DNA from: Achromobacter sp. AONIH1
GTDB taxonomy: Bacteria; Pseudomonadota; Gammaproteobacteria; Burkholderiales; Burkholderiaceae_B
Direction: 5' to 3'
Assembly: GCF_002902905.1 (NCBI RefSeq)
Contig: NZ_CP026124.1
Location: 2,356,001 to 2,420,000 of the forward strand
Length of the DNA stretch: 64,000 nucleotides
In this document: positions 1 through 64,000 of the stretch, in pieces
Layout: each line of letters begins with the position of its first letter
How positions within the stretch are numbered: position 1 is the stretch's first letter
Notes under the pieces: generated by a model
The model's input: only the letters and a program-made list of their open reading frames with translations
What the model was told of the DNA's origin: nothing
Database searches by the model: none
Made by a program: the position numbers and the translations under genes

Positions 1-744
1 GGTGAATCGATGCAGGCCACGGGCAAGCAGGTCGTGGTGCTGGGTTGGCGTCTGGCATTGATCAACTGTGGCCCGGACGCCCCGGACGACGAGCCTTCCC
101 AGCGCGCACAGATCCTGCCGACACTATCAAACGGCATGCAGTGCCGGATCGCACAGGCCGAACTCAAGGCCATGAAAACATTGCCGCCCAAACCCTATAC
201 GCAAGGCGAGTTGGTCAAGGCGATGAAGGGCGTGGCCAAGTTGGTCTCCGATCCAAGGCTGAAGCAGAAGCTCAAGGACACCGTGGGCATTGGCACCGAA
301 GCCACCCGCGCCAACATCATCGGAGGGCTGCTCGGGCGCGGATATCTGCTGAAGAAAGGCCGCGCCATCCGCGCATCGGATGCGGCGTTTACCCTGATCG
401 ATACCGTGCCCGCCGCTATTGCGGATCCAGGAACCACAGCAATCTGGGAACAGGCGCTGGACATGATCGAGTCGGGGCAACTCAGCCTCGATGCGTTCAT
501 AGAAAAGCAGTCGTCCTGGATCGCACAGTTGATCCAGCAGTATCGCGGCACCAGCTTGGCAATCAAGATCCCGCAGGGGCCCGCGTGTCCCGACTGCGGC
601 GCCCCCACGCGCCAACGCACCGGCAAGAGCGGGCCGTTCTGGTCCTGCAGCCGGTATCCGGATTGCAAGGGCACGCTGCCTGTCGAGACCGGCAAAGGCG
701 CACGTGGCAGCACGCGCAAGCGCAGCAAGCCGAAGGCACCCTGA
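1..744 (+). CDS. topB: DNA topoisomerase III, C-terminal part (5' end outside window)
   Basis: The frame is open to the left edge, so only the last 247 codons of a type IA topoisomerase are seen; the TOPRIM domain and active-site tyrosine would lie upstream. Visible are the end of the topo IA core (GIGTEATRANIIGGLL, around visible residues 94-109) and a C-terminal zinc ribbon with CPDCG and CSRYPDC (about residues 196-221), followed by a basic Lys/Arg-rich tail. TopB homologues are standard in the replication/maintenance module of this ICE family, where they resolve or relax replicating element DNA. A topoisomerase I (TopA-like) of the same superfamily is the only realistic alternative. Confidence 0.9.
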   Translation, partial: GESMQATGKQVVVLGWRLALINCGPDAPDDEPSQRAQILPTLSNGMQCRIAQAELKAMKTLPPKPYTQGELVKAMKGVAKLVSDPRLKQKLKDTVGIGTEATRANIIGGLLGRGYLLKKGRAIRASDAAFTLIDTVPAAIADPGTTAIWEQALDMIESGQLSLDAFIEKQSSWIAQLIQQYRGTSLAIKIPQGPACPDCGAPTRQRTGKSGPFWSCSRYPDCKGTLPVETGKGARGSTRKRSKPKAP

Positions 745-1283
745 AGTGCCCTGAATCCCACCACCATGTCGGCCCGCAGCCGGCGACATGGCAGTCCGTC
801 CCGCCTCCCAGCGGGACAACCAGCGCGCGACTCCTTCTGCAACGGTGTGCGCGCCTCTGCGGACCGCCTTTGGTCCACGAGGCGAGAAGGCCACTTTTAC
901 CCGAATCGCGCGCCTGCGCATTCTCCTGATCGGCATTTCTTCCGTCCGCAGAGAGGGGTCTCCTGGTGCCTCGCAAGCATGGCGCTACGCGAGCCACCAG
1001 GAGACCCCTCAAGGTCGATGGTATTCAGCGCCGGAGCCCGCCGGCGAATCAACGGGCGCCCTTTGTGCGCGGATGTGTGCCAGGCAATACCGACCCCAGC
1101 CACGATATGGGTCGGATGTGAATGCTGAAACAGCGGACGGTTCTACCGACGACCGAACCCTGTGCAGCCCATGGGTGGTGACCTTGTCTTGAGTCGGAGG
1201 CCAGACGGCCTCCGGCACCTCCTCACGCCGTACCAGGGCGTGTAGCGCACCCCGAATAATCACGCACCATCGCGGAACGTCTC
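745..1283. other. Gene-free, hairpin-rich spacer after topB
   Basis: No convincing gene. The stretch holds several inverted repeats: arms 764-771 and 784-791 (CCATGTCG/CGACATGG), a long pair at 953-1010 listed separately, and arms 1196-1202 and 1207-1213 (GGAGGCC/GGCCTCC). None has a clear U-tract, so they are not textbook terminators. The spacer leads into the promoter and leader of the next unit. Confidence 0.6.
953..1010. repeat. Long inverted repeat, 22-bp arms
   Basis: Left arm 953-974 and right arm 989-1010 are complementary over 22 bases with one mismatch and a 14-base loop. The outer arm reads GAGGGGTCTCCTGGTG. There is no U-run after it, so a rho-independent terminator is unlikely. 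It could be a transcript-end structure, a protein-binding cruciform or a remnant mobile-element end. Confidence 0.8.
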
Positions 1284-1300
1284 GGTTCCCATTTCCTGAC
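1284..1300 (+). promoter_or_regulatory. Conserved box upstream of leader A
   Basis: GGTTCCCATTTCCTGAC, 56 bases before the first helix of leader A. A near-identical box stands 57 bases before leader B and related boxes stand 55 and 59 bases before leaders C and D. The fixed spacing suggests a shared promoter or activator site. No good sigma-70 -10 element is visible nearby. Confidence 0.5.
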
Positions 1301-1339
1301 GACAGGACCAACCCCGACCAAGATCCTTGGCACTGGGTC

Positions 1340-1464
1340 GCTGATTCATCAGCAACCGCCAGCAGCCACGGTCGCCCCAGGCTGCGCCACGCCCCCGGCG
1401 TGTCGACCATCCCCATCCGCATCGCGTCGTGCCGCGGATGCCCGCCCGCCAGGGCGGAGATGCA
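1340..1464 (+). ncRNA. Structured leader, copy A (upstream of the GHKL ATPase gene)
   Basis: Four helices in order: P1 1340-1353 (GCTGAT/ATCAGC), P2 1362-1367 with 1380-1385 (GCAGCC/GGCTGC), P3 1388-1393 with 1397-1402 (CACGCC/GGCGTG) and P4 1442-1447 with 1452-1457 (CCGCCC/GGGCGG), then the invariant GATGCA at 1459-1464. The same helix order with different but complementary sequences recurs at 3324, 9387 and 10929. It ends about 140 bases before the start codon at 1601, which fits a 5' untranslated leader. Confidence 0.7.
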
Positions 1465-1600
1465 TCGCAATCCCTCGGGCGCTCCTGCCCATTTCAAGCT
1501 CAAGCCGACCACCTCCCTGTGTGCGCGGCGCTTTCGTTCGCCTTCTGGCGACCAACCCACCCAAACGTCCAATGACGCAGAACCCTCCAAGGAGTTTTTC

Positions 1601-3163
1601 ATGAACACCATCCGTCTTCAGACGAACCAGAACCGTCTTATCGCCAACCTTCGCCATGCTTTCAACCAGAGCTCGATGCTCGGGGAACTGCTGCAGAACG
1701 CCAGGCGTGCTCAAGCCAGCGCCATCCACTTCACCGTAGATGACAGCAGCCTCACCATCCGTGACAACGGCAGCGGCATAGCCAACCTGCAGACCCTCAT
1801 CCACATTGCCGAGTCCAGCTGGGACGAACAGACCCAGACGCGCGAGAACGCTTTCGGCATGGGTGTGTTGTCCACGTTGTACTTCGCCGAACGCCTGGCC
1901 GTCCGCTCCGGTGGCAAGGCATTCAGTGCCGCGACGGCGGCTATCATCCGCGGCGAGCCGATTGAATTGGTTTCCTGCGATCTTTTTGAAGGCACGGAAA
2001 TCCGCTTGGATGGCATCCAGCCGACGCAGCCGGGAGAGACCCTTCCTGTTTGGGCTGACCGTCTTCTGCGCGCCCTGTGCGAAGCCTTTCCAGTTCCAGT
2101 CTGGCTCAATGGCGACGCAGTGCTTCGCCCCCTGGCGGACCTTGCGCTGCAATGGCGCGAGACACCCATGGGCAAGATCCTGCTCGACCTCTCCGCTTCA
2201 CGCACGCAGTGGCGGTGCTTCCTTCAAGGCCTTCCGATTGGTCGATCACCGTCGATCTGCAGGCACCACGTTGTACAGCTGCCAACTGCAACGCTCGCCA
2301 GGCTTCCCGATCGCCAGCATCTGCTGAACGAAGCGGAAGACCACAAGCGCATCCAAGTCGCGATCGACAGCGCCTTTCGCCAGGCATTGATCGAGACCAA
2401 GGAGCGCCTCTCGGCCAGCGACTTCATCGTGAACTACGCGCGCATCTGCATGGACTCATCTAACGCCGATTTGCTCAACGACGTTCCTTTCGTTCCACAA
2501 GCCTGGTTCCGATCCTGGGCCCTTGACCCGTCCGGATTCCGCCGTTACTGGGACCGGCACGTGGCCGAGGGCATCGTGGCTCGGGAGGTACTGGAAGAAA
2601 CTGGTGCTTGGCTGATCGAATCGGATGGCAATGATGCGCCTACGGCTGAGGTGTACCTGGAGGCTCGCAAAGCGTTCTTGCTCGATGAGAGCGGGATCGA
2701 CGGCGGGCACTGGTTACTGGGGCTTGTAAGGCCCATCACGCCGGAGGAAGTACAGGTCCGCCCAGGCGCCATCCTGCATCATGACGCCAGCCTGTGTCTG
2801 GCCGACTACGAGGTCGAGTTGACCTTGGCCGACTGCCTGAACGTCAGCATCGAAGGCGAGCCGGAAGTTGCGGTCGGCGCCATTCGCAAAGGCGTCACGT
2901 TGTTCCTCACCGCCGATGCAGGCGGTGCGACGGCGCTGGTCTCCGACTACATCTTCGATGATCGCTATGACGAGGATCGCGAGGACGAAGACGGCCGGAC
3001 CATCGACACCTTCATCGCCGTAGGCTGTTCGCAGTCTCCGGCCGGGGTTGTGCAGGCCCTGCTGCCCTTCACCTTGCGGTATGCAACGCAACCAAGGTTA
3101 GCAGGTGCGGTTGTTCATCTGACCTTCGATGCTGAAGGAAAGCTGGCAGCAGTCACCGCCTGA
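1601..3163 (+). CDS. GHKL-type ATP-binding protein (Hsp90/MutL-like ATPase fold)
   Basis: A 520-residue protein with an N-terminal histidine-kinase-like ATPase domain: N-box ELLQNARRAQAS at about 28-39, DNGSGI (G1 box) at about 55-60, and FGMGVLS in the ATP-lid region. No HisKA, receiver or MutL C-terminal domain is recognisable in the remaining 350 residues, so this is not a sensor kinase. The start at 1601 is chosen because AAGGAG lies 6 bases upstream; an upstream in-frame ATG at 1400 would lie inside the structured leader. It is a single-gene unit, opened by leader A and closed by a terminator at 3187. Its role in the element is unknown; ATP-driven clamp or remodelling activity is an inference from the fold. 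Confidence 0.75.
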   Translation: MNTIRLQTNQNRLIANLRHAFNQSSMLGELLQNARRAQASAIHFTVDDSSLTIRDNGSGIANLQTLIHIAESSWDEQTQTRENAFGMGVLSTLYFAERLAVRSGGKAFSAATAAIIRGEPIELVSCDLFEGTEIRLDGIQPTQPGETLPVWADRLLRALCEAFPVPVWLNGDAVLRPLADLALQWRETPMGKILLDLSASRTQWRCFLQGLPIGRSPSICRHHVVQLPTATLARLPDRQHLLNEAEDHKRIQVAIDSAFRQALIETKERLSASDFIVNYARICMDSSNADLLNDVPFVPQAWFRSWALDPSGFRRYWDRHVAEGIVAREVLEETGAWLIESDGNDAPTAEVYLEARKAFLLDESGIDGGHWLLGLVRPITPEEVQVRPGAILHHDASLCLADYEVELTLADCLNVSIEGEPEVAVGAIRKGVTLFLTADAGGATALVSDYIFDDRYDEDREDEDGRTIDTFIAVGCSQSPAGVVQALLPFTLRYATQPRLAGAVVHLTFDAEGKLAAVTA

Positions 3164-3186
3164 CACTGCTGTCCACCAACCACTGC

Positions 3187-3212
3187 GCCCCCGGGATTTC
3201 CGGGGGCTTTTT
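3187..3212 (+). terminator. Intrinsic terminator of the GHKL ATPase unit
   Basis: Arms 3187-3194 and 3200-3207 (GCCCCCGG/CCGGGGGC) with a 5-base loop, followed by five T at 3208-3212. It lies 24 bases after the stop codon at 3163. Confidence 0.9.
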
Positions 3213-3266
3213 GTTGCGAAAAGAGGCACATCGAGCATCGGCATGGCATTAATCCGGTCCAGCCTG

Positions 3267-3286
3267 GGTTCCCATTTCTCCCTGAC
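3267..3286 (+). promoter_or_regulatory. Conserved box upstream of leader B
   Basis: GGTTCCCATTTCTCCCTGAC, almost the same as the box before leader A and 57 bases before helix P1 of leader B. It lies after the terminator at 3187-3212, so a new transcript should begin here. Confidence 0.5.
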
Positions 3287-3323
3287 GCCAACCGCTGCAT
3301 GGGCAAAGCTGCCCGCATGTGTC

Positions 3324-3448
3324 GCTGACGTTGTCAGCACCATGCCAGCAGCAAGGATCCTCCGGCTGCGCAGGGAATCCCCTCCCTGAGATCCACCAGT
3401 CCGCCATCGCATCGGTCCGCGGATGAACGCCATTCAGGCGTCGATGCA
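3324..3448 (+). ncRNA. Structured leader, copy B
   Basis: P1 3324-3338 (GCTGAC/GTCAGC), P2 3348-3352 with 3365-3369 (GCAGC/GCTGC), P3 3371-3376 with 3383-3388 (CAGGGA/TCCCTG), P4 3427-3431 with 3437-3441 (ACGCC/GGCGT), then GATGCA at 3443-3448. P1 is followed by ACCATGCCAGCAG, shared in part with the other copies. It fills the 359-base space between the terminator and the gene at 3523. Confidence 0.7.
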
Positions 3449-3522
3449 TCTTTCTTCAACCCTCGCGGGAACTGCCATCCCGACAGGGGCACGGCCGTCT
3501 CGCTGTCACCTAGGAGTCGTCC

Positions 3523-3735
3523 ATGTCTCACCGCGCCTCTTTCGGCCATCTGGCCTTGGTCTACGTCGGCAAATACCTGTCGCTTGAAGTCATGCAAAGC
3601 GCAGCGGGCCACTACATCGGCACCCGCGACAGCGAAGGCCCCGTGTCTCGCGAATCGAACGAGTACTTCCGAAGCGCAGCCAGTGCCCAGCGAGCCCTCG
3701 AAAGAGGCGGCTGGACCCAGTTGCCCAACCCCTGA
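3523..3735 (+). CDS. Small conserved ICE protein, unknown function
   Basis: A 70-residue protein starting MSHRASFGHLALVYVGKY, with a TAGGAG ribosome-binding site 7 bases upstream of the ATG. It is the first gene of the unit opened by leader B and is followed 22 bases later by the next gene. No domain, signal peptide or membrane segment is recognisable; the C-terminal half (SAASAQRALERGGW) looks helical. Function unknown. Confidence 0.7.
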   Translation: MSHRASFGHLALVYVGKYLSLEVMQSAAGHYIGTRDSEGPVSRESNEYFRSAASAQRALERGGWTQLPNP

Positions 3736-3757
3736 TCCCTCAGCAAGGAGATACACC

Positions 3758-4150
3758 ATGAACCAGCTTCTGCCTCCGGAAGTCGTTGAACAGATCATGC
3801 GGGAAGAGCAGCATTTCGCATGTGCTCCGGACGCATTCTTTCAAGCTTGGAAGCGCGGTGCCGAAATCGCAGGACCCGAGTGGTTCGGCAACGGTACCCA
3901 CGAAGGCCTGCAGCACGCCACCAGCAAGTGGGATCTCCGTCCCAACATGCTGACGCTCAACGATGCCCTCGGCGTTCTGAGCAGCGGTCAACGCATGTTC
4001 CTGTCCGCGATGGTCAGCTTCTACAACGCCCGTGAGGGTGCTGCGATGCTGCGCCGTTGTGGATTTGAAGGGCTTGCCGATCTCGGCGGCCTGGATCTGG
4101 AACGTCGTCAGGTCATCGCCGACCTGGTGCTGAACTACAGCGGCTGGTAA
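3758..4150 (+). CDS. Conserved ICE protein, unknown function (130 aa)
   Basis: The start at 3758 follows AAGGAG 7 bases upstream; a longer frame reaching 3584 overlaps the preceding gene and has no ribosome-binding site. The acidic, mostly helical protein (MNQLLPPEVVEQIMREEQ...) has no domain I can name. Typical of the small orphan proteins in this module. The length and codon use match its neighbours, so it is a real gene in the leader-B unit. Confidence 0.7.
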   Translation: MNQLLPPEVVEQIMREEQHFACAPDAFFQAWKRGAEIAGPEWFGNGTHEGLQHATSKWDLRPNMLTLNDALGVLSSGQRMFLSAMVSFYNAREGAAMLRRCGFEGLADLGGLDLERRQVIADLVLNYSGW

Positions 4151-4188
4151 GCCCCACCAGGGCAACCTCCGCATTTTTTCACACCCAT

Positions 4189-4222
4189 GAGGGACATCAG
4201 TTCCTTCGGGGCGGTGTCCCTC
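4189..4222 (+). other. Spacer hairpin before the gene at 4246
   Basis: Arms GAGGGACA (4189-4196) and TGTCCCTC (4215-4222), 8 perfect base pairs, ending 24 bases before the start codon. One of a series of spacer hairpins in this module. Confidence 0.6.
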
Positions 4223-4245
4223 CTTCTTCTCACAGGAGCCACACC

Positions 4246-4707
4246 ATGTCCCGAACTCCCTCCTTTGCGGTCGTCCTCGAAGGTGGCCTGGTCCAGGCCA
4301 TCGTCGTTCAAGACTGGCCCCGCCATCTTCCGATGCCACCATTTGTTGTCGTGGACTACGACACCGAAGGTGCCGACGATGACGAAATCACGCGGTTTTC
4401 CATCGGTCAGAGTACAGCCGAGGCCATCTGCCGCGGCGATACGCCGACCGTCTTCGAGTCTCTTTCGGATGCGCTGTCTCCCCGCATCGTGCTCACGGCG
4501 CTGGGCGAGTCGATCACCGACGAAGCGCCCGAGCCTCTGGCCTTGGCCCGCTCGGTACGCCAGGAAATCGTCGATCTGGACACCCGCCTGAACGACGCCG
4601 AACAGGCACCGACGGGCGACGACTACAACCAGCTGTACGTCCTTGCCAACTGCGGCCTCATCGAGGTGCAGAAGGCACTGGGCGACACCACTGACTTCGG
4701 CGACTGA
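4246..4707 (+). CDS. Conserved ICE protein, unknown function (153 aa)
   Basis: Starts MSRTPSFAVVLEGGLVQAIV with CAGGAG 8 bases upstream. The protein is strongly acidic with DYDTEGADDDE near residues 37-47 and no cysteine pair, signal or membrane segment. The N-terminal FAVVLEGGLVQAIVVQDWP reads as two beta strands. It belongs to the leader-B unit, separated from its neighbours by hairpin-bearing spacers. No function can be assigned. Confidence 0.7.
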   Translation: MSRTPSFAVVLEGGLVQAIVVQDWPRHLPMPPFVVVDYDTEGADDDEITRFSIGQSTAEAICRGDTPTVFESLSDALSPRIVLTALGESITDEAPEPLALARSVRQEIVDLDTRLNDAEQAPTGDDYNQLYVLANCGLIEVQKALGDTTDFGD

Positions 4708-4750
4708 CTCGCCTTCCACCTTGGCCCGATGCAGCACGCATCAGGCCCTT

Positions 4751-4775
4751 CCTCGCGGATGCCATGTCCGCGAGG
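4751..4775 (+). other. Spacer hairpin before the gene at 4808
   Basis: Arms CCTCGCGGA (4751-4759) and TCCGCGAGG (4767-4775), 9 perfect base pairs, 32 bases before the next start codon. Confidence 0.6.
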
Positions 4776-4807
4776 GCTGGCTCCGCTCCAACCTCAAGGA
4801 GCCAGTC

Positions 4808-5467
4808 ATGGCAAACAACTACTACGACGCCACCGGCGTTCTCGTTCTCGATCGGGTCACCCCTGTGATAACCGCCTTGTTCGGCGGCTTCAAGCTTGAC
4901 GCGTCGCACCCCGGCGACGGGCAGGCCTACATCGCCCTCGTTGCCGAGGACAACAACCCGAGCTGGGTAGACCTCTGCGCAGGGCTTTCGGAGCTGGCTA
5001 CCTCGCTTGGCCTCCCGTTACCCGACGATTCCCAGACAGTCGAACCGCTGCTGGCGAGCCTGTCCCTGCATTTCGGCGCCGACCAGGACGAAGCACTGGC
5101 GCATCTCATCGAGCACCATCTATTCGAGGATGCCGCGGACCTTGATGCACTGTTTCTGATCGCGACCCGATTCGATGATGGCCACGGACTTCAGGAAATC
5201 CGTTTCGAGGGCTGCTGGCACTGCAGCAAGCCGCGCCTCTTCAACTTCGGAGGCGACGCGCAGTTTTTCAGCCGAGAGTTCGTGGCGTACTGCACTTCCG
5301 GACAGGCGCTGCAGCTTGGCGATTCGGTTCGCCAGGCACTACTCAGACAAGACCTGGAAGCGGTCGCCAGCCACTTCACGCGCGAAGTTCAACGCTTGCT
5401 TGCAGGCATTCAGGACGAATCGGTACGCGTTCAAACGCAAAAGCGGCTGTCCTCACTGCTGCACTGA
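4808..5467 (+). CDS. Conserved ICE protein, unknown function (219 aa)
   Basis: The ATG at 4808 is preceded by AAGGAG (about 8 bases), which decides it over the longer frame from 4643. The protein starts MANNYYDATGVLVLDRVTP; it is acidic and soluble, with a central FEGCWHCSKPRLFNF segment whose two Cys are the only metal-ligand-like feature. The N-terminal strand-rich half (VTPVITALFGGF, AYIALVAEDNNPSW) and helical C-terminus suggest a two-part fold. Unknown function. Confidence 0.7.
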   Translation: MANNYYDATGVLVLDRVTPVITALFGGFKLDASHPGDGQAYIALVAEDNNPSWVDLCAGLSELATSLGLPLPDDSQTVEPLLASLSLHFGADQDEALAHLIEHHLFEDAADLDALFLIATRFDDGHGLQEIRFEGCWHCSKPRLFNFGGDAQFFSREFVAYCTSGQALQLGDSVRQALLRQDLEAVASHFTREVQRLLAGIQDESVRVQTQKRLSSLLH

Positions 5468-5539
5468 AGCCGAAGTTATTCCGCACTGAACATCCACCTC
5501 ACTCATCGCCTGAGTGCGGTGAATTTCCTCCCCCTCGGG

Positions 5540-5562
5540 GCCAAGCCCTGGTAGGGGTTGGC
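5540..5562 (+). other. Spacer hairpin before the gene at 5594
   Basis: Arms GCCAAGCCC (5540-5548) and GGGGTTGGC (5554-5562), 9 base pairs including one G-U, 31 bases before the next start codon. Confidence 0.6.
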
Positions 5563-5593
5563 TCCACTTCAACCCTCATAGGAGAATGTCACC

Positions 5594-6316
5594 ATGATCC
5601 AGCAGATCAATCCCTTTGCTCGCGGCTACTACGGCTTCGAGATTCGACGCGTGGCGGTGATCAGCTATGACGATCGCCATCCGCAAACCTTTGTTCCACT
5701 GCATCCCACGCAGCATCACCTGCCTGATGACCAGATGGCCTTGCACGCCTGCATATTCAATGAAGGGTACGCCCTGGTCACGGAGCATCAAGTGATACCC
5801 GGAGACTTGGATGTCAGTTGTAGTGGCAGTGGAACCATTCTGGCGGTTTTCTATAGCATCTACGGCAAGGACGTCGAAGGCGCGCTGATTCATCTTGGAG
5901 ACAGCCAGACCCGGGAGTTTGCGCAGGAAGTCGTGCGCACGCTGACATTCGAGACCGGCTTCTACAGCCGGTGCTGGGAGATCAGCACTGCCCACATCAC
6001 CGACGAAGCAGGCCGATTCCTCTGCGAGCTCGCCGACATCGCGACACCGACAGCGTTTCTCTTCGTGGCATTTCGTATCCCATACAGCCCGGCCATAGGC
6101 ATCAAGCTGATCGCCACTCCCTGGACGGATATAAATCTGCAGCAGGTAGAAGGCACCACAGCTACCGACCTTCGTGCGGAACACCGTGCCAAGGGTGTAC
6201 CAGAGGAACTGATCGACGTGTTGCACCTGGCTGGCCAGGCTGACGTGCGCATGCTGGTCCTCGATGCGGACGCCTCCATTCTGGAGGGCCTGCCGGTGAT
6301 TGAGGAAGAAGCGTAG
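5594..6316 (+). CDS. Conserved ICE protein, unknown function (240 aa)
   Basis: Begins MIQQINPFARGYYGFEIRR, with TAGGAG 9 bases upstream. The sequence alternates strands and loops without signal peptide or membrane segments; no enzymatic motif is visible. It is the last gene of the leader-B unit, with a terminator directly behind it at 6353. Function unknown. Confidence 0.7.
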   Translation: MIQQINPFARGYYGFEIRRVAVISYDDRHPQTFVPLHPTQHHLPDDQMALHACIFNEGYALVTEHQVIPGDLDVSCSGSGTILAVFYSIYGKDVEGALIHLGDSQTREFAQEVVRTLTFETGFYSRCWEISTAHITDEAGRFLCELADIATPTAFLFVAFRIPYSPAIGIKLIATPWTDINLQQVEGTTATDLRAEHRAKGVPEELIDVLHLAGQADVRMLVLDADASILEGLPVIEEEA

Positions 6317-6352
6317 GTCCTTGCAAACGCGTCAACCATCAGCCCATTCCGA

Positions 6353-6374
6353 GCCCCTCCAACGAGGGGCTTTT
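6353..6374 (+). terminator. Intrinsic terminator of the leader-B unit
   Basis: Arms GCCCCTC (6353-6359) and GAGGGGC (6364-6370) with a 4-base loop, then TTTTCTTTT. It lies 36 bases after the stop of the preceding gene and separates the + strand unit from the convergent minus-strand pair. Confidence 0.85.
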
Positions 6375-6415
6375 CTTTTGGCCGGGTTTGAATCGGTCAC
6401 CCGTCGGGGTCACCG

Positions 6416-7276
6416 TCAGGCGCCGCGCTCCCTGTAGTACCCCGCGCGCTGGCCATCGACCTCCCGGTAGCGAAGCTCGAACAGGCGTGACTCATGCACC
6501 ACCTGCCGCCAACTGCTGCAGCCATACTTGGATGGCACTTGGTCCGGATACTTGGCCAGTATCCAGCGACCTGCCTTCGCAGCGGGTGTCCAACCGTCTT
6601 CCGCAAGCTCACCAATTGCTTCGCGCAAGCCTCGAACGATCCCTGACGCCGCCCAATCAATGGAGCCATCTGGCGCGATGCCATTGACCACCAACTCATG
6701 AAAAGCGCTGGACTGTACGAATTCGGCCGCCAAGCGACGTGCTTGATCCATGTGCTCGGCCCACCCGCGCAGTTGCTCAAAATGCTGATCGATGCGGCTG
6801 TAGGCACCGACAAGCGCTTCCTGCGCACTACGACAGCCCTGCACTGACCACAGGTCGTGGTGATCAATGAAGTGATGTACCAGGCCATTGCGCAGCGCCA
6901 CCAAGTCACGCAGCTCCGCCTGTGTGCGTTGATAATCTTCGGCGCCCATACTCAGTTGAAGGCGCATGCGCACCGTCGCGACCTTACCAACGACAGGATC
7001 AGCCAGTTCCTCCTCTAGACCCGAATCGGTCACGACGTAAGAGCCGAACAACTGACCAACCATGGTGCCTAGCGTCTTCGTCGCGGCATCCTCCACTCGG
7101 GCCGCGCGGATAGCCTCCAACGCTGTGGCCGGGCCTGAGAGATCGTGATGCGCCACGATGGCTTTCATCAGACGTTCGTACTGCTGAATCCGCAGCAGAC
7201 ATCGCCCCAGCAAGCGCTGTACTTCCCATTGCGCACACGTCATCTTATCGCCGGGGCCTCCGTTGCAAGTAGTCAC
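6416..7276 (-). CDS. OST-HTH/LOTUS-domain protein
   Basis: A 286-residue protein whose C-terminal 60 residues read as an OST-HTH/LOTUS winged helix (AAKAGRWILAKYPDQVPSKYG ... RLFELRYREVDG), a module known for binding RNA, including G-rich and structured RNA. The N-terminal 190 residues are helical, with a central LVALRNGLVHHFIDHHDLW segment resembling a HEPN-like helical bundle (RNGLVHH; the RxxxxH pattern is present as RNGLVH). The start is GTG at 7276, overlapping the TGA of the upstream cyclase gene (GTGA), so the two are translationally coupled. A role in RNA control linked to c-di-GMP signalling is an inference from the pairing. Confidence 0.75.
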   Translation of the reverse strand: MTTCNGGPGDKMTCAQWEVQRLLGRCLLRIQQYERLMKAIVAHHDLSGPATALEAIRAARVEDAATKTLGTMVGQLFGSYVVTDSGLEEELADPVVGKVATVRMRLQLSMGAEDYQRTQAELRDLVALRNGLVHHFIDHHDLWSVQGCRSAQEALVGAYSRIDQHFEQLRGWAEHMDQARRLAAEFVQSSAFHELVVNGIAPDGSIDWAASGIVRGLREAIGELAEDGWTPAAKAGRWILAKYPDQVPSKYGCSSWRQVVHESRLFELRYREVDGQRAGYYRERGA

Positions 7277-9120
7277 TTAACCTCTTCCGTGTTTTTGGAA
7301 ACAGACTTGATCGCAACCGCCTGGATCCGGCCTTTGCCTCCTTTTTTTACTGCATACATCATTTCGTCTGCTCTTCGCAGCAAGTCTTGCGGAGCAGAGT
7401 CCCCGGATCCGACAACGATTCCGATACTTGCGTCGATTTGCACATACTTACCAGGCGCAATCTCAATGCTCTCGCGAATCTGCTCAAGGCAGCGCTGCAT
7501 TACTAGCGTTGCTCCGGCAGTGCCTTCGACAGAGTTCAGCAGGACAGCAAACTCGTCCCCTCCAAGCCGTGCGACTACATCGTTACCGCGGACGGCCTCC
7601 GCTAACCGCTTGGCCGTCTGGCACAGTACCGTATCACCGGCATCATGGCCGTAGGCATCATTGATTTTCTTGAACCCATCAAGATCCATGTAGCAAACTG
7701 CAATAAGATGGTTGTTGCGACGCGCATTAGACAAAGCGCCCTCAAGGCGTAGGTCGAACAATCTCCGATTTGCAATTCCGGTAAGCGAGTCGCTTAATGC
7801 CAAATCCTGGGCATTCTTTTCGCTACGCTTTATTGAGTCAATATCCACCATCATCCACAAACTTTCTTTTTCAGACACTGCTGCGCCGCTTAGATCAATC
7901 CAAATAACCTCACCACTCTTTCGTTGCATTTGCAGCTGTACTGAATATCGACCATCATTACGGAGCGCCGCATATCCAGCCATTCCAATACGCTGATGAT
8001 CTTCATCGCTCAAGTACAGATGCCGTGATGGCCGCCCATCCAGCTGCCCGCTTTCATACCCGAATATTCGCGATGTCGCCATATTCGCCCAGGCTATTTT
8101 CCTCTCGCGCACTTTCATCATTCCAACGAGATTATTCTCAAGCATCAGGCTCTGTTGTTGGACAACACTAACAGCCTCAAGCCGGGCTTTTCTTTCTGCT
8201 CTCTGCGTACGGAAAAGATAGTAGGAGTATGCTGCGGTGATCCCTAGAACCATAAGTACAAGAAGAGCCTGACGAAAAACCTCAGCCCTCCAGTTTTTAA
8301 GAAACTCATCCGTAGCCAAACCCGTAAGAGCGATAAGCGGATAGCCCTCAATTCGAGAGTACGCGGTGATTCGCTCGATATGATCAAGCGCCGTTGGCGT
8401 GATATACCAGCCCCTTTCGTCTCCCTTGGCCAATTGATCCAAAAGCTCGTCTGAAACGATTTTTTCACCAAGTCCTTTTTTTGACCACGGATCAGACCTA
8501 GAAAATCTAGCAACTAGATTTAGAGCGCTTGTTCGCAAAGCGATCGCACCAGCAGCCCCCATATCCAGTCGGGAGAATCTCGTCATCAGTGCATCCGACT
8601 CGACCTCAGCATAAATGAGGCCGTAGAAATCCCCATTTTTGGTCCGGAGCCCTCGAGCCAAAACAATGCACCATTCATTCGAGTCATCACACACAACTGG
8701 CTCAGAAAAAACCATCCTTTCCGCATGCGCAGCTGATATAAAGTGTGAGAATTCAGAGACATCCGTTGTCTTTCCGTTTATCTTGATTCCTACTGCTCCC
8801 GAAGCGTCGGCAAATCTGAGATTAGATACTTGTGACAGCAGCATCCCTTGCTCCGCCAGCTCTTTCGTCACAATCTTATTTCGCTCATCCTCTGAGTTTG
8901 CATCACTCACCCTAAATGCAATTGTCGACAAAGAGTTCTCGATCAAGTGCATTTGCGCGCCAATCTCAATACTCAAACTGTTCGCAAGATTCGCCGCAGC
9001 CTGTTGCGCCTCGTATATATCCGCATTGCGGCTGTTTTTTAGACTTAGCGAGACCCCAAAAATTAGAATAGAGGCAACAGCCACATTAGAGAAAACCAAC
9101 AAAGAAGCAAGGCGCAGCAT
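7273..9120 (-). CDS. Membrane diguanylate cyclase (sensor + PAS + GGDEF)
   Basis: A 615-residue protein: membrane segment at about 5-25, a roughly 250-residue periplasmic sensor region, second membrane segment at about 285-305, a PAS-like domain (about 325-440) and a C-terminal GGDEF domain. The catalytic ARLGGDEFAVLL is intact, and RGND five residues before GGDEF matches the product-inhibition I-site (RxxD), so it should make c-di-GMP and be feedback-controlled. GAGG lies 7 bases upstream of the ATG. Base composition is lower in GC than the surrounding ICE genes, suggesting later acquisition. Diguanylate cyclases are known cargo on other ICEs (SXT/R391). It is coupled to the LOTUS gene downstream. 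Confidence 0.92.
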   Translation of the reverse strand: MLRLASLLVFSNVAVASILIFGVSLSLKNSRNADIYEAQQAAANLANSLSIEIGAQMHLIENSLSTIAFRVSDANSEDERNKIVTKELAEQGMLLSQVSNLRFADASGAVGIKINGKTTDVSEFSHFISAAHAERMVFSEPVVCDDSNEWCIVLARGLRTKNGDFYGLIYAEVESDALMTRFSRLDMGAAGAIALRTSALNLVARFSRSDPWSKKGLGEKIVSDELLDQLAKGDERGWYITPTALDHIERITAYSRIEGYPLIALTGLATDEFLKNWRAEVFRQALLVLMVLGITAAYSYYLFRTQRAERKARLEAVSVVQQQSLMLENNLVGMMKVRERKIAWANMATSRIFGYESGQLDGRPSRHLYLSDEDHQRIGMAGYAALRNDGRYSVQLQMQRKSGEVIWIDLSGAAVSEKESLWMMVDIDSIKRSEKNAQDLALSDSLTGIANRRLFDLRLEGALSNARRNNHLIAVCYMDLDGFKKINDAYGHDAGDTVLCQTAKRLAEAVRGNDVVARLGGDEFAVLLNSVEGTAGATLVMQRCLEQIRESIEIAPGKYVQIDASIGIVVGSGDSAPQDLLRRADEMMYAVKKGGKGRIQAVAIKSVSKNTEEVK

Positions 9121-9331
9121 TCATCATCCTCTTTCGACAGCCTTTTGAAACCCCGTGATTACTGGCACATTCCCCAGATGGTCATCATATTTATGATATG
9201 TCAGGCACAACCCGCAGGAAATACCGGCGAGCCCTCTGATGATCCGTTATGCATGCCTAGGCCGGGGCTCCACCACTAGAGACCATTCTCCCCATACACC
9301 TCGAAGGGCTGCCAACAATGCGAAGACGTGA
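9121..9331. other. Divergent intergenic region between the cyclase gene and leader C
   Basis: No gene seen. It should hold the minus-strand promoter of the cyclase/LOTUS pair and the upstream part of the leader-C promoter. It includes an AT-rich patch near 9186-9200 (ATCATATTTATGATAT), a short palindrome of the kind bound by dimeric regulators. Confidence 0.4.
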
Positions 9332-9350
9332 GGTTCGCTTTTCGAGTGAC
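9332..9350 (+). promoter_or_regulatory. Conserved box upstream of leader C
   Basis: GGTTCGCTTTTCGAGTGAC, related to the boxes at 1284 and 3267, and 55 bases before helix P1 of leader C. Confidence 0.4.
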
Positions 9351-9386
9351 GTTGGAGGTGTCTGGGTTCACGCTGCGTATATGTTA

Positions 9387-9450
9387 GTCGGCGTAGCCGG
9401 CAACATCCCAGGCGGTCAAGGCCATCAAGACCGCGGTGCGCCATCGGCGT
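9387..9450 (+). ncRNA. Structured leader, copy C (shorter)
   Basis: P1 9387-9401 (GTCGGC/GCCGGC, pairing through one U-G), P2 9412-9417 with 9429-9434 (GCGGTC/GACCGC), P3 9438-9442 with 9446-9450 (GCGCC/GGCGT). The linker ACATCCCAGGC matches ACATGCCAGGC of copy D. A P4 equivalent is not clear; instead a different 11-bp hairpin stands at 9496-9522. This most diverged copy carries the best compensating base changes. Confidence 0.6.
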
Positions 9451-9495
9451 TCTGGCAGTATCAATCCTTTGAACGTTCTTTGTTCTACAAATCCA

Positions 9496-9522
9496 CCCTA
9501 AGGGACAAACTGTCCCTTAGGG
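9496..9522 (+). other. Perfect 11-bp hairpin before the gene at 9559
   Basis: Arms CCCTAAGGGAC (9496-9506) and GTCCCTTAGGG (9512-9522) with a 5-base loop, 36 bases before the start codon and 24 bases before its ribosome-binding site. Confidence 0.7.
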
Positions 9523-9558
9523 CTGGTGAGTCCCGTTTTCGTTTCAGGAGACTCCACC

Positions 9559-10356
9559 ATGGATCACCAAGCCATTCGCCAGCAGCTTCCCTTGTTGGTC
9601 GCCGGCCACCTGCCAGGCAACGCGCGTAGCTTTCAGTTCAACATCTTTGACGGTCAGCCCAAGGAATCCGCCCTGGGCTTTCGCATCGACCCCCAGCCCT
9701 TCGACGGCAAGGTCGTTGCGACCACCGACGAAGCCATAGTCGTCAAGATCGGCCGCACACAGTTCGCCGTGCTGGACCGCGAACTGGTCACTGACATCCC
9801 TGTCGAAGGGGCCAAGGTCACTGTCCAACCTTACGCACGCCGACGTTTCGATGGCTTGCGCGCCGACACTCCGGAAGACGTCGTGGAACATACCTCGGAC
9901 GGCACGCCGTATAAGGTCACCCGACTGATTCTCGGCTCGGCGCCGGCGCACTTGCCGGTTGCAAAGCCGGTGTGCCTTGAACTGCAGCAGCTCATCGAGC
10001 AATTGGAGTCCATGCCCGCACCGGATCAGCACCGCACCATCAGCCACATGCTGGTCGATGCCCACGCCAGCGAATTCACACTGGTCGATCCGTCACCGAA
10101 GGACATCATCCGCACTCCGCCGACGATCAGCTTCAACGTGGTCACCGGCAAGTTTGATGGTCGCGTAAGCGTGCTGTATCTGCGCGGCGACGACGTCTAT
10201 GCCATCGAGCTGCACCGCGATGGCAAATGTGTCGAGCGGCGCGACGAGGTGTACTTCGACATGCTCGGCGACACCTTGGCACACCTGATCGACGACGGCT
10301 CCTGGCGTCGCATTCAGGTCCAGCCTATCTCCGGCCGCAAGGCCACCTCCCATTAA
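9559..10356 (+). CDS. Conserved ICE protein, unknown function (265 aa)
   Basis: First gene of the leader-C unit; ATG at 9559 with CAGGAG 9 bases upstream, favoured over a longer frame from 9526. The protein (MDHQAIRQQLPLLVAGHLPG...) is strand-rich through its first 120 residues and mixed afterwards, with no signal peptide, membrane segment or catalytic motif. The repeated VVKIGRTQFAVLDRELVTDIP pattern suggests a beta barrel. It is followed by the DUF3085 gene after an 79-base spacer with a hairpin. Function unknown. Confidence 0.7.
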   Translation: MDHQAIRQQLPLLVAGHLPGNARSFQFNIFDGQPKESALGFRIDPQPFDGKVVATTDEAIVVKIGRTQFAVLDRELVTDIPVEGAKVTVQPYARRRFDGLRADTPEDVVEHTSDGTPYKVTRLILGSAPAHLPVAKPVCLELQQLIEQLESMPAPDQHRTISHMLVDAHASEFTLVDPSPKDIIRTPPTISFNVVTGKFDGRVSVLYLRGDDVYAIELHRDGKCVERRDEVYFDMLGDTLAHLIDDGSWRRIQVQPISGRKATSH

Positions 10357-10372
10357 CTGCTGGACCGCGACC

Positions 10373-10397
10373 GAGCCAACCGCCCAGGGATTGGCTC
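10373..10397 (+). other. Spacer hairpin before the DUF3085 gene
   Basis: Arms GAGCCAA (10373-10379) and TTGGCTC (10391-10397), 7 perfect base pairs, 38 bases before the next start codon. Confidence 0.5.
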
Positions 10398-10435
10398 GTG
10401 CTCGCACCTCATCCAATCCCGTCAAGGAATATCTC

Positions 10436-10801
10436 ATGACTCTGCTCTTCAAAGGCAGTGCGCTTCGACCTGTCCTGGCCGAGGCCATAGCCAACCAATG
10501 CCGCGTCATCCTGGTCAAGGATCAGGGCGTGTACTGGCTCGCCGAGCATGGCGAGCGTAGGCCCGATAAACGCCAGAAGCTGATTGCCTATGCAGTTGGC
10601 TGCGATCCGGATGTCGATCCGTTCGATGACTGGTGGGAACTGGCGCGCATCGAGTTGGGTGGCGACGACTTCGGCGAGTTCTTCGACCCGAACGAAGGCG
10701 TACTCACACGCATCCTGAACAGCACCGATGACCTGGTGCTGTCTGCCTCGCTCACGCACCTGTCGCTGCAGGCCGTGCCGCCCACCGCACAAGACCACTG
10801 A
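10436..10801 (+). CDS. DUF3085 family protein
   Basis: A 121-residue protein recognised as DUF3085 from its N-terminus (LLFKGSALRPVLAEAIA ... VYWLAEHGER), an ICE- and plasmid-borne family without known function. AAGGAA lies 7 bases before the ATG at 10436. Soluble, acidic, no membrane segment; the centre is rich in Asp/Glu and aromatic residues (DPFDDWWELARIELGGDD). It ends the leader-C unit, with a strong terminator 12 bases after its stop. From memory, structured RNA motifs have been reported near DUF3085 and DUF3577 genes, which bears on the leaders described here. Confidence 0.75.
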   Translation: MTLLFKGSALRPVLAEAIANQCRVILVKDQGVYWLAEHGERRPDKRQKLIAYAVGCDPDVDPFDDWWELARIELGGDDFGEFFDPNEGVLTRILNSTDDLVLSASLTHLSLQAVPPTAQDH

Positions 10802-10813
10802 CCCTGCATCCCA

Positions 10814-10846
10814 AAGAGCCTTCGCCAGTCGAAGGCTCTTTCTTTT
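10814..10846 (+). terminator. Intrinsic terminator of the leader-C unit
   Basis: Arms AAGAGCCTTCG (10814-10824) and CGAAGGCTCTT (10830-10840), 11 perfect base pairs with a 5-base loop, followed by TTCTTTT. It separates the DUF3085 gene from the leader-D unit. Confidence 0.95.
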
Positions 10847-10869
10847 GGGCCTGCGCAAAGCGGTCGCGG

Positions 10870-10887
10870 GGTATTTCCTATTTGCCG
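10870..10887 (+). promoter_or_regulatory. Conserved box upstream of leader D
   Basis: GGTATTTCCTATTTGCC, a weaker relative of the box at 1284, 59 bases before helix P1 of leader D and downstream of the terminator at 10814-10846. Confidence 0.35.
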
Positions 10888-10928
10888 TGGCGGTCCGTCG
10901 CCCATGGTGTGACGCTGCGTCCATGCTT

Positions 10929-11063
10929 GCTGACGTAGTCAGCGACATGCCAGGCAACCATCGGTCTTCGAGGTTGCGGCGCAGCTCCCGCTGCGCGACC
11001 ACACCAGTTCGCACCGCATCCTTACTCGAACGGCCATCGGTTCTCCGGTGGTGGATGCAATTG
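10929..11063 (+). ncRNA. Structured leader, copy D (upstream of the DUF3577 gene)
   Basis: P1 10929-10943 (GCTGAC/GTCAGC), P2 GCAACC/GGTTGC (left arm about 10953, right arm about 10972), P3 GCGCAGC/GCTGCGC (about 10979-10996), P4 CCATCGG/CCGGTGG (about 11033-11051, one U-G), then GATGCA near 11053. This copy heads the longest unit of the module (11150-19653). A further GCGGGG/CCCCGC pair lies between it and the start codon. Confidence 0.7.
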
Positions 11064-11149
11064 CCGTTCTCAACCCATCGCGGGGTTACGCACCTCTCCC
11101 CGCATCGTGGGGTTGGTGTGTCTCCGCTCTTTTCCTATGGAGATTCACC

Positions 11150-12070
11150 ATGACCACCACGTCCAACGAGAAATCCTATTTCGACCTCCACACCTCCGGC
11201 ATCGGCTACCTGCAGCGTGCCCGTGAGGTTCCCGTCAAGGGAGGCCGCCGCGCACAGCCGTTCCTGGCTTGCACGATCGCCGCCCTAGTTGGTTCCGCCA
11301 AGGAGCCGTCCATCCGCTACTTCGACGTCAAGGTGTCCGGCACCGAGGCCAAGAAGCTGGTTCAGTCCTACGTCGGCATCGATGATCCCAAGCAGCGTCC
11401 GCTGGTCCGTTTCCGGCTCGGCGACCTGTGGGGCGATGCGTTCATCCGCCCCAGCGGTGAACGTCAGGGTGAAGTGGCAGCGAGCCTCAAGGGGCGCCTG
11501 CTGAAAGCCGAGGTGATCGATCGCGCCGAACTGGCAACGATCGAGCAGCACGAGCTCATCACCCGCGGCATCGGCTACCTGAGCCGTCCGAAGGAGGTCA
11601 CTCCCAAGGATCGCGATCCGTTCCTGTCGTGCTCCATCGGAGCGCTGACCGGCCCGGTCGGTGAACCGGAGTATCGCTACTTCGACACCATCGTCGCTAC
11701 CACCGACGCCCAGCATCTGGTCCGTCGCTGCGTTCAGGCCATCGAGGCTGAACGCAAGGTCCTGATCGCCTTCCGACTGAACGACATGCGGGCTGACCCG
11801 TACGTGCGCACCAAGGGCGAACGAGCCGGCGAGCCGGGCGTGAGCCTGGAGTCCACGCTGGTCCACATCGGTCTGATCAAGGTCGATGGCCAGCAGGTCT
11901 ATCCGGCTGCTGCAGTCAATGCCGAAGCACCTGCAACCCCGGACGCGCAAGCGACCGAGGCCAAGGGCACTGCCGAAAGCGGCGACGCCGCCCAGCCCAC
12001 CGAGCCCGCCCCGCGCGAGCCCGAAGCTGAAGCGGTCGAGCACGAACCGGCAATGGCGGCTTCGTTCTGA
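11150..12070 (+). CDS. DUF3577 / STY4534-family ICE replication protein, tandem-duplicated
   Basis: A 306-residue protein made of two copies of the DUF3577 fold: residues about 6-125 (YFDLHTSGIGYLQRAREV ... IRYFDVKVSG) and about 135-255 (IEQHELITRGIGYLSRPKEV ... YRYFDTIVAT), followed by an Ala/Pro/Glu-rich disordered tail. The family is annotated as an ICE replication protein and its strand pattern resembles single-strand-binding OB folds; DNA binding is an inference. The ATG at 11150 follows TATGGAG by 8 bases, favoured over a frame from 11048 inside the leader. First gene of the leader-D unit. Confidence 0.85.
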   Translation: MTTTSNEKSYFDLHTSGIGYLQRAREVPVKGGRRAQPFLACTIAALVGSAKEPSIRYFDVKVSGTEAKKLVQSYVGIDDPKQRPLVRFRLGDLWGDAFIRPSGERQGEVAASLKGRLLKAEVIDRAELATIEQHELITRGIGYLSRPKEVTPKDRDPFLSCSIGALTGPVGEPEYRYFDTIVATTDAQHLVRRCVQAIEAERKVLIAFRLNDMRADPYVRTKGERAGEPGVSLESTLVHIGLIKVDGQQVYPAAAVNAEAPATPDAQATEAKGTAESGDAAQPTEPAPREPEAEAVEHEPAMAASF

Positions 12071-12119
12071 CCCACGCCAGGCTCCACTCCGGGGCCTGAC
12101 CGTTTCTCCCACCTGATCC

Positions 12120-12144
12120 GTGCCCTCCCTTCGGGGAGGTGCAC
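12120..12144 (+). other. Spacer hairpin before the DUF932 gene
   Basis: Arms GTGCCCTCCC (12120-12129) and GGGAGGTGCAC (12134-12144) around a TTCG tetraloop, with one bulged base. No U-tract, 81 bases before the next start. Confidence 0.6.
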
Positions 12145-12225
12145 GCGTTCGCGCTCTTTTATCTCTAGCGTCAAGCCTGGCCCTCCGGCCCGGGCAGATG
12201 CACGTTTTGTCCCAGGAGAATTGCC

Positions 12226-13053
12226 ATGTCTCTCGCAACCCGCTTTGCCCATCGTTCCCCAGTGCTGCGCGCGGATCGTCCGTTGTCGGATGACCAGATA
12301 CGCGCTGTTGCCCCTTCCATCTTCGCTGACGCTCCCCACGAAAGCCGATCCGAGCGGTATGCCTACATACCGACCGCGACCGTGCTGACCAAGCTGCGTC
12401 AGGAGGGCTTCGAGCCCTTCATGGTGTGCCAGACCCGTGTCCGCAACGAGGACCGGCGCGAGTTCACCAAGCACATGATCCGCATGCGCCATGCGAGCCA
12501 GATCAACGGCTCGGAAGCCAACGAGATCATTCTCTTGAACAGCCATGACGGTACCAGCAGCTATCAGATGTTGGCTGGCATGTTCCGCTTCGTTTGCCAC
12601 AACGGCCTGGTCTGCGGTGAAACCACTGCCGACATCCGCGTCCCCCACAAGGGAGACGTGGCCGGTGAGGTGATCGAAGGCGCATACGAGGTCCTCCAGG
12701 GCTTCGAGCAGGTGCAGGCGTCGCGAGACGCCATGCGCGTCATCACCCTTGAAACAGGGGAAGAAGAAATCCTCGCGCGCTCCGCACTGGCGCTCAAGTA
12801 TGACGATCCGACCAGGCCTGCGCCTGTCACGGAGACTCAACTGCTTGCGCCCCGTCGCTTCGACGATCGACGACCGGACCTGTGGTCGGTGTTCAACCGC
12901 ATCCAGGAAAACATGGTCAAGGGTGGCCTGTCGGCACGTACGTCCAATGGGCGTCGGCAGCGCACCCGCGAAGTGCAAGGCATCGACCAGAACCTGCGCC
13001 TGAACCGGGCGTTGTGGATGCTGGCCGATGGCATGCGCCAACTGAAGGCCTAA
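12226..13053 (+). CDS. DUF932 family protein (phage/plasmid-like)
   Basis: A 275-residue protein with the typical DUF932 pattern: YAYIPTATVLTKLRQEGFEP near residues 45-65, HMIRMRH, an ILLNSHDGTSSYQMLAGMFRFVCHNGLVCG core (about 105-135) and a helical C-terminus. DUF932 proteins are common on ICEs, plasmids and phages; their biochemical role is not settled. CAGGAG is 9 bases before the ATG. Second gene in the leader-D unit. Confidence 0.85.
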   Translation: MSLATRFAHRSPVLRADRPLSDDQIRAVAPSIFADAPHESRSERYAYIPTATVLTKLRQEGFEPFMVCQTRVRNEDRREFTKHMIRMRHASQINGSEANEIILLNSHDGTSSYQMLAGMFRFVCHNGLVCGETTADIRVPHKGDVAGEVIEGAYEVLQGFEQVQASRDAMRVITLETGEEEILARSALALKYDDPTRPAPVTETQLLAPRRFDDRRPDLWSVFNRIQENMVKGGLSARTSNGRRQRTREVQGIDQNLRLNRALWMLADGMRQLKA

Positions 13054-13070
13054 GCGCCGCACGGACCACG

Positions 13071-13100
13071 CCCCTCGCGGGCGCGGTCCGTTTCCTTTTT
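13071..13100 (+). terminator. Hairpin with T-rich tail between DUF932 and DUF3275 genes
   Basis: Outer arms ACGGACC (13071-13077) and GGTCCGT (13085-13091) with further inner CGCCC/GGGCG pairing, followed by TTTCCTTTTT. It could act as an attenuating terminator inside the long leader-D unit. Confidence 0.6.
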
Positions 13101-13142
13101 CCCTTGGATCTCACGATCCCCCAATCATCGAAGGAGCACACC

Positions 13143-13802
13143 ATGGCGGCCAAATCAGCCCCGAAGTCCAGCGCCCCCCTCATCGTCCCCGGGCAGCTCA
13201 CGCTGCGCACCATCAACGGCCGCAATGGCCGGTTCAATGTCGGCCGGCTGGTCACCGCCATCGGTGAGTTCGCGGTCAAGGATGCAGAGCTGGAGCAGTA
13301 CCCCGAAGGCAAGTACGACGGGGAGTTCCACATCCGCTTCATCTATCCCAAGGCCTATCCCACGGCCGGTGGAATGCGTTTCGAGATCCGCGCCAACCTG
13401 GACGGCATGACCCTCTCGGGCCTGGACCGGCTGAGCAAGGACGAGGCTCGCAGCTTCGCCACGCAAGAGGTCGATCCGCTGGACGAGGACGTGGCTCAGC
13501 CATCGGCTACGCCGGCGGTCAAGCCTGCTGCCGATCCTGTACAGGCCTCGGCCGATCCGCTGATCGATACCACGCCCTTTGGTGTGGATGCGCCATCTGC
13601 GACCGTGGCTGCCTCCGGCGGCCCCGACAGTGACGATGCCGCATTGTTCGGCCTGCTGTGGCCGCTGAGCGAATCCGTGAAACTGGATTCGACCATCGAC
13701 CGCCGCACCCTGCGTGCCCAGATCGCCCGGCTGGGCGAACTGGGCTACGCCCTCGACTTCAAGTCACAGCAGTGGAACCGGCCCGAACAACAGGCCGCCT
13801 GA
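13143..13802 (+). CDS. DUF3275 family protein
   Basis: A 219-residue protein with the DUF3275 N-terminal domain (LRTINGRNGRFNVGRLVTAIGEFAVKDAELEQYPEGKYDG..., residues about 17-110), a linker rich in Ala/Pro/Asp (about 120-175) and a C-terminal helical segment. ATG at 13143 has GGAG 8 bases upstream. Family known only from ICE-like elements; the strand-rich first domain has single-strand-binding-like character, which is inference. Part of the leader-D unit. Confidence 0.85.
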   Translation: MAAKSAPKSSAPLIVPGQLTLRTINGRNGRFNVGRLVTAIGEFAVKDAELEQYPEGKYDGEFHIRFIYPKAYPTAGGMRFEIRANLDGMTLSGLDRLSKDEARSFATQEVDPLDEDVAQPSATPAVKPAADPVQASADPLIDTTPFGVDAPSATVAASGGPDSDDAALFGLLWPLSESVKLDSTIDRRTLRAQIARLGELGYALDFKSQQWNRPEQQAA

Positions 13803-13838
13803 TCTGCCTCGCCGCATCCGCGGCATCTTCATCCACCC

Positions 13839-13881
13839 GCCGGGGCTCCGTCCCGCCAGGGAGGACTCCGGCATTTTCTTG
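13839..13881 (+). other. Nested spacer hairpin before the gene at 13897
   Basis: Outer arms GCCGGGG (13839-13845) and CTCCGGC (13866-13872) with an inner TCCC/GGGA pair, followed by ATTTTCTT. It is terminator-like but lies just 25 bases before the next start codon. Confidence 0.5.
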
Positions 13882-13896
13882 CAGGAGTACTTCATC

Positions 13897-14295
13897 ATGG
13901 GCTGGCTTTTCTCATCCCGCACCCGGTCGGAACTGATCCTGGACCTGATCCAACCCGAAGACCGCGAACGCGCCAGCGTCCGTGTCATCGCGCACACGCT
14001 GCGTGGCAATGTGCTGTGGTCCGTTGTCGAGATCACGGCCAAGGCCGAAGGCGTTCACCAGGATCTCGCGCCCGGCGAGTCCATGTGCTACATCTGCTGC
14101 GACCTGCTCCAGCACAGTGGCGGTCAGTGGGGGTACAAGGGCATGGACGAGTCCATGTCGCCGTACTACTACACCTGCCCGCTGCGCTATCTCGCGATGG
14201 CCAAAGAAATCTCGCCCGATTGGCGCGAGAAGGTTAGGGCCTATCACGCGCAGCGGCGCCGGCCGGTGGCTTCTTCGCAACTGGCCACGGCCTGA
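13897..14295 (+). CDS. Conserved ICE protein, unknown function (132 aa)
   Basis: Starts MGWLFSSRTRSELILDLIQ; CAGGAG is 9 bases upstream, preferred to a longer frame from 13714 that overlaps the previous gene. A CYICCDLLQHSG cluster at about residues 64-75 and a following YYYTCPLRYL give four cysteines that could bind a metal. The overall fold is strand-rich with a basic C-terminal helix. Widely seen in the same gene order in related elements; function unknown. Confidence 0.75.
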   Translation: MGWLFSSRTRSELILDLIQPEDRERASVRVIAHTLRGNVLWSVVEITAKAEGVHQDLAPGESMCYICCDLLQHSGGQWGYKGMDESMSPYYYTCPLRYLAMAKEISPDWREKVRAYHAQRRRPVASSQLATA

Positions 14296-14306
14296 AGGAG
14301 GACGCG

Positions 14307-14567
14307 ATGGACACTTCGCTGCAATCCCTCTCGCCCGAGCTTCTGCGCCAGGTCGAAGACCAGCTCTCCAACAACGAGGTTTCCTCGGATGAGGAACTCG
14401 TTGAGGACTTCATCCAGGCCGGCCTGACCGAGGCACAGGCGCGGGAAGCCATCGGCTACCGCGACTGCTATCTCATCAACGTGTACCACCAGGACTTCAC
14501 GCCGATTCGTACCCCAGGACGTGCATTGCGTTTCAACCCGCACGCCAGGGACTTCGAGCCGGAGTAG
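14307..14567 (+). CDS. Small conserved ICE protein (86 aa)
   Basis: Only 11 bases after the preceding stop, with AAGGAGG 8 bases before the ATG, so probably translated from the same message. The acidic N-terminal half is helical (LLRQVEDQLSNNEVSSDEELV), the rest contains GYRDCYLINVYHQDF. No known domain. Confidence 0.7.
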   Translation: MDTSLQSLSPELLRQVEDQLSNNEVSSDEELVEDFIQAGLTEAQAREAIGYRDCYLINVYHQDFTPIRTPGRALRFNPHARDFEPE

Positions 14568-14589
14568 TCCGCATTCCTTCATCCCTTCC

Positions 14590-14623
14590 GGGGCATCACT
14601 GCCCCTGCGGGCGGTGCTGCCCC
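14590..14623 (+). other. Spacer hairpin before the gene at 14646
   Basis: Outer arms GGGGCA (14590-14595) and TGCCCC (14618-14623) with additional inner pairing, 22 bases before the next start codon. Confidence 0.55.
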
Positions 14624-14645
14624 TCATTTCATCGAGGACACCACC

Positions 14646-15296
14646 ATGCCTGAACCTTCATCACCCAACCCCCTGTACCGCATCGATGAATGCAGCGACC
14701 TCATGGCCGATGCATGCGTTTGCAGCGATCAGGGCGATCTGATCTTTCTCTCAATCTGGGCGCGGGATACCGCGATCCAGCAGTTCCTGGCCCGGCTGAC
14801 GCTGGGCCGCGACGAAGATGGACTGGAGCAATTCCACCTCATCACCGATCAAGGGGGCTCCATCCCCGTGTTCGTCGGATCGGTCGATCGCCTGGAAAAG
14901 CGCCTAACCCGTTCCTATCGCCGCACGCTGTTCGGCTCGATGGTCAATCTATGGCTGTTCGACCGGCGCTGCACCCGTCCGGACAAAGCCACGGCCAGCG
15001 CGCTCGCGCTGCTGCCGCGCGCCTCGGTCGATCCCACCTTGCGCCTGTGGCACCTGGTCAAGGACACATGTCCACTGCCGCTGCTGGACCACTGGCAAGC
15101 GCCGGTACTGGCACTGCTGCGTGAGCGCGACATGCTCCAAACCCTGCCGGTGGCCCTTGGTCCGCTACAAAGCTTCCGGATCGGGCTCGATGTCCCGGTC
15201 CTCACCGATGCCTTGGGCGAACTGATCCGCCGCGGCGTCCTGACCGCCTACCCGGTACCGGCTCACGCCGAGCTGCCAGTGGAAGCGGTGGCCTGA
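14646..15296 (+). CDS. Conserved ICE protein, unknown function (216 aa)
   Basis: A soluble 216-residue protein (MPEPSSPNPLYRIDECSDLM...) with a GAGG ribosome-binding site upstream. The middle part carries SVDRLEKRLTRSYRRTLFGS and the C-terminal half is Leu-rich and helical. No catalytic motif, signal or membrane segment. It precedes the methyltransferase gene in the leader-D unit; the shared neighbourhood is the only hint to its role. Confidence 0.7.
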   Translation: MPEPSSPNPLYRIDECSDLMADACVCSDQGDLIFLSIWARDTAIQQFLARLTLGRDEDGLEQFHLITDQGGSIPVFVGSVDRLEKRLTRSYRRTLFGSMVNLWLFDRRCTRPDKATASALALLPRASVDPTLRLWHLVKDTCPLPLLDHWQAPVLALLRERDMLQTLPVALGPLQSFRIGLDVPVLTDALGELIRRGVLTAYPVPAHAELPVEAVA

Positions 15297-15307
15297 TCCG
15301 CCCGTCA

Positions 15308-15334
15308 CGGATGTGCGCTCTGCGCGCGCATCCG
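15308..15334 (+). other. Spacer hairpin before the DUF6094 gene
   Basis: Arms CGGATGTGCGC (15308-15318) and GCGCGCATCCG (15324-15334), 11 base pairs with one U-G, 31 bases before the next start codon. Confidence 0.6.
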
Positions 15335-15365
15335 ACCTTTATCCCCCGCCAATCAGGAGACTGCC

Positions 15366-16475
15366 ATGGCACTGATGTTCCCGCGGCTTGCCCGCAATTT
15401 CGCCAAAAACGGGTATTACCCGACCGATGAATCCACGCTCGAACGAGCGCTCCGCGCACTGGCGCCCAGCGATGGGCCAATGTGCATCCTTGATCCCTGC
15501 GCCGGCGAAGGCGTGGCCATCGCGGAAGCCGCGCATGCCCTCGGGCATGAGCAGGTTTGCGCGTACGCCGTGGAGTACGACCAGGAACGTGCCAATCACG
15601 CACGGCTGCTGGTCGATCACTGCATCCACGGCGACCTCATGGACACGCTGGTCTCGCGCCAGTCGTTCAGCCTGCTGTGGCTCAACCCGCCTTACGGCGA
15701 CCTGTCCAAGGATGCCAATGGCAACATCGGCTACGAAGGCAAGGGCCGCGCCAGGCTGGAGAAGCTGTTCTACCAGAAGACGCTGCAGCTGCTGCAGTAC
15801 GAAGGCATCCTGGTTTTCATCGTGCCGTCCTATGTGCTCGACGCAGAACTGGTCGGGTGGCTGACGCGACACTTCACCGATCTGAGCATCCACCGTGCGG
15901 TGGATACGCAGTTCAAGCAGGTGGTCGTATTCGGACGTCGGATCCGCCAGCGCGAGCTGGTCGGTGACGACACCAAGGCAGTCCGGGCCCGATTGCTACA
16001 GATCGGGCAAGGCGAAGTCGAGGCGGATGAACTTCCGTCCGAGTGGACATCGCTGCCGTATGTGGTTCCCACGACCTCGGTCGAGCCGGAGCATTTCTAC
16101 CGGATCAGCATGGAGCCGGCGCAGTTCGCCGAGGAAGTGAACCGGCTGCAGGGCCTCTGGCCCGCATTCGAGACACACCTTGGTGCTGCCCAGCAATCCC
16201 TGCGTGCCCCGGCACGTGCTCTGTCCCACTGGCACCTGGCACTGGCCCTTGCGGCTGGCGCCATCTCGGGTGTCGTGCAGTCCAAAAGCGGCCGCATCCT
16301 GGCCGTCAAGGGCGATACCTACAAGCGCAAGGCCACCGCCGTCGAGCACCGCGAGCGCGACGATGGCTCCATCGCAGAGACACGCATCCTCACGGACAAG
16401 TTCGTGCCGGTCATCCGCGCATGGGACCTGTCTCCCGACTCGGCCTCACTGGGACAAGTCATCACCATCCACTGA
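15366..16475 (+). CDS. DUF6094-family SAM-dependent DNA methyltransferase (adenine type)
   Basis: A 369-residue protein. Motif I for S-adenosylmethionine binding is DPCAGEGVAIAEAAHALG (about 42-59) and the catalytic LNPPYGDL (NPPY, about 107-114) is that of N6-adenine or N5-glutamine methyltransferases. The N-terminal FARNFAKNGYYPTDESTLERA is the family's signature. No specificity domain is present, so it would act as an orphan enzyme, perhaps marking element DNA against host restriction; that role is inferred. GGAG is 10 bases before the ATG. Confidence 0.85.
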   Translation: MALMFPRLARNFAKNGYYPTDESTLERALRALAPSDGPMCILDPCAGEGVAIAEAAHALGHEQVCAYAVEYDQERANHARLLVDHCIHGDLMDTLVSRQSFSLLWLNPPYGDLSKDANGNIGYEGKGRARLEKLFYQKTLQLLQYEGILVFIVPSYVLDAELVGWLTRHFTDLSIHRAVDTQFKQVVVFGRRIRQRELVGDDTKAVRARLLQIGQGEVEADELPSEWTSLPYVVPTTSVEPEHFYRISMEPAQFAEEVNRLQGLWPAFETHLGAAQQSLRAPARALSHWHLALALAAGAISGVVQSKSGRILAVKGDTYKRKATAVEHRERDDGSIAETRILTDKFVPVIRAWDLSPDSASLGQVITIH

Positions 16476-16488
16476 GCACAAGGCTGTA

Positions 16489-16510
16489 GCGCGCTCGAAG
16501 GCGGGCGCGC
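16489..16510 (+). other. Spacer hairpin before the gene at 16564
   Basis: Arms GCGCGC (16489-16494) and GCGCGC (16505-16510) with a 10-base loop, 53 bases before the next start codon. Confidence 0.4.
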
Positions 16511-16563
16511 TTCACATCGCTCGCGCGGCTGTGGCCCAATGAAATCAGCAAGGAGGACTATCG

Positions 16564-16869
16564 ATGGCGTCGATCAGGATTGACACCTACATCCACCAAC
16601 TGCAGTTCCCCATCGGGGCGCTGATCATCAGCGAAGGCGTTGACCGCCTGATTCGTGCCGGCACCGAAGAACCGTTCCAGTTCCTGCGGCGTCACGCACG
16701 CGGCGATTGGGGTGATGTCCCCGCTGACCAATGGGAAGCGAACATCGCGGGAATCCAATCCGAGGTCAAGCTCGAATCGTTCTATGTTGCAACCAACGGC
16801 CAGCGCATCCGCATCTTCACCGAAGCGGATCGCAGTGCCACCCACATCGTGCTGGCTTCCGAGAACTGA
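16564..16869 (+). CDS. Small ICE protein, first of a tandem paralogous pair (101 aa)
   Basis: A 101-residue protein with AAGGAGG 8 bases before the ATG. It shares its layout with the next gene: SEGVDRLIRAG (versus TSGVDALIRQG), FLRRHARGDWGD (versus YLRRHLSGDWGD) and a C-terminal strand ending in EADRSATHIVLASEN (versus EWDRSVTTLLLPSEY). The RRH-x-GDWGD core is typical of a plasmid/ICE family of unknown function. Soluble, mixed alpha/beta. Confidence 0.75.
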   Translation: MASIRIDTYIHQLQFPIGALIISEGVDRLIRAGTEEPFQFLRRHARGDWGDVPADQWEANIAGIQSEVKLESFYVATNGQRIRIFTEADRSATHIVLASEN

Positions 16870-16901
16870 CTCGGTAGACCCGCACCATTCATCAACCCAC
16901 T

Positions 16902-16936
16902 GGGGCCATGTCGCCCCGATGGGGCGCCATGGCCCC
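16902..16936 (+). other. Strong nested spacer hairpin between the paralogues
   Basis: Arms GGGGCCATG (16902-16910) and CATGGCCCC (16928-16936), enclosing GCCCC-GAT-GGGGC. It ends 23 bases before the start codon at 16960. Confidence 0.75.
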
Positions 16937-16959
16937 GCTTTCCCTATCCAGGAGGCCCC

Positions 16960-17271
16960 ATGGCAACCGAAGCAGTTTTCCTCAGCGCCAGTCCCACGCG
17001 GCGTTTCAACCCCGGCCAGATGGTCGTGACCTCAGGCGTGGATGCGCTGATCCGCCAGGGTCGGCTCAATCCCACCCCGTACCTGCGCCGCCATCTCAGC
17101 GGTGACTGGGGCGATCTCGATGACAGCGACCGGCAACAGAACGACGCCGCGCTGCAATCGGGTGAAGATCGCCTGTTCTCTTCCTACCAGGTCACCGCCG
17201 AACTGAAGATCTGGGTCATCACCGAGTGGGATCGCAGCGTCACCACGCTGCTGCTGCCCAGCGAGTACTGA
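16960..17271 (+). CDS. Small ICE protein, second of the paralogous pair (103 aa)
   Basis: Paralogue of the preceding gene, carrying SGVDALIRQGRLNPTPYLRRH and SGDWGDLDDSDRQQNDAAL. CAGGAGG lies upstream of the ATG. The pair probably arose by tandem duplication, then diverged, since they share mainly the RRH-x-GDWGD core and the ends. Unknown function; part of the leader-D unit just before the helicase gene. Confidence 0.75.
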   Translation: MATEAVFLSASPTRRFNPGQMVVTSGVDALIRQGRLNPTPYLRRHLSGDWGDLDDSDRQQNDAALQSGEDRLFSSYQVTAELKIWVITEWDRSVTTLLLPSEY

Positions 17272-17316
17272 ACCAACCACGGCGGCCATAGGTCGCAACT
17301 TCGTTTTCATCCCCCT

Positions 17317-17357
17317 GGGGCATTCATCGGCCCTCAGGGACGGTGCGTGCCCCTTTT
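17317..17357 (+). terminator. Terminator-like spacer hairpin before the helicase gene
   Basis: Arms GGGGCA (17317-17322) and TGCCCC (17348-17353) with inner CCCT/AGGG pairing, followed by TTTT. It ends 17 bases before the helicase start, so it may attenuate or hide the translation start rather than end the unit. Confidence 0.45.
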
Positions 17358-17373
17358 CATTTGGAGCATCACC

Positions 17374-19653
17374 ATGACCATGCAACTCGAAGCGGCGCCC
17401 GCCGCAGCCACCTCGCCCACGACTGGCGACCTTTTCGATCCCGCATCCAGCGAGCTCTCCCTGAGCCTGCAAGACTTCGTCGCCGAGTTCGGCGACGAAT
17501 TGCTGGACTCGCTCAACCGGGCCAATCCACCCGTCTACAGCGGTACGCCGCGCGCCCCCCGTCAGCTCGTGCTGGCCGGTCTCAAGCGCAAGCTGTTCCC
17601 TGCCCAGGCCGAAGTCGTCCATGCCGCCGCCGAGCTGCTCGCCAACCATAGCGAGCGGGCGGCGATCGTCAATGGCGAAATGGGCACGGGCAAAACCACC
17701 GTCGGCATCGCGCTGGCGGCCGTTCTCCACGCCGAAGGCTATCGCCGCACACTCGTCCTCAGTCCGCCACACCTTGTCTACAAGTGGCGACGCGAGATTC
17801 TTGAAACTGTCGCAGGCGCGAAGGTCTGGGTGCTCAACGGCCCTGACACGCTGCTCAAGCTCATCAAATTGCGCGAGCAGTTGGGTGTGCCGGCAGTTGG
17901 CCAGGAGTTTTTCATCATCGGCAGGGTGCGCATGCGCATGGGCTTCCATTGGAGGCCTTCATTCACGCGCAAGCACACCCGGTACGGCGTCATGGGGGCC
18001 TGCCCGCACTGCGGGACGGTCGTCAACAACCTGGACGGCGAACCGATCAATGCTCTGGAGCTGGAGGCGGAGGAAGTCCGCCGCAGGTGCGGCGTCTGCG
18101 ACACCGCTATGTGGACACTGGTTCGCCCGCGAACCCTGTCCGGCAGTGATCAGTCCTCGGCCGTGCTGCGGGCCTTGAAGCGTATCCCGACGATCGGCGA
18201 AGCCACTGCGCAGAAGCTGATGAAGACGTTCGGAGATGGCTTCCTGGCCTCGATGCTCGGCGACAACCTCCACAACTTCATCAACCTGATGGACGACCGG
18301 GGTGAACTGGTCTTTTCCGATCGTCAGGCACAGCGCATGGAACGCGCGATGTCCAGCATGGAGTTTGGCTTCGGCGAAGGGGGCTACCAGGCCTCCGAAT
18401 ACGTCAAACGCTATCTCCCGCAGGGCACCTTCGACCTGCTCATCGCCGACGAGGCACATGAGTACAAGACGGGGGGCTCCGCGCAGGGCCAGGCGATGGG
18501 CGTCATTGCAGCCAAGGTCCGCAAGACCGTGCTGCTCACAGGCACCCTCATGGGGGGCTATGCAGACGACCTATTTCATCTGCTGTTCCGGGCTTTGCCC
18601 AAGCGCATGATCGAGGACGGCTATCGTCCCAGCAGCAGCGGCAGCATGAACGCGGCCGCCATGGCGTTCATGCGGGACCACGGCGTCCTGAAGGACATTT
18701 ACTCCGAGAGCGACGGGCCGGCCCACAAGACCGCCAAGGGCTCGAAGATCACAGTCCGAACGGTAAAGGCACCGGGCTTTGGCCCGAAAGGTGTCCTGCG
18801 CTGCGTCCTGCCTTACACGATCTTCCTGAAGCTGCGCGACATCGGGGGCATGCTGCCGCCGTATGACGAGGAGTTCCGGGAAATCGCGATGGATGCCGAA
18901 CAGGCCCACGCCTACCGCGACCTGGCCACGCGCCTGACCGCGGAACTCAAGGAGGCCCTGCGCAAGCGGGATACCACCTTGTTGGGTGTGGTGCTCAACG
19001 TGCTGTTGGCCTGGTCCGACTGCTGCTTCCGCGCAGAAACCGTGCGTCACCCACGCACGCGCCAGGTTCTGGCGTTCACACCGGCTCAGTTCAACGAGCT
19101 GGAGCTCATGCCGAAAGAGCGTGAGCTGATCGACATCTGCCGCGAGGAGAAGGCAGCGGGTCGCAAGACCCTGGTCTATTCGGTCTACACCGGCACGCGC
19201 GACACCACGTCGCGCTTGAAGGGACTGCTGGAGCAAGAAGGCTTCAAGGTGGCCGTGCTTCGCGCGAGCGTGGATGCGAGCCGCCGTGAAGACTGGATTG
19301 CCGAGCAGCTCGACCGCGGGATCGATGTCCTCATCACCAACCCTGAGCTCGTCAAGACGGGGCTGGATCTGCTGGAATTCCCCACGATTGTGTTCATGCA
19401 GTCGGGCTGGAACATCTACACGTTGCAGCAGGCCGCACGCCGTTCGTGGCGCATTGGCCAGAAGCTGCACGTGCGGGTGATCTACCTGGGGTATGCGGCC
19501 ACGTCGCAGATGACGTGTTTGGCGTTAATGGCCAAGAAGATCCTGGTGTCTCAAAGCACATCGGGCGATGTCCCGGAATCCGGGCTCGACGTGCTCAACC
19601 AAGACGGCGACTCGATAGAGGTCGCCTTGGCCAGACAGCTTGTTGGTGCTTGA
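17374..19653 (+). CDS. SNF2-like DEAD/DEAH-box helicase
   Basis: A 759-residue superfamily 2 helicase. Walker A NGEMGTGKTTVGIALAAV lies at about 102-119, a Cys4 zinc ribbon (ACPHCGT ... RRCGVCDT) at about 208-247, the DEAH box IADEAHEYK near 358-366, and motif VI QAARRSWRIGQ near 686-696, which places it with SNF2-type ATPases. The start at 17374 is favoured over an in-frame ATG at 17347 because of GGAG 8 bases upstream. It is the last gene of the leader-D unit. A role in remodelling or unwinding element DNA is inferred from the fold and from the topoisomerase and methyltransferase nearby. Confidence 0.9.
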   Translation: MTMQLEAAPAAATSPTTGDLFDPASSELSLSLQDFVAEFGDELLDSLNRANPPVYSGTPRAPRQLVLAGLKRKLFPAQAEVVHAAAELLANHSERAAIVNGEMGTGKTTVGIALAAVLHAEGYRRTLVLSPPHLVYKWRREILETVAGAKVWVLNGPDTLLKLIKLREQLGVPAVGQEFFIIGRVRMRMGFHWRPSFTRKHTRYGVMGACPHCGTVVNNLDGEPINALELEAEEVRRRCGVCDTAMWTLVRPRTLSGSDQSSAVLRALKRIPTIGEATAQKLMKTFGDGFLASMLGDNLHNFINLMDDRGELVFSDRQAQRMERAMSSMEFGFGEGGYQASEYVKRYLPQGTFDLLIADEAHEYKTGGSAQGQAMGVIAAKVRKTVLLTGTLMGGYADDLFHLLFRALPKRMIEDGYRPSSSGSMNAAAMAFMRDHGVLKDIYSESDGPAHKTAKGSKITVRTVKAPGFGPKGVLRCVLPYTIFLKLRDIGGMLPPYDEEFREIAMDAEQAHAYRDLATRLTAELKEALRKRDTTLLGVVLNVLLAWSDCCFRAETVRHPRTRQVLAFTPAQFNELELMPKERELIDICREEKAAGRKTLVYSVYTGTRDTTSRLKGLLEQEGFKVAVLRASVDASRREDWIAEQLDRGIDVLITNPELVKTGLDLLEFPTIVFMQSGWNIYTLQQAARRSWRIGQKLHVRVIYLGYAATSQMTCLALMAKKILVSQSTSGDVPESGLDVLNQDGDSIEVALARQLVGA

Positions 19654-19664
19654 TGGTCTTTGCA

Positions 19665-19694
19665 TGCCGGCACCCTCGGGTGCCGGCATTTTTT
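19665..19694 (+). terminator. Intrinsic terminator of the leader-D unit
   Basis: Arms TGCCGGCACCC (19665-19675) and GGGTGCCGGCA (19678-19688), followed by six T. It lies 12 bases after the helicase stop and closes the replication module. Confidence 0.95.
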
Positions 19695-19909
19695 CGTGCA
19701 CGAATCTCCTAATCACTTAACCCTGTCGGCGATAGGTAAAATGAGTCGATTAGGTTACTCGCAGAAGGCAATCTGCTGTGATTACCAAGGTGATGATCAC
19801 GAACAAGTTGAGTACGGCATCACTGACAACGCGCTGGGAGCCGCTGGACTGCTGCTTAGGCCAAGCGCTGTCTCGGATTAGAAAAACGTTCATATCGTAG
19901 GAAAAGAAG

Positions 19910-20653
19910 ATGAGTCCAGATGATGTCGCCGCGATCCAGAGAATCGTGCACGATGCGATGCAAAACACCGAGTTCATCAACAAGGTTTGGATCGCGGGCG
20001 CTGCCGTCGTTGTGTCCGTTTTTGCCGCTCTTGTCGCCTCGTTCACGCAAATGCTGGTAGCTCGCTCGCAGCGTAAGACACAGCTAAGGTTGGCCGCTCA
20101 GCTAGAGCTTCAGCAGAAGCAAGCACTGAGCGAACAACTGTCCATGCAGGAACTCGCATCGCGTCGAATCGCAAACGCCAACGTCTCTGCAAAGCGGCAG
20201 ATCTGGATTGACGAGTTGCGAAAAGACATCGCCAGATATCTGTCGCTATGGCAGGAGATCTCTTATCGGTGGGATGCCATCGTGAGCGAACCCCGGACCG
20301 AAGAGATCTCCGACCAAGCGCTCAACGCGTTCAAGCAGCCTATCGCCGAAATGCGCCTGGAAGCCTTGGAACTGCAGTTGCGTATCGAGTTGCGATTGAA
20401 TATGACAGAAGTGGATCACCAGGAACTAAAAAACCTCATGAAGAAGCTGGAAACATCCACCATCCTGTTCCAACGTACCGCGAGTTCGCTTCCGCCTGCA
20501 GACATTCAGAAGGTCTTCGGAACGATCAAGCAACAGCTGATCGCCAAGTCTCAGAAGATCCTCAAGGACGAATGGGAACGGGTCAAGAAGGAGTCGTACG
20601 CAGATCCCAGCGTAACGAGCTCCAGCAAGCCCACCTCCGGGTCGGCTGCCTGA
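19910..20653 (+). CDS. Membrane-anchored coiled-coil protein, unknown function
   Basis: A 247-residue protein with one N-terminal membrane segment (about 25-47, VWIAGAAVVVSVFAALVAS) and a long, charged coiled-coil body (LELQQKQALSEQLSMQELAS ...). No known domain. A single-gene island between the terminator of the replication module and the first transfer gene, with a lower GC share than both neighbours, which suggests it is an accessory gene. The ribosome-binding site GGAAAAGAAG precedes the ATG at 19910. Similar one-membrane-segment coiled-coil proteins occur in defence and mobile-element contexts, but no function can be claimed. Confidence 0.65.
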   Translation: MSPDDVAAIQRIVHDAMQNTEFINKVWIAGAAVVVSVFAALVASFTQMLVARSQRKTQLRLAAQLELQQKQALSEQLSMQELASRRIANANVSAKRQIWIDELRKDIARYLSLWQEISYRWDAIVSEPRTEEISDQALNAFKQPIAEMRLEALELQLRIELRLNMTEVDHQELKNLMKKLETSTILFQRTASSLPPADIQKVFGTIKQQLIAKSQKILKDEWERVKKESYADPSVTSSSKPTSGSAA

Positions 20654-20696
20654 GGTAGCCGACCGGCATCCCGGAAAAACTGGACGCGCGCCATTG

Positions 20697-20708
20697 CGCA
20701 TTCTTTGC
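20697..20708 (+). promoter_or_regulatory. Transfer-operon motif, copy 1
   Basis: CGCATTCTTTGC, 69 bases before the first start codon of the pilL2 operon. Related copies stand 74, 72 and 74 bases before three other transfer units (27883, 37722 and, on the minus strand, 42875). Confidence 0.5.
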
Positions 20709-20765
20709 TGACTGGGTCGAGGTGCCCGGCGAAGGTATCGGCTTACTGCAACAGGAAGCCGATCC

Positions 20766-21341
20766 ATGCAAACAATCAGTCTCGTCCCCCGCGCGGTCGC
20801 GTGTGGCTTGTTGAGCATCGCCACACTGCTTGGCGGCTGCGCCACCGCGTCAGCACCTGCTGTCATCGAGTCGCTTCCGAACGAAGCGGCGATCTCTGCC
20901 CACGTGCAACTGGAGCCGGAGTTCGTTCCGGTGGTGCGCTACGGCCGCTACACCCTCGTCGAACTGGCGCCACCCACAGCGCAGCGTGACCTGCTTCAGC
21001 AGGTGATTGACGTGCGGATGCCGGAAGAGGCCAGAGCCAGCGTAGGCGATGGTCTGCGCCACGTCCTCAAACGCAGCGGCTACCAGATGTGCGAGACGGC
21101 ACACGCGGTCATCCAGCTGTATTCGCTCCCAATGCCCGCCGCCCATCTGCAGTTGGGCCCCATGACGCTGCGTGACGCGCTGCTCACCCTTATCGGGCCG
21201 GCCTGGGATCTGGAAGTGGATGACCGCTCACGGCAGGTGTGTTTCGTCCAGCCAAGAGCCCAGGGGGCTCTACCCATCGAAGAACTACCGGCCACCGGGG
21301 CAATCCCGCCTATCCAGGTTGAAGAGGGTTCCCAGCCATGA
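20766..21341 (+). CDS. PilL2-like ICE type IV pilus lipoprotein (TIGR03748 family)
   Basis: A 191-residue lipoprotein: signal sequence with lipobox LLGGC at about residues 21-25, then a PilL N-terminal-type domain (PEFVPVVRYGRYTLVELAPP, followed by LLQQVIDVRMPEEARASVGDGLRHVLKRSGY). In this ICE class it belongs to the type IV pilus-like part of the transfer apparatus and is the usual first gene of the transfer region. The next gene overlaps its stop by 4 bases (ATGA), so they are co-translated. Confidence 0.85.
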   Translation: MQTISLVPRAVACGLLSIATLLGGCATASAPAVIESLPNEAAISAHVQLEPEFVPVVRYGRYTLVELAPPTAQRDLLQQVIDVRMPEEARASVGDGLRHVLKRSGYQMCETAHAVIQLYSLPMPAAHLQLGPMTLRDALLTLIGPAWDLEVDDRSRQVCFVQPRAQGALPIEELPATGAIPPIQVEEGSQP

Positions 21342-22000
21342 CCACATCACACCCCCTTCCCGCGGCGAAGTCATCGCGCGCCCCATCTCTCGCCCACATC
21401 TTGCTGTGGGCGTGGCTTGTGGGCCTGACGGCGTTGGTATTGGTCGCGCTCCAGATAACCAGTGAGCTTGCTGGACAGTCTCAGCTCGATAGCTCCGTGC
21501 AGCGTCTGCAAGCACTGGAGTCACGCGTGGGTGAGATTGTGCAGGCCAATCGTGCTCTGCAAGAGCGACCTGCGCCGGCGACCGCTACGGCACTACAGGA
21601 GGTGCACCAGTCATTGAAATCCCGCGCTGATTCTCTGGACCAGGCATTGGTCACGCTTGCCAGCCAAGAGGATCTGGTTGTACTGCGGGCGGATCTGGAA
21701 CAAATCAAATCGCGCCAAGCAACAGTACGCAGCAGCACCGTAGCGAGCAAGCCCCATCCCGTGCAGCAGGCGGTAGTAAAGCCAGCGGAGGCTCCCATGC
21801 CATTTCGGTTGATTGGCTCAGAACTGCGTGCAGGCCAGCACACGGTATCGATCGCACCGGTAAGTGGCGATCTCTCCGCTTCTCAAATCCAGGTGCTACT
21901 GCCTGGCGAAAGCATCGGCCATTGGCGTCTGCAAGATATCGACCGAAACACTGCCGTGTTTCGTGCCGGGGAGCAGACCCGTCGCGTGGCCATTCCCTGA
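21338..22000 (+). CDS. Transfer-region inner-membrane protein, unknown function (220 aa)
   Basis: One N-terminal membrane segment (about 17-42), a coiled-coil stretch (about 50-130, LDSSVQRLQALESRVGEIV ...) and a compact C-terminal domain of strands (FRLIGSELRAGQHTVSIAP ... QTRRVAIP). The last part resembles periplasmic PilP-like domains of type IV pili in layout only. ATG overlaps the PilL2 stop (ATGA). Conserved position in related elements. Confidence 0.7.
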   Translation: MTTSHPLPAAKSSRAPSLAHILLWAWLVGLTALVLVALQITSELAGQSQLDSSVQRLQALESRVGEIVQANRALQERPAPATATALQEVHQSLKSRADSLDQALVTLASQEDLVVLRADLEQIKSRQATVRSSTVASKPHPVQQAVVKPAEAPMPFRLIGSELRAGQHTVSIAPVSGDLSASQIQVLLPGESIGHWRLQDIDRNTAVFRAGEQTRRVAIP

Positions 22001-22011
22001 GGGACCATCCC

Positions 22012-22731
22012 ATGAAGCAGCCACTCCTGCTCACCGCAATGCTTCTGGCAGCCCTTAACGGACCATCCTGGGCACAGCAAACACCGGCCACACCGTCGCA
22101 TATTACCCAGAGCCAGATCGAGCACAGTCAGGACAACAAGTTGGCCCGAGACTGGGGGCTGCTCCGGGAAGAGTGGACGCGCTACCGGGAGCTGATGGCC
22201 GGTCCGCTTGGCATTTACTCGCCCAATCTGGATCCCCTTTCCGCCCTTGGAACAGAAGCACGTTCCGACGAGGAGAGACGGCGCTATGCCGAGCTTCAGG
22301 TCCAAGCTGAAGCACGCCGCGTAGAAAAACTACTGGCCTACCAGCGCGCTTATGACGAAGCTTGGCAACGGTTGCAGCCCAATGCCCAGCGCGTCAACCT
22401 GCCAGACGCTGGCCCGCGTCAAACTAACGCCTCAGTTCAGGGAAGCGGACGCACCGCCGTTTTCGTGCGCGACAACTGCGCCCCTTGTGACCAGGCCATC
22501 GAGCGGCTGCAAGCGTCAGGCTCGGCATTCGACGTATACGTTGTAGGTAGCCGCGCCGACGATGCCCGCATTCGCGACTGGGCACGCCGGACCAAGATCG
22601 ACCCATCCCGCGTTCGTGCCCGCACGATCACCCTCAATCACGATGCGGGTCGCTGGTTGGCCCTTGGGCTGCCAGGTGAGCTGCCCGCTGTCGTGCGGCA
22701 GGTAAATGGCCAATGGCAACGGCAGCCCTAG
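22012..22731 (+). CDS. TIGR03759-family ICE protein
   Basis: A 239-residue exported protein: signal peptide cleaved after SWAQQ-like residues near 22, a helical middle (LLREEWTRYRELMAGPLGIY) characteristic of TIGR03759, and a C-terminal thioredoxin-like part with VRDNCAPCDQAIERLQ (CxxC at about 160-163). This suggests a periplasmic role in folding or disulphide handling of the transfer machine. The start at 22012 is 11 bases after the preceding stop; a longer frame from 21922 overlaps it. Its end overlaps the next gene by 19 bases. Confidence 0.85.
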   Translation: MKQPLLLTAMLLAALNGPSWAQQTPATPSHITQSQIEHSQDNKLARDWGLLREEWTRYRELMAGPLGIYSPNLDPLSALGTEARSDEERRRYAELQVQAEARRVEKLLAYQRAYDEAWQRLQPNAQRVNLPDAGPRQTNASVQGSGRTAVFVRDNCAPCDQAIERLQASGSAFDVYVVGSRADDARIRDWARRTKIDPSRVRARTITLNHDAGRWLALGLPGELPAVVRQVNGQWQRQP

Positions 22732-23303
22732 GTCTGGCCCGGCAAGCCCTGATGCTCTGGCTGGTCAGTGGGGTGATCAGCGAGACCGCCTTGGCCCAAG
22801 AGATTCCGCCGCCGGCCTACCAATTGGCCGCCAGGCAGGCTGAAATTCCCTCCGCTGTGCTGTACGCCGTCGCGCTACAGGAAAGCGGCATGCGCCGCAA
22901 TGGACGCGTTGTACCCTGGCCCTGGTCCCTGAACGTCGCGGGCGAGTCTCAGCGGTTCGCCACCCGTGTCGAAGCATGCGCAGGCCTGCAACTGGCCTTG
23001 CGCCAAGCTCCGCCAACACGCGTGGACGCAGGCCTGGGCCAGATCAATCTTGGTTATCAGAAGCACCGCTATGGCCACCCTTGCGATTTGCTCGATCCTT
23101 ACGTCAATTTGGCGATCGCCGCGCAGATCTTGCGTGAGCAGCACACACCGGGCGAGGACTGGCTACTGGCAATTGGTCGTTACCACAGACCGGCCGGTGG
23201 TGCGCCTGCCGCCCGCTACCGGCGCAGCGTCGCCCAGCATCTGGAGCGCGTGCAAGCCTCGTCACGCGCAACATCTGATGTCCGCAAGGAGACCCCACCA
23301 TGA
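22713..23303 (+). CDS. Lytic transglycosylase-like protein (VirB1/SLT type)
   Basis: A 196-residue exported protein with signal peptide (about 1-29) and a lysozyme-like SLT domain: AVLYAVALQESGMRR carries the catalytic glutamate (about residue 57), AGLGQINLGY (GLGQIN) is the second SLT motif, and NLAIAAQILREQH is the third. It would open the peptidoglycan for the transfer channel. It overlaps the upstream gene by 19 bases and the downstream gene by 4 (ATGA). Confidence 0.88.
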   Translation: MATAALGLARQALMLWLVSGVISETALAQEIPPPAYQLAARQAEIPSAVLYAVALQESGMRRNGRVVPWPWSLNVAGESQRFATRVEACAGLQLALRQAPPTRVDAGLGQINLGYQKHRYGHPCDLLDPYVNLAIAAQILREQHTPGEDWLLAIGRYHRPAGGAPAARYRRSVAQHLERVQASSRATSDVRKETPP

Positions 23304-23851
23304 AGCTCTCCCACCTCTCGGCCGCACACGGGCTGGTCGTTCTGCTGACCGTAGTGGCTACCCCATTACATGCGGCCAAGCCTTTGGTCGTTGTCCAAGA
23401 CCTTGGTGGCACGTCGGCGCTGCCTTACTACGAGGCACTCAACCTGCTGCCGCGTACGCCGGGTACGCCGGGTACGCCAAAGCCTCTCATGGCAATGCCC
23501 GTGCCACCATCAAAGGCTGACGGTGAAGCGAACATGCTGCCGGTGCGCAGTACCAAGTTGACTCCAGGCACGGTCATTCGCCGTGTCATCGAGGCACCAG
23601 GGCTGCAGCCGTTCTTCTTGATCGGAGATGATGAAGCTTCACATGCCTGGTTGCGCCGCCATGCAGTCTCCCTGCGTGAGCGCAACGCCGTGGGTCTCGT
23701 GGTCAATGTAGATTCGATGCAAGGGCTAGCCCGTCTGCGGGCTCTCGCGCCCGGTATCCAGCTCGCACCGGTAGCTGCCGACGATCTGGCTGACCGGCTT
23801 GGCGTTCGGAACTACCCTGTGCTGATCACCAGCACAGGCATCGAGCAATGA
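23300..23851 (+). CDS. TIGR03765 / PFL_4695-family ICE protein
   Basis: A 183-residue periplasmic protein with a signal peptide (about 1-25) and the family core VVVQDLGGTSALPYYEAL plus ADRLGVRNYPVLITSTGIEQ at the C-terminus, a thioredoxin-like ending. It contains a short in-frame repeat GTPGTPGTP (DNA repeat near 23455-23475) in a linker, so its length may vary between strains. It lies between the transglycosylase and traD genes. Confidence 0.82.
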   Translation: MKLSHLSAAHGLVVLLTVVATPLHAAKPLVVVQDLGGTSALPYYEALNLLPRTPGTPGTPKPLMAMPVPPSKADGEANMLPVRSTKLTPGTVIRRVIEAPGLQPFFLIGDDEASHAWLRRHAVSLRERNAVGLVVNVDSMQGLARLRALAPGIQLAPVAADDLADRLGVRNYPVLITSTGIEQ

Positions 23852-23855
23852 CGCC

Positions 23856-26018
23856 ATGGGCCAGACCCAGCCTGTCGAAGTCCTGCTGCGCCCAGCGGTG
23901 GAGCTTTACACCGTGGCGGCTTGCGCCGGCGCCGCATTTCTGTCTTTGGTGGCCCCGTGGTCGCTCGCGCTAAGTCCGGCAATGGGGATTGGCAGTGCGC
24001 TGGCATTTCTGACCTTCGGCGCGCTCCGCCTGAGACAGGCCCACGCGATCCTCCGATACCGCCGCAACATCCGACGCCTTCCCCGCTACGTGATGATCAG
24101 CCGCAACGTACCAGTCAGCCAGCAGCGGTTGTTTATAGGCAGAGGCTTTCTCTGGGAGCAGAAGCACACGCACCGGCTGATGCAAACCTATCGTCCGGAG
24201 TTCCGACGCCATGTCGAACCCACGCCAGCCTACATGATGGTCCGCCGTTTGGAAGAGCGCCTGGAGTTTGCGCCGTTCCCGCTCTCGCGTTTGGTCAGGC
24301 TCACTGCCTGGGACATCCCGCTCAATCCTTTTCGCCCATTGCCACCGGTTGGCGGGTTACCGCGCCTACACGGCATTGAGCCAGATGAGGTCGACGTCAG
24401 CTTGCCGCTTGGCGAGCGTGTTGGTCACTCGCTGGTGCTGGGAACCACCCGCGTCGGCAAGACGCGGTTGGCCGAGCTATTCATCACCCAGGACATACGG
24501 CGAAAGAGCGCTGCCGGTGAACATGAGGTGGTTATCGTCTTCGACCCAAAAGGCGATGCCGATCTACTCAAACGCATGTACGTGGAAGCTAAGCGGGCTG
24601 GGCGCGAAGGTGAGTTTTACCTCTTCCACCTAGGCTGGCCCGAGATCAGCTCGCGCTACAACGCAGTGGGACGTTTCGGGCGCATCTCCGAAGTTGCTAC
24701 TCGAATCGCAGGGCAACTCTCGGGCGAAGGCAACAGCGCCGCCTTCCGAGAATTCGCATGGCGTTTCGTAAACATCATTGCCAGAGCACTCATCGAGTTG
24801 GGCCAGCGCCCCGACTACCTACTGATCCAGCGACACGTCATCAATATTGATGCCTTGTTCATCGAGTACGCACAGCACTACTTCGCCAAGCACGAGCCCA
24901 AGGCTTGGGAGATTATCGTCCAACTTGAGGGTCGCCTGAACGACAAGAATATTCCACGCAACATGATTGGCCGTGAGAAGCGTGTAGTGGCCTTAGAGCA
25001 GTATCTGAGTCAGGTGCGCAACTACGATCCGGTTCTGGACGGACTGCGCAGCGCGGTGCGCTATGACAAGACCTATTTCGACAAAATTGTTGCGTCATTG
25101 TTGCCGCTGCTGGAAAAGCTGACCAGCGGCAAGATCGCTCAATTGCTGGCGCCGAACTATTCCGATCTCGAAGATCCGCGTCCGATCTTCGACTGGATGC
25201 AGATCATCCGCAAGCGCGCAGTCGTTTATGTCGGTCTGGATGCCTTGTCGGATGCGGAGGTTGCTGCCGCAGTGGGAAACTCGATGTTCTCCGACATGGT
25301 CTCGGTGGCAGGTCACATCTACAAATTTGGCGTCGATGATGGCTTGCCAGACGCAGATCCGGGAGCGAAGGTCCCTATCAATGTCCATGCAGACGAATTC
25401 AACGAGTTGATGGGCGACGAATTCATCCCCATGGTCAACAAGGGCGGTGGTGCCGGTATTCAGGTCACCGCATACACACAGACACTGAGCGACATCGAGG
25501 CGCGCATTGGCAATCGTGCCAAGGCTGGCCAGGTTGTGGGCAACTTCAACAACCTGTTCATGCTGCGCGTGCGGGAGACGGCCACTGCTGAACTGCTGAC
25601 CCGCCAGTTGCCGAAGGTGGAGGTTTACTCCACAACCATCGTCAGCGGTGCCACCGACAGTTCAGACATCCGCGGTGCCACCGACTTCACATCGAACACC
25701 CAAGATCGCATCAGTATGTCCAGCGTGCCGATGATCGAGCCATCGCAGGTGGTTGGACTTCCCAAGGGGCAGTGCTTTGCTCTCTTGCAAGGTGGCAACT
25801 TGTGGAAGATCCGCATGCCGCTGCCGGCACCCGACCCTGATGAGGTCATGCCCAAGGATCTACAGCAGTTAGCCGGCTATATGCGCCAGAGCTATAGCGA
25901 GGCAGCCCAGTGGTGGGAGAACACTGGATCACCAGGCCTGCAGGAGGAAGGTCTGCCGCAGGATCTGACCGATGACACGATTCCGCCCGAAGCTGCAGGG
26001 AGCGAGCAGTCGCCATGA
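23856..26018 (+). CDS. traD: Type IV coupling protein TraD (TIGR03743 family)
   Basis: A 720-residue coupling ATPase that hands relaxase-bound DNA to the secretion channel. Two N-terminal membrane segments (about 15-60), Walker A GTTRVGKTRL at about 196-205, Walker B-type VIVFDPKGD near 228-236 and a second ATPase motif region with VNVHADEFNELMGDEF. It starts 5 bases after the preceding stop and its own stop overlaps the next ATG (ATGA). Confidence 0.93.
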   Translation: MGQTQPVEVLLRPAVELYTVAACAGAAFLSLVAPWSLALSPAMGIGSALAFLTFGALRLRQAHAILRYRRNIRRLPRYVMISRNVPVSQQRLFIGRGFLWEQKHTHRLMQTYRPEFRRHVEPTPAYMMVRRLEERLEFAPFPLSRLVRLTAWDIPLNPFRPLPPVGGLPRLHGIEPDEVDVSLPLGERVGHSLVLGTTRVGKTRLAELFITQDIRRKSAAGEHEVVIVFDPKGDADLLKRMYVEAKRAGREGEFYLFHLGWPEISSRYNAVGRFGRISEVATRIAGQLSGEGNSAAFREFAWRFVNIIARALIELGQRPDYLLIQRHVINIDALFIEYAQHYFAKHEPKAWEIIVQLEGRLNDKNIPRNMIGREKRVVALEQYLSQVRNYDPVLDGLRSAVRYDKTYFDKIVASLLPLLEKLTSGKIAQLLAPNYSDLEDPRPIFDWMQIIRKRAVVYVGLDALSDAEVAAAVGNSMFSDMVSVAGHIYKFGVDDGLPDADPGAKVPINVHADEFNELMGDEFIPMVNKGGGAGIQVTAYTQTLSDIEARIGNRAKAGQVVGNFNNLFMLRVRETATAELLTRQLPKVEVYSTTIVSGATDSSDIRGATDFTSNTQDRISMSSVPMIEPSQVVGLPKGQCFALLQGGNLWKIRMPLPAPDPDEVMPKDLQQLAGYMRQSYSEAAQWWENTGSPGLQEEGLPQDLTDDTIPPEAAGSEQSP

Positions 26019-26764
26019 GTGATGCGGCCAGCACCGCGAAGCGCCAAGAGACTCGCCGTGAAGGACTGCTTGTCGGCCTGATCAGCACGCCGTTCAGGCT
26101 GTTCGGCGTCTTGATTGGCTCGCTGTTTATCTCGATCGTGATCGAATGCGTGGGGATGCACTTCTTCTGGAAGGATCAGGGCTGGCGTCACTCTCAGGCT
26201 ATGTTGCAGTACGAGCTGACCCACCTGTCTGGGCACTTCACTCGCAGCGCCATCGTCACGGAGCCCACGCGCACAGCGCATGAGCTCGTGGATACAGGCC
26301 ACCGCTTGATGTTCGTGCGCACTGGTCTGCTGGCGCGCATGGAGCAAACGGCCGATCGCGCCCGCGCGCCCAGTCAGCACCCCACACGAGACTTCCGCTA
26401 CTTCATCAGCCAGGCCTACGTGTGGGCGGAAAGCTACTTGATTGCCGCTGCCTTTACGACGCTCACGTACCTAGTTCGTCTACTTGTGCTGGTGCTGACC
26501 CTGCCTTTGTTCGTAACGGCGGCATTCGTAGGCTTCGTGGATGGATTGGTTCGCCGCGACGTACGCAAATTCGGTGCAGGGCGGGAGTCGGGTTTTCTCT
26601 ACCACCGCGCTAAAGCCTCGCTAATGCCACTGGCAATCTTGCCTTGGGTGATCTATCTGGCTTTACCAGTTTCGGTTCACCCGCTGATCATTCTGCTACC
26701 GAGTGCGGCTCTTCTTGGGCTAGCCATGAATCTCACCGCGGGCAGTTTCAAGAAGTACCTGTGA
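26015..26764 (+). CDS. TIGR03747-family ICE inner-membrane protein
   Basis: A 249-residue protein with several membrane segments: about 20-45, 145-175 and two at the C-terminus (about 205-245). The family is found directly after traD in these elements and is thought to assist the coupling protein; no enzymatic motif is present. Its ATG overlaps the traD stop, and its own stop is 13 bases from the end of a convergent cargo gene. Confidence 0.85.
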   Translation: MSDAASTAKRQETRREGLLVGLISTPFRLFGVLIGSLFISIVIECVGMHFFWKDQGWRHSQAMLQYELTHLSGHFTRSAIVTEPTRTAHELVDTGHRLMFVRTGLLARMEQTADRARAPSQHPTRDFRYFISQAYVWAESYLIAAAFTTLTYLVRLLVLVLTLPLFVTAAFVGFVDGLVRRDVRKFGAGRESGFLYHRAKASLMPLAILPWVIYLALPVSVHPLIILLPSAALLGLAMNLTAGSFKKYL

Positions 26765-26777
26765 CAGACTCTCGACT

Positions 26778-27797
26778 CTAGATCCCAACAGCCAAGGAGT
26801 GAATGAATTTCTTTATTTCTACTTGGCGTATCTCAGGAAGGCCATCGTTGATGTAGTAATTCATAGCCCTGGCAGGCACCGGAATAACCTCATTTTCATA
26901 TTCAAATATAAGGCAGTGGCTCAACTGAAAAATGACGGCAACCTTTTCAGAATCAAGCTTCTCCATCTCGGATTTTTTGAAGTTGCTATAAAAAACTGAC
27001 TCCAAATGGTGGGACGTCAAGTTGCTAATTATTGCTTGAAAGTTTCGATTGACGAGAATAGAACGAAGTACACCTTGTTCCTTGATGCTTTGAGAAAATA
27101 CACCTCGACTCTGCTCTAGACGTTCGTAGTTAGCGACGAAAGAATCAAAAACAGAGCGCGCCATTTCAAAAATGCGGACCTTGTCAACCAAATTAGTCAG
27201 GTCGTATGCAACATACCCCACTTCCGCCTGCCCGTTGCGTATGCGTTTGTCCAGCTGTTTTATGGCATCGGAGAACTCATTTCTGAATTTTTTTTCGCTG
27301 TGTAGGTACTTGCACTCAATCGCTATTTTTTGTCGACACAAGACCACATCGCATTCGGTTGAGAGGTCGATTTCCACTCCGTCACCCATACTTGCTGCGA
27401 ATCTGATTGCCATGGCAAGCTCGAAGAATGCGTCGTTATATCTCTCATCCTCATCAGCAAGGGTGTGCCCCCCATCGAGCAAGTCAAGCAACTTCTGTTG
27501 CGGGACGATGATTTTACTATCGACATCGAATAGAGCATTGATCGAACGATATTTGTTGACTATTCCAATGAGCGCTGCAACCTCCATCTCTTCCATTTTC
27601 TCAAGGTCGTCCAGCTTTTTCCGATAGCCCCACAATTTTGTGGTTTCAATCGTTGCGCCTTTTCCAATCTTCAATCTTAATTTTCTAAAATTATCGATCA
27701 ATAGATCAAACTCTTCTAGCAGCCCATCGAGGGCGAGCGATTTCGCTACAAAACTCATACTTACCCCATTCAGTTCAGTCCCACCGTTGATTATCAC
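26778..27797 (-). CDS. Low-GC cargo gene, PD-(D/E)XK nuclease-like
   Basis: A 339-residue protein on the opposite strand to the transfer genes, clearly lower in GC. Counting from the GTG at 27797, STECD at 146-150, AIECKY at 159-164 give the D-x10-E-x-K arrangement of PD-(D/E)XK nucleases, with a preceding acidic helix (FFELAMAIRF). The C-terminal half contains helices and an AMNYYINDGLPEIR stretch. An ATG at 27758 (MSFVAKSLALDG) with GGGG upstream is an equally good start. No other domain is recognised. An endonuclease or restriction-type defence role is inferred from the motif and from the insertion site. Confidence 0.65.
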   Translation of the reverse strand: MIINGGTELNGVSMSFVAKSLALDGLLEEFDLLIDNFRKLRLKIGKGATIETTKLWGYRKKLDDLEKMEEMEVAALIGIVNKYRSINALFDVDSKIIVPQQKLLDLLDGGHTLADEDERYNDAFFELAMAIRFAASMGDGVEIDLSTECDVVLCRQKIAIECKYLHSEKKFRNEFSDAIKQLDKRIRNGQAEVGYVAYDLTNLVDKVRIFEMARSVFDSFVANYERLEQSRGVFSQSIKEQGVLRSILVNRNFQAIISNLTSHHLESVFYSNFKKSEMEKLDSEKVAVIFQLSHCLIFEYENEVIPVPARAMNYYINDGLPEIRQVEIKKFIHSLAVGI

Positions 27798-27882
27798 CCG
27801 GTCCGGACGGCGAAACTGGAAACGATCCGGTCAATCTATCCATCGTGTCGTCCTAGCACCTCAAATCCGATAGTCCGCATTT

Positions 27883-27894
27883 CGCATTGTTTGC
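27883..27894 (+). promoter_or_regulatory. Transfer-operon motif, copy 2
   Basis: CGCATTGTTTGC, 74 bases before the RAQPRD gene start. It restarts transcription of the transfer genes downstream of the minus-strand cargo. Confidence 0.5.
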
Positions 27895-27956
27895 AGCCAA
27901 GGGACGCGCGCCTCGCCACGATCACGCCATTGCTGATCTGACTAGGACATAGCGCG

Positions 27957-28337
27957 ATGGTGCTGCCAATCCGTCCCGGCGTTGCACGCAGCGGCGCCTA
28001 CTTACTGCTGAGTACCCTCCTGATGACAGGACTACCCCTGGCCGCCAACGCTGACACGCCGGCGCAGCGCCAGGAGTTAGCCGCCGCTGCCCGCCAGCTT
28101 GAAACTCTGGAACACCTCGTAGCTCACAGCGCTGCCAACGCCAGGCTTACGCCGGGCGAGCGCTACCACTTTGACTACACCCGGCTACGCAATGATCTAG
28201 CCCGCGTGCGAAGCGGTCTCCGAGACTACCTAACGCCACCTCGTGCCCAACCCCGAGACCCCGCCGAGTTGGCCGGCCAGTACCGCACCGAACAAGAAGC
28301 CTCCGGTTATCCAATCGATAGCGAGCCCAAGCCATGA
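27957..28337 (+). CDS. RAQPRD-family ICE protein
   Basis: A 126-residue exported protein with a signal peptide (about 1-32, ending ANADTP) and the family-naming RAQPRD motif at about residues 97-102. The helical body (QELAAAARQLETLEHLVAH) is typical. It is a small periplasmic part of the type G transfer machine with unknown detail. Its last codons overlap the next ATG (ATGA). Confidence 0.9.
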   Translation: MVLPIRPGVARSGAYLLLSTLLMTGLPLAANADTPAQRQELAAAARQLETLEHLVAHSAANARLTPGERYHFDYTRLRNDLARVRSGLRDYLTPPRAQPRDPAELAGQYRTEQEASGYPIDSEPKP

Positions 28338-28567
28338 ATGGTGCTCAGCTCTCAGCATTTCAAGCCAACAGCGGTTTCACGCCCGCAGTGATGGCCACCG
28401 TGCTCATTGGGGCCGTATTTGCGGTGCTGCTGCTATGGGGGGTCTGGGCGATCCGTACAGCCTATGTGGGCTGGGCCGAAAGCCGAATCAACCAGCGCCA
28501 ATTCCTCGGCGTCGTCGTGCGCTTTCTTGCCATGTACATCGTGCTGACGTTTTTCCTTATCTCATGA
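28334..28567 (+). CDS. TIGR03758-family ICE membrane protein
   Basis: A 77-residue protein with two membrane segments (about 17-42 and 57-75), separated by a short charged loop with RINQRQF. This matches the family by size and position, directly between the RAQPRD and TIGR03745 genes. Pilin-like or channel subunit role inferred from analogy with VirB2/VirB3-size proteins. Confidence 0.85.
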   Translation: MNGAQLSAFQANSGFTPAVMATVLIGAVFAVLLLWGVWAIRTAYVGWAESRINQRQFLGVVVRFLAMYIVLTFFLIS

Positions 28568-28584
28568 CTTCGAAAGGGCCAATC

Positions 28585-28944
28585 ATGAAGACCAACAGTT
28601 CCCCCACCCAATTCTTCCGGCGCTCGACGCTCGTCCTCGGCGTGCTGACGCTGCCTGTAGTGTCGTTTGCCCAGGGCCTGCCCACACTGGAGAACCCCTC
28701 GCGTGGCACCGGCAATGGCATCATGCAGACCATTCGAAACTACGGCTACGACATCGTGCTGCTGGTGGCGCTGCTCGTGGTCGCCTCCATGTTCATCGGC
28801 GTCTGCTATCACGCCTACGGCACATACGCCGAGATCCACACCGGCCGCAAGACCTGGGGCCAATTTGGCCTCACGGTAGCCATCGGCGCGGTACTTCTCG
28901 TGATCGGCATCTGGCTGCTCACCGAAGCTACCGGCATCCTGTAA
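28585..28944 (+). CDS. TIGR03745-family ICE membrane protein
   Basis: A 119-residue protein with a signal peptide (about 1-30, cleavage after SFAQG-like residues), then two membrane segments (about 52-75 and 92-114). A pilin-like layout (signal peptide plus two hydrophobic helices) fits a VirB2-type pilus subunit, although that is inference. The ATG at 28585 is chosen over an upstream frame from 28243 that overlaps two genes. Confidence 0.85.
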   Translation: MKTNSSPTQFFRRSTLVLGVLTLPVVSFAQGLPTLENPSRGTGNGIMQTIRNYGYDIVLLVALLVVASMFIGVCYHAYGTYAEIHTGRKTWGQFGLTVAIGAVLLVIGIWLLTEATGIL

Positions 28945-28956
28945 GGAGGCTTGGCT

Positions 28957-29355
28957 ATGTCCGAGGATCAGCATGTGAGGGCGGACGGCACGGTGTCCTT
29001 CCTGCCGCACCGGCTCAACCGCCATCCGGTGGTGGTGCGCGGCCTGACCGCAGACGAGCTGTGGATCTGCTGCGGGCTGTCCGGCGCTGCCGGGCTGGTG
29101 ATCGGTGCGCCGCTGTCGTGGATGTTCTCGACCATCGCGCTGGCACCGACCTTTGTCGTCGCCGGCGTGGCTTTTGGAGTGTTCATTGGTGGCGGTATCC
29201 TGCGTCGCCAAAAGCGCGGGCGGCCCGACACCTGGCTATACCGCCATCTGCAATGGTGGCTGACGACGCATCACCCCATCGTCTCGGACAGGATTGGCGG
29301 GCGTGCGCTGATCACGCGCTCCGGCTTCTGGTCGGCACGGAGGGCATCGCGATGA
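28957..29355 (+). CDS. TIGR03750-family conjugal transfer protein
   Basis: A 132-residue protein with two close membrane segments (about 36-80) and a basic C-terminal tail. AAGGAGG at 28943-28949 is 7 bases before the ATG at 28957, which beats the in-frame TTG at 28951. The layout (FLPHRLNRHPVVVRGLTADE, two helices, RRQKRGRPD) resembles VirB3/TraL-type proteins. ATG of the next gene overlaps its stop. Confidence 0.87.
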   Translation: MSEDQHVRADGTVSFLPHRLNRHPVVVRGLTADELWICCGLSGAAGLVIGAPLSWMFSTIALAPTFVVAGVAFGVFIGGGILRRQKRGRPDTWLYRHLQWWLTTHHPIVSDRIGGRALITRSGFWSARRASR

Positions 29356-30038
29356 GCCGGTTCAAGAACGAGGTCGCGCACCTGCAGGCCCACATCAAGA
29401 CCTTGCGTCTGGGCGCCGCATCGCTGTTGCTGCTTGCGCTGGTCATGGGGGGGGGCTGGTGGAGTGCGCCGCGCGATCTCACCGTCCATGTCCCGCCGGA
29501 TCTGCGCTCAGGCAGCACGCGCAAGTGGTGGGAGGTGCCGCCTGAATCGGTGTACGCCTTCACCTTCTACGTGTTCCAGCAGCTCAACCGCTGGCCGACC
29601 AACGGCGAGGACGACTATGCGCGCAATCTGCACGCGCTCTCGCCGTACTTCACACCCGCGTGCCGAGCCTTTCTGCAAGCCGACTACGACTATCGCCGCA
29701 ACGCAGGCGAACTGCGTCAACGCGTGCGCGGGATCTATGAAATTCCCGGACGCGGCTACGGCGACAACCCCAATGCACGCGTACGGGTCGTCTCGGACCG
29801 CGACTGGGTAGTGACCCTGGACATCAGCGCTGACGAGTACTACAGCTCCGAGCAAATCAAGCGCGCGCTCGTTCGCTATCCAATCAAGGTGGTTCGGGCG
29901 GATGTGGATCCCGCTCGAAATCCGTTCGGGCTTGCGCTCGACTGCTACGACGGCGCGCCGCAGCGCATTGCCGCACCCGAGGCACCACCTCAGCCTCCCG
30001 CCCGCAGCGGACTGGGCGTCCAAGGAGAAACGCCATGA
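29352..30038 (+). CDS. TIGR03746 / PFL_4703-family ICE protein (TraE/VirB8-like)
   Basis: A 228-residue bitopic protein: membrane segment at about 20-38, then a periplasmic domain with YAFTFYVFQQLNRWP and NARVRVVSDRDWVVTLDI. It sits in the slot taken by TraE/VirB8 scaffolds in other systems. The C-terminal tail is Pro/Ala-rich. The ATG overlaps the preceding stop and its own stop overlaps the next ATG (ATGA). Confidence 0.87.
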   Translation: MSRFKNEVAHLQAHIKTLRLGAASLLLLALVMGGGWWSAPRDLTVHVPPDLRSGSTRKWWEVPPESVYAFTFYVFQQLNRWPTNGEDDYARNLHALSPYFTPACRAFLQADYDYRRNAGELRQRVRGIYEIPGRGYGDNPNARVRVVSDRDWVVTLDISADEYYSSEQIKRALVRYPIKVVRADVDPARNPFGLALDCYDGAPQRIAAPEAPPQPPARSGLGVQGETP

Positions 30039-30937
30039 ATAAGCAGGTCGTCCTTTGGCTGAGTGCCGCCGTGGTCATCGCGGTCACGCCCATGGTGCAG
30101 GCGGTGGAGATTCTTCGCTGGGAACGCCTGCCGCTGGCCGTTCCCCTTGTCGTGGGCCAGGAGCGGATCGTTTTCATTGATCGCAATGTGCGCGTCGGCG
30201 TACCGGCCAGTGTCGGTGAGCGCCTGCGCATCCAGAGCGCTGGGGGTGCGGTGTATCTGCGCGCTAGGGAGTCCATCGAGCCGACACGGCTACAGCTGCA
30301 GGACGCCGACACCGGCTCGCTGATCCTGCTGGACATTGCTGCCGAGCCCGCACGCGAAGGTGCATCGCCGCTGGAGCCGGTGCGCATTGTGGACGGCACC
30401 AACGCAGCGACGCGTTACGGCGAGCCAACGGCCGACAGTGACGCCGCCATCCCAGACAACGCTCAACCCGCGCAGACCAAGCGCGAGACCCCGATTTCCG
30501 TCGTGCTCACGCGCTATGCAGCCCAGAATCTCTACGCGCCGTTGCGCACGGTTGAAGCCGCGCCGGGCATCATGCCGGTCAACCTGAAGCGCAATCTGGC
30601 GCTCGACACGCTGTTGCCCACCTTGCCGGTCAAAGCCACCGCGCTTGCTGCCTGGCGCATAGAGGACCACTGGGTCACGGCGGTCCGCGTTACCAACGTC
30701 AGCAGCGCCTGGGTCGATCTGGATCCGCGCACGCTGCAAGGCAACATCCTGACAGCGACCTTTCAGCACCCGGCACTGGGGCCACAAGGCCGGCCGGAAG
30801 ACACCACGGTGGTCTACCTAGTGACACGACGCCATGGCCTGTCGCAGTCCCTGCTGCCAGCCATCCAACGTTTCGATCCAGCGGTCAATCTGCCCGAGCC
30901 AACCACATCGGCGCATGGAGACGACCATGCGCAGTAA
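30035..30937 (+). CDS. TIGR03749 / PFL_4704-family ICE protein (TraK/VirB9-like)
   Basis: A 300-residue exported protein with signal peptide (about 1-25, ending VQAVE). Strand-rich N-terminal domain (WERLPLAVPLVVGQERIVFI) and a C-terminal domain with TAFRIEDHWVTAV-like strands, in keeping with the TraK/VirB9 secretin-like component of the core complex. Overlaps both neighbours by a few bases. Confidence 0.85.
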   Translation: MNKQVVLWLSAAVVIAVTPMVQAVEILRWERLPLAVPLVVGQERIVFIDRNVRVGVPASVGERLRIQSAGGAVYLRARESIEPTRLQLQDADTGSLILLDIAAEPAREGASPLEPVRIVDGTNAATRYGEPTADSDAAIPDNAQPAQTKRETPISVVLTRYAAQNLYAPLRTVEAAPGIMPVNLKRNLALDTLLPTLPVKATALAAWRIEDHWVTAVRVTNVSSAWVDLDPRTLQGNILTATFQHPALGPQGRPEDTTVVYLVTRRHGLSQSLLPAIQRFDPAVNLPEPTTSAHGDDHAQ

Positions 30938-32348
30938 CGGTCTGCTCAAGTGGTTGATGATTCCGGTTGCGCTGATCGTGCTGTTCTTTGGTGTGCGGCT
31001 GCTTTCCAGTAGCGGCGGCAAAGCCCCCGCCAGTGTCGACGCCAGCGCCCAGCTCTCGCCTGAAGAAATGAAGGCACTTGGAATCGACGGCGACACACCA
31101 CGCGACACGGTGGCTACCCTAGTCGTCCAGGTGAAACAACTGCGTACTGAGCTGCAGACCGCCACCACGGACAACAAGACGCAGCGCGAAGAGAACCAAC
31201 GCCTGCGTCAGCGGGAATCGGCGATCGACCAGCGCATCGGCACTGCCCTGGAGTCCGAACGAGCCAATTTGCGCCGCGACCAGGAGCAGATCACCAGCGA
31301 ACGCCAGCAGACCGAAGGCCTACTGCAAGACTTGCAGCGCCGCTTGGAGAACATTGGCAGCCGCGGCAATGGCCATGCCGACCTACCGGTCGGATTGGGT
31401 TTGGGTGATGGCGACGCAGAAGGTATGGCGAGGACGTCCAGCGGTCTGCATTGGGTGGAACCCGACGATGCCAAGCAAACGGATGGGCGGGATCGCAGCG
31501 GCAGCAGCGCACTCAGCTTCCCCACCAGCTTTGGTCCGGCTCAACGCACCTTGGAAGCTACCGCCGACACGGTCGCCAATGCCGGTGCCAAGGCCGCGGG
31601 AGTCACCAAAGCCAACGCGGTCTACACCGTCCCGACCAACTCGACGCTTATGGGCTCGGTCGCAATGACGGCCCTGATCGGCCGCGTACCCATCGATGGA
31701 ACCGTGAACGATCCTTACCCGTTCAAGGTCCTGGTCGGTCACGACAACCTGACCGCCAACGGCATCGACATCCCGGACGTGGCCGGGGCTGTGTTCAGCG
31801 GCACTGCAGCCGGCGATTGGACACTCTCTTGCGTTCGCGGCCAGGTGCGCAGCATCACCTTTGTCTTCAATGACGGCACGATCCGCACCATCCCTGAAGA
31901 CCGCGACGGAAACCAGCAAAACAACAATCAGCAGGATGGTTTGGGCTGGATCAGCGACCCGCATGGAATTCCCTGCGTCAGCGGTGAACGTCGCAGCAAT
32001 GCGCAACAGTATTTGGGCACCCAGGCCCTGATCACGGCCGCCGGTGCTGGCGCTGCCTCGCTGATCGAATCCGACAGCGGTCGGTCGTCCTACGTCGGCG
32101 CCGATGGTTCGATCGGTACCGTTGGCATCACTGGCCAGGAAGCGGTCGGCCGGATCCTGGCCGGCGGTGTCCAAGAGATGTCGAGTTGGGTAAACAAGCT
32201 CTATGGCCAAGCCTTCGCTGCAGTGTATGTGCAGCCAGGCGCCAAAGTCGCCGTCCACCTGGAGAAGCCGCTTACCATCGATTACGACCCCGAAGGCCGC
32301 AAGGTCGACCACCGTGCAGGAGAAGCCCATGCGCTCGAACTGGACTAA
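30927..32348 (+). CDS. TIGR03752 / PFL_4705-family ICE protein (TraB/VirB10-like)
   Basis: A 473-residue protein: membrane segment at about 9-27, coiled coil at about 55-140 (QLRTELQTATTDNKTQREEN), a disordered linker and a C-terminal TraB/VirB10-type beta-barrel domain (YTVPTNSTLMGSVAMTALIG ... VAVHLEKPLTIDYD). This links inner and outer membranes in the channel. The ATG at 30927 has GGAG 6 bases upstream and overlaps the previous gene by 11 bases. Confidence 0.88.
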   Translation: MRSNGLLKWLMIPVALIVLFFGVRLLSSSGGKAPASVDASAQLSPEEMKALGIDGDTPRDTVATLVVQVKQLRTELQTATTDNKTQREENQRLRQRESAIDQRIGTALESERANLRRDQEQITSERQQTEGLLQDLQRRLENIGSRGNGHADLPVGLGLGDGDAEGMARTSSGLHWVEPDDAKQTDGRDRSGSSALSFPTSFGPAQRTLEATADTVANAGAKAAGVTKANAVYTVPTNSTLMGSVAMTALIGRVPIDGTVNDPYPFKVLVGHDNLTANGIDIPDVAGAVFSGTAAGDWTLSCVRGQVRSITFVFNDGTIRTIPEDRDGNQQNNNQQDGLGWISDPHGIPCVSGERRSNAQQYLGTQALITAAGAGAASLIESDSGRSSYVGADGSIGTVGITGQEAVGRILAGGVQEMSSWVNKLYGQAFAAVYVQPGAKVAVHLEKPLTIDYDPEGRKVDHRAGEAHALELD

Positions 32349-32763
32349 AGCCCTTGTACTCGCGCTCGCCGTGGGCACCCTCGCCGGCTGCGCCACCAAC
32401 AAGGAAGACCTACTCACCCATGGTGGGCGGACCATGCAGGACATCTGGCAACAGGAGGCTGGCGACGGTGGCTCCGGTCAGGTTGCCCAGCGCCAGTTGC
32501 TCGATGCGCGTCAGACACTGCGCCGGCCGTTGCTCGAGGTAGACATCGCCGCGGCCCACGCCGAACAGGCCCGCTATACCCGCACAGCGGTGAACGAGAT
32601 CTACCGCCAATTCCATCGACTGCCCAACCCCGACTTGGTGATGTACGTCTTCCCGCATCTAGCAGGTACGGATCCTGTACCTGTGCCGGGCTACACCACT
32701 GTGTTCCCGCTGTACCAACGCATCCAGTACGCCATGCCGGGCGAGCGCGTGGAGGACTACTGA
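32329..32763 (+). CDS. TIGR03751-family conjugal transfer lipoprotein
   Basis: A 144-residue lipoprotein with lipobox LAGC at about residues 19-22, then KEDLLTHGGRTMQDIWQQ and a C-terminal VPVPGYTTVFPLYQRIQYA typical of the family. The start at 32329 is preceded by CAGGAG and overlaps the previous gene by 20 bases. It probably stabilises the outer-membrane end of the channel, a VirB7-like role inferred from its place. Confidence 0.87.
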   Translation: MRSNWTKALVLALAVGTLAGCATNKEDLLTHGGRTMQDIWQQEAGDGGSGQVAQRQLLDARQTLRRPLLEVDIAAAHAEQARYTRTAVNEIYRQFHRLPNPDLVMYVFPHLAGTDPVPVPGYTTVFPLYQRIQYAMPGERVEDY

Positions 32764-35642
32764 TGGCCTGGATGCTACCTTGGCGCCGCCGGACGCAGCA
32801 CGACGCCTCATCCTCCGAGCATGCACAGCCCGATGGCTGGCAGCGCCATGTGCAGGCGCTGCGCGACGCAGGCGTGCGGATGCCGGGAGAGGCCGTGCGA
32901 GGCCTGCGCGCCGCCACGACCGCCGATGAGCAAGCCCTCTACGACGTAGCGCCGTCGTTCGTCTCGCAGCTCCCGTGGGTGGAATACCTGCCAGAGTCCC
33001 AGTGCATGTTGCTCGAAGACGGCCAATCGGTTGCCGCGTTCTTCGAGCTCACGCCCCTGGGCACCGAGGGCCGTGAGGCGGCCTGGCTGGCTCAGGCGCG
33101 TGACGCACTGGAGAACGCACTGCAAGACAGCTTCGACGAGTTGGACGAGAACCCCTGGGTTGTCCAGCTCTACGCCCAGGACGAAGCAAGCTTCGACCAC
33201 TACCTGGAGATGCTGCGCCGCTACGTCCAGCCTCGCGCACAGGGCTCACGCTTCAGCGAGTTCTACCTGAAGTTTTTCACCCACCACCTGCGCGCCGTCG
33301 CCAACCCAGGAGGCCTTTTCGAGGACACCGTGGTGACCCGTCTGCGCTGGCGCGGCCAAAGCCGCCGCGTGCGCCTGGTGGTGTACCGCCGCGCGCAGGG
33401 CCAGAGCAGTCGACGTGGTCAGACGCCAGAACAGGCCCTCAACACCGTGTGCGATCGCTTGGCCGGTGGACTCAACAATGCTGGCATCCAGGCACGCCGG
33501 TTGGATGCGCCTGCGATCCATGCCTGGCTGCTGCGTTGGTTCAATCCCCACCCCACAACACTGGGTCCCGATGCGCAAGACCGTGAGCGCTTCTACCAAC
33601 TGGCGGCCTATCCCGAGACCACCGAGGCCGACGAAATCGAGCTTGCCAGCGGCACGGACTTCAGCCAGCGCCTGTTCTTCGGCCAGCCGCGCTCGGACGT
33701 GGACCAGGGACTGTGGTTCTTCGATGGCATGCCGCACCGGGTCATGGTCACTGACCGGCTGCGCACGCCACCGGTCACAGGCCACCTTACAGGGGAGACA
33801 CGTAAGGGCGATGCGATCAATACCCTGTTCGACCAGATGCCGGAAGACACCACGCTGTGCCTAACGCTGGTCGCCACGCCGCAGGACGTTCTTGAAGCTC
33901 ACCTCAACCACCTCGCCAAGAAGGCCGTGGGCGAAACGTTGGCATCGGAACAGACCCTCAAGGATGTCCACGAGGCCCGCTCGCTGATCGGGAGTTCCCA
34001 CAAGCTCTACCGCGGCACGCTGGCGTTCTACCTGCGCGGTCGTGATGAAGCCGAGTTGGACCGGCGAGGCCTGCAGCTCGCCAATGTCATGCTTAACGCC
34101 GGCCTGCAGCCGGTGCGCGAGGAAGACGAGGTGGCACCGCTCAACAGCTACCTGCGCTGGTTGCCCTGCCTCTACAACCCCGGCGCGGATCGCCGGCAGT
34201 GGTACACCCAACTGATGTTCGCCCAGCACGCGGCCAACCTGTCGCCTGTCTGGGGCCGCAGCCAGGGCACGGGCCATCCCGGCATCACGTTCTTCAACCG
34301 TGGCGGCGGGGTGATCACCTTCGACCCTTTCAACCGCCTGGACAGGCAGATGAACGCCCACCTGTTCCTGTTCGGTCCGACCGGCTCAGGAAAGTCGGCA
34401 ACTCTGAACAACATCCTGAACCAGGTCGCAGCGATCTACCGTCCGCGCATGTTCATCGTCGAAGCAGGCAACTCATTTGGCCTGTTCGGCGACTTCGCCA
34501 AGCGCCTGGGTCTTACGGTAAACCGGGTCAAGCTCTCTCCGGGCTCCGGCGTCAGCCTGGCACCGTTCGCGGACGCCCGGCGCCTGATCGAGACCCCCAG
34601 CGACGTACAGACCCTGGACGCCGACGCCCTTGACGAAGAACAGCCCGCACCCACTGATACGAGTGAGGCAGACGAGCAACGCGATGTGCTCGGCGAACTG
34701 GAGATCACCGCACGGCTGATGATCACCGGCGGCGAGGACAAGGAAGAAGCGCGCATGACCCGCGCTGACCGCTCGCTGATCCGCCAGTGCATTCTCGAGG
34801 CCGCGCAGCGCTGTGTCGCGGCCAACCGCACCGTACTCACCCGAGACGTTCGCGACGCCCTGCGCGAACGCGGCCGCGACACCACGTTGCCCGAAACCCG
34901 GCGTTCCCGGCTGCTCGAAATGGCCGACGCCATGGACATGTTCTGCCAGGGCACAGACGGCGAGATGTTCGACAGACCGGGAACCCCATGGCCAGAGGCG
35001 GACGTCACGGTGGTGGACCTGGCCACCTATGCCCGCGAGGGCTACAACGCCCAGTTGTCCATCGCCTACATCTCCCTCATCAGCACGGTCAATAACATCG
35101 CCGAGCGCGACCAGTTCCTGGGGCGGCCCATTGTCAATGTAACTGACGAGGGCCACATCATCACGAAGAACCCATTGCTGTCGCCCTACGTGGTCAAGAT
35201 CACCAAGATGTGGCGCAAGCTGGGCGCTTGGTTCTGGCTCGCCACGCAGAACGTGGACGACCTGCCCAAGTCCGCCGAACCGATGCTCAACATGATCGAG
35301 TGGTGGATCTGCCTGTCGATGCCGCCGGACGAGGTCGAGAAGATCGCGCGCTTTCGCGAACTGAATCCCGCACAGAAGGCGCTGATGCTCTCGGCCCGCA
35401 AGGAGGCAGGAAAGTTCAGCGAGGGCGTGATTCTGTCCAAGTCGATGGAGGTGCTGTTCCGCGCAGTACCGCCCAGCCTCTATTTGGCATTGGCCCAGAC
35501 GGAGCCCGAAGAGAAGGCCGAACGCTTCCAGCTGATGCAGCAGTACGGCATCGGTGAACTCGAAGCGGCCTTCAAGGTTGCCGAGAAGATCGACCGCGCG
35601 CGCGGTATCGACCCGCTGCCATACAACGACGTGTTCGCCTGA
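32763..35642 (+). CDS. VirB4/TraC-like conjugative transfer ATPase (TIGR03744 family)
   Basis: A 959-residue ATPase that powers assembly of the transfer apparatus. Walker A FGPTGSGKSATLN is at about 537-549, and the Walker B/GHI-type region with NVTDEGHIITKNPLLSPYV near 795-813. The N-terminal 500 residues form the TraC-specific domain, and an acidic insertion (about 615-640) divides the ATPase core. The stop of the lipoprotein gene and this ATG share a base (TGATG). Confidence 0.93.
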   Translation: MAWMLPWRRRTQHDASSSEHAQPDGWQRHVQALRDAGVRMPGEAVRGLRAATTADEQALYDVAPSFVSQLPWVEYLPESQCMLLEDGQSVAAFFELTPLGTEGREAAWLAQARDALENALQDSFDELDENPWVVQLYAQDEASFDHYLEMLRRYVQPRAQGSRFSEFYLKFFTHHLRAVANPGGLFEDTVVTRLRWRGQSRRVRLVVYRRAQGQSSRRGQTPEQALNTVCDRLAGGLNNAGIQARRLDAPAIHAWLLRWFNPHPTTLGPDAQDRERFYQLAAYPETTEADEIELASGTDFSQRLFFGQPRSDVDQGLWFFDGMPHRVMVTDRLRTPPVTGHLTGETRKGDAINTLFDQMPEDTTLCLTLVATPQDVLEAHLNHLAKKAVGETLASEQTLKDVHEARSLIGSSHKLYRGTLAFYLRGRDEAELDRRGLQLANVMLNAGLQPVREEDEVAPLNSYLRWLPCLYNPGADRRQWYTQLMFAQHAANLSPVWGRSQGTGHPGITFFNRGGGVITFDPFNRLDRQMNAHLFLFGPTGSGKSATLNNILNQVAAIYRPRMFIVEAGNSFGLFGDFAKRLGLTVNRVKLSPGSGVSLAPFADARRLIETPSDVQTLDADALDEEQPAPTDTSEADEQRDVLGELEITARLMITGGEDKEEARMTRADRSLIRQCILEAAQRCVAANRTVLTRDVRDALRERGRDTTLPETRRSRLLEMADAMDMFCQGTDGEMFDRPGTPWPEADVTVVDLATYAREGYNAQLSIAYISLISTVNNIAERDQFLGRPIVNVTDEGHIITKNPLLSPYVVKITKMWRKLGAWFWLATQNVDDLPKSAEPMLNMIEWWICLSMPPDEVEKIARFRELNPAQKALMLSARKEAGKFSEGVILSKSMEVLFRAVPPSLYLALAQTEPEEKAERFQLMQQYGIGELEAAFKVAEKIDRARGIDPLPYNDVFA

Positions 35643-35651
35643 GAGGCCATC

Positions 35652-36386
35652 ATGACCAGCACATCGCATTCCGTTGTCAAGAAATCCCAGCGCACCTGGT
35701 GGCTTGCTGCAGGCTGCGCGGTGCTTTCTGCGTCGTTATGGGGATTCCTCGCATCGCCTCGGCCTGCAGGTCCTGTGGCCGTTCAGCAGACCGGTGCCGA
35801 GCAGATGGCCGATCCGCCTTGGCGCTACGGCCCCGCCTCGGCGCGCTTCACTATCGTCGTCTACGCCGATCTGGAATGCCCGTTCTGTCAGTCCTACACT
35901 CCCGTGCTACGAACCTGGATCGATGAACATCGCGACGTCAGCCTGCAGTGGCATCACCTTCCGCTCGCGACACATGAGCCGGCAGCCAGCGAGGAAGCAC
36001 GTTGGGTGGAGTGCGTGGGAGAGACATTCGGGCACGCTCGCTTCTGGGAGGCAGTCGCCTGGGTGTATCAGAATACGCGTGGTGGCGGCCAAGGATTGCC
36101 GCCTGGTACGGCCTTTCCCGACGATGCATCGGTGCAAGCCTGCTTGAGCAGCGAGCGTTCCGAGCTGACGGTGCGCCAACAGGCTGACCAGGCGCGCAAC
36201 GATGGTCTCAAGGCCACCCCGTCGATTCGCCTGATCGACCGCAGCACGAATCGCTCGATGGCGCTCCCAGGGCCAATCGTGGGTGACGCACTATTGTCCG
36301 CTCTTGACTATCTGGCTTCCGAGCAACTCGATGAGGCGCAGGCAACCCAGATGCCCGCTGAGACCCCAAGCGCCGACGCAAAGTAG
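35652..36386 (+). CDS. DsbA-like thioredoxin-fold protein
   Basis: A 244-residue membrane-anchored oxidoreductase: one membrane segment (about 16-33), then FTIVVYADLECPFCQSY with the CPFC active site at residues 76-79, and a cis-proline loop ATPSIRLID near 200-208. It likely oxidises or protects disulphides of the periplasmic channel proteins. It starts 9 bases after the ATPase gene. An unusual acidic C-terminal tail ends the protein. Confidence 0.88.
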   Translation: MTSTSHSVVKKSQRTWWLAAGCAVLSASLWGFLASPRPAGPVAVQQTGAEQMADPPWRYGPASARFTIVVYADLECPFCQSYTPVLRTWIDEHRDVSLQWHHLPLATHEPAASEEARWVECVGETFGHARFWEAVAWVYQNTRGGGQGLPPGTAFPDDASVQACLSSERSELTVRQQADQARNDGLKATPSIRLIDRSTNRSMALPGPIVGDALLSALDYLASEQLDEAQATQMPAETPSADAK

Positions 36387-36459
36387 TCTGGACGTTCGCA
36401 GTCCGACGCCACGTTCCATAGAGCGGCCCGCATGAGCGATCCTCCATCCCTCCGCCCGA

Positions 36460-36606
36460 TCAGACTTGGTGGTTTCTGACCATCTTCTCGAGCTGATTAC
36501 CCAGGCGGGCCAGCGTCACGCCGGACGCCGCTACTTCTTCGCCAGGCGGAGCTTTCTGCTGGGATTCGACATGAATCCCGGCTGCTTGCGCCGAACTGGG
36601 CAGCAT
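36460..36606 (-). pseudogene. Possible gene remnant (48 codons) behind the DUF4917 gene
   Basis: A 48-residue frame on the minus strand just downstream of the SIR2-like gene. Its end reads GVTLARLGNQLEKMVRNHQV, which looks like the helical C-terminal tail of a longer protein, perhaps a chemotaxis-receptor-like one. No good ribosome-binding site. It is more likely the tail of a gene that was cut when the cargo was inserted than an independent gene; this is a weak call. Confidence 0.25.
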
Positions 36607-36615
36607 CACCTGATA

Positions 36616-37617
36616 CTAGGCGCCCTGGTTATTCCAGCACCCGGCGCTTTGACTGTCGAAGAACTCCACAGGCACCAAACCCAAAGCCCCCTGGATGATC
36701 GGCAGCACCCGATTGCAGTAGATCTGGTCTGCGCCGTATACGGAGACCGCCACGCGGCGGATGCCCGTACCTCGCATCCGCTGCAGCAGGTGGATGTCCT
36801 GCTCTCCCAGCCCCCATCCATAGATGACGAGCGTCTCGCGCTCGGAGCCCAGCACCTCTCGATATACCGTAGAAAGGTAATAGCTGTTCTGGATCGAACT
36901 CACCTTTTGCTGCCAAGTTCCCTCGCTCACGAACAGCGGCACAACCTCTTCGCTGCGCCAGCGCGTCAGGATGGCTTCTAGCAGTCCGGCATCGGCGTTG
37001 CGAATCTTGTGCTCCTGCTCGACACGATTGCGGCACAGAACCAGGCTGCCATGCGGATAGAACACCAGCGTGGTCGAGCGCTGGCGCCGGATCGGCGTTC
37101 TCAGCCTGCGCCAATCATCCTGGAACACTCCGCCCGCACCGAAGCAGTCCTTGATGGCGTGCTCTTCATCGTGGTCATAGCCATGCATCAGGGCCCAATA
37201 GACGATGAGGTCGTAGTTCAGCGAAGCAACCGTATCGAAGTGCTTGAGGAATCGATAGATTGCTGGCAAATGCCCGCTGACTTGGTCGAACTCGGGATGG
37301 ATCGCCTGGACGCTTTGGATGAGGCAGTCCCGAACCCTCAGGTATGCCTCATGCGTTCGTTGGTCCGGGATCTGCAGTGATTGATTGACGTTCGAGGCCT
37401 GCCACACGATGCGCAGGATCAACTCAAAGTCTGTCGTCCCGAAGAACGCGAACAGCCGCTCGACGTCCGGGGCAATCAGTTCGTTCGCTCGCGCATGTTC
37501 CAGCAACGAGCCGTAGGAAAAGCTAGGGCTGACTGAAATGCTGGCGCCATTCCCCAATATGGCGGTTCCTCGGTAGTTTGGGGCGATAGCCTCCCACGGC
37601 TGAATCAGATAGGGCAT
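36616..37617 (-). CDS. SIR2-like DUF4917 family protein (cargo)
   Basis: A 333-residue protein against the direction of the transfer genes. It carries a SIR2-type NAD-binding pattern: ILGNGASISVSPSFSYGSLL (about 20-39), VASLNYDLIVYWALM near 134-148, FYPHGSLVLC near 189-198 (the histidine in the catalytic place) and VIYGWGLGEQDIHLL near 278-292. SIR2-like effectors often hydrolyse NAD in anti-phage defence; this function is inferred from fold and cargo position and has not been shown for DUF4917. A typical deacetylase zinc site is absent. Confidence 0.7.
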   Translation of the reverse strand: MPYLIQPWEAIAPNYRGTAILGNGASISVSPSFSYGSLLEHARANELIAPDVERLFAFFGTTDFELILRIVWQASNVNQSLQIPDQRTHEAYLRVRDCLIQSVQAIHPEFDQVSGHLPAIYRFLKHFDTVASLNYDLIVYWALMHGYDHDEEHAIKDCFGAGGVFQDDWRRLRTPIRRQRSTTLVFYPHGSLVLCRNRVEQEHKIRNADAGLLEAILTRWRSEEVVPLFVSEGTWQQKVSSIQNSYYLSTVYREVLGSERETLVIYGWGLGEQDIHLLQRMRGTGIRRVAVSVYGADQIYCNRVLPIIQGALGLVPVEFFDSQSAGCWNNQGA

Positions 37618-37721
37618 CGGTTCTTCTCTCCAATATTCGTTTCCATCACCTTACCTCAGCTCTGACCAGGGAACGGGCGTTCCAGCCGCGGCAGCGCGGG
37701 AAATGTGGGTGCGTCGCGGTA

Positions 37722-37736
37722 CGCATTGTTCATTGC
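37722..37736 (+). promoter_or_regulatory. Transfer-operon motif, copy 3
   Basis: CGCATTGTTCATTGC, 72 bases before the start of the TIGR03757 gene and downstream of the second cargo gene. Confidence 0.45.
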
Positions 37737-37793
37737 ACTTGGCGGCACCTTGCGTTGGACTACTGGGGTTTCCAACTGCCAGAGCCGAACACC

Positions 37794-38201
37794 ATGCGAA
37801 ATCTCATTCTCCTGCTCGGTCTTGCGCTACTGGTCTCAGGCGCGGCGAGCGCCCAGGAGGTCTGGGTTGTCACCGATTCGAGCCATCGCGTGACCGGTAA
37901 GGCCACCGTCCACCGCCTCATCGAGCTGGACATGCCGCAGCACTTCGAGGCTGAGTTGGCCGCGCAGTTGCCGAGCGATCCGCAGCGCGCCGCCGTGCTG
38001 GTCCAACAGCGCCTAAAGCAGGGCGGCCAGCCCCTGCAGAAGCGCATGCGTGACGCCTACCAAGGCGTGGCCGACGCCTGGAGCCTTGGAATTACCACAC
38101 TCCCGGCCGTCGTCGTGGACCAGCGTTACGTGGTCTACGGCGAGTCCGACCTCGACAAGGCCTTGGCACGCGTCGCACAACACCGCAAGGACAAGCCATG
38201 A
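37794..38201 (+). CDS. TIGR03757-family ICE protein
   Basis: A 135-residue exported protein with a signal peptide (about 1-20, ending GAASAQ), then a thioredoxin-like layout ending in LGITTLPAVVVDQRYVVYGE (cis-proline region) but no CxxC pair. ATG at 37794 is preferred over an upstream frame from 37755. First gene of the third transfer operon; its stop overlaps the next ATG. Confidence 0.85.
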   Translation: MRNLILLLGLALLVSGAASAQEVWVVTDSSHRVTGKATVHRLIELDMPQHFEAELAAQLPSDPQRAAVLVQQRLKQGGQPLQKRMRDAYQGVADAWSLGITTLPAVVVDQRYVVYGESDLDKALARVAQHRKDKP

Positions 38202-39139
38202 AGACCCGCATTCCCCGCCGACTGCGGATCTCTGCCGCTGCTGCGCTGCTCTGTGGCGCCACTTCGAGCTTCGCGCTCAACACCGCGACCATCGTGTCCT
38301 CGACGCTCTCGCCCGACTGCCTGGAGTACCGGGTGGTCGGCATCTGCTACTGGCTCTACTGCACCTGGACAGGATGCACTGTACGCACCTCGATCAAGGT
38401 GCGGCACTACATTCCCGACGCGGTGGTGTCCAGCTACTCCAACACGGGCGAGAACCCCTGGACCGAGATGCGTGCGATGAGCACGCCCAACCCGACTGCG
38501 CGGGCCGGCGGAGATGGCACGACCAACCACGACAACGAGAACAACCTGGCCAAGTTCAAGAACGCCGATGTCATCGGCCATCCTGGCGGCCAGGTATTCA
38601 GCCAGTTCGCGAGCTTGTCGGGCTACGCGTGCGAGGGCGCAGGCACGGCATTCATGCCCTACCTGCTCAGCACGCTGGACACCATCGCGTGGCGTTACAA
38701 CGTGCCGGAAGCCGTGTACCCCGAAGCGCTGATTCCCGGCATGCGCGAGATCGGAGCTCGCACCAGCCTAAACCTCTGGGGAGCGGTCTACCCCCGGGGC
38801 GGCTTCCTGCACCAGACCGACGACCATAAGTCCGGCGCCGTCGTTGCACAGCGCGCCGGTGATGTCGTCACCCGCCGCGGCCAACTGCACGTCTACCAAC
38901 CCCTCCTCGCCAACAGCCGCGATGGCTACTGGCCGGCCGGGGCACTGGTGGAAAGCGACGCCTCGACCGGTAAGTGGCAGGAACTGACGCCGCGCCTGTC
39001 TTCGTCTTGCGCGGTGTTCCCGAATAGCGGTCCGCTTACCCAAGCCCAGCAAGGCGATTACGCCTGGGCGCTGTGGCGCCCCTACAGCTGCTGCCAGCGT
39101 CGGGGCCAGGTGTTCCTTGGCAGCGTCGACTTCAACTAA
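38198..39139 (+). CDS. TIGR03756-family ICE protein (TraU-like)
   Basis: A 313-residue exported protein with a signal peptide (about 1-27, ending SFALN) and many cysteines: CLEYRVVGICYWLYCTWTGC at about 41-60, and a C-terminal PYSCCQRRGQVFLG. It matches TraU-type periplasmic transfer proteins that rely on disulphides, which fits the DsbA-like gene in the same cluster. ATG overlaps the previous stop. Confidence 0.87.
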   Translation: MKTRIPRRLRISAAAALLCGATSSFALNTATIVSSTLSPDCLEYRVVGICYWLYCTWTGCTVRTSIKVRHYIPDAVVSSYSNTGENPWTEMRAMSTPNPTARAGGDGTTNHDNENNLAKFKNADVIGHPGGQVFSQFASLSGYACEGAGTAFMPYLLSTLDTIAWRYNVPEAVYPEALIPGMREIGARTSLNLWGAVYPRGGFLHQTDDHKSGAVVAQRAGDVVTRRGQLHVYQPLLANSRDGYWPAGALVESDASTGKWQELTPRLSSSCAVFPNSGPLTQAQQGDYAWALWRPYSCCQRRGQVFLGSVDFN

Positions 39140-39149
39140 GGCCATCACC

Positions 39150-40544
39150 ATGAACCGTCAAGACAACGCCTCCCCGCCTCGTCGTCTGTCAGCACGCTGG
39201 TCGTCCTCGCTGCTCGCCAGTGCCCTGGTACTGGCAACCGGGTTGGCTTGGGCACAAGCCGGATTTCAGAACAGCGGCAGCGTGATCGGCGATGAGGTCA
39301 TGTACTCGATCGGGGGCGGCAACGCCGTCTCGATGAGCGGTGCCGCCGGCATGCGCTCGATCGGCGTAGGCGCGGGTTGGAACAGCAACCTGATCTGCGG
39401 TGACATGAGCATCAGCACAACGATCCAGAACCAGCTCAACGGGCTCACTAACGGGTTCCAGAACATCATGAGCAACGTGATCCAGAGCGCGACCAGCGCG
39501 GTTGCCTCGCTGCCGGCACTGATCATCCAGCGTGCCGACCCGGGCCTCTACAACCTCTTGACCAATGGCGTCCTACAGGCCCGGCTGGACTTCGACCGCT
39601 CCAAGCTGACTTGCCGCGCGATGGCAGAGCGGATGGCGGACGCGGCTGGTGGACAGCTCGGCTGGAACCAGATCGCCGAAGGCATGGCGCTGCGTCAAGC
39701 GGTGGCCAGCACCGACGCGGTATCGGCCATCGAGCAGGCGGAGAGCAGCCGCGGCAACGATGGTGTGCCGTGGGTGGGAGGCAATAACGCTGGCGGCTCG
39801 GGCCAACCGTCCATCAAGGTCGTGGGCGACGTGACGCGAGCAGGCTACAACCTCGTCAACGGCCGAGGAGTGGCCGATAGCTCTTCGATCGCGGCGGCCA
39901 CCTGCAACAGCCTGGCCTGCGCGACCTGGTCGACGCCTCAAGCTGCGGCAGACTGGGCGACACGTGTCCTGGGTGAGAAGGAGCAGCGCACCTGCGAGAG
40001 CTGCACCAAGACCCAGACCGTACCGGGCGTCGGACTAACGCCGCTGATCCAGGAAGAGTACGAGACCAAGCTGGTGGTGCTGCAGGAGCTCATCAATCGC
40101 ACCCGCAACACCACCGTGGAAAACCTGCGCGCGGCCGGCAGCACGTCGCTACCGATCACCCGTGGGGTGGTCGAGGCTCTTCGCGACGAACCGGACCAGG
40201 ACATCCTTTCACGCCGTCTCGCATCCGAGGTGGCGCTGGCATCCGTGCTGGAAAAGGCGTTGCTGCTGCAGCGCACTCTTCTGACGGGCAAGAAGGAGCC
40301 CAACGTCGCGGCCAATGAACTTGCGGTGGTCGCCGTGAATCACGAGAACGACACGTTGGACCGGGAAATCCAAAACCTCAAGACCGAACTCGAACTGCGC
40401 CGCGAGCTGGCTAACAACTCGCCGATGGCCATCATCCAGCGCCATGGCACCCGGGCCTCTGGTTCGCGCGGGGTCTTCGAGGGTGACCCCACGCCCGACC
40501 GGCTCAACCGTCTGCTGCGGTCGGCACCGAGTGGCACGCCATGA
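39150..40544 (+). CDS. TIGR03755 / PFL_4711-family ICE protein (TraH-like)
   Basis: A 464-residue exported protein: signal peptide (about 1-36, ending AWAQA), a region with GGGNAVSMSGAAGMRSIGVG, an amphipathic NQLNGLTNGFQNIMSNVIQS, and a C-terminal coiled-coil (about 390-440). The ATG at 39150, 10 bases after the preceding stop, is preferred to an upstream frame that overlaps it. Its stop overlaps the next ATG. Confidence 0.85.
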   Translation: MNRQDNASPPRRLSARWSSSLLASALVLATGLAWAQAGFQNSGSVIGDEVMYSIGGGNAVSMSGAAGMRSIGVGAGWNSNLICGDMSISTTIQNQLNGLTNGFQNIMSNVIQSATSAVASLPALIIQRADPGLYNLLTNGVLQARLDFDRSKLTCRAMAERMADAAGGQLGWNQIAEGMALRQAVASTDAVSAIEQAESSRGNDGVPWVGGNNAGGSGQPSIKVVGDVTRAGYNLVNGRGVADSSSIAAATCNSLACATWSTPQAAADWATRVLGEKEQRTCESCTKTQTVPGVGLTPLIQEEYETKLVVLQELINRTRNTTVENLRAAGSTSLPITRGVVEALRDEPDQDILSRRLASEVALASVLEKALLLQRTLLTGKKEPNVAANELAVVAVNHENDTLDREIQNLKTELELRRELANNSPMAIIQRHGTRASGSRGVFEGDPTPDRLNRLLRSAPSGTP

Positions 40545-40888
40545 GTGCTCATTGGCTGCGCATGAGGTGGCTGTTCAACCGGCGCAACGCGAAGGCAGTG
40601 GCATGGGCCGTCTTCCTGCTGGGCCTCACGGTGGCCGCCAATGTGGCCGGCATTTACCTGATCGGCAGCGTGGCGGGCTGGGAACTCTGGATTTCGGCGT
40701 CGGCCGGCTACTTCCTGGCGTGGCGGCTTTGCCTCTACGCCGCTACTTTCTATGGCTGGTTGTGGATGCGTAGGCGCCTGCTTGCACGGGAGGCTTCTCC
40801 CGACGCGCGTCGCCGCCTGGTGCGCGCGGAGGTCGCAGGCGTGATCGCCATCGTTGTTCTGGAAGCCAGCCTGCTGCTGCAGGCGTAG
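40541..40888 (+). CDS. Small ICE inner-membrane protein (115 aa)
   Basis: A 115-residue protein with about three membrane segments (about 20-42, 45-70 and 90-113) and positive loops (RMRWLFNRRNAKA, RRRLLAREASPDARRR). No recognised domain. Overlaps the upstream gene by 4 bases and precedes traG by 15 bases, a conserved order in this ICE family. Role unknown. Confidence 0.72.
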   Translation: MSAHWLRMRWLFNRRNAKAVAWAVFLLGLTVAANVAGIYLIGSVAGWELWISASAGYFLAWRLCLYAATFYGWLWMRRRLLAREASPDARRRLVRAEVAGVIAIVVLEASLLLQA

Positions 40889-40903
40889 CGAGGGATCCGG
40901 ATC

Positions 40904-42427
40904 ATGACTCTTTTCACCACCGACTACCTCGAGTACTACCTGACCTTGGTGGGCTGGATCGTGCACAACGGGATTTGGTCCGTCCTGGTCTCAAGCGGCG
41001 TGTTCGCCATTCCCTTTGTGGCCATCATCATTCAGGAGTGGCTGAAGGCTCGGTCCGAGGGCGCAGACGAGGGCAACAAGGGTGTGCTGTCATCCATGCG
41101 AATCGAGAACCGCGTCTGGGTGGCGATCGTCGTGGTGATGTTTGCCGGCATTCCGTTCATCGACGTGGACCTCAACATGATTCAGCTGGATGAAGCGCGC
41201 TCCCAGCAATGCCAGGTCAGCGTACCCCAGCCTTTGGAGACGGGCTGGGGCCAGTCCTTTAGCACACTCAACAACCAGAGTGCGAAGGTGCCCGTCTGGT
41301 GGGCCTTCGTCCATACGCTTTCGCGCGCGGTCACTGGCGCCTCGGTGGCCGCCATCCCGTGTGGCACGGATCTTCGGCAGATGAGGATGGAGATTGACGC
41401 CACGCGCATTGACGATCCAGTGCTGGCCCAAGAGGTGGCGGACTTTACCCACGACTGCTACGGGCCAGCACGGGCCAAGCTCTTCATGAATCGCCCGAGC
41501 CTGGACGAGTCCCAGATGCACGATGTCACCTGGATCGGCTCCAACTACTTCGTCAACACCGGCGGCTACTACGGCACCTACCGTGCCAGCACACCTCGCG
41601 ATGGTTGGGCCTATGACAGCAACCGCGATGCGGGCCTGACACAGGTGCCCAGCGGTTCCGGCTACCCGACCTGCCGCCAGTGGTGGAGCGATGGCGGCAA
41701 TGGCCTGCGTGCGCGGTTGCTTGCCGAAGTTGACCCAACCCTCATGAATCGGCTGGCCGGCTGGGCCGGTTTCCTGAGCCGCGCCCAGGTCGATGACTCG
41801 GTGATCCGTGCGATCGCCTCGCCGCGCCAGCAGAAGCTCAACCAAGGAGCGGTCTACTCTGACTACGGCGGTCAGATCGACAAGACGCTGCCGAACATCG
41901 TCACCCGCGCGGCCGGCGACGTGGGTCTGGCGGTGGGCTCGCTGGGATTCTTCCCCGCTATGGACGTGGTACGGCAGGCGCTGCCGATGGTGCTATCACT
42001 GCTGAAGATGGCCCTGGTCATCTGCATCCCGCTGGTGCTCGTGGTCGGCACCTACGATCTGAAAACGGTGGTGACGGTCAGCGTGGTGCAGTTCTCTCTG
42101 TTTTTCGTGGACTTCTGGTTCCAGCTCGCCCGATGGATCGACAGCACCATCCTAGACGCGCTTTACGGATGGGGGTGGGGCTGGAACCGACCGCACTCGA
42201 ACTTCGATCCGGTGATGGGCTTGAACAACGCCTTCGGCGACATGCTGTTGAATTTCGTCATGGCGTCGATGTTCATCGTGCTACCCACTTTTTGGGTAAT
42301 GGCCTTGGGCTGGGCTGGCATTCGCACCGGAAACGTTCTTCAGGGGCTTGCCGGCGGAACAGGAGATGCCAAAGCTGCGGGCGGCAAGGGTGCCGGAGCG
42401 GCCATGGGCGCAGTCACCAAGAAGTAA
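40904..42427 (+). CDS. TraG N-terminal domain conjugal transfer protein
   Basis: A 507-residue protein with four or more membrane segments: about 22-45, 62-82, 365-405 and 440-475, and a large exposed middle domain with cysteine pairs. It matches the TraG-N family, which takes part in mating-pair formation and stabilisation. The Gly/Ala-rich tail (AGGTGDAKAAGGKGAGAA) is low-complexity. Last gene of the third transfer operon; the DUF3742 gene is convergent with it. Confidence 0.88.
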   Translation: MTLFTTDYLEYYLTLVGWIVHNGIWSVLVSSGVFAIPFVAIIIQEWLKARSEGADEGNKGVLSSMRIENRVWVAIVVVMFAGIPFIDVDLNMIQLDEARSQQCQVSVPQPLETGWGQSFSTLNNQSAKVPVWWAFVHTLSRAVTGASVAAIPCGTDLRQMRMEIDATRIDDPVLAQEVADFTHDCYGPARAKLFMNRPSLDESQMHDVTWIGSNYFVNTGGYYGTYRASTPRDGWAYDSNRDAGLTQVPSGSGYPTCRQWWSDGGNGLRARLLAEVDPTLMNRLAGWAGFLSRAQVDDSVIRAIASPRQQKLNQGAVYSDYGGQIDKTLPNIVTRAAGDVGLAVGSLGFFPAMDVVRQALPMVLSLLKMALVICIPLVLVVGTYDLKTVVTVSVVQFSLFFVDFWFQLARWIDSTILDALYGWGWGWNRPHSNFDPVMGLNNAFGDMLLNFVMASMFIVLPTFWVMALGWAGIRTGNVLQGLAGGTGDAKAAGGKGAGAAMGAVTKK

Positions 42428-42441
42428 CCCTTGCCTGACGT

Positions 42442-42801
42442 TTAGTCGTCATCCGAAACGTGAGGATCGATTCGAAACCCGTCATATGTGTAAAGACCGA
42501 AACCGGCAGGGCCGTTTCGCCACTCCGCCTCGGGCCTCGACGCAGCCTCCGAATTACGCGCTACCCATGCTGCGGCGATGGCGAAGAGCAGGATGACAGC
42601 AAGCCCAGTCGCGACATACAGCATGACACCCGCGGCAACTAACTTCACCGCCCACAGCAACGCCAAAGCGAGACCTTTGGGCACTCCTTTGCCCAACAGC
42701 CAAGACGATAGTTGCCGTTCGATGCGCGCGCCCGCACGCCAGGCGCGGCCGAGCCAGTGGCCTAAGCGTTCGGGGAAGCTGCGATGTGTCTTTGCGTTCA
42801 T
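42442..42801 (-). CDS. DUF3742 family membrane protein
   Basis: A 119-residue protein (MNAKTHRSFPERLGHWLGRA...) with an amphipathic N-terminus, two membrane segments (about 50-95) and an acidic C-terminal tail. The ATG at 42801 with AGGTG upstream is preferred to a longer frame to 42849. DUF3742 genes mark the end of the transfer region in these ICEs, converging on traG. Role unknown. Confidence 0.85.
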   Translation of the reverse strand: MNAKTHRSFPERLGHWLGRAWRAGARIERQLSSWLLGKGVPKGLALALLWAVKLVAAGVMLYVATGLAVILLFAIAAAWVARNSEAASRPEAEWRNGPAGFGLYTYDGFRIDPHVSDDD

Positions 42802-42864
42802 GGCGGTCACCTGTGGTGCGCTATATGTTTGCTCCAGGTTGCCCTGCACGCCGTTGCGCGCAGA

Positions 42865-42875
42865 GCATCAATGCG
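42865..42875 (-). promoter_or_regulatory. Transfer-operon motif, copy 4
   Basis: Read on the minus strand: CGCATTGATGC, 74 bases before the DUF3742 start codon, the same distance as at copy 2. It completes the set of four transfer units sharing CGCATT at 69-74 bases. Confidence 0.4.
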
Positions 42876-42940
42876 ATTTTGGCACCGCGCGGTTCAGGCG
42901 CCCAAGGCGATAGGGATCATCAAGATGTCACCAATGATTA

Positions 42941-43022
42941 GATTTATACGTCAAATTCAACCAAGAGGCTACTTTTGCAGCATTTCTGCGTCTTGATCTA
43001 GAGTCTGATTGGATTTTTACGT
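42941..43022 (+). promoter_or_regulatory. Direct repeats in the AbiE promoter region
   Basis: GATTTATACGT at 42941-42951 and GATTTTTACGT at 43012-43022, in an AT-rich region directly before the AbiEi gene. AbiEi antitoxins are known to repress their own promoter through repeated operator sites, so these are operator candidates. Confidence 0.4.
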
Positions 43023-43033
43023 ATATTTAGCTC

Positions 43034-43792
43034 ATGAATGGATTTTCTAGACATCAGGTAATCAAGCATCTGCAAGCGGACCTTCCCAGGGGGGCACCGT
43101 TCGATCTGCAGCAGCTCGAAACCTTCGGCGTTTCGCCCCAGCTTGCCGCCCGCTACGTAGAAAGCGGATGGCTGGTGCGCCTTGGCCACGGGACATACGC
43201 GTTTCCCAACGACAACTTTGACGTCACCGGCGCGCTGCGTTTCCTCCAACAGCGCGTCGCAGGCTTGCACGTAGGCGGCAAAAGTGCTTTGGCCATGCAA
43301 GGGGTGCGGCACAACCTGAGCACACGCGAAATCTTAGTGCTGTGGGGAGAGGCGCGCTTCAGCCTGCCGGCTTGGTTCAGTGCACGCTTTCCTGCCAGGT
43401 ATGTCAACGCGCGGCTGTTTGACTGGCCTGACACAGGCGTGGCCGACAAGACTCTGCACACGCCTCCGGGCCAGCCGAAGGAACTGCAAGTGGCGGTGCC
43501 CGAACGCGCCGTACTCGAGATGCTGTACGAAGCGGGAACCCGACAGAGTCTGGAAGAGGTTCGCAACCTTTTCGACGGTTTGCGCTCGCCCCGTAAGGAA
43601 TTACTGGGCCAGCTCCTGTCCTGTTGCACCAGTGTCAAAACCGTACGCCTGTTCCTGACCTGGGCTCGCGAGACCGGCGTGGTTGATGTAGATGCACTGG
43701 TACAGCAATACCCGCTGCGCACCGGCAGCAGCAAACGTTGGATGAGCCGCATGGACGACGGCACCCTACTGAGCCTCAAGCCTCATGGATAA
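43034..43792 (+). CDS. abiEi: AbiEi-family antitoxin (type IV toxin-antitoxin)
   Basis: A 252-residue protein with an N-terminal winged-helix (RHQVIKHLQADLPRGAPFDLQQLETFGVSPQLAARYVESG, about 6-45; LVRLGHGTYAFP) and the C-terminal AbiEi domain (HVGGKSALAMQGVRH ... LQVAVPERAVLEMLYEAG). AbiEi represses its operon and counters the toxin without direct binding. The stop overlaps the start of the toxin gene by 8 bases, typical of TA pairs. It stabilises elements and can block phage. Confidence 0.88.
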   Translation: MNGFSRHQVIKHLQADLPRGAPFDLQQLETFGVSPQLAARYVESGWLVRLGHGTYAFPNDNFDVTGALRFLQQRVAGLHVGGKSALAMQGVRHNLSTREILVLWGEARFSLPAWFSARFPARYVNARLFDWPDTGVADKTLHTPPGQPKELQVAVPERAVLEMLYEAGTRQSLEEVRNLFDGLRSPRKELLGQLLSCCTSVKTVRLFLTWARETGVVDVDALVQQYPLRTGSSKRWMSRMDDGTLLSLKPHG

Positions 43793-44711
43793 GCAATACG
43801 CGGACACCGTCCGCCTGCTACTGAACATCACCCCCGACGTGTTCGCCAACGACATCTTCGCGATGAAGGGTGGAACGGCCATCAATCTGTTCGTTCAGGA
43901 TATGCCACGCCTGTCGGTCGACATCGATGTCGTCTATCTTCCCTGGCATGTTCCTCGGGATGAGGCGCTCATGGCCATCAATGAAGAGCTAGCCGCGATC
44001 GCCCAACGCGTCGAGCCACTGGGCATCCAAGCCCGTTTGATTCGCAGCAAGGAGCTGGGTGACACCAAGCTGATTGCCGAGGACGAGACCAGCCAGGTGA
44101 AAGTGGAGGTCAACGTGGTGTTCCGAGGCAACGTCCTACCTGTTACCCAACGCCCCTTGAGCAGCAAAACCAGTGACCTGTTCGGGGTGCAGTTCAGCGT
44201 GCCAACGTTGGACACGGCCGAACTCTACGCAGGCAAGCTGGTCGCAGCTCTCGATCGTCAGCACCCGCGAGATCTATTTGACGTCTGGCGCTTGTTCGAG
44301 ACGGGAGGTATCACCGACGAGATGGTCGAGTGCTTCGTTGTCTACCTTGCGGGCCACAACCGTCCGATCCATGAAGTGCTGTTCGGCAACGACAAAGACA
44401 TCGCCAATGAGTTTGAACGTGCGTTCGTCGGTATGACAGAACTTGATTGTCCGCTTGAGCAACTAATAAGCACTCGCGCTCGGTTGAGACATGAATTGCC
44501 TAAACGCCTGAGTAGCAAGCACGAGAGTTTTCTCCGTGGGCTGGCGCGTGCGCAACCTGACTGGTCTCTGCTGCAGTGTCAGCATGCGGAGCAACTCCCC
44601 GCGCTGCGCTGGAAACTATCAAATTTGGTGAAATTCATGGATAGCAGGCCACGCGATTTACTACTTCAAGCCGACATGCTTGATGCTGCATTTGAGACTG
44701 TTCGGAAGTAG
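43785..44711 (+). CDS. abiEii: AbiEii-family nucleotidyltransferase toxin
   Basis: A 308-residue nucleotidyltransferase: KGGTAINLF at 28-36 and SVDIDVVYLP at 45-54 give the GG and D-x-D of the fold, and a later VKVEVNVVFRG supplies the third strand. Helical C-terminal half. The active-site residues appear intact, so the toxin should be functional. It overlaps its antitoxin gene. No target is predicted; family members modify tRNA. Confidence 0.9.
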   Translation: MDKQYADTVRLLLNITPDVFANDIFAMKGGTAINLFVQDMPRLSVDIDVVYLPWHVPRDEALMAINEELAAIAQRVEPLGIQARLIRSKELGDTKLIAEDETSQVKVEVNVVFRGNVLPVTQRPLSSKTSDLFGVQFSVPTLDTAELYAGKLVAALDRQHPRDLFDVWRLFETGGITDEMVECFVVYLAGHNRPIHEVLFGNDKDIANEFERAFVGMTELDCPLEQLISTRARLRHELPKRLSSKHESFLRGLARAQPDWSLLQCQHAEQLPALRWKLSNLVKFMDSRPRDLLLQADMLDAAFETVRK

Positions 44712-44946
44712 CGGTCCCAGGCCTCACATTATTGCCTTACGGCAAGTATTCGTCCCGCAAAGCGGGCGCCTTAGATGCCGAAAAAAGGGGGAAAGGCATT
44801 GCGTATAGAGCCTTGCCTTGCCTCCACACCCTGAAGGATCCTGTTAACAAACGGGTTCGAAAGGGTGAATGGAATGGATGCCAAGGGGAACGGGCCTACC
44901 CGAAAAAGGAAAAGGCCCGTTGTAGCTCACTCCCTTGAGGTCCGCG
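44712..44946 (+). other. Hairpin-rich spacer before the relaxase gene
   Basis: No convincing gene. Hairpins: TTGCC-TTAC-GGCAA and CCCGC-AAA-GCGGG near 44738-44765, and AACGGGCC (44889-44896) with GGCCCGTT (44914-44921) just before the relaxase start. The last may be a leader hairpin. Promoter elements are not clear. Confidence 0.5.
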
Positions 44947-46770
44947 ATGTTTAAACTGTTTCAGAGAAAGCCACCAGTAGTACCCCGCACCGAAGTGGCA
45001 GTTACGGCCGAAACGGTCAACGGATTCACGAATCCAAAGGGAGCAGCGGTGCTGCTCGCCACGCCACGCCGCCAAAAGCTGCTCGAGCACATCTGGCAAC
45101 GTACTTCATTGCCGCGGGGAAAATTCGCCTCGCTCTATCAAGTACCGTTGGAACGCTACGCCGAACTAGTCCAGCAGTTTCCTGCATCTGAAAGTCATCA
45201 TCATGCCTATCAGGGAGGCATGCTCGATCATGGTCTTGAGATCGTTGCATATGCCCTAAAACTTCGACAGTCGTATCTACTGCCCACCGGTTCAACACCA
45301 GAAGACCAAGCCGAGCAAGCCGAAGCCTGGACTGCGGCGACAGCCTATGCATCCCTATTGCACGACATAGGTAAGCTTGCAGTGGATCTGAGCGTCGAGC
45401 AGTCAGATGGCGCCACGTGGCATCCCTGGCATGGGCCTTTGCAGTTACCGTACCGATTTCGGTACCGCGAGAATCGTGAGTACCGCTTACATAGCGCTGC
45501 GACAGGACTGCTATACAACCAACTTCTCAATCGAGAAATTCTCGATTGGCTCAGTGGGTATCCGGCGCTGTGGTCGGCGTTGCTGTACGTTCTGGCCGGA
45601 CAGTATGAGTATGCTGGTGTTTTAGGTGAGCTAGTCGTACAAGCAGACCGCGCTTCAGTGGCACAAGAACTGGGCGGCGACCCTGCACGAGCAATAACAG
45701 CACCGAAACATGCCCTTCAGCGCAAGCTGTTGGATGGATTGCGTTACCTAGTCAAGCACGAGCTAAAACTGAACCAGCCGGAGGCTTCTGACGGCTGGAT
45801 AACTCAAAATGCCTTGTGGCTCGTAAGCAAGACCGTTTCCGACAAGCTCCGCGCACATCTGCTATCTCAAGGCATGGATGGCATTCCATCCAATAACACT
45901 GCCATCTTCAACGTACTTCAAGAGCATGGCTTATTGGTTCCTACAAAAGATGATCGGGCAATCTGGCGTGCAGTAGTCAATAACAATGCTGGATGGTCGC
46001 ATAGCTTTACTTTGCTGCAGATTTCGCCCGCATTGTTTTGGCAACCCAACGAACGCCCCGCATCATTTTCAGGAACTGTGACTACTCTCGATGACCAGGA
46101 GGACATCGACGCAGCGATTCCTTTGCCGTCCACAATGACAGCACTACCGGCCCATTCCAACGCTACCGCATACTGGACCGCAACCGATGATGGGGAGACT
46201 GAATCAATTGATGGGCAGAACTTTCCCGACACACAAGCGGTGGATGATCTGTTGTCAATTTTCTCTTCCCAAGAAGAAGGGGCTGCAGAAAATTCGTCAC
46301 CACGTCCAAAACAGTCTCCCTCATGCGATAAGCCGTCAGTGTCATCTGAAGAGAGATCATTCCAACAGCCTCCTAGCCCCGCCACTCTGCCTTCAGCAAA
46401 GCACTTTATTTTCTGGCTAAAGCAAGGCCTTCAGTCGCACAGAATTCTTATAAATGACGCGAAGGCCCTTGTGCATACCGTCGCTGAGACCGCATATCTC
46501 GTTAGTCCAGGTGTATTTCAGCGTTATGCACAAGAGCATCCAGCGATTTCATCAATGGCAAAAGCAGAAGAACAGCAGAATTGGCAATGGATTCAAAAAC
46601 AATTCGAGAAACTTCAAATCCACCGCAAGCAGCAAAGCGGATTGAATATTTGGACATGTGAGGTAGTTGGCCCACGGCGGTCACGGAAACTGCATGGTTA
46701 TCTACTGGATGACCCCAAGCAAATATTTAACGAATGCCCCCCGAATAATCCGTACCTCCAAGTGGTGTGA
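44947..46770 (+). CDS. MobH-family relaxase (TraI-type)
   Basis: A 607-residue relaxase that nicks the transfer origin. The MobH signature is present: FPASESHHHAYQGGMLDHGLE at about 76-96 and an HD-type YASLLHDIGKLAVDL at about 134-148, where His/Asp residues coordinate metal. The C-terminal 150 residues form a second domain (SAKHFIFWLKQGLQSHRILI...), linked by a disordered acidic stretch (about 370-480). ATG at 44947, with GAGG 6 bases upstream, is favoured over the in-frame TTG at 44935. GC is lower than in the transfer operons. Confidence 0.92.
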   Translation: MFKLFQRKPPVVPRTEVAVTAETVNGFTNPKGAAVLLATPRRQKLLEHIWQRTSLPRGKFASLYQVPLERYAELVQQFPASESHHHAYQGGMLDHGLEIVAYALKLRQSYLLPTGSTPEDQAEQAEAWTAATAYASLLHDIGKLAVDLSVEQSDGATWHPWHGPLQLPYRFRYRENREYRLHSAATGLLYNQLLNREILDWLSGYPALWSALLYVLAGQYEYAGVLGELVVQADRASVAQELGGDPARAITAPKHALQRKLLDGLRYLVKHELKLNQPEASDGWITQNALWLVSKTVSDKLRAHLLSQGMDGIPSNNTAIFNVLQEHGLLVPTKDDRAIWRAVVNNNAGWSHSFTLLQISPALFWQPNERPASFSGTVTTLDDQEDIDAAIPLPSTMTALPAHSNATAYWTATDDGETESIDGQNFPDTQAVDDLLSIFSSQEEGAAENSSPRPKQSPSCDKPSVSSEERSFQQPPSPATLPSAKHFIFWLKQGLQSHRILINDAKALVHTVAETAYLVSPGVFQRYAQEHPAISSMAKAEEQQNWQWIQKQFEKLQIHRKQQSGLNIWTCEVVGPRRSRKLHGYLLDDPKQIFNECPPNNPYLQVV

Positions 46771-46904
46771 CAGATGTACTTTGGTCGCTGCGAACGGTTG
46801 GATTCACAGCATTCGCGAATACAGCCTTCTGTCCCAGCACAGCGCGCTGCCCTGTAGAGGTCGAGGCCGAATCCGTCGCTGTGCCAGAGAACCTAAGCGG
46901 TCAC

Positions 46905-47669
46905 TCAAGCCGCATCGAACGGACGCCGTGACATCAATGCAAATACCCCCCAGCCCAGATACTCACGGGAGTATGTGACATGACGCTCCGGCTCAGAGGT
47001 CAGTTTGGAGCGGACCATCTCAGTCAGCTCATCCTCAGGATTCGCTTCAAGCCATCGGCGCATGGTGAGCCATTTGGCGGCCTCGTAACGATCCCAACCA
47101 TCTTGATTGGCCAGAACCATTTCAACAACGTCATAGCCAATCTCGCCGAACGAGGCGATAAGCCTTGGAAGCACAAGAAAGTGGGAGATCGAGTAGGCGA
47201 GACATCCCTTGGCCACGTCCTCCGTCGGCGGCAACTGCCGCCAATAGGGCTCACCTATCAGGACGACTCCTCCACTCCTAAGGCTTCGCGCTAGAAGCTC
47301 GATAGTGCCGGCGACTCCTCCGCCTATCCAGGTAGCTCCTATGCAAGCAGCCACGTCAACCTTGTCCTCGGAAACATAGCCAGCTGCATCGCCATGGATG
47401 AACTTAACCTGTTGAGCTACGCCCAGGTCTTGAGCGCGCAGCTTTGCTTTTTCAGTGAACAACGGGCTCATATCAATGCCAGTACCCACGATGCCATAAT
47501 CACGAGCCCAGGTGCACAACATCTCACCGGATCCGCTACCTAGATCAAGCACTTGCGTCCCTGCTTCAAGACTCAATGCCGAACCCAACGTGGCGAACTT
47601 GTCGGGGGTGAATGGAATATGAATGCGGTGCGCACTCTCCATAATGCTGAATATTCGAGGAATGTCCAT
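46905..47669 (-). CDS. Class I SAM-dependent methyltransferase
   Basis: A 254-residue methyltransferase: motif I VLDLGSGSGEMLCTWA near 39-54, a VGTGIDMSPLF acidic loop, GDAAGYV and a C-terminal DGWDRYEAAKWLTMRRWLE typical of small-molecule methyltransferases. It is the last gene of the long minus-strand cluster, directly behind fabI (16 bases). The ATG at 47669 is preferred to an in-frame TTG at 47681. The substrate is unknown. Confidence 0.8.
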   Translation of the reverse strand: MDIPRIFSIMESAHRIHIPFTPDKFATLGSALSLEAGTQVLDLGSGSGEMLCTWARDYGIVGTGIDMSPLFTEKAKLRAQDLGVAQQVKFIHGDAAGYVSEDKVDVAACIGATWIGGGVAGTIELLARSLRSGGVVLIGEPYWRQLPPTEDVAKGCLAYSISHFLVLPRLIASFGEIGYDVVEMVLANQDGWDRYEAAKWLTMRRWLEANPEDELTEMVRSKLTSEPERHVTYSREYLGWGVFALMSRRPFDAA

Positions 47670-47684
47670 TCTTCTGTCCAAGGT

Positions 47685-48449
47685 TCAAGTAACGATGGAA
47701 TAGCCGCCGTCAATATAGTGCACTCCACCTGTGAGGTTCCCTGCCGCGGGTGAAGCCAGAAACGCGGCCATCTCCCCCACATCCTCAATTGTGGCCAAGC
47801 GATGCGTTGGTGCTTGCCTGATAACACTCTCCATCAGCTCATGAAAATCATCTATGCCGGATGCGGCCCTTGTTGCTATAGGTCCTGGCGAAAGGGCGTG
47901 CACACGGATACCTTTTTCACCAAGTTCCGCAGCTGCGTAACGCATGGCGCATTCAAGCGCAGCCTTTACAGGCCCCATCATGTTGTAGGTTTCAACTACC
48001 CGATTCGCACCAAGAAAAGAAACTGTGAGACAAGTTCCACCGTTGGTCATCCGTGACTCTGCCATGTGAAGCATGCGTAGAAAAGAATGGACGGACACGT
48101 CCATTGCTTTCGAGAAACCGATCGCAGAACAGTCGATTAATCGACCATTTAAATCATCTTTTGGTGCAAAGGCAATTGAATGCACCAAAGTGTCAAGCTT
48201 CCCCCATCGTGTATCAATTTCAGAAAAAACCTCTTCCAGTTGATCGGGATTGGTGACATCCAACGGCAGCATGATCTCCGCGTCCAATTGCTCAGCAAGA
48301 GGCCGAACGTACACCTCCGCCTTTGCATTTAGCCAGGTAACTGCCAACTTAGCTCCGCAACGATGCAGCGCCTTGGCACAGCCCCACGCAATAGAATCTT
48401 GATTGGCAATGCCTACCACGAGAGCGCGCTGCCCCTTTAATGAACTCAT
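47685..48449 (-). CDS. fabI: FabI-like enoyl-ACP reductase (Tyr to Phe at one active-site position)
   Basis: A 254-residue short-chain dehydrogenase-type enoyl reductase: GIANQDSIAWGCAKAL at 13-28, HSIAFAPKDDLNGRL near 90-104, SFLGANR at 144-150, YNMMGPVK at 155-162 and PIATRAASGIDDF near 191-203. In E. coli FabI the equivalent of SFLG is SYLG, so the first of the two active-site tyrosines is Phe145 here while Tyr155 and Lys162 are kept. A longer frame to 48476 has no better start. It likely works beside or instead of the host FabI. Lower GC than the genes upstream. Confidence 0.85.
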   Translation of the reverse strand: MSSLKGQRALVVGIANQDSIAWGCAKALHRCGAKLAVTWLNAKAEVYVRPLAEQLDAEIMLPLDVTNPDQLEEVFSEIDTRWGKLDTLVHSIAFAPKDDLNGRLIDCSAIGFSKAMDVSVHSFLRMLHMAESRMTNGGTCLTVSFLGANRVVETYNMMGPVKAALECAMRYAAAELGEKGIRVHALSPGPIATRAASGIDDFHELMESVIRQAPTHRLATIEDVGEMAAFLASPAAGNLTGGVHYIDGGYSIVT

Positions 48450-48623
48450 GCTCTGCAGCCCCTTCGAAAATATCAACGGAATAGTCGTATAGGATCGTTT
48501 TCTTGACAGTTTTCTAAAGTACAGAAAGCATCAAAAAAAACACCCTGATACCAGGAAATCGGCCAGCCGCAGTTTGATCTTGAAAAAGCGCAGATACTTG
48601 AAGTGCGACGAATGACCGAAGAC
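48450..48623. other. Gap between fabI and phaC genes, possible internal promoter
   Basis: A 174-base AT-rich spacer. On the minus strand CTGTCA followed about 14 bases later by TATACG resembles a weak sigma-70 promoter with short spacing. No gene is seen. It would allow the fabI/methyltransferase genes to be expressed separately. Confidence 0.3.
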
Positions 48624-50438
48624 CTAACTGTGTGGAGGCTCTGAGAAAGCACTGACGTCATTGGCTCCATAGCCCTTTGGGTGCTCCACTTCGGAAGCAC
48701 GCTCCTTGACATAATTTCCAGGAGCGTCCCCGCAAGGACGATAGCCTTTGCCTACGGTCCCAATCCTTGGTGGCTTGACGGGAGTCCCTCCCTGACTGTT
48801 AAGCCAATCCACCCAAGCGGGCCACCACGAGCCCGTGCGGCTTTGCGCAATCTGACGCCATTCGTCTGGAGCTTGGTAGGGAGTACGTGCGAGGCGTCTA
48901 TGTATCAGGTACTCGCGACGTGGACGCCCCGGCTCACTGACAATACCGGCATTGTGCCCCCCGTTGGTGAGCACAAAAGTGATCTCTGCCTGGGAAAACA
49001 GGTGCAACTTATAAACGGACTGCCACGGAGCAACGTGGTCAGATGTCGTACCCACACAAAATGTCGGTAGGTTGATGTCTCCTAGCGAAACAGGGCGCCC
49101 ATCCACCAAATACCGTCCTCCGCTCAGATCATTGTTGAGATACAAACGCCGGAGATACTCAGAATGCATACGTGCTGGCATGTTGGTGGTGTCGGCATTC
49201 CATGCCATCAAATCGTTCATCGGCCGACGATCTCCCAGCATGTATTCATTGACTATGCGCGACCATACAAGCTCGTAGGAGCGCAGCATTTGAAATGCGC
49301 CACTCATTTGACGGGCATCGAGATAGCCTGCGACAGCCATGTGAGCTTCGAGAAGCGCCAACTGGCCCTCGCTTATGAATAGCCCCAACTCACCAGGCTC
49401 ACTGAAGTCGGTCTGAGCCGCTAAAAGCGTGAGTGAAGCCAGGCGTGTGTCCCCATCCCGTGACATGGCCGCAGCTGCGATAGACAGAAGCGTTCCCCCC
49501 AGACAGTACCCTGCAGCATGAACCTGGCGCTTCGGAACTATGGCGTTGATCGCCGAAAGAGCAGCTTGGATACCTAGCACTTGGTAATCCTCCATGCTCA
49601 GTTCTCTATCTTCCGATGAAGGATTTCGCCAAGAGATGCAGAAAACCGTGAATCCCTGACCGACCAGGTATCTAATAAGTGAGTTACGTGGCGACAGATC
49701 CAAGATGTAGTACTTCATGATCCATGCTGGAACTATCAGAAGCGGCTCTGAGTTGACCTTTTCGGTAGTAGGCTCGTACTGTATTAATTCAATCAGACGA
49801 TTTCTAAGAACTACTTTCCCCGGCGAAACGGCCACGTCTCGGCCGACTTGAAAGTTCTCAGCTCCAGGCGGGAGACCTCCAGAAACGCTGCGATTAAAGT
49901 CGTCCATTAAGTTGGAGAGTCCACGCAAAAGGTTTGCACCATTTTCAGCGCGCGTTCTCTCCTGGACAACTGGGTTGAGAAAACCAACATTGAATGGCGA
50001 GAGGGCGTCCAACCATTGCTTCGTTGTAAATTCGACAATACGTTGTGACTTCGGATCAACTCCCCATATTCCCTGAGTTGCCTCTGCCCACCAGCTCGAC
50101 TGTAGCTGAAACGCTTCGCGAAAAAGGCTGTAGGGAAACTCATTCCAAGCGGGATCAGTTAAGCGCTGGTTTTTGGAGATGGGAAGTTGAGGCAACGGAT
50201 CGCCTTGAGCCACATGAATGCAAGACTGCATGATTAAATCTGACAGATGCCTGGTCTGGTCATCCCCCAACTTAATCAAATCATTCAACTTGGCCGGACT
50301 TGATGCGAGATGTAGAGACCAGTCCATCCAGGCAAGCAATCCTGATTCAGGTGAAAAATTCGACCAAGCTTTCGCCCATGCTGCATGGAACTCACCGTCA
50401 TCTTTTTTTGAATGCGCATCTTTGTCGTTTTGAGCCAT
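48624..50438 (-). CDS. phaC: Class I PHA (polyester) synthase PhaC
   Basis: A 604-residue alpha/beta-hydrolase of the PHA synthase family, which polymerises (R)-3-hydroxyacyl-CoA. The lipase-like box GYCLGG (310-315) supplies the catalytic Cys312, TTSDHVAPW (464-472) the aspartate (467) and TNGGHNAGIV (491-500) the histidine (495). Length is typical of class I enzymes. GGAG lies 8 bases before the ATG. It works with PhaA, PhaB and the phasin encoded upstream in the same cluster. Confidence 0.93.
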   Translation of the reverse strand: MAQNDKDAHSKKDDGEFHAAWAKAWSNFSPESGLLAWMDWSLHLASSPAKLNDLIKLGDDQTRHLSDLIMQSCIHVAQGDPLPQLPISKNQRLTDPAWNEFPYSLFREAFQLQSSWWAEATQGIWGVDPKSQRIVEFTTKQWLDALSPFNVGFLNPVVQERTRAENGANLLRGLSNLMDDFNRSVSGGLPPGAENFQVGRDVAVSPGKVVLRNRLIELIQYEPTTEKVNSEPLLIVPAWIMKYYILDLSPRNSLIRYLVGQGFTVFCISWRNPSSEDRELSMEDYQVLGIQAALSAINAIVPKRQVHAAGYCLGGTLLSIAAAAMSRDGDTRLASLTLLAAQTDFSEPGELGLFISEGQLALLEAHMAVAGYLDARQMSGAFQMLRSYELVWSRIVNEYMLGDRRPMNDLMAWNADTTNMPARMHSEYLRRLYLNNDLSGGRYLVDGRPVSLGDINLPTFCVGTTSDHVAPWQSVYKLHLFSQAEITFVLTNGGHNAGIVSEPGRPRREYLIHRRLARTPYQAPDEWRQIAQSRTGSWWPAWVDWLNSQGGTPVKPPRIGTVGKGYRPCGDAPGNYVKERASEVEHPKGYGANDVSAFSEPPHS

Positions 50439-50611
50439 AAATTATCTCCGCGCGCTTGCGGTTCTGCTGACAAATAAATACCTAGAGCGCGCCGAGGTTA
50501 AATTAGCGACGCGTTTGATATCATGATTTTGTAACTAACAAATCGCCACACCGGCCCACTGAATTCCGATGGGTTTAGGCAGAAAACTCTCTGAAACCTC
50601 AGTGGAATTTT

Positions 50612-52333
50612 TTATTGTTCTTGCAGCGCTGGCGGATTTACCATCGCCGGATGGGACTGCCGAACCAGCAGAACTGGAACAGGTGCAAGGCGCGCGACTT
50701 GTTCTGCATCACTGCCGATGAGGACACGGTCCAGCCCTCTACGGCCATGAGTGCCAATGACCACGACATCACAACGTGTGGTCTCGACCTGCTTCACTAT
50801 CAAATCAGAAACGCGCTCGCCCTTACTGACAATCAACGTTGTCTCGACAGCGATCCCATCTTGCCGCAAGCGGGTCGCAGCTTGGTCAAGCATTGCCTGA
50901 CCTCTGGACAAGAACCCCGGAAATACTTCGTCGATGTAGACCTTTGGCGGCTCAAAGCCGCTGCTGAGTCTCAGTTCCTCGATCACGTGCAAAAGAACGA
51001 CCATGGCACCATTCGTTTTGGCTAGATCGGCGGCATGCTCCATCGCGTGATGAGAAGTTTCACTGCTATCTAGGGGAACCAGTATTCGCGAGTACATAGC
51101 TTTTTTCCAAGAGTTAGGACGATAAAATGGCAAACGCAGCAGGCAGCGAACATGGCGTGCGGCCACCCATTCTTCATTGGTCGGTTCGACGCCTACGACG
51201 ACTCGGCTATCTGCGCATGAGATCACTCGCGAATTGAGGGCGTTTGCTTGTTCATCAATCTTCACCCCAAGGTACTCAAGGTCACGGCAGACGCGATCAC
51301 GAATAAAGTCGTTGTGCTCACCAACTCCAGCAGTAAAGATCAATAGATCAAGCCCGCCCAGAACGGCAACTAAAGCGCCTATCTCGCGAACAATCCGTCG
51401 CACATAGAGATCTAGCGCCAGGCGTGCGCGTTCACCGGCCTCGCCGGGATCAGACTCATGCTTAAGAATTACTCGTGGCTCTGCCGATACGCCGGAAAGA
51501 CCTAGCAAGCCGGACCTGCGAAACAGGACATCATTGACTTGGTCAAGCGAGAGCTTGTCGTTACTCATCAAGTAAAGAACGGCACCAGGATCGACAGCAC
51601 CTGTACGCGTCCCCATCATCAGTCCGTCAAGCGCGGAGAATCCCATGGTGGTCGCAATGCTCTCCAGATTTAGCATGGCGCATAGGCTTGCACCATTTCC
51701 GAGGTGCGCGACAATCGTGCGCCCCCGGGCTGTCTGAGGATATTGCTCGGCCAAAGTCGTCGACATGAACTCGTACGACAAACCATGGAAACCATACCGG
51801 CGAACACCGCGCTGCCAAGCTTCATATGGGAGCGGTAGCACCTGTTCGAGCTTTGGTATGGAATGGTGGAACCCCGTATCGAAGCACGCTATTTGCGGAA
51901 TCTCAGGGCGCTCACGCAATAGATGTTCTATGGCTTCAACTGTGACTGGCTGATGTAGGGGAGCTAATGGAATGAAACTTTTCAAATCAGCCAACACATC
52001 AGCGTCAATGCGTACCGGCGCAAAGTACTTGCTTCCACCATGGACCACTCTATGCGCTATGCCGCATAAGCCTCGTCCGTTCAGTCGATGAAAGACCTGC
52101 TCAAGGATATGTTCCAACGCATCGCGAAACGGGTGCTCAGTGCTGAGATTGATGCGATACGGTGCCGTCCCTGTCTCACCAAAGTCCGGACGCTCCTCTC
52201 CTATACCTTGAACCTTCCCGTTCCAAAGTGGTTTGCGAGGGATAACCGGAAGCGACGCATCGAATACAGCGAATTTGATGCTCGATGACCCGCAGTTAAG
52301 GACGAGAATTAGAGCGTCTGCGATCTGACTCAT
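50612..52333 (-). CDS. ackA: Acetate kinase fused to a universal stress protein domain
   Basis: A 573-residue fusion. Residues 1-about 400 form a complete acetate/propionate kinase (LVLNCGSSSIKFAVFD, IAHRVVHGGSKYF, GFHGLSYEFM, VAHLGNGASLCAM, GTRTGAVDPG, FTAGVGEHN). Residues 413-573 form a universal stress protein domain (MYSRILVPLDSSETS ... VVIGTHGRRGLDRVLIGS). The joint has no stop; the internal ATG at 51097 follows GGAAAAAAGCT, so the Usp part may also be translated alone. Kinase and phosphotransacetylase (next gene) form the acetyl-phosphate pathway. Confidence 0.92.
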   Translation of the reverse strand: MSQIADALILVLNCGSSSIKFAVFDASLPVIPRKPLWNGKVQGIGEERPDFGETGTAPYRINLSTEHPFRDALEHILEQVFHRLNGRGLCGIAHRVVHGGSKYFAPVRIDADVLADLKSFIPLAPLHQPVTVEAIEHLLRERPEIPQIACFDTGFHHSIPKLEQVLPLPYEAWQRGVRRYGFHGLSYEFMSTTLAEQYPQTARGRTIVAHLGNGASLCAMLNLESIATTMGFSALDGLMMGTRTGAVDPGAVLYLMSNDKLSLDQVNDVLFRRSGLLGLSGVSAEPRVILKHESDPGEAGERARLALDLYVRRIVREIGALVAVLGGLDLLIFTAGVGEHNDFIRDRVCRDLEYLGVKIDEQANALNSRVISCADSRVVVGVEPTNEEWVAARHVRCLLRLPFYRPNSWKKAMYSRILVPLDSSETSHHAMEHAADLAKTNGAMVVLLHVIEELRLSSGFEPPKVYIDEVFPGFLSRGQAMLDQAATRLRQDGIAVETTLIVSKGERVSDLIVKQVETTRCDVVVIGTHGRRGLDRVLIGSDAEQVARLAPVPVLLVRQSHPAMVNPPALQEQ

Positions 52334-52433
52334 AAAAAATCAAGCCTCTAGAATATGGGTGAACAAGAAGAGCTTATTGCTGATGCATGGAACCATCAGT
52401 GTCATGACTTTGCTGTGCTGGATAGTGGCGCAC

Positions 52434-53840
52434 TCACGGCGGTGAGTTGCCGTAATAGGCGGCCAGCATCACGGCGATGGCACATGAGGAGATTCTTGCC
52501 TCGCGAGAGTCCGCGCGGCTGGTCAGCACGATCGGCACCTTCGCGCCAATAACGATGCCGGCGCTGGCCGCATCCCCCATGTACTCGATTTGTTTCGCGA
52601 GCATGTTGCCGCTCTCCAAATCGGGGACAACCAACACGTCTGCCTGTCCAGCGACTTCGGATCGAATCCCTTTGATTTGTGCTGCAGCTGGCGACACGGC
52701 GTTGTCGAGAGCCAATGGGCCGTCCAGCACTGCGCCACTGATTTGGCCTCGGTCTGCCATCTTGCACAGCGCGGCGGCTTCGAGCGTGGCAGGCATTGAT
52801 GGATTAATGGTTTCCACTGCAGCAAGTATTGCGACGCGAGGCCGCTCAACACCAATGACATGCGCCAGATCAATCGCGTTTCGGATGATGTCGGCTTTAT
52901 CCAGCAGACTAGGCGCAATGTTGATTGCTGCATCAGTGATGATGAACGGGCGTGGGTAGAATGGCGTCTGCATCAAGAAGCAATGGCTCACGCGGCGCTT
53001 AGTACGAAGCCCCGCTGATGAAGTCAGCACCGCAGCCATGAGCTCGTCGGTATGCAGGCTCCCCTTCATCAAGGCTTGTACTTCGCCCTGTGCTGCCATC
53101 TTGACTGCCTGTGCCGCTGCGGCATGACTATGGGGGACGTCAACAATGGACAGGCTCGTCAGATCGAGCGCTGCTTCAGCGGCGATGGCATGTAGTCGTG
53201 CCGCAGGTGCCACCAAAACCGGCTCGATCAAACCAGCCTTATGCGCGTCCAATGCTGCAGATAAGCTCAAGGCATCGCAGGGATGTACAACGGCTATCCG
53301 GATCGGACCGAGTGGCCTTGCATAGTCGATAAGCGCCTTCGAGCCTGCCTTTGCGCTCGTCAATAGACGCACTTCCGGCAGCGCTGTGCGGTCAACCACA
53401 ATGTGTTCGCGCGTAGCGGTGATTTCGGCTTCGCCTTCGATCACAACGACTCCATCCTGATTAACGCATTGGCAGTCAAGAACGACACCTAGGTCAGTCG
53501 GATCAAGGCGAAGAATCTCTACAGTTACTCGTAGCGAGTCTCCAATCCTGATGGGCTGCAGAAACTGTAAGTTCTGACGTCGATAGGTCGAACCAAGGCC
53601 AGGAAGGCGAGTGCCCAGGATTCCGGAGATCAGTGATGCTGCCCACATGCTATGAGCAACAACACCTTGAAACTGGAGAGACATATCAGACTTCGGATCA
53701 GCGTTGGGCGGCTCGAAGCCACCGGACTGCAGCGCGAAGAGCTGAGCGTCCTGAGCGGTCAGGGTGCGTTCGATGCTGGCCACATCACCAACAGCCAACT
53801 CATCGAAAATCTGATTGCGCAATACGGAGACATCTTGCAT
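52434..53840 (-). CDS. MaoC-like domain fused to phosphate acetyl/butyryltransferase
   Basis: A 468-residue bifunctional protein. Residues 1-about 150 are a hot-dog R-hydratase domain (VVAHSMWAASLISGILGTRL, LPGLGSTY), residues about 160-468 a phosphotransacylase (RIAVVHPCDALSLSAALDAH, GEVQALMKGSLHTDELM). The hydratase's normal GDFNPLH is SGGFEPPN here, so its catalytic Asp and His are Gly41 and Asn46 and it may be inactive. The ATG at 53840 overlaps the previous stop (TGATG), hence translational coupling; the transferase feeds the acetate kinase. Confidence 0.87.
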   Translation of the reverse strand: MQDVSVLRNQIFDELAVGDVASIERTLTAQDAQLFALQSGGFEPPNADPKSDMSLQFQGVVAHSMWAASLISGILGTRLPGLGSTYRRQNLQFLQPIRIGDSLRVTVEILRLDPTDLGVVLDCQCVNQDGVVVIEGEAEITATREHIVVDRTALPEVRLLTSAKAGSKALIDYARPLGPIRIAVVHPCDALSLSAALDAHKAGLIEPVLVAPAARLHAIAAEAALDLTSLSIVDVPHSHAAAAQAVKMAAQGEVQALMKGSLHTDELMAAVLTSSAGLRTKRRVSHCFLMQTPFYPRPFIITDAAINIAPSLLDKADIIRNAIDLAHVIGVERPRVAILAAVETINPSMPATLEAAALCKMADRGQISGAVLDGPLALDNAVSPAAAQIKGIRSEVAGQADVLVVPDLESGNMLAKQIEYMGDAASAGIVIGAKVPIVLTSRADSREARISSCAIAVMLAAYYGNSPP

Positions 53841-56239
53841 CACGACCGTCCTCTACGATTTACCGGCACTCGCTTGGCGGATGGTTGTTTGACCTGAGCC
53901 TTAGGTTCTTGCTGAGCAGGCGATCTTGGCGCTTTAGGTTGCGTAATTACTCGTTGAGAAGCGGCCTTTTGCTTTGGCTTCCGCAATGCATCAAGCACTG
54001 GGGCGTCGATTGCCTTGGGTATCGGACTCTCAGACGGTGTAACACTTGAGTTGCGTTGTTCCGCCGCAACGTTAAACACCGCAAGCATGCGTGCAAGCGA
54101 TGTTCGTTCGTCGTCGGAGAGTTCGGTTTCAGCGAGATGAATCATCTGCTCAACAGATGAAGCCAATGCATGGATTTCATTCGCGTTGGCGCTTACGAGC
54201 AGTGTTGGGATTGCGGCGATGGCCGCATCCATGTCATATGCCAGCAGCAGCGCCTGGCCACGCACAAGGCGGCGCCATTCGGCCATGTCGTAGCGTTCAT
54301 TCTGAAGTCGCTCGTCGCTCAGCTGTGCAGCATGGCGATAGCGTGTCGCGTTGCCTTCGGTGCGATTGCGCAACACGTAGAACAGAGCGCGCAAGCCGGC
54401 TTCCAGCAAACCTCCTTGCGACATACGAACCTGAGCTTGGGCTAGCTCATGCTCCGTGAAATCACGGTGTTCTGGCGAGTCACCAGGATGTGGGCGAATG
54501 CTCTCGTCATCTAAATTTCCCTGTGCAGCAAGCGCTTGAACCCATGACGAACCATAGATACTTTCGAAGATCAACGCCTGAAGCTGGTCTCGATGGTCTC
54601 TATAACGATCCAGCATATATTCAATAGATCCCGACATCTCCCGTTCGGCGACCAGGAACGGGTTGGCGTCATCTACTGGGTGGCGCTGTTCTTCAATCTG
54701 CTGCGCAGTTTTCTGGATGGTTCCAGCCAATGGATGGGCGCTAGACCACCAGCCGTAGGACAGTCGCAGTGGGTGGAGTGCTTGCATCCACTGTGCCGAA
54801 TAACTCGATGCACATGCCTTTACCCAGGGCTGAAGGAAATTCCGGTAAAGACCAAGATTGATATTGGATATCTGCTCTGCGGCAGCGAATCGGCGGTCAC
54901 TTTGCGGATCTGGTTTAACGACAGACCGAACCTCATCCACGCTGCTGGGCCGGATGAGCATTGTGAAGTTGCCATCGGCAGCGACATCTGACTTCTCCGT
55001 GTCCACCACGTCTGCACGGTAAACCCCAGCAGGAAGCAGGTCGATGATGTCGATACCTGCAGTAAATTCGCGGTGTTCCTTTCTTCCCACGCTGCCTGAG
55101 ACGAAGATGCCGAGATGACCAATGCTCTCATGCGTTGCGAACACAATGGTCTGATCATGGCTCAGTATGTCGGAGTCATCTCTATAAAGATCTGTGATCC
55201 AACCCAGCGCCTGTGGTGGTGGGGTTATGTTGTCCCCGTACGAGCAGAAAACCACAATGGGTGAGCGGATGTTGCGCAGATCAATGCGCATGCCGTCTGA
55301 GGTGATAATTTCTGCCGAAGACAGCTTGTTGCCAATGAACAAGTTGTCCACGATGTATTGCATCTCCACATCGTTGAGAAAAACGTACCCGCCCCAGTAT
55401 TTCTCAAAACTCAGATAGCGCGATGCTTCGGTATCTACATTGGCGTACAGGTTGTACTGCTTACTCCACCATGTATTGGCGGGGTTAAGGCTCTCGAAAT
55501 TGCGCACCAGCCAAGCACCATCGAACCGACCAGCTCCCAGATCGCTTGTCAGAGCCGTCAGCCAGCTTCCACCTAGCAAGCCACCCGCATATCGCATCGG
55601 ATTGTTGCCCGCCCAGTATGAAAGTGGCGTACCTGCCACGATGATGGGGCCGAAAAGGTCCGGCCATAGTGCGGCCGCCATGAGAACCTGCCAGCCGGCC
55701 TGGCAATTGCCAATCACAGCAGGCTTCCCTACGCTCTCGGGATGCAACTCGCTCGCCCTACGCACGAACTCAGCATCAGCGCGAGTGACATCCTCGATGG
55801 TTTGACCCGGTACTGGATCTGGAAGGAAACCGACGAAGTAGCACGGATGACCAGCCTTCAGTGCCGCGCCAATTTCGCTGTCGGGTTTAAAACCTCCGAT
55901 GCCTGGGCCATGCCCCGCGCGCGGGTCGAATACTACGAAAGGGCGCTTGCCCTCGTCAGTCGGTTGGTCGATGGTTGGCAGGATGCGCACCATCACGTAA
56001 TTGACCGGCCGCGGAAGATCCAGGCCGGACATTACGAACTCGCTAGGAAAGTCCAGAACGTTGGGAGTTTCTTCGAGCAGATGCGCTCGGTACTGATCAC
56101 CCCGTTGTCGCCGAACATCGCTGTACAGGATCGCCCTTTGCCATGCATCGACCGTATACGTTGCCGCGGCCTGCGTCAGGGCCCAGGGACTGCTCATGAG
56201 CGAGGTCCACTGCTGAGTGTTGAATGTTTCATTGCTCAT
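53840..56239 (-). CDS. DUF3141 alpha/beta-hydrolase-like protein
   Basis: A 799-residue protein with a PhaC-like alpha/beta hydrolase core: VIGNCQAGWQVLMAAA (about 175-190) has the G-x-C-x-A-G nucleophile with Cys179, and GHGPGIGGF plus SIGHLGIFVSG supply further conserved parts. The C-terminal 300 residues are mostly helical, ending in a basic, Pro-rich tail. DUF3141 genes occur with PHB genes; a role as a second synthase or depolymerase is inferred. The 3' end is translationally coupled to the next gene. Confidence 0.85.
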   Translation of the reverse strand: MSNETFNTQQWTSLMSSPWALTQAAATYTVDAWQRAILYSDVRRQRGDQYRAHLLEETPNVLDFPSEFVMSGLDLPRPVNYVMVRILPTIDQPTDEGKRPFVVFDPRAGHGPGIGGFKPDSEIGAALKAGHPCYFVGFLPDPVPGQTIEDVTRADAEFVRRASELHPESVGKPAVIGNCQAGWQVLMAAALWPDLFGPIIVAGTPLSYWAGNNPMRYAGGLLGGSWLTALTSDLGAGRFDGAWLVRNFESLNPANTWWSKQYNLYANVDTEASRYLSFEKYWGGYVFLNDVEMQYIVDNLFIGNKLSSAEIITSDGMRIDLRNIRSPIVVFCSYGDNITPPPQALGWITDLYRDDSDILSHDQTIVFATHESIGHLGIFVSGSVGRKEHREFTAGIDIIDLLPAGVYRADVVDTEKSDVAADGNFTMLIRPSSVDEVRSVVKPDPQSDRRFAAAEQISNINLGLYRNFLQPWVKACASSYSAQWMQALHPLRLSYGWWSSAHPLAGTIQKTAQQIEEQRHPVDDANPFLVAEREMSGSIEYMLDRYRDHRDQLQALIFESIYGSSWVQALAAQGNLDDESIRPHPGDSPEHRDFTEHELAQAQVRMSQGGLLEAGLRALFYVLRNRTEGNATRYRHAAQLSDERLQNERYDMAEWRRLVRGQALLLAYDMDAAIAAIPTLLVSANANEIHALASSVEQMIHLAETELSDDERTSLARMLAVFNVAAEQRNSSVTPSESPIPKAIDAPVLDALRKPKQKAASQRVITQPKAPRSPAQQEPKAQVKQPSAKRVPVNRRGRS

Positions 56240-56280
56240 GAGAATTTCCTAGGTCCGGTCCGTTGGTGGAAAGTGCGCGT

Positions 56281-57462
56281 TCAGTGCCGTTCGATTGCCA
56301 AAGCGATACCTTGGCCTCCGCCAATGCACAGCGTTGCCAATCCTTTGTGGGCGTCTCGACGGATCAGCTCATGCACCAGACTTACGAGGATGCGAGCGCC
56401 TGATGCTCCGATCGGGTGTCCCAATGCGATCGCTCCGCCATTGACATTGACTTTCGACGCATCAAGTTCCAGGTCATGGGACACAGCAAGCGCTTGAGCG
56501 GCAAATGCCTCGTTGGCTTCGATCAAGTCCAGTTCATCAAGAGTCCAGCCGGCCTTTTCCAACGCACGCCGAGTTGCCGGGACAGGTCCGATCCCCATGA
56601 TGGCGGGATCGACACCTGCGGTTCCCCATGCCTTGATCCAAGCCAGCACCGGCAGCCCCAGAGACTGTGCTTTGTCGGCGCTGGCCAGCAGCAGCATTGC
56701 TGCGCCGTCGTTGATCGTCGAGGCATTGCCAGCGGTAACGGTGCCGTCCTTCATGAAAGCGGGTTTCAGCTTGGCAAGAGCCTCCGCCGTCGTACCTGCG
56801 CGTGGTTGCTCATCGGTGTCGAACTCAATGGGATCGCCTTTGTGCTGCGGGAGGCTCACCGGCGTGATCTCGTCCTTGAAACGGCCTGCAGCGATGGCGG
56901 CGGCAGCTTTGTCTTGTGAGGCGGCGGCGAAGCTATCCTGTTGAGCGCGCGTTAAGCTGAATTGCTCCGCGAGATTCTCCGCAGTGATGCCCATGTGGTA
57001 GTTGTTGAATGCATCCCACAGGCCGTCTTGAATCAGGCTGTCCTGCAACGGCGCATGCCCAAGCCGCAGCCCTGTTCGCGCTTTAGGCAAGACATAGGGT
57101 GCGAGGCTCATGTTTTCCTGGCCGCCCGCCAGAACCAACTGGGCATCGCCCGCTTGGATGGCTTGCGCCGCCAACTGAACCGCCTTAAGGCCCGAACCGC
57201 ATACCTTATTGATGGTCAGTGCTGATACCTGATGCGGCAGTCCGGCAGCAAGCGCAGCTTGGCGCGCCGGGTTCTGGCCGCTGCCGGCGGTAATCACCTG
57301 CCCGAGAATGACTTCGTCGATCTCTTGGACAGCCACACCGGTGCGTTGCAGGATGGCCTGAATCAAAAGAGCTCCAAGTTGTGGAGCAGGAATGCCAGAG
57401 AGACTGCCTTGGAAACTGCCAATGGCAGTACGTGTAGCTGCAAGGATTGCGATATCCGTCAT
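56281..57462 (-). CDS. phaA: Acetyl-CoA acetyltransferase (thiolase) PhaA
   Basis: A 393-residue thiolase condensing two acetyl-CoA to acetoacetyl-CoA. All catalytic residues are visible: nucleophile Cys88 in [11 protein letters not shown], His349 in [10 protein letters not shown] and Cys379 in TLCIGGGQG. The ATG at 57462 ([13 protein letters not shown]) is the normal family start; the longer frame to 57540 is an extension into the spacer. It is followed by the DUF3141 gene after 41 bases. Confidence 0.95.
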
Positions 57463-57536
57463 GTTCCGAGCCTTGTTCAAATTGGTAAAAGCACTGCCAG
57501 GTTGCGCTTGCGCCTTCCTGGCAGTGCAGCCATCAG

Positions 57537-58283
57537 TCAATACATGTGCTGTCCACCGTTCATCGATACGTTGCTGCCGGTCATGAAAGCAGCGGCATCA
57601 CTCACGATGAATGCGATCAACGCGGCGATTTCCTTGGGCTTGCCCAGGCGCCCAATGGGAATTGCCGCGACGATCTGCTTCAGAACATCCTCAGCCACCG
57701 CCGTGACCATCTTGGTCTCCAAGTAGCCAGGCGAGACCGTGTTGACGGTTACTCCCTTGCGCGCCACCTCTTGGGCCAAGGCCTTGGTGAATCCATGTAT
57801 GCCTGCCTTGGCAGCCGAGTAGTTCGTTTGACCGAACTGCCCCTTGTTACCGTTGATCGAGGACACGTTGACGATACGGCCCCAGCCACGGTCCAACATC
57901 CTGTCGAGCAATGGACGAGTGACATTGAAGACCGAGTCGAGGTTGGTTCGCAGAACCGCGTCCCAGCTCTCCTTGGTCATCTTGCGAAACGTCCCGTCGC
58001 GAGTGATGCCGGCGTTGTTGATGAGGATGTCGACCTGATGGCCATCAGCGTGGATCTTGTCAGCCATGCCTTGGCATACCACATCGTTGCTGATGTCCGC
58101 CTCATAGGCAGTGAACGCATAACCGTGCGCCAACTGCTGTGTGAGCCACGCCTGAACGTGGCTGTTCTGCGGCGAGTAAGTCACTAACACGGTGTGCCCG
58201 GCGTCATGCAATGAACGCGCAATTTCCTCTCCAAGCCCCCCCATGCCCCCCGTTACAAGGGCGGTACGTTTTTCCGCGCTCAT
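57537..58283 (-). CDS. phaB: Acetoacetyl-CoA reductase PhaB
   Basis: A 248-residue short-chain dehydrogenase giving (R)-3-hydroxybutyryl-CoA. TGGMGGLG (11-18) binds [16 protein letters not shown] is the second SDR motif, and Tyr155-x3-Lys159 in NYSAAKAG with Ser141 forms the active site. Length and the GGQHMY ending match PhaB. Between the phasin gene and phaA in the same transcript. Confidence 0.95.
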
Positions 58284-58286
58284 GGC

Positions 58287-58739
58287 TCAACCCGCCTTCT
58301 CAGCCTTGGCTTTGGTGTTTTCAGCGGCGGGCTGCCAAATGGCCCCCCATTGCTTGAAAATGTCCGGGAAAGGCTGGGCAGAAGTGGTGGCTCCCACCAC
58401 CTCCGTCACCGACTTTTGCCAGCTTTCCAACGCTTGCTGCACACCAGCGGTGAAGGCGGCTTGATTCTTGACTGCGATCTGGTTGATCGTCTGCGTATCG
58501 GTGATGCGCGACTGGAAGAGCCTCCAGAAACTCTCGGCTGGCAAAGTAGTCAACGATTGCCAATTGGCCGATCGCAACAGGCCTTCGATCTCCGCCGTCG
58601 TTTCAGAGATGTTCTCGCTACTTGCCTGCTGGGTGGCTTCAAGCCAGCGATGGCCACTCTCCTGCAGCAGCCGGGTCAGCCGCAGTTGAAGTTCGGTGTT
58701 GGCCTTGTACAGATTCAAGGGAAGTGCTTCGATGCTCAT
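58287..58739 (-). CDS. Phasin family protein
   Basis: A 150-residue helical protein (MSIEALPLNLYKANTELQLR ... NQIAVKNQAAFTAGVQQALE) of the phasin type, which coats PHB granules and controls their number and size. Coiled-coil-like heptads run through the middle. It ends 3 bases before the phaB start codon. The Ala/Lys-rich end is typical. Confidence 0.88.
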   Translation of the reverse strand: MSIEALPLNLYKANTELQLRLTRLLQESGHRWLEATQQASSENISETTAEIEGLLRSANWQSLTTLPAESFWRLFQSRITDTQTINQIAVKNQAAFTAGVQQALESWQKSVTEVVGATTSAQPFPDIFKQWGAIWQPAAENTKAKAEKAG

Positions 58740-58788
58740 GGTCTTTTCCTCTGTGGTTTTCCCACGTTTATGCCCGTGTGGGCGGCTA

Positions 58789-59913
58789 TCAGCCCATTTG
58801 GCTGATCGTCTTCCGAAAGCGCTGAAGTGACATGACGAAAAGAGCTGCCCCTATCACCAGCAACGCCAGAAAGTTCTTCCAGACAACCTCCAATCCAGCA
58901 CCGCGGAAGAGGATGGATTGGCCTAATTCAAAGAAGTGAGTTGTCGGCGCAAGTAGCATGAGGTTCTGCAAGAGCTCAGGCATTGACTCACGAGGCGTCA
59001 TGCCGCCAGACAGCATCTGTAGCGGAAAAAGCGTGAGCATCAAAAGCAATCCAAACTGGGGCATGCTTCGCGCAAGGGTTGCCATGTAGATGCCCAAGGC
59101 AGTCATGGCAAATATGCACAAGGCTGCACCGGTAAAGAACAGAAGCAATGACCCTTGGACAGGGACTTGCAGCGCTCCATGGATCACGAGGATGAGCGAC
59201 AGGCCCGTGCAGACCAAGACCACCGACCCCATGGACCAGATCTTCGAAATCATGATCTCGCCAGGCGTGACAGGCATCACCAACAGGTGCTCGATCGTTC
59301 CATGTTCGCGCTCACGAATCAGGGCGGCACCTGTCAGAATGATGGCGAGCATCGCTATCATGTTGATCAGTTCGGCGACGCTGCCGAACCACGACGCCTC
59401 CAGCATCGTGTTGAAGCGTGCTCGCACCACCAAGTCGACCGGCTGCTCGGACGTATTGCGGAAGCGTTTTACGAACTCTTCAATTTCCCCGTAAACAATC
59501 TGCTCAACGTGCTGATGCCCAATGAAGGCTTGACTCATCTGTGTGGCATCGATATTGAGCTGGATCTCCGGAACTCTTCCAGCGAGGACATCGCGCTGAA
59601 AACTGGGTGGAATGTTCAGGACGAAGGTGAACTTTCCGCGATCCATGCCACCATCCATTTCCGCCACTGAAATCCGCTCTGGCTGCGTGAATTGCGGTGC
59701 ATAAAACGCCGAGATGATCCGCTCGGAAAGCAACGATTGATCTTCATCGACAATCGCAATGGATGCGTTATGGAGTGGCTCCGGTACAAGCGTTGCTGCG
59801 CTATAGATGTCGAGCGTAAATATGTACGCTGTCAGCAGGAGCATGATGGGGTCCCGTATCAAACTCCAAAACTCCTTACGCCCAAGCCGGAGGATATTCA
59901 TGAGGCTGCGCAT
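58789..59913 (-). CDS. ABC transporter permease (YhhJ-like)
   Basis: A 374-residue ABC-2 type permease: one N-terminal membrane segment (about 20-40), a large periplasmic domain, then five or so segments from about 180 on (IAMLAIILTGAALIREREHG, VVLVCTGLSLILVIHG, ...). Pairs with the RbbA-like ATPase upstream, from which it is separated by one base, and with the HlyD-type adaptor, forming a tripartite exporter. Confidence 0.9.
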   Translation of the reverse strand: MRSLMNILRLGRKEFWSLIRDPIMLLLTAYIFTLDIYSAATLVPEPLHNASIAIVDEDQSLLSERIISAFYAPQFTQPERISVAEMDGGMDRGKFTFVLNIPPSFQRDVLAGRVPEIQLNIDATQMSQAFIGHQHVEQIVYGEIEEFVKRFRNTSEQPVDLVVRARFNTMLEASWFGSVAELINMIAMLAIILTGAALIREREHGTIEHLLVMPVTPGEIMISKIWSMGSVVLVCTGLSLILVIHGALQVPVQGSLLLFFTGAALCIFAMTALGIYMATLARSMPQFGLLLMLTLFPLQMLSGGMTPRESMPELLQNLMLLAPTTHFFELGQSILFRGAGLEVVWKNFLALLVIGAALFVMSLQRFRKTISQMG

Positions 59914-59914
59914 C

Positions 59915-62668
59915 TCATCTCTCCTGCTTCTTCAGAAAGAAAATTGCGGTCCCAATGATCAGCGGAATGGAAATGCCCATCGCGATCACCGTCAGGTACA
60001 AATCATTCATTCCGAGCGCTTTGCTAAAAACACCGCGACTGATCAAGACCATGTGCGTTGCTGGATACATCTCCCCAAAAGTTCGAGAGCTTCCTTCTAG
60101 AGAACTCACTGGGTTGATGAGGCCGGTGTACTGCATCGCCGGAATAAGCGTGCCTATCACGGCAATGAAGAGCGCCGCGATTTGACTACGCGTGATGGCG
60201 GATGCCAACAAACCCATGCCCGTTGAAACGATGCAAAACAGAAGGGCCGATAGCGTGAGCGTGATGAAACTGCCCTTGATCGGAACTTGAAAGAGGGTGA
60301 CCGACAACAGACACATGCATAGAAAATTCACCATGCCCAGGCCGACATACGGAAGCTGCTTACCGATGAGAAACTCCGTGCGGGTGACCGGTGTGACGTA
60401 GAGATTGATGATGGAGCCCAACTCTTTCTCACGCACCACGGCCAGGGCAGTCAGCATGGCCGGCAGCATCAGCAGCAGAAGAGCCACGATCGCAGGCACC
60501 ATGGCCTTGATGCTCTCAACATCTGGGTTGTAGCGATAACGCGCCTGTATAGAAGCCTGTCCAGGAGCCGCAGAGTTCGGGCGCAGACCGGACTGCTCGG
60601 CAATCCAATGGGCATACACGCCGTTCACATAGCCCTTTACGGTCTCTGCGCGGGATGGCATCGCACCGTCAATCCAGGCAGCGATTTCTACCTTGCGACC
60701 ACGGGTCAGGTCTCGGCCAAAACTGGGAGGAATCTCAATGGCGACTGTCAGCTCGCCGCGCCGCATCCGTCGATCCAATTCGTCTTGAGAGCTGATTGGC
60801 GGCTGCTCCAAGAAATAGCGAGAGCCTGACAAGCTCTGTATGAAACTCCGGCTGACGGCGCTTTGGTCGCCATCCAGAACTGCGAAACGCATATGGTTGA
60901 CGTCCATGTTGACGCCAAAGCCCATCATGACCATGAGCAGCAAAGAGCCCACCAGCGCCGTCGTCGCACGTATGGGATCCCTTCGCAACTCCAGCACCTC
61001 ACGCCAGGCGTAGCTCAGGAGGCGCTGCAAGCTGAAGGATTTGGGGCTCACTGGGTCCAAGTGAGGCTTGCTTTCGGAACTCTTCTCAGCCCCGCCATCC
61101 ACCTCGGATTCTTTGGCTGGAGCACTACCGTCGGCATCGACCAGATATCCAATAAACGCCTCTTCCAGCGTCTTGGCGCCGCGCTTTTCCACCAACCGGG
61201 CTGGTGCGTCACTGTCGAGCACTTTTCCGGCGTGCATCATCGACATGCGATCGCAGCGCGCTGCCTCGTTCATGAAGTGGGTAGAGATAAAAATCGTTAC
61301 GTGATCGCGACGCGAAAGTTCAACCAGCAGGTGCCAGAAACCGTCGCGCGCGACCGGATCCACCCCAGAGGTGGGCTCGTCCAGAATCAGCAATTCCGGC
61401 TTGTGCACCATTGCCACGGCCAGCGACAGACGTTGGCGCATGCCGAGGGGAACACTGTCTGGAAGGCTGTCGAGAATAGGCGCGAGGCCAAACCGTTCCA
61501 CCATCTCATCGACGCGTCCGGCGATTTCGCCAGCAGGAACGTGGAATAGCTGCGCGTGCAGCACCAAGTTCTGGTGAACAGTCAACTCGCTGTACAGAGA
61601 GAACGCTTGCGACATGTACCCGACGCGCCGTCGCGTATCGATATCCTTGGGATCTACTTCATGTCCGAACAGCCAAGCATTTCCTTCGGTGGCCACCAGC
61701 AACCCGGTCAGCATCTTCATCGTCGTGGACTTTCCGCAGCCGTTGGAGCCAAGGAAGCCAAATATCTCGCCACGCCGAATACGGAAGGACACGTGGTCTA
61801 CGGCGGTGAAGTCGCCGAATCGCATCGTCAGATCCTTGGCTTCGATCGCGATGTCGTCCACATCGGTTTGAAGCGGTGGGATCTCTACCGGTTTGTGACC
61901 ACGTTTCTTCTCTTCTGGAAGCAACCTGATGAATGCCTCTTCGAGGCTTGCACTGCCTGTGCGCTCCAAGATCTCCTTGGGCGTACCAGTGGCCAGCACA
62001 CCACCGTCGTCCATTGCAACCAGCCAGTCGAAGCGCTGGGCCTCGTCCATGTAAGCGGTGGCCACAATGACGCTCATGGAAGGGCGCTCACTGCGAATCC
62101 GATCAATCAAATCCCAGAACTGTGCGCGCGCCAACGGATCCACGCCCGTAGTTGGCTCATCCAATAGCAGGAAGTCGGGATCGTGAATCAGTGCGCAGCA
62201 CAGTCCCAGCTTTTGCTTCATTCCGCCTGAAAGCTTGCCGGCAGGGCGGTCCAAGAATGAATTCAAGCCTGTGCTCTGCGTCAGGTCGTCAATGCGCCTG
62301 CGCCTTTCAGCTTCTGAGTGGCCAAACAGCCTGGCAAAGAACTGAAGGTTCTCTTCCACCGACAAGGTCGGATAGAGGTTTTTGCCCAATCCCTGAGGCA
62401 TGTAAGCGATACGAGGGCATACGAGATCGCGGTGCGTCTTGCTGCGCATGTCACCGCCCAGTACCTCGATCTGTCCGTCCTGGATTGCACGTGCGCCGGC
62501 CAGTAGAGACAGCAAGCTGGATTTGCCGACGCCGTCGGGGCCGATCAAGCCGACCATGCATCCGGACGGTACTTCAAGATCCAGAGCGGAAAGCGCGACC
62601 GTGGAGCCATAGCGCAGGCTCAGTCCACCCACCCGCGCAACGGCCTTGTTAGACACCCCAACGTTCAT
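59915..62668 (-). CDS. RbbA-like ABC protein: two ATPase domains fused to a permease
   Basis: A 917-residue protein with ATPase 1 (Walker [15 protein letters not shown] near 43-56, signature [12 protein letters not shown]), ATPase 2 (Walker [15 protein letters not shown] near 309-322, with [11 protein letters not shown] and [12 protein letters not shown]), and an ABC-2 permease part from about 560 on. This is the arrangement of RbbA/YhiH. GGAG lies 8 bases before the ATG and its own stop is one base before the next gene. Substrate unknown; cargo neighbours suggest hydrophobic compounds or stress products. Confidence 0.9.
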
Positions 62669-62671
62669 TGG

Positions 62672-63749
62672 TCACTCCTGCGCGCGAATGGCAAGTGGAG
62701 TGGGCCAAGAAGACTCGGCATCGAGTTTTACCCAAGCAACGCCTGGCACGCCTGCCTTGACCTCCTTGGCATGGCGACGCAAGAAATCTTCAGAAACCTG
62801 AGCGCGCACCCGAAACATCAGTTTCTGGCGTTCGCTGGCGGTTTCTACGGATTTGGGCGTGAATTGAGCATTGCTGGCAACAAAGGAGACAGTTGCCTTG
62901 ATCGGATTGTCAGGTGCTGAATCCAGGACAATACGAACTTCGCTGCCAAGTTCGATACGCCCGGCCGCTTTCTCTGGAAGAAAGAAGGTCATGTAAACAT
63001 CGGACAGGTCTGATGTTCAGCACCGTCCCGCCAGGGCTTAGTACTTCACCCGGTTCGGCAACGCGAAACTGCACGCGACCGTCTCGGGGAGCGCGCAGCT
63101 CGCTGTCGTTGATGTCGGCATCAATGCGGGTGACCGTGGCGAGTGCTGCAACAACGGCGGATCGAGCGCCCACCACATCCGCCTCACTCGCTTTGACCGC
63201 GGCCTGCGCGGCCGATACCTGCGCGACGCTAGCCGCCACAGCTGCTTGAGCACCACGTACAGCCGCTCTGTTGTCATCCAACTCCTGAACTGACGAGGCG
63301 CCTTCTTTCGACAAGATCTCTGACCGAGCGACGCGGCGACGTGCCGCGTCCAGTTCAGCTTCTCGCTGTGCAACCACAGCTTGCGCAGCGACCAAGTTGC
63401 TCTTGTTCAATGCCACTTGGGCTTCTGCCGAGCTGACAGCGTGCTCAGCTCTCTGGCGCCCCGCGTCGGCTTCTGCGCGCTGCGCCTGCAGGATGTCCAC
63501 TTGCATCCGTGCCAGCGGTTCACCCGCTTTGACCACGTGCCCCTCGCGCACCAACACCTGCTCGATGCGTCCCCCGAGCTTTGTGGAAATATCCGTTTGA
63601 ATCGCTTCGATTCTTCCGTTGCCGCTGACGAATCCTTCGCCATATGCATCGCCAGACTGCGATGACCAGTACCACCAGCCAGCTAGAAGCGCGCCTGCTA
63701 TCAGCACGGCAGGTAAAACTTTGTTTTTCATGGAAATAGACATATTCAT
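62672..63749 (-). pseudogene. HlyD-type membrane-fusion protein (YhiI-like), frameshifted
   Basis: The gene reads in one frame from 63749 (MNMSISMKNKVLPAVLIAG, one membrane segment, coiled coil, lipoyl half) to a break near 63011, after VLNI, where the reading frame must shift to continue with DLSDVYMTFFLPEKAAGRIE to the TGA at 62672. As sequenced, the protein would end 19 residues after the break. It could be a true inactivating change or a sequencing error; the neighbours show no decay. It would couple the ABC permeases to the outer-membrane protein. Confidence 0.8.
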
Positions 63750-63758
63750 GTGCGTTAT

Positions 63759-64000
63759 TCACCGAATGGAGGAAGGTGTCTCTGCCCGTGCGGGATGTAC
63801 GGGCATGGAGCGAGATTCAAGATCTGCTCCACCACCAAGCGCGGCGTACAACGCCACCTGACTGGATAGGAACGAGCGACGTACCTGGATGAGTGACTGC
63901 TGGGAGTCAAGTAGGTCGCGCTGTGCGTCCAACACTTCCAGATAGGCTGCAGAGCCGTTGTCGTAGAGCAGTTGTGCAAGGCGCGCACGTTCCTGCTGAA
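63759..64000 (-). CDS. Outer-membrane efflux protein, C-terminal part (5' end outside window)
   Basis: The last 79 residues of a TolC/OprM/NodT-type outer-membrane factor: the helical QERARLAQLLYDNGSAAYLE, LDAQRDLLDSQQSLIQVRR and a C-terminal LYAALGGG are typical of the end of the repeat. The frame is open to the right edge. Its stop is 9 bases before the adaptor's start codon, so this is the upstream end of the minus-strand cluster in view. Confidence 0.88.
   Translation of the reverse strand, partial: QQERARLAQLLYDNGSAAYLEVLDAQRDLLDSQQSLIQVRRSFLSSQVALYAALGGGADLESRSMPVHPARAETPSSIR

Follow-up and report, generated by a model that had tools for sequence, protein, structure and literature searches.

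Translational riboswitches consist of a structured domain followed by mutually exclusive pairings, one hiding the SD sequence and the other freeing it. We know of no ligand or binding protein for radC RNA (Rfam RF01754). The available text of Weinberg et al. 2010 (PMC2864571) lists the radC RNA motif without a function; its table grades the motif as certainly an RNA, probably cis-regulatory and doubtful as a riboswitch. The STAXI motif, as described in the same text, likewise has pseudoknots near genes for DNA-handling proteins; unlike the radC fold, it is a repeated simple pseudoknot, and cmscan at the gathering threshold finds none in the window. A third point of comparison is the transfer-competence regulon of ICEclc; in the available parts of PMC9286271 and PMC2892462 its control is described at the promoter level, with no mention of radC or a leader. 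A literature search of main texts found no paper linking radC RNA to ICEs.

The window analysed here (a 64,000-nucleotide stretch of Achromobacter sp. AONIH1) contains four radC RNAs (Table 1). All four match RF01754 in cmscan above its gathering cut-off of 40 bits, with E values from 2e-8 to 9e-23, and have sequence, helices P1 to P3 and 5' position in common with the family. An earlier note on this DNA had described them as recurrent structured leaders; the P1, P2 and P3 arms lie where it placed them on the + strand, and each copy is 5' of a gene unit in sense orientation. The Infernal/Rfam search that it proposed identifies the copies as radC RNA, and its mention of a reported motif near DUF3085 and DUF3577 genes is borne out. 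It was also right that the element occurs more widely, copy 1 preceding a GHKL-ATPase gene and copy 2 a unit of five genes. A shared leader of this kind could, as the note proposed, regulate most of the module at once. Of the terminators it had placed at the ends of three units, those at 3187-3207 and 6351-6372 are listed in a terminator scan (11 terminator-like sites overall versus 9.8 expected), while the one at 10813-10846 is recognised by eye.

Table 1. Positions of radC RNAs and associated features in the window.
Feature	Position	Strand	Unit that follows	Basis
radC RNA copy 1	1323..1463	+	GHKL-ATPase gene, 1601-3163	RF01754, 65.6 bits; alignments
radC RNA copy 2	3306..3447	+	five-gene unit, 3523-6316	RF01754, 79.5 bits; alignments
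radC RNA copy 3	9370..9523	+	KfrB-like/DUF3085 unit, 9559-10801	RF01754, 58.3 bits; model R1 positions 11-99; subclass alignment
radC RNA copy 4	10912..11058	+	DUF3577/DUF932 unit, starting 11150	RF01754, 121.9 bits
Shared upstream motif	1268..1302	+		score 14.4, 55 nt upstream of copy 1
Shared upstream motif	3251..3285	+		score 30.5, 55 nt upstream of copy 2
Shared upstream motif	10857..10891	+		score 24.1, 55 nt upstream of copy 4
PK1 of copy 4 (GGTC/GACC)	10963-10966/10997-11000	+		covariation in relatives
Helix X of copy 4 (GTTCG/CGAAC)	11007-11011/11027-11031	+		covariation in relatives
Helix Y of copy 4 (GCATCC/GGATGC)	11016-11021/11053-11058	+		per-cluster pairing versus permuted partners
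Predicted two-state platform of copy 4	11080..11152	+		fold, shuffles, family statistics
Platform of copy 4, predicted anti-anti-SD	11080-11094	+
Platform of copy 4, predicted anti-SD	11115-11127	+
Platform of copy 4, SD and start	11139-11152	+
Copy 3, 3' hairpin (region 9498..9561)	9498-9507/9511-9520	+		subclass alignment, fold
Copy 3, predicted anti-SD	9525-9533	+		subclass alignment, fold
Copy 3, SD strand; ATG	9546-9558; 9559	+		subclass alignment, fold

The 3' domain of copies 1, 2 and 4 fits the RF01754 model. That of copy 3 differs, though the whole match passes the cut-off: the Rfam alignment is poor there, and our own model R1 covers only positions 11-99 of 147. Judged by its sequence, copy 3 is a member of a subclass whose 3' domain is different.

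The fold goes beyond the nested P1-P4 proposed in the note, of which the P1 to P3 arms stand. An nhmmer set (554 of 570 matches kept; 304 distinct sequences) supplied 299 sequences for a structure-blind analysis of column pairs, split by P2-loop pattern into 248 and 51; the larger set retains a few subclass C rows. The score was our own, mutual information with average-product correction and no tree-based null. It supports three helices beyond the structure line of the Rfam alignment, which lacks them: PK1, in which the P2 loop pairs with the bases directly after P3, and helices X and Y. These form two pseudoknots, PK1 and X interleaved with Y. Among 12,880 column pairs, X ranks 2 and 3, PK1 10 and Y 16; 11 of the top 20 fall in proposed helices and ranks 6, 7, 9, 11 to 14, 19 and 20 fall outside, so relatedness also scores.

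By pair counts X is 99.6% paired and PK1 95.5%; helix Y shows no double change in a 44-row pair count. P2 is only 37.6% paired in alignment A1, where it was mis-scored owing to a one-base shift of the template row. One clustered analysis took in 108 of 110 clusters. In a comparison with permuted partners, 81 of 86 sequence clusters have every pair of X intact, against a permuted mean of 38.5. The selection on structure suggested in the note is borne out. X reads ATCCGC/GCGGAT in copy 1 and GTCCGC/GCGGAT in copy 2; Y in copy 2 is GCATCG/CGATGC. The GATGCA that had been noted after P4 is present, but it contains the 3' strand of the separate helix Y. In the part of PMC7657543 covered here, covariation support for radC is said to exceed database structures, with no detail given; supplements may already document some of the PK1, X or Y pairs. 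In a wobble test, G-U occurred 104.2 times versus 260.0 expected and A-C 32.2 times versus 188.7 expected. G-U is tolerated more than A-C; therefore it is the gene-sense strand that folds, although it may do so as DNA.

The host genome contains 14 radC RNA copies in three clusters, so the element is wider than the window; radC RNA was absent from all 14 control genomes of the genome search. At the 80 best DUF3577 loci, 243 of 243 copies lie on the same strand as the DUF3577 gene. Each element has four to five of these RNAs, which share a core while the genes after them vary. The carrier of the four window copies is likely an ICEclc-type conjugative element. ICEclc itself has five radC RNAs, at 89.7, 88.8, 85.8, 82.8 and 59.1 kb, which precede ORFs 89247, 88400, 84835, 81655 and 58432, respectively; the 85.8 kb copy was found by model R1 and is absent from the kept nhmmer set. 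Five ORFs of the transfer-competence regulon are thus preceded by radC RNAs, as are the window units.

A shared motif lies upstream of copies 1, 2 and 4; for copy 3 the sole site, at 9316, is degenerate (score -3.4). In the ICEclc stretch fetched, the motif matches four of seven published promoters, as well as two regions said to be without the published 27-bp motif. The available parts of PMC9286271 and PMC2892462 report stationary-phase transcripts at the ICEclc units that carry the five copies; 5'RACE in front of ORFs 58432, 81655 and 88400 yielded nothing specific (PMC2892462, in the part available). By analogy with these ICEclc data, the window copies are presumably transcribed in this host too. 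Copies before RadC-type genes follow conserved coding sequence, and the motif occurs there in 0 of 12 clusters; for this reason a role restricted to the 5' end, such as processive antitermination, is unlikely.

In several leader families, a hairpin is predicted to hide the SD, together with a competing strand that would free it. The weaker of the two pairings is extreme relative to 30 shuffles in 58% of 107 leaders and in 8% and 0% of chromosomal controls (control genes were taken from a simple ORF caller). The unpaired fraction of the SD is 0.15 in the 107 leaders, whereas chromosomal genes give 0.44 and 0.39. Base composition accounts for some of this occlusion, since shuffling the leaders still leaves a low value (0.23). 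Pairing of the SD strand with its own upstream sequence is 2.9 kcal/mol more favourable than pairing with upstream sequence from other families (controls, +0.3); the gain between clusters within one family is only 0.6 kcal/mol, so compensation within families is weak. The competing pairing is close in energy to the SD-hiding one. The leader families of copies 1 and 2 lend such a hairpin no support or almost none (-7.8 versus -10.3; -13.8 versus -13.1), and in the ORF89247-type family it is unsupported (-10.0 versus -10.8).

In the window, only copy 4 has a clear modelled hairpin; that of copy 3 is partial, and for copies 1 and 2 there is no support. The SD of copy 4 is unpaired at 0.00 versus 0.16 in shuffles; an alternative helix frees it, in a fold 7.5 kcal/mol higher. 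The SD of copy 3 is no better hidden than in shuffles (0.39 unpaired versus 0.30) and its competitor is weak (-12.2). The riboswitch arrangement of domain and exclusive pairings is predicted for copy 4 and several families but not for copies 1 and 2. The platform occurs also without the domain, to which it may be coupled in the radC leaders. Transcription attenuation was rejected as no consistent U-run follows the platform by eye.

The four copies probably serve the transfer regulon of the element as translational leaders. Our preferred reading, which we put a little short of an even chance, is that the pseudoknots of these predicted leaders steer an SD-hiding hairpin and so gate translation of the replication module in what is likely an ICEclc-type element. 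Transcripts carrying the leader would start in the neighbourhood of the shared upstream motif. The downstream hairpin, steered by the two pseudoknots, would then hide the ribosome-binding site and leave the replication-module genes untranslated; on refolding or binding of the leader, the site would be freed and translation would follow. The trigger could be a small molecule or a protein, the latter encoded by the element or by the host. Control of translation by the hairpin is suggested by the modelled folds; if the switch reading is right, it could bear on the published mismatch between read coverage and reporter signal at ORF81655.

A more specific version, possible but on the doubtful side, makes radC RNA the sensor in a translational switch with two states: a domain with two pseudoknots before an anti-anti-SD/anti-SD/SD platform, present four to five times per element, which would block synthesis of replication and transfer proteins until the arrival of a transfer-specific signal. 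If so, an RNA control layer would lie beneath the known transcriptional cascade of ICEclc-type elements, and a widespread family of conjugative elements would control its spread at the translation step too. As ICEclc, with its five copies, is an element for which mapped transcripts, reporters and deletion strains are available, the function of radC RNA is testable there in existing laboratory strains.

It is rather unlikely that the fold instead serves mRNA processing or stability, as a protective structure or a site of cleavage that keeps the unit transcripts apart and stable, with the SD hairpins independent of it. In the available parts of PMC9286271 and PMC2892462, ICEclc coverage rises at ORFs 84835 and 89247 without reporter activity, for which the authors suspect processing, and the units appear as separate transcripts on Northerns. 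The position of the RadC-type copies after coding sequence and without the upstream motif would also suit processing, as would the occurrence of the SD module without radC RNA; against it, the module is present in 58% of radC leaders but in far smaller shares of other ICE genes (15%, n=150, and 8%), and no cleavage has been mapped. An improbable alternative is that the fold is the site at which a protein of the element autoregulates the units, as in ribosomal-protein leaders, the pseudoknots being the target and no small molecule being involved. The common core shared by the copies of an element before varied genes suggests one trans-acting factor; no candidate protein was found, and this reading is a special case of the translational-leader explanation, inseparable from it by sequence here. 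Single-stranded DNA promoters are known in plasmid leading regions, and such a promoter (Frpo type) in the transferred template strand would suit conjugative-element genes in a single orientation, but it is very improbable here, since a template-strand G-T would correspond to a sense-strand A-C, the rarer class in the wobble test.

SD hairpins as a general ICE feature were also considered and rejected. Over the whole window (p 0.22 and 0.52) and the ICEclc stretch (p 0.03 and 0.24), SD accessibility hardly differs from that of chromosomes, and the module is infrequent at ICE genes without radC RNA, at the proportions given above. Window genes 4246 and 4808 are two that carry it.

All four structured leaders described in the earlier note match the radC RNA (Rfam RF01754) above the cut-off of 40 bits, at 58.3 to 121.9 bits. 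The suggested likeness to a reported motif near DUF3085 and DUF3577 genes is borne out; these genes lie downstream of copies 3 and 4. The RF01754 element itself is already known; added here are a revised fold, the identity of the folding strand and, for several leader families, a predicted two-state platform, together with the placement of the leaders in ICEclc.

radC RNA copies in the window, with downstream genes and the arms of helices X and Y (arms read by eye)
Copy	Position	Strand	RF01754 score (bits)	Genes downstream	X arms	Y arms
1	1323-1463	+	65.6	GHKL-ATPase gene (first downstream)	ATCCGC/GCGGAT	GCGTC/GATGC (one G-U)
2	3306-3447	+	79.5	five-gene unit, last member with DUF5983	GTCCGC/GCGGAT	GCATCG/CGATGC
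3	9370-9523	+	58.3	gene with sub-threshold KfrB match, then DUF3085 gene
4	10912-11058	+	121.9	DUF3577/STY4534 ICE replication gene, then DUF932 gene	GTTCG/CGAAC	GCATCC/GGATGC

The fold was derived from a purely sequence-based alignment of 304 distinct copies, without any prior structure. Eleven of the top 20 covarying column pairs fall in the nested helices P1 to P4 or in X, PK1 or Y, three helices absent from the Rfam structure line; the other nine are unpaired. Among 12,880 column pairs, X ranks 2 and 3, PK1 10 and Y 16, and the outcome was similar with 108 cluster representatives. The earlier note's claim of selection on structure is borne out. PK1 pairs the P2 loop with the bases directly 3' of P3. 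X and Y interleave, which makes the 3' domain an H-type pseudoknot enclosing the P4 hairpin.

With one sequence per cluster and permuted partner strands for comparison, X is fully paired in 81/86 clusters (24 strand combinations; permuted mean 38.5, maximum 47), Y in 71/86 (permuted mean 34.8, maximum 43; shuffled mean 6.8, maximum 15) and PK1 in 62/85 (permuted mean 42.9, maximum 50). In pair counts on 44 copies, X is 99.6% paired with double changes in three pairs and PK1 95.5% with double changes in two; Y, at 82.7%, shows none. The five totals were reached in 0/500 shuffles, a control that ignores relatedness. In the copy 3 subclass (54 leaders, chosen by pattern and including a few strays) Y is mostly absent and the RNA extends into the ribosome-binding site (SD).

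Across P1, P2, P3, PK1 and X, the weighted count of G-U cells is 104.2 where composition predicts 260.0, and that of A-C cells 32.2 where it predicts 188.7. Wobble is tolerated where it would keep the sense strand paired, so this is the strand that folds; from a fold of the template strand one would expect the reverse, A-C over G-U.

In several leader families a platform of anti-anti-SD, anti-SD and SD segments is predicted downstream of the radC RNA. Over 107 leaders (a single one for each gene family and cluster) the SD has a mean unpaired probability of 0.15; the corresponding means are 0.44 for 224 genes from the same chromosome and 0.39 for 102 from P. knackmussii. Composition explains part of this, because shuffled leaders already average 0.23. 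Pairing of the SD-to-ATG strand with its own upstream is stronger by 2.9 kcal/mol than pairing with the upstreams of other families (control genes +0.3), but by only 0.6 kcal/mol than pairing with those of other clusters in its own family. Own/other-family values are -16.6/-11.6 for DUF3577, -16.8/-12.7 for the ORF84835 type, -17.7/-14.4 for RadC, and -16.2/-13.1 and -14.9/-12.0 for two smaller families. The SD hairpin is unsupported in the ORF88400 type (window copy 2; -13.8/-13.1), the ORF89247 type (-10.0/-10.8) and the GHKL gene family (window copy 1; -7.8/-10.3).

Competing pairing of the anti-SD strand with the segment further upstream gave own/other-family values of -17.2/-12.1, -17.5/-13.5, -17.8/-14.8, -16.9/-14.6 and -17.9/-11.1 in five families, and just -11.0/-10.1 in a sixth. 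A two-state score, the weaker of the two pairings ranked among 30 shuffles, is extreme (rank 1 or lower) in 58% of the 107 leaders. Among chromosomal controls the shares are 8% (of 289) and 0% (of 67), and among ICE genes lacking a radC RNA 15% (of 150) and 8% (of 60). The SD-free fold of copy 4 consists of a single long alternative helix and costs 7.5 kcal/mol relative to the SD-paired one; in copies 3, 2 and 1 freeing the SD costs 6.2, 5.4 and 4.6 kcal/mol. The competing pairing of copy 3 is weak (-12.2), and in its local ensemble the SD is no less accessible than in shuffles (0.39 vs 0.30). Genes 4246 and 4808 of the five-gene unit (4151-4260, 4711-4822) have strong anti-SD/SD hairpins without a radC RNA, with freeing costs of 8.6 and 14.7 kcal/mol.

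The genome carrying ICEclc is very probably that of P. knackmussii B13, judging by ORF stop positions that reproduce the ICEclc ORF numbers (14 in a list sharing one offset, and nine in a count whose offset differs by 16 bases). Its radC RNAs at about 89.7, 88.8, 85.8, 82.8 and 59.1 kb precede ORFs 89247, 88400, 84835, 81655 and 58432. Separate transcripts are published for these units, and 5'RACE yielded nothing specific upstream of ORFs 58432, 81655, 88400 and others (PMC2892462). Stationary-phase coverage is reported upstream of ORFs 88400 and 81655, the latter region having the highest of all with fluorescence not matching; coverage also rises at 84835 and 89247, where reporters were inactive, and post-transcriptional mechanisms were proposed (PMC9286271). 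These observations are compatible with a transcribed, strongly structured leader, a reading that the authors do not make in the relevant passages of PMC9286271 and PMC2892462. Deletion of ORF81655-75419 or ORF88400-84388 did not measurably alter transfer (PMC9286271).

Sequence features suggest a likely order of events: the leader would be transcribed in transfer-competent cells and fold, with the SD predicted to sit in a hairpin; a signal on the pseudoknotted domain would then shift the leader to the competing pairing, freeing the SD. The radC domain may act instead on processing or stability, given that a supported platform is missing in two of the four window copies and that the two-state module also precedes window genes 4246 and 4808. 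Confidence in a switch that opens the SD is slightly lowered by the small gain within families and by the published deletions.

A shared motif, AAtncGGnnncgnnncgnTgCCGATT, learned exclusively from sequence upstream of radC RNAs, starts 51 to 60 bases 5' of the RNA (48 sites). It is present in 15/24, 17/20 and 13/21 clusters of three families, and in 0/12 RadC and 0/4 ORF89247-type clusters. Copies 2, 4 and 1 score 30.5, 24.1 and 14.4 (highest of 20 control pieces of 20 kb, 10.2); copy 3 is not marked (-3.4). On the minus strand at 6416-9120, two genes, one a GGDEF-type diguanylate cyclase as read by eye, lie between unit 2 and copy 3 and break the conserved order; this pair may account for the loss of the motif from copy 3. 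Other strong + strand sites at 20677, 37702 and 27005 (27.8, 23.3 and 16.2) have no radC RNA after them.

Eight ICEclc sites score above controls (88.87, 85.89, 96.08, 67.69, 74.37, 94.00, 82.86 and 58.35 kb). Seven published promoters in the stretch bear the authors' motif; four of them (88400, 81655, 67231 and inrR) have a site, and the other three, 58432 and, at their probable places, alpA and traI, do not. Two sites fall at ORFs 84835 and 73676, published in the passages concerned as lacking the authors' motif, so identity of the two motifs is not claimed. A simple promoter reading is countered by the inrR start (96,204; PMC2892462), about 120 bases upstream, not downstream, of the site.

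The 6.65 Mb host genome contains 14 radC RNAs in clusters of 5, 5 and 4, near 0.22-0.26, 2.21-2.25 and 2.36 Mb. RF01754 searching of the whole window found no fifth copy, and tblastn found no RadC gene there; in the other two clusters and ICEclc, a fifth copy lies about 24-27 kb or further downstream of the DUF3577-type copy. RF01754 matches occur in 39/268 genomes of the family (Burkholderiaceae_B), 12/399 sampled genomes of the order (9 of the 12 above cut-off), 2/369 of the class and 133/398 of the family of a Pseudomonas locus, a scattered distribution that fits a mobile element. A DUF3577 protein scan gave 168 relatives, from genera including Hydrogenophaga, Stenotrophomonas, Xanthomonas, Pseudomonas, Achromobacter, Bordetella and Burkholderia, and from a Tistrella plasmid. 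Each of the best 80 of the 168 loci has at least one radC RNA; all 243 copies share the strand of the DUF3577 gene. The DUF3577 protein of Hydrogenophaga palleronii NBRC 102513 is 99% identical to that of the window (73-78% in the other 79 loci), which suggests recent transfer. The same leaders are found on Tistrella mobilis plasmid pTM3, in a host outside the usual range.
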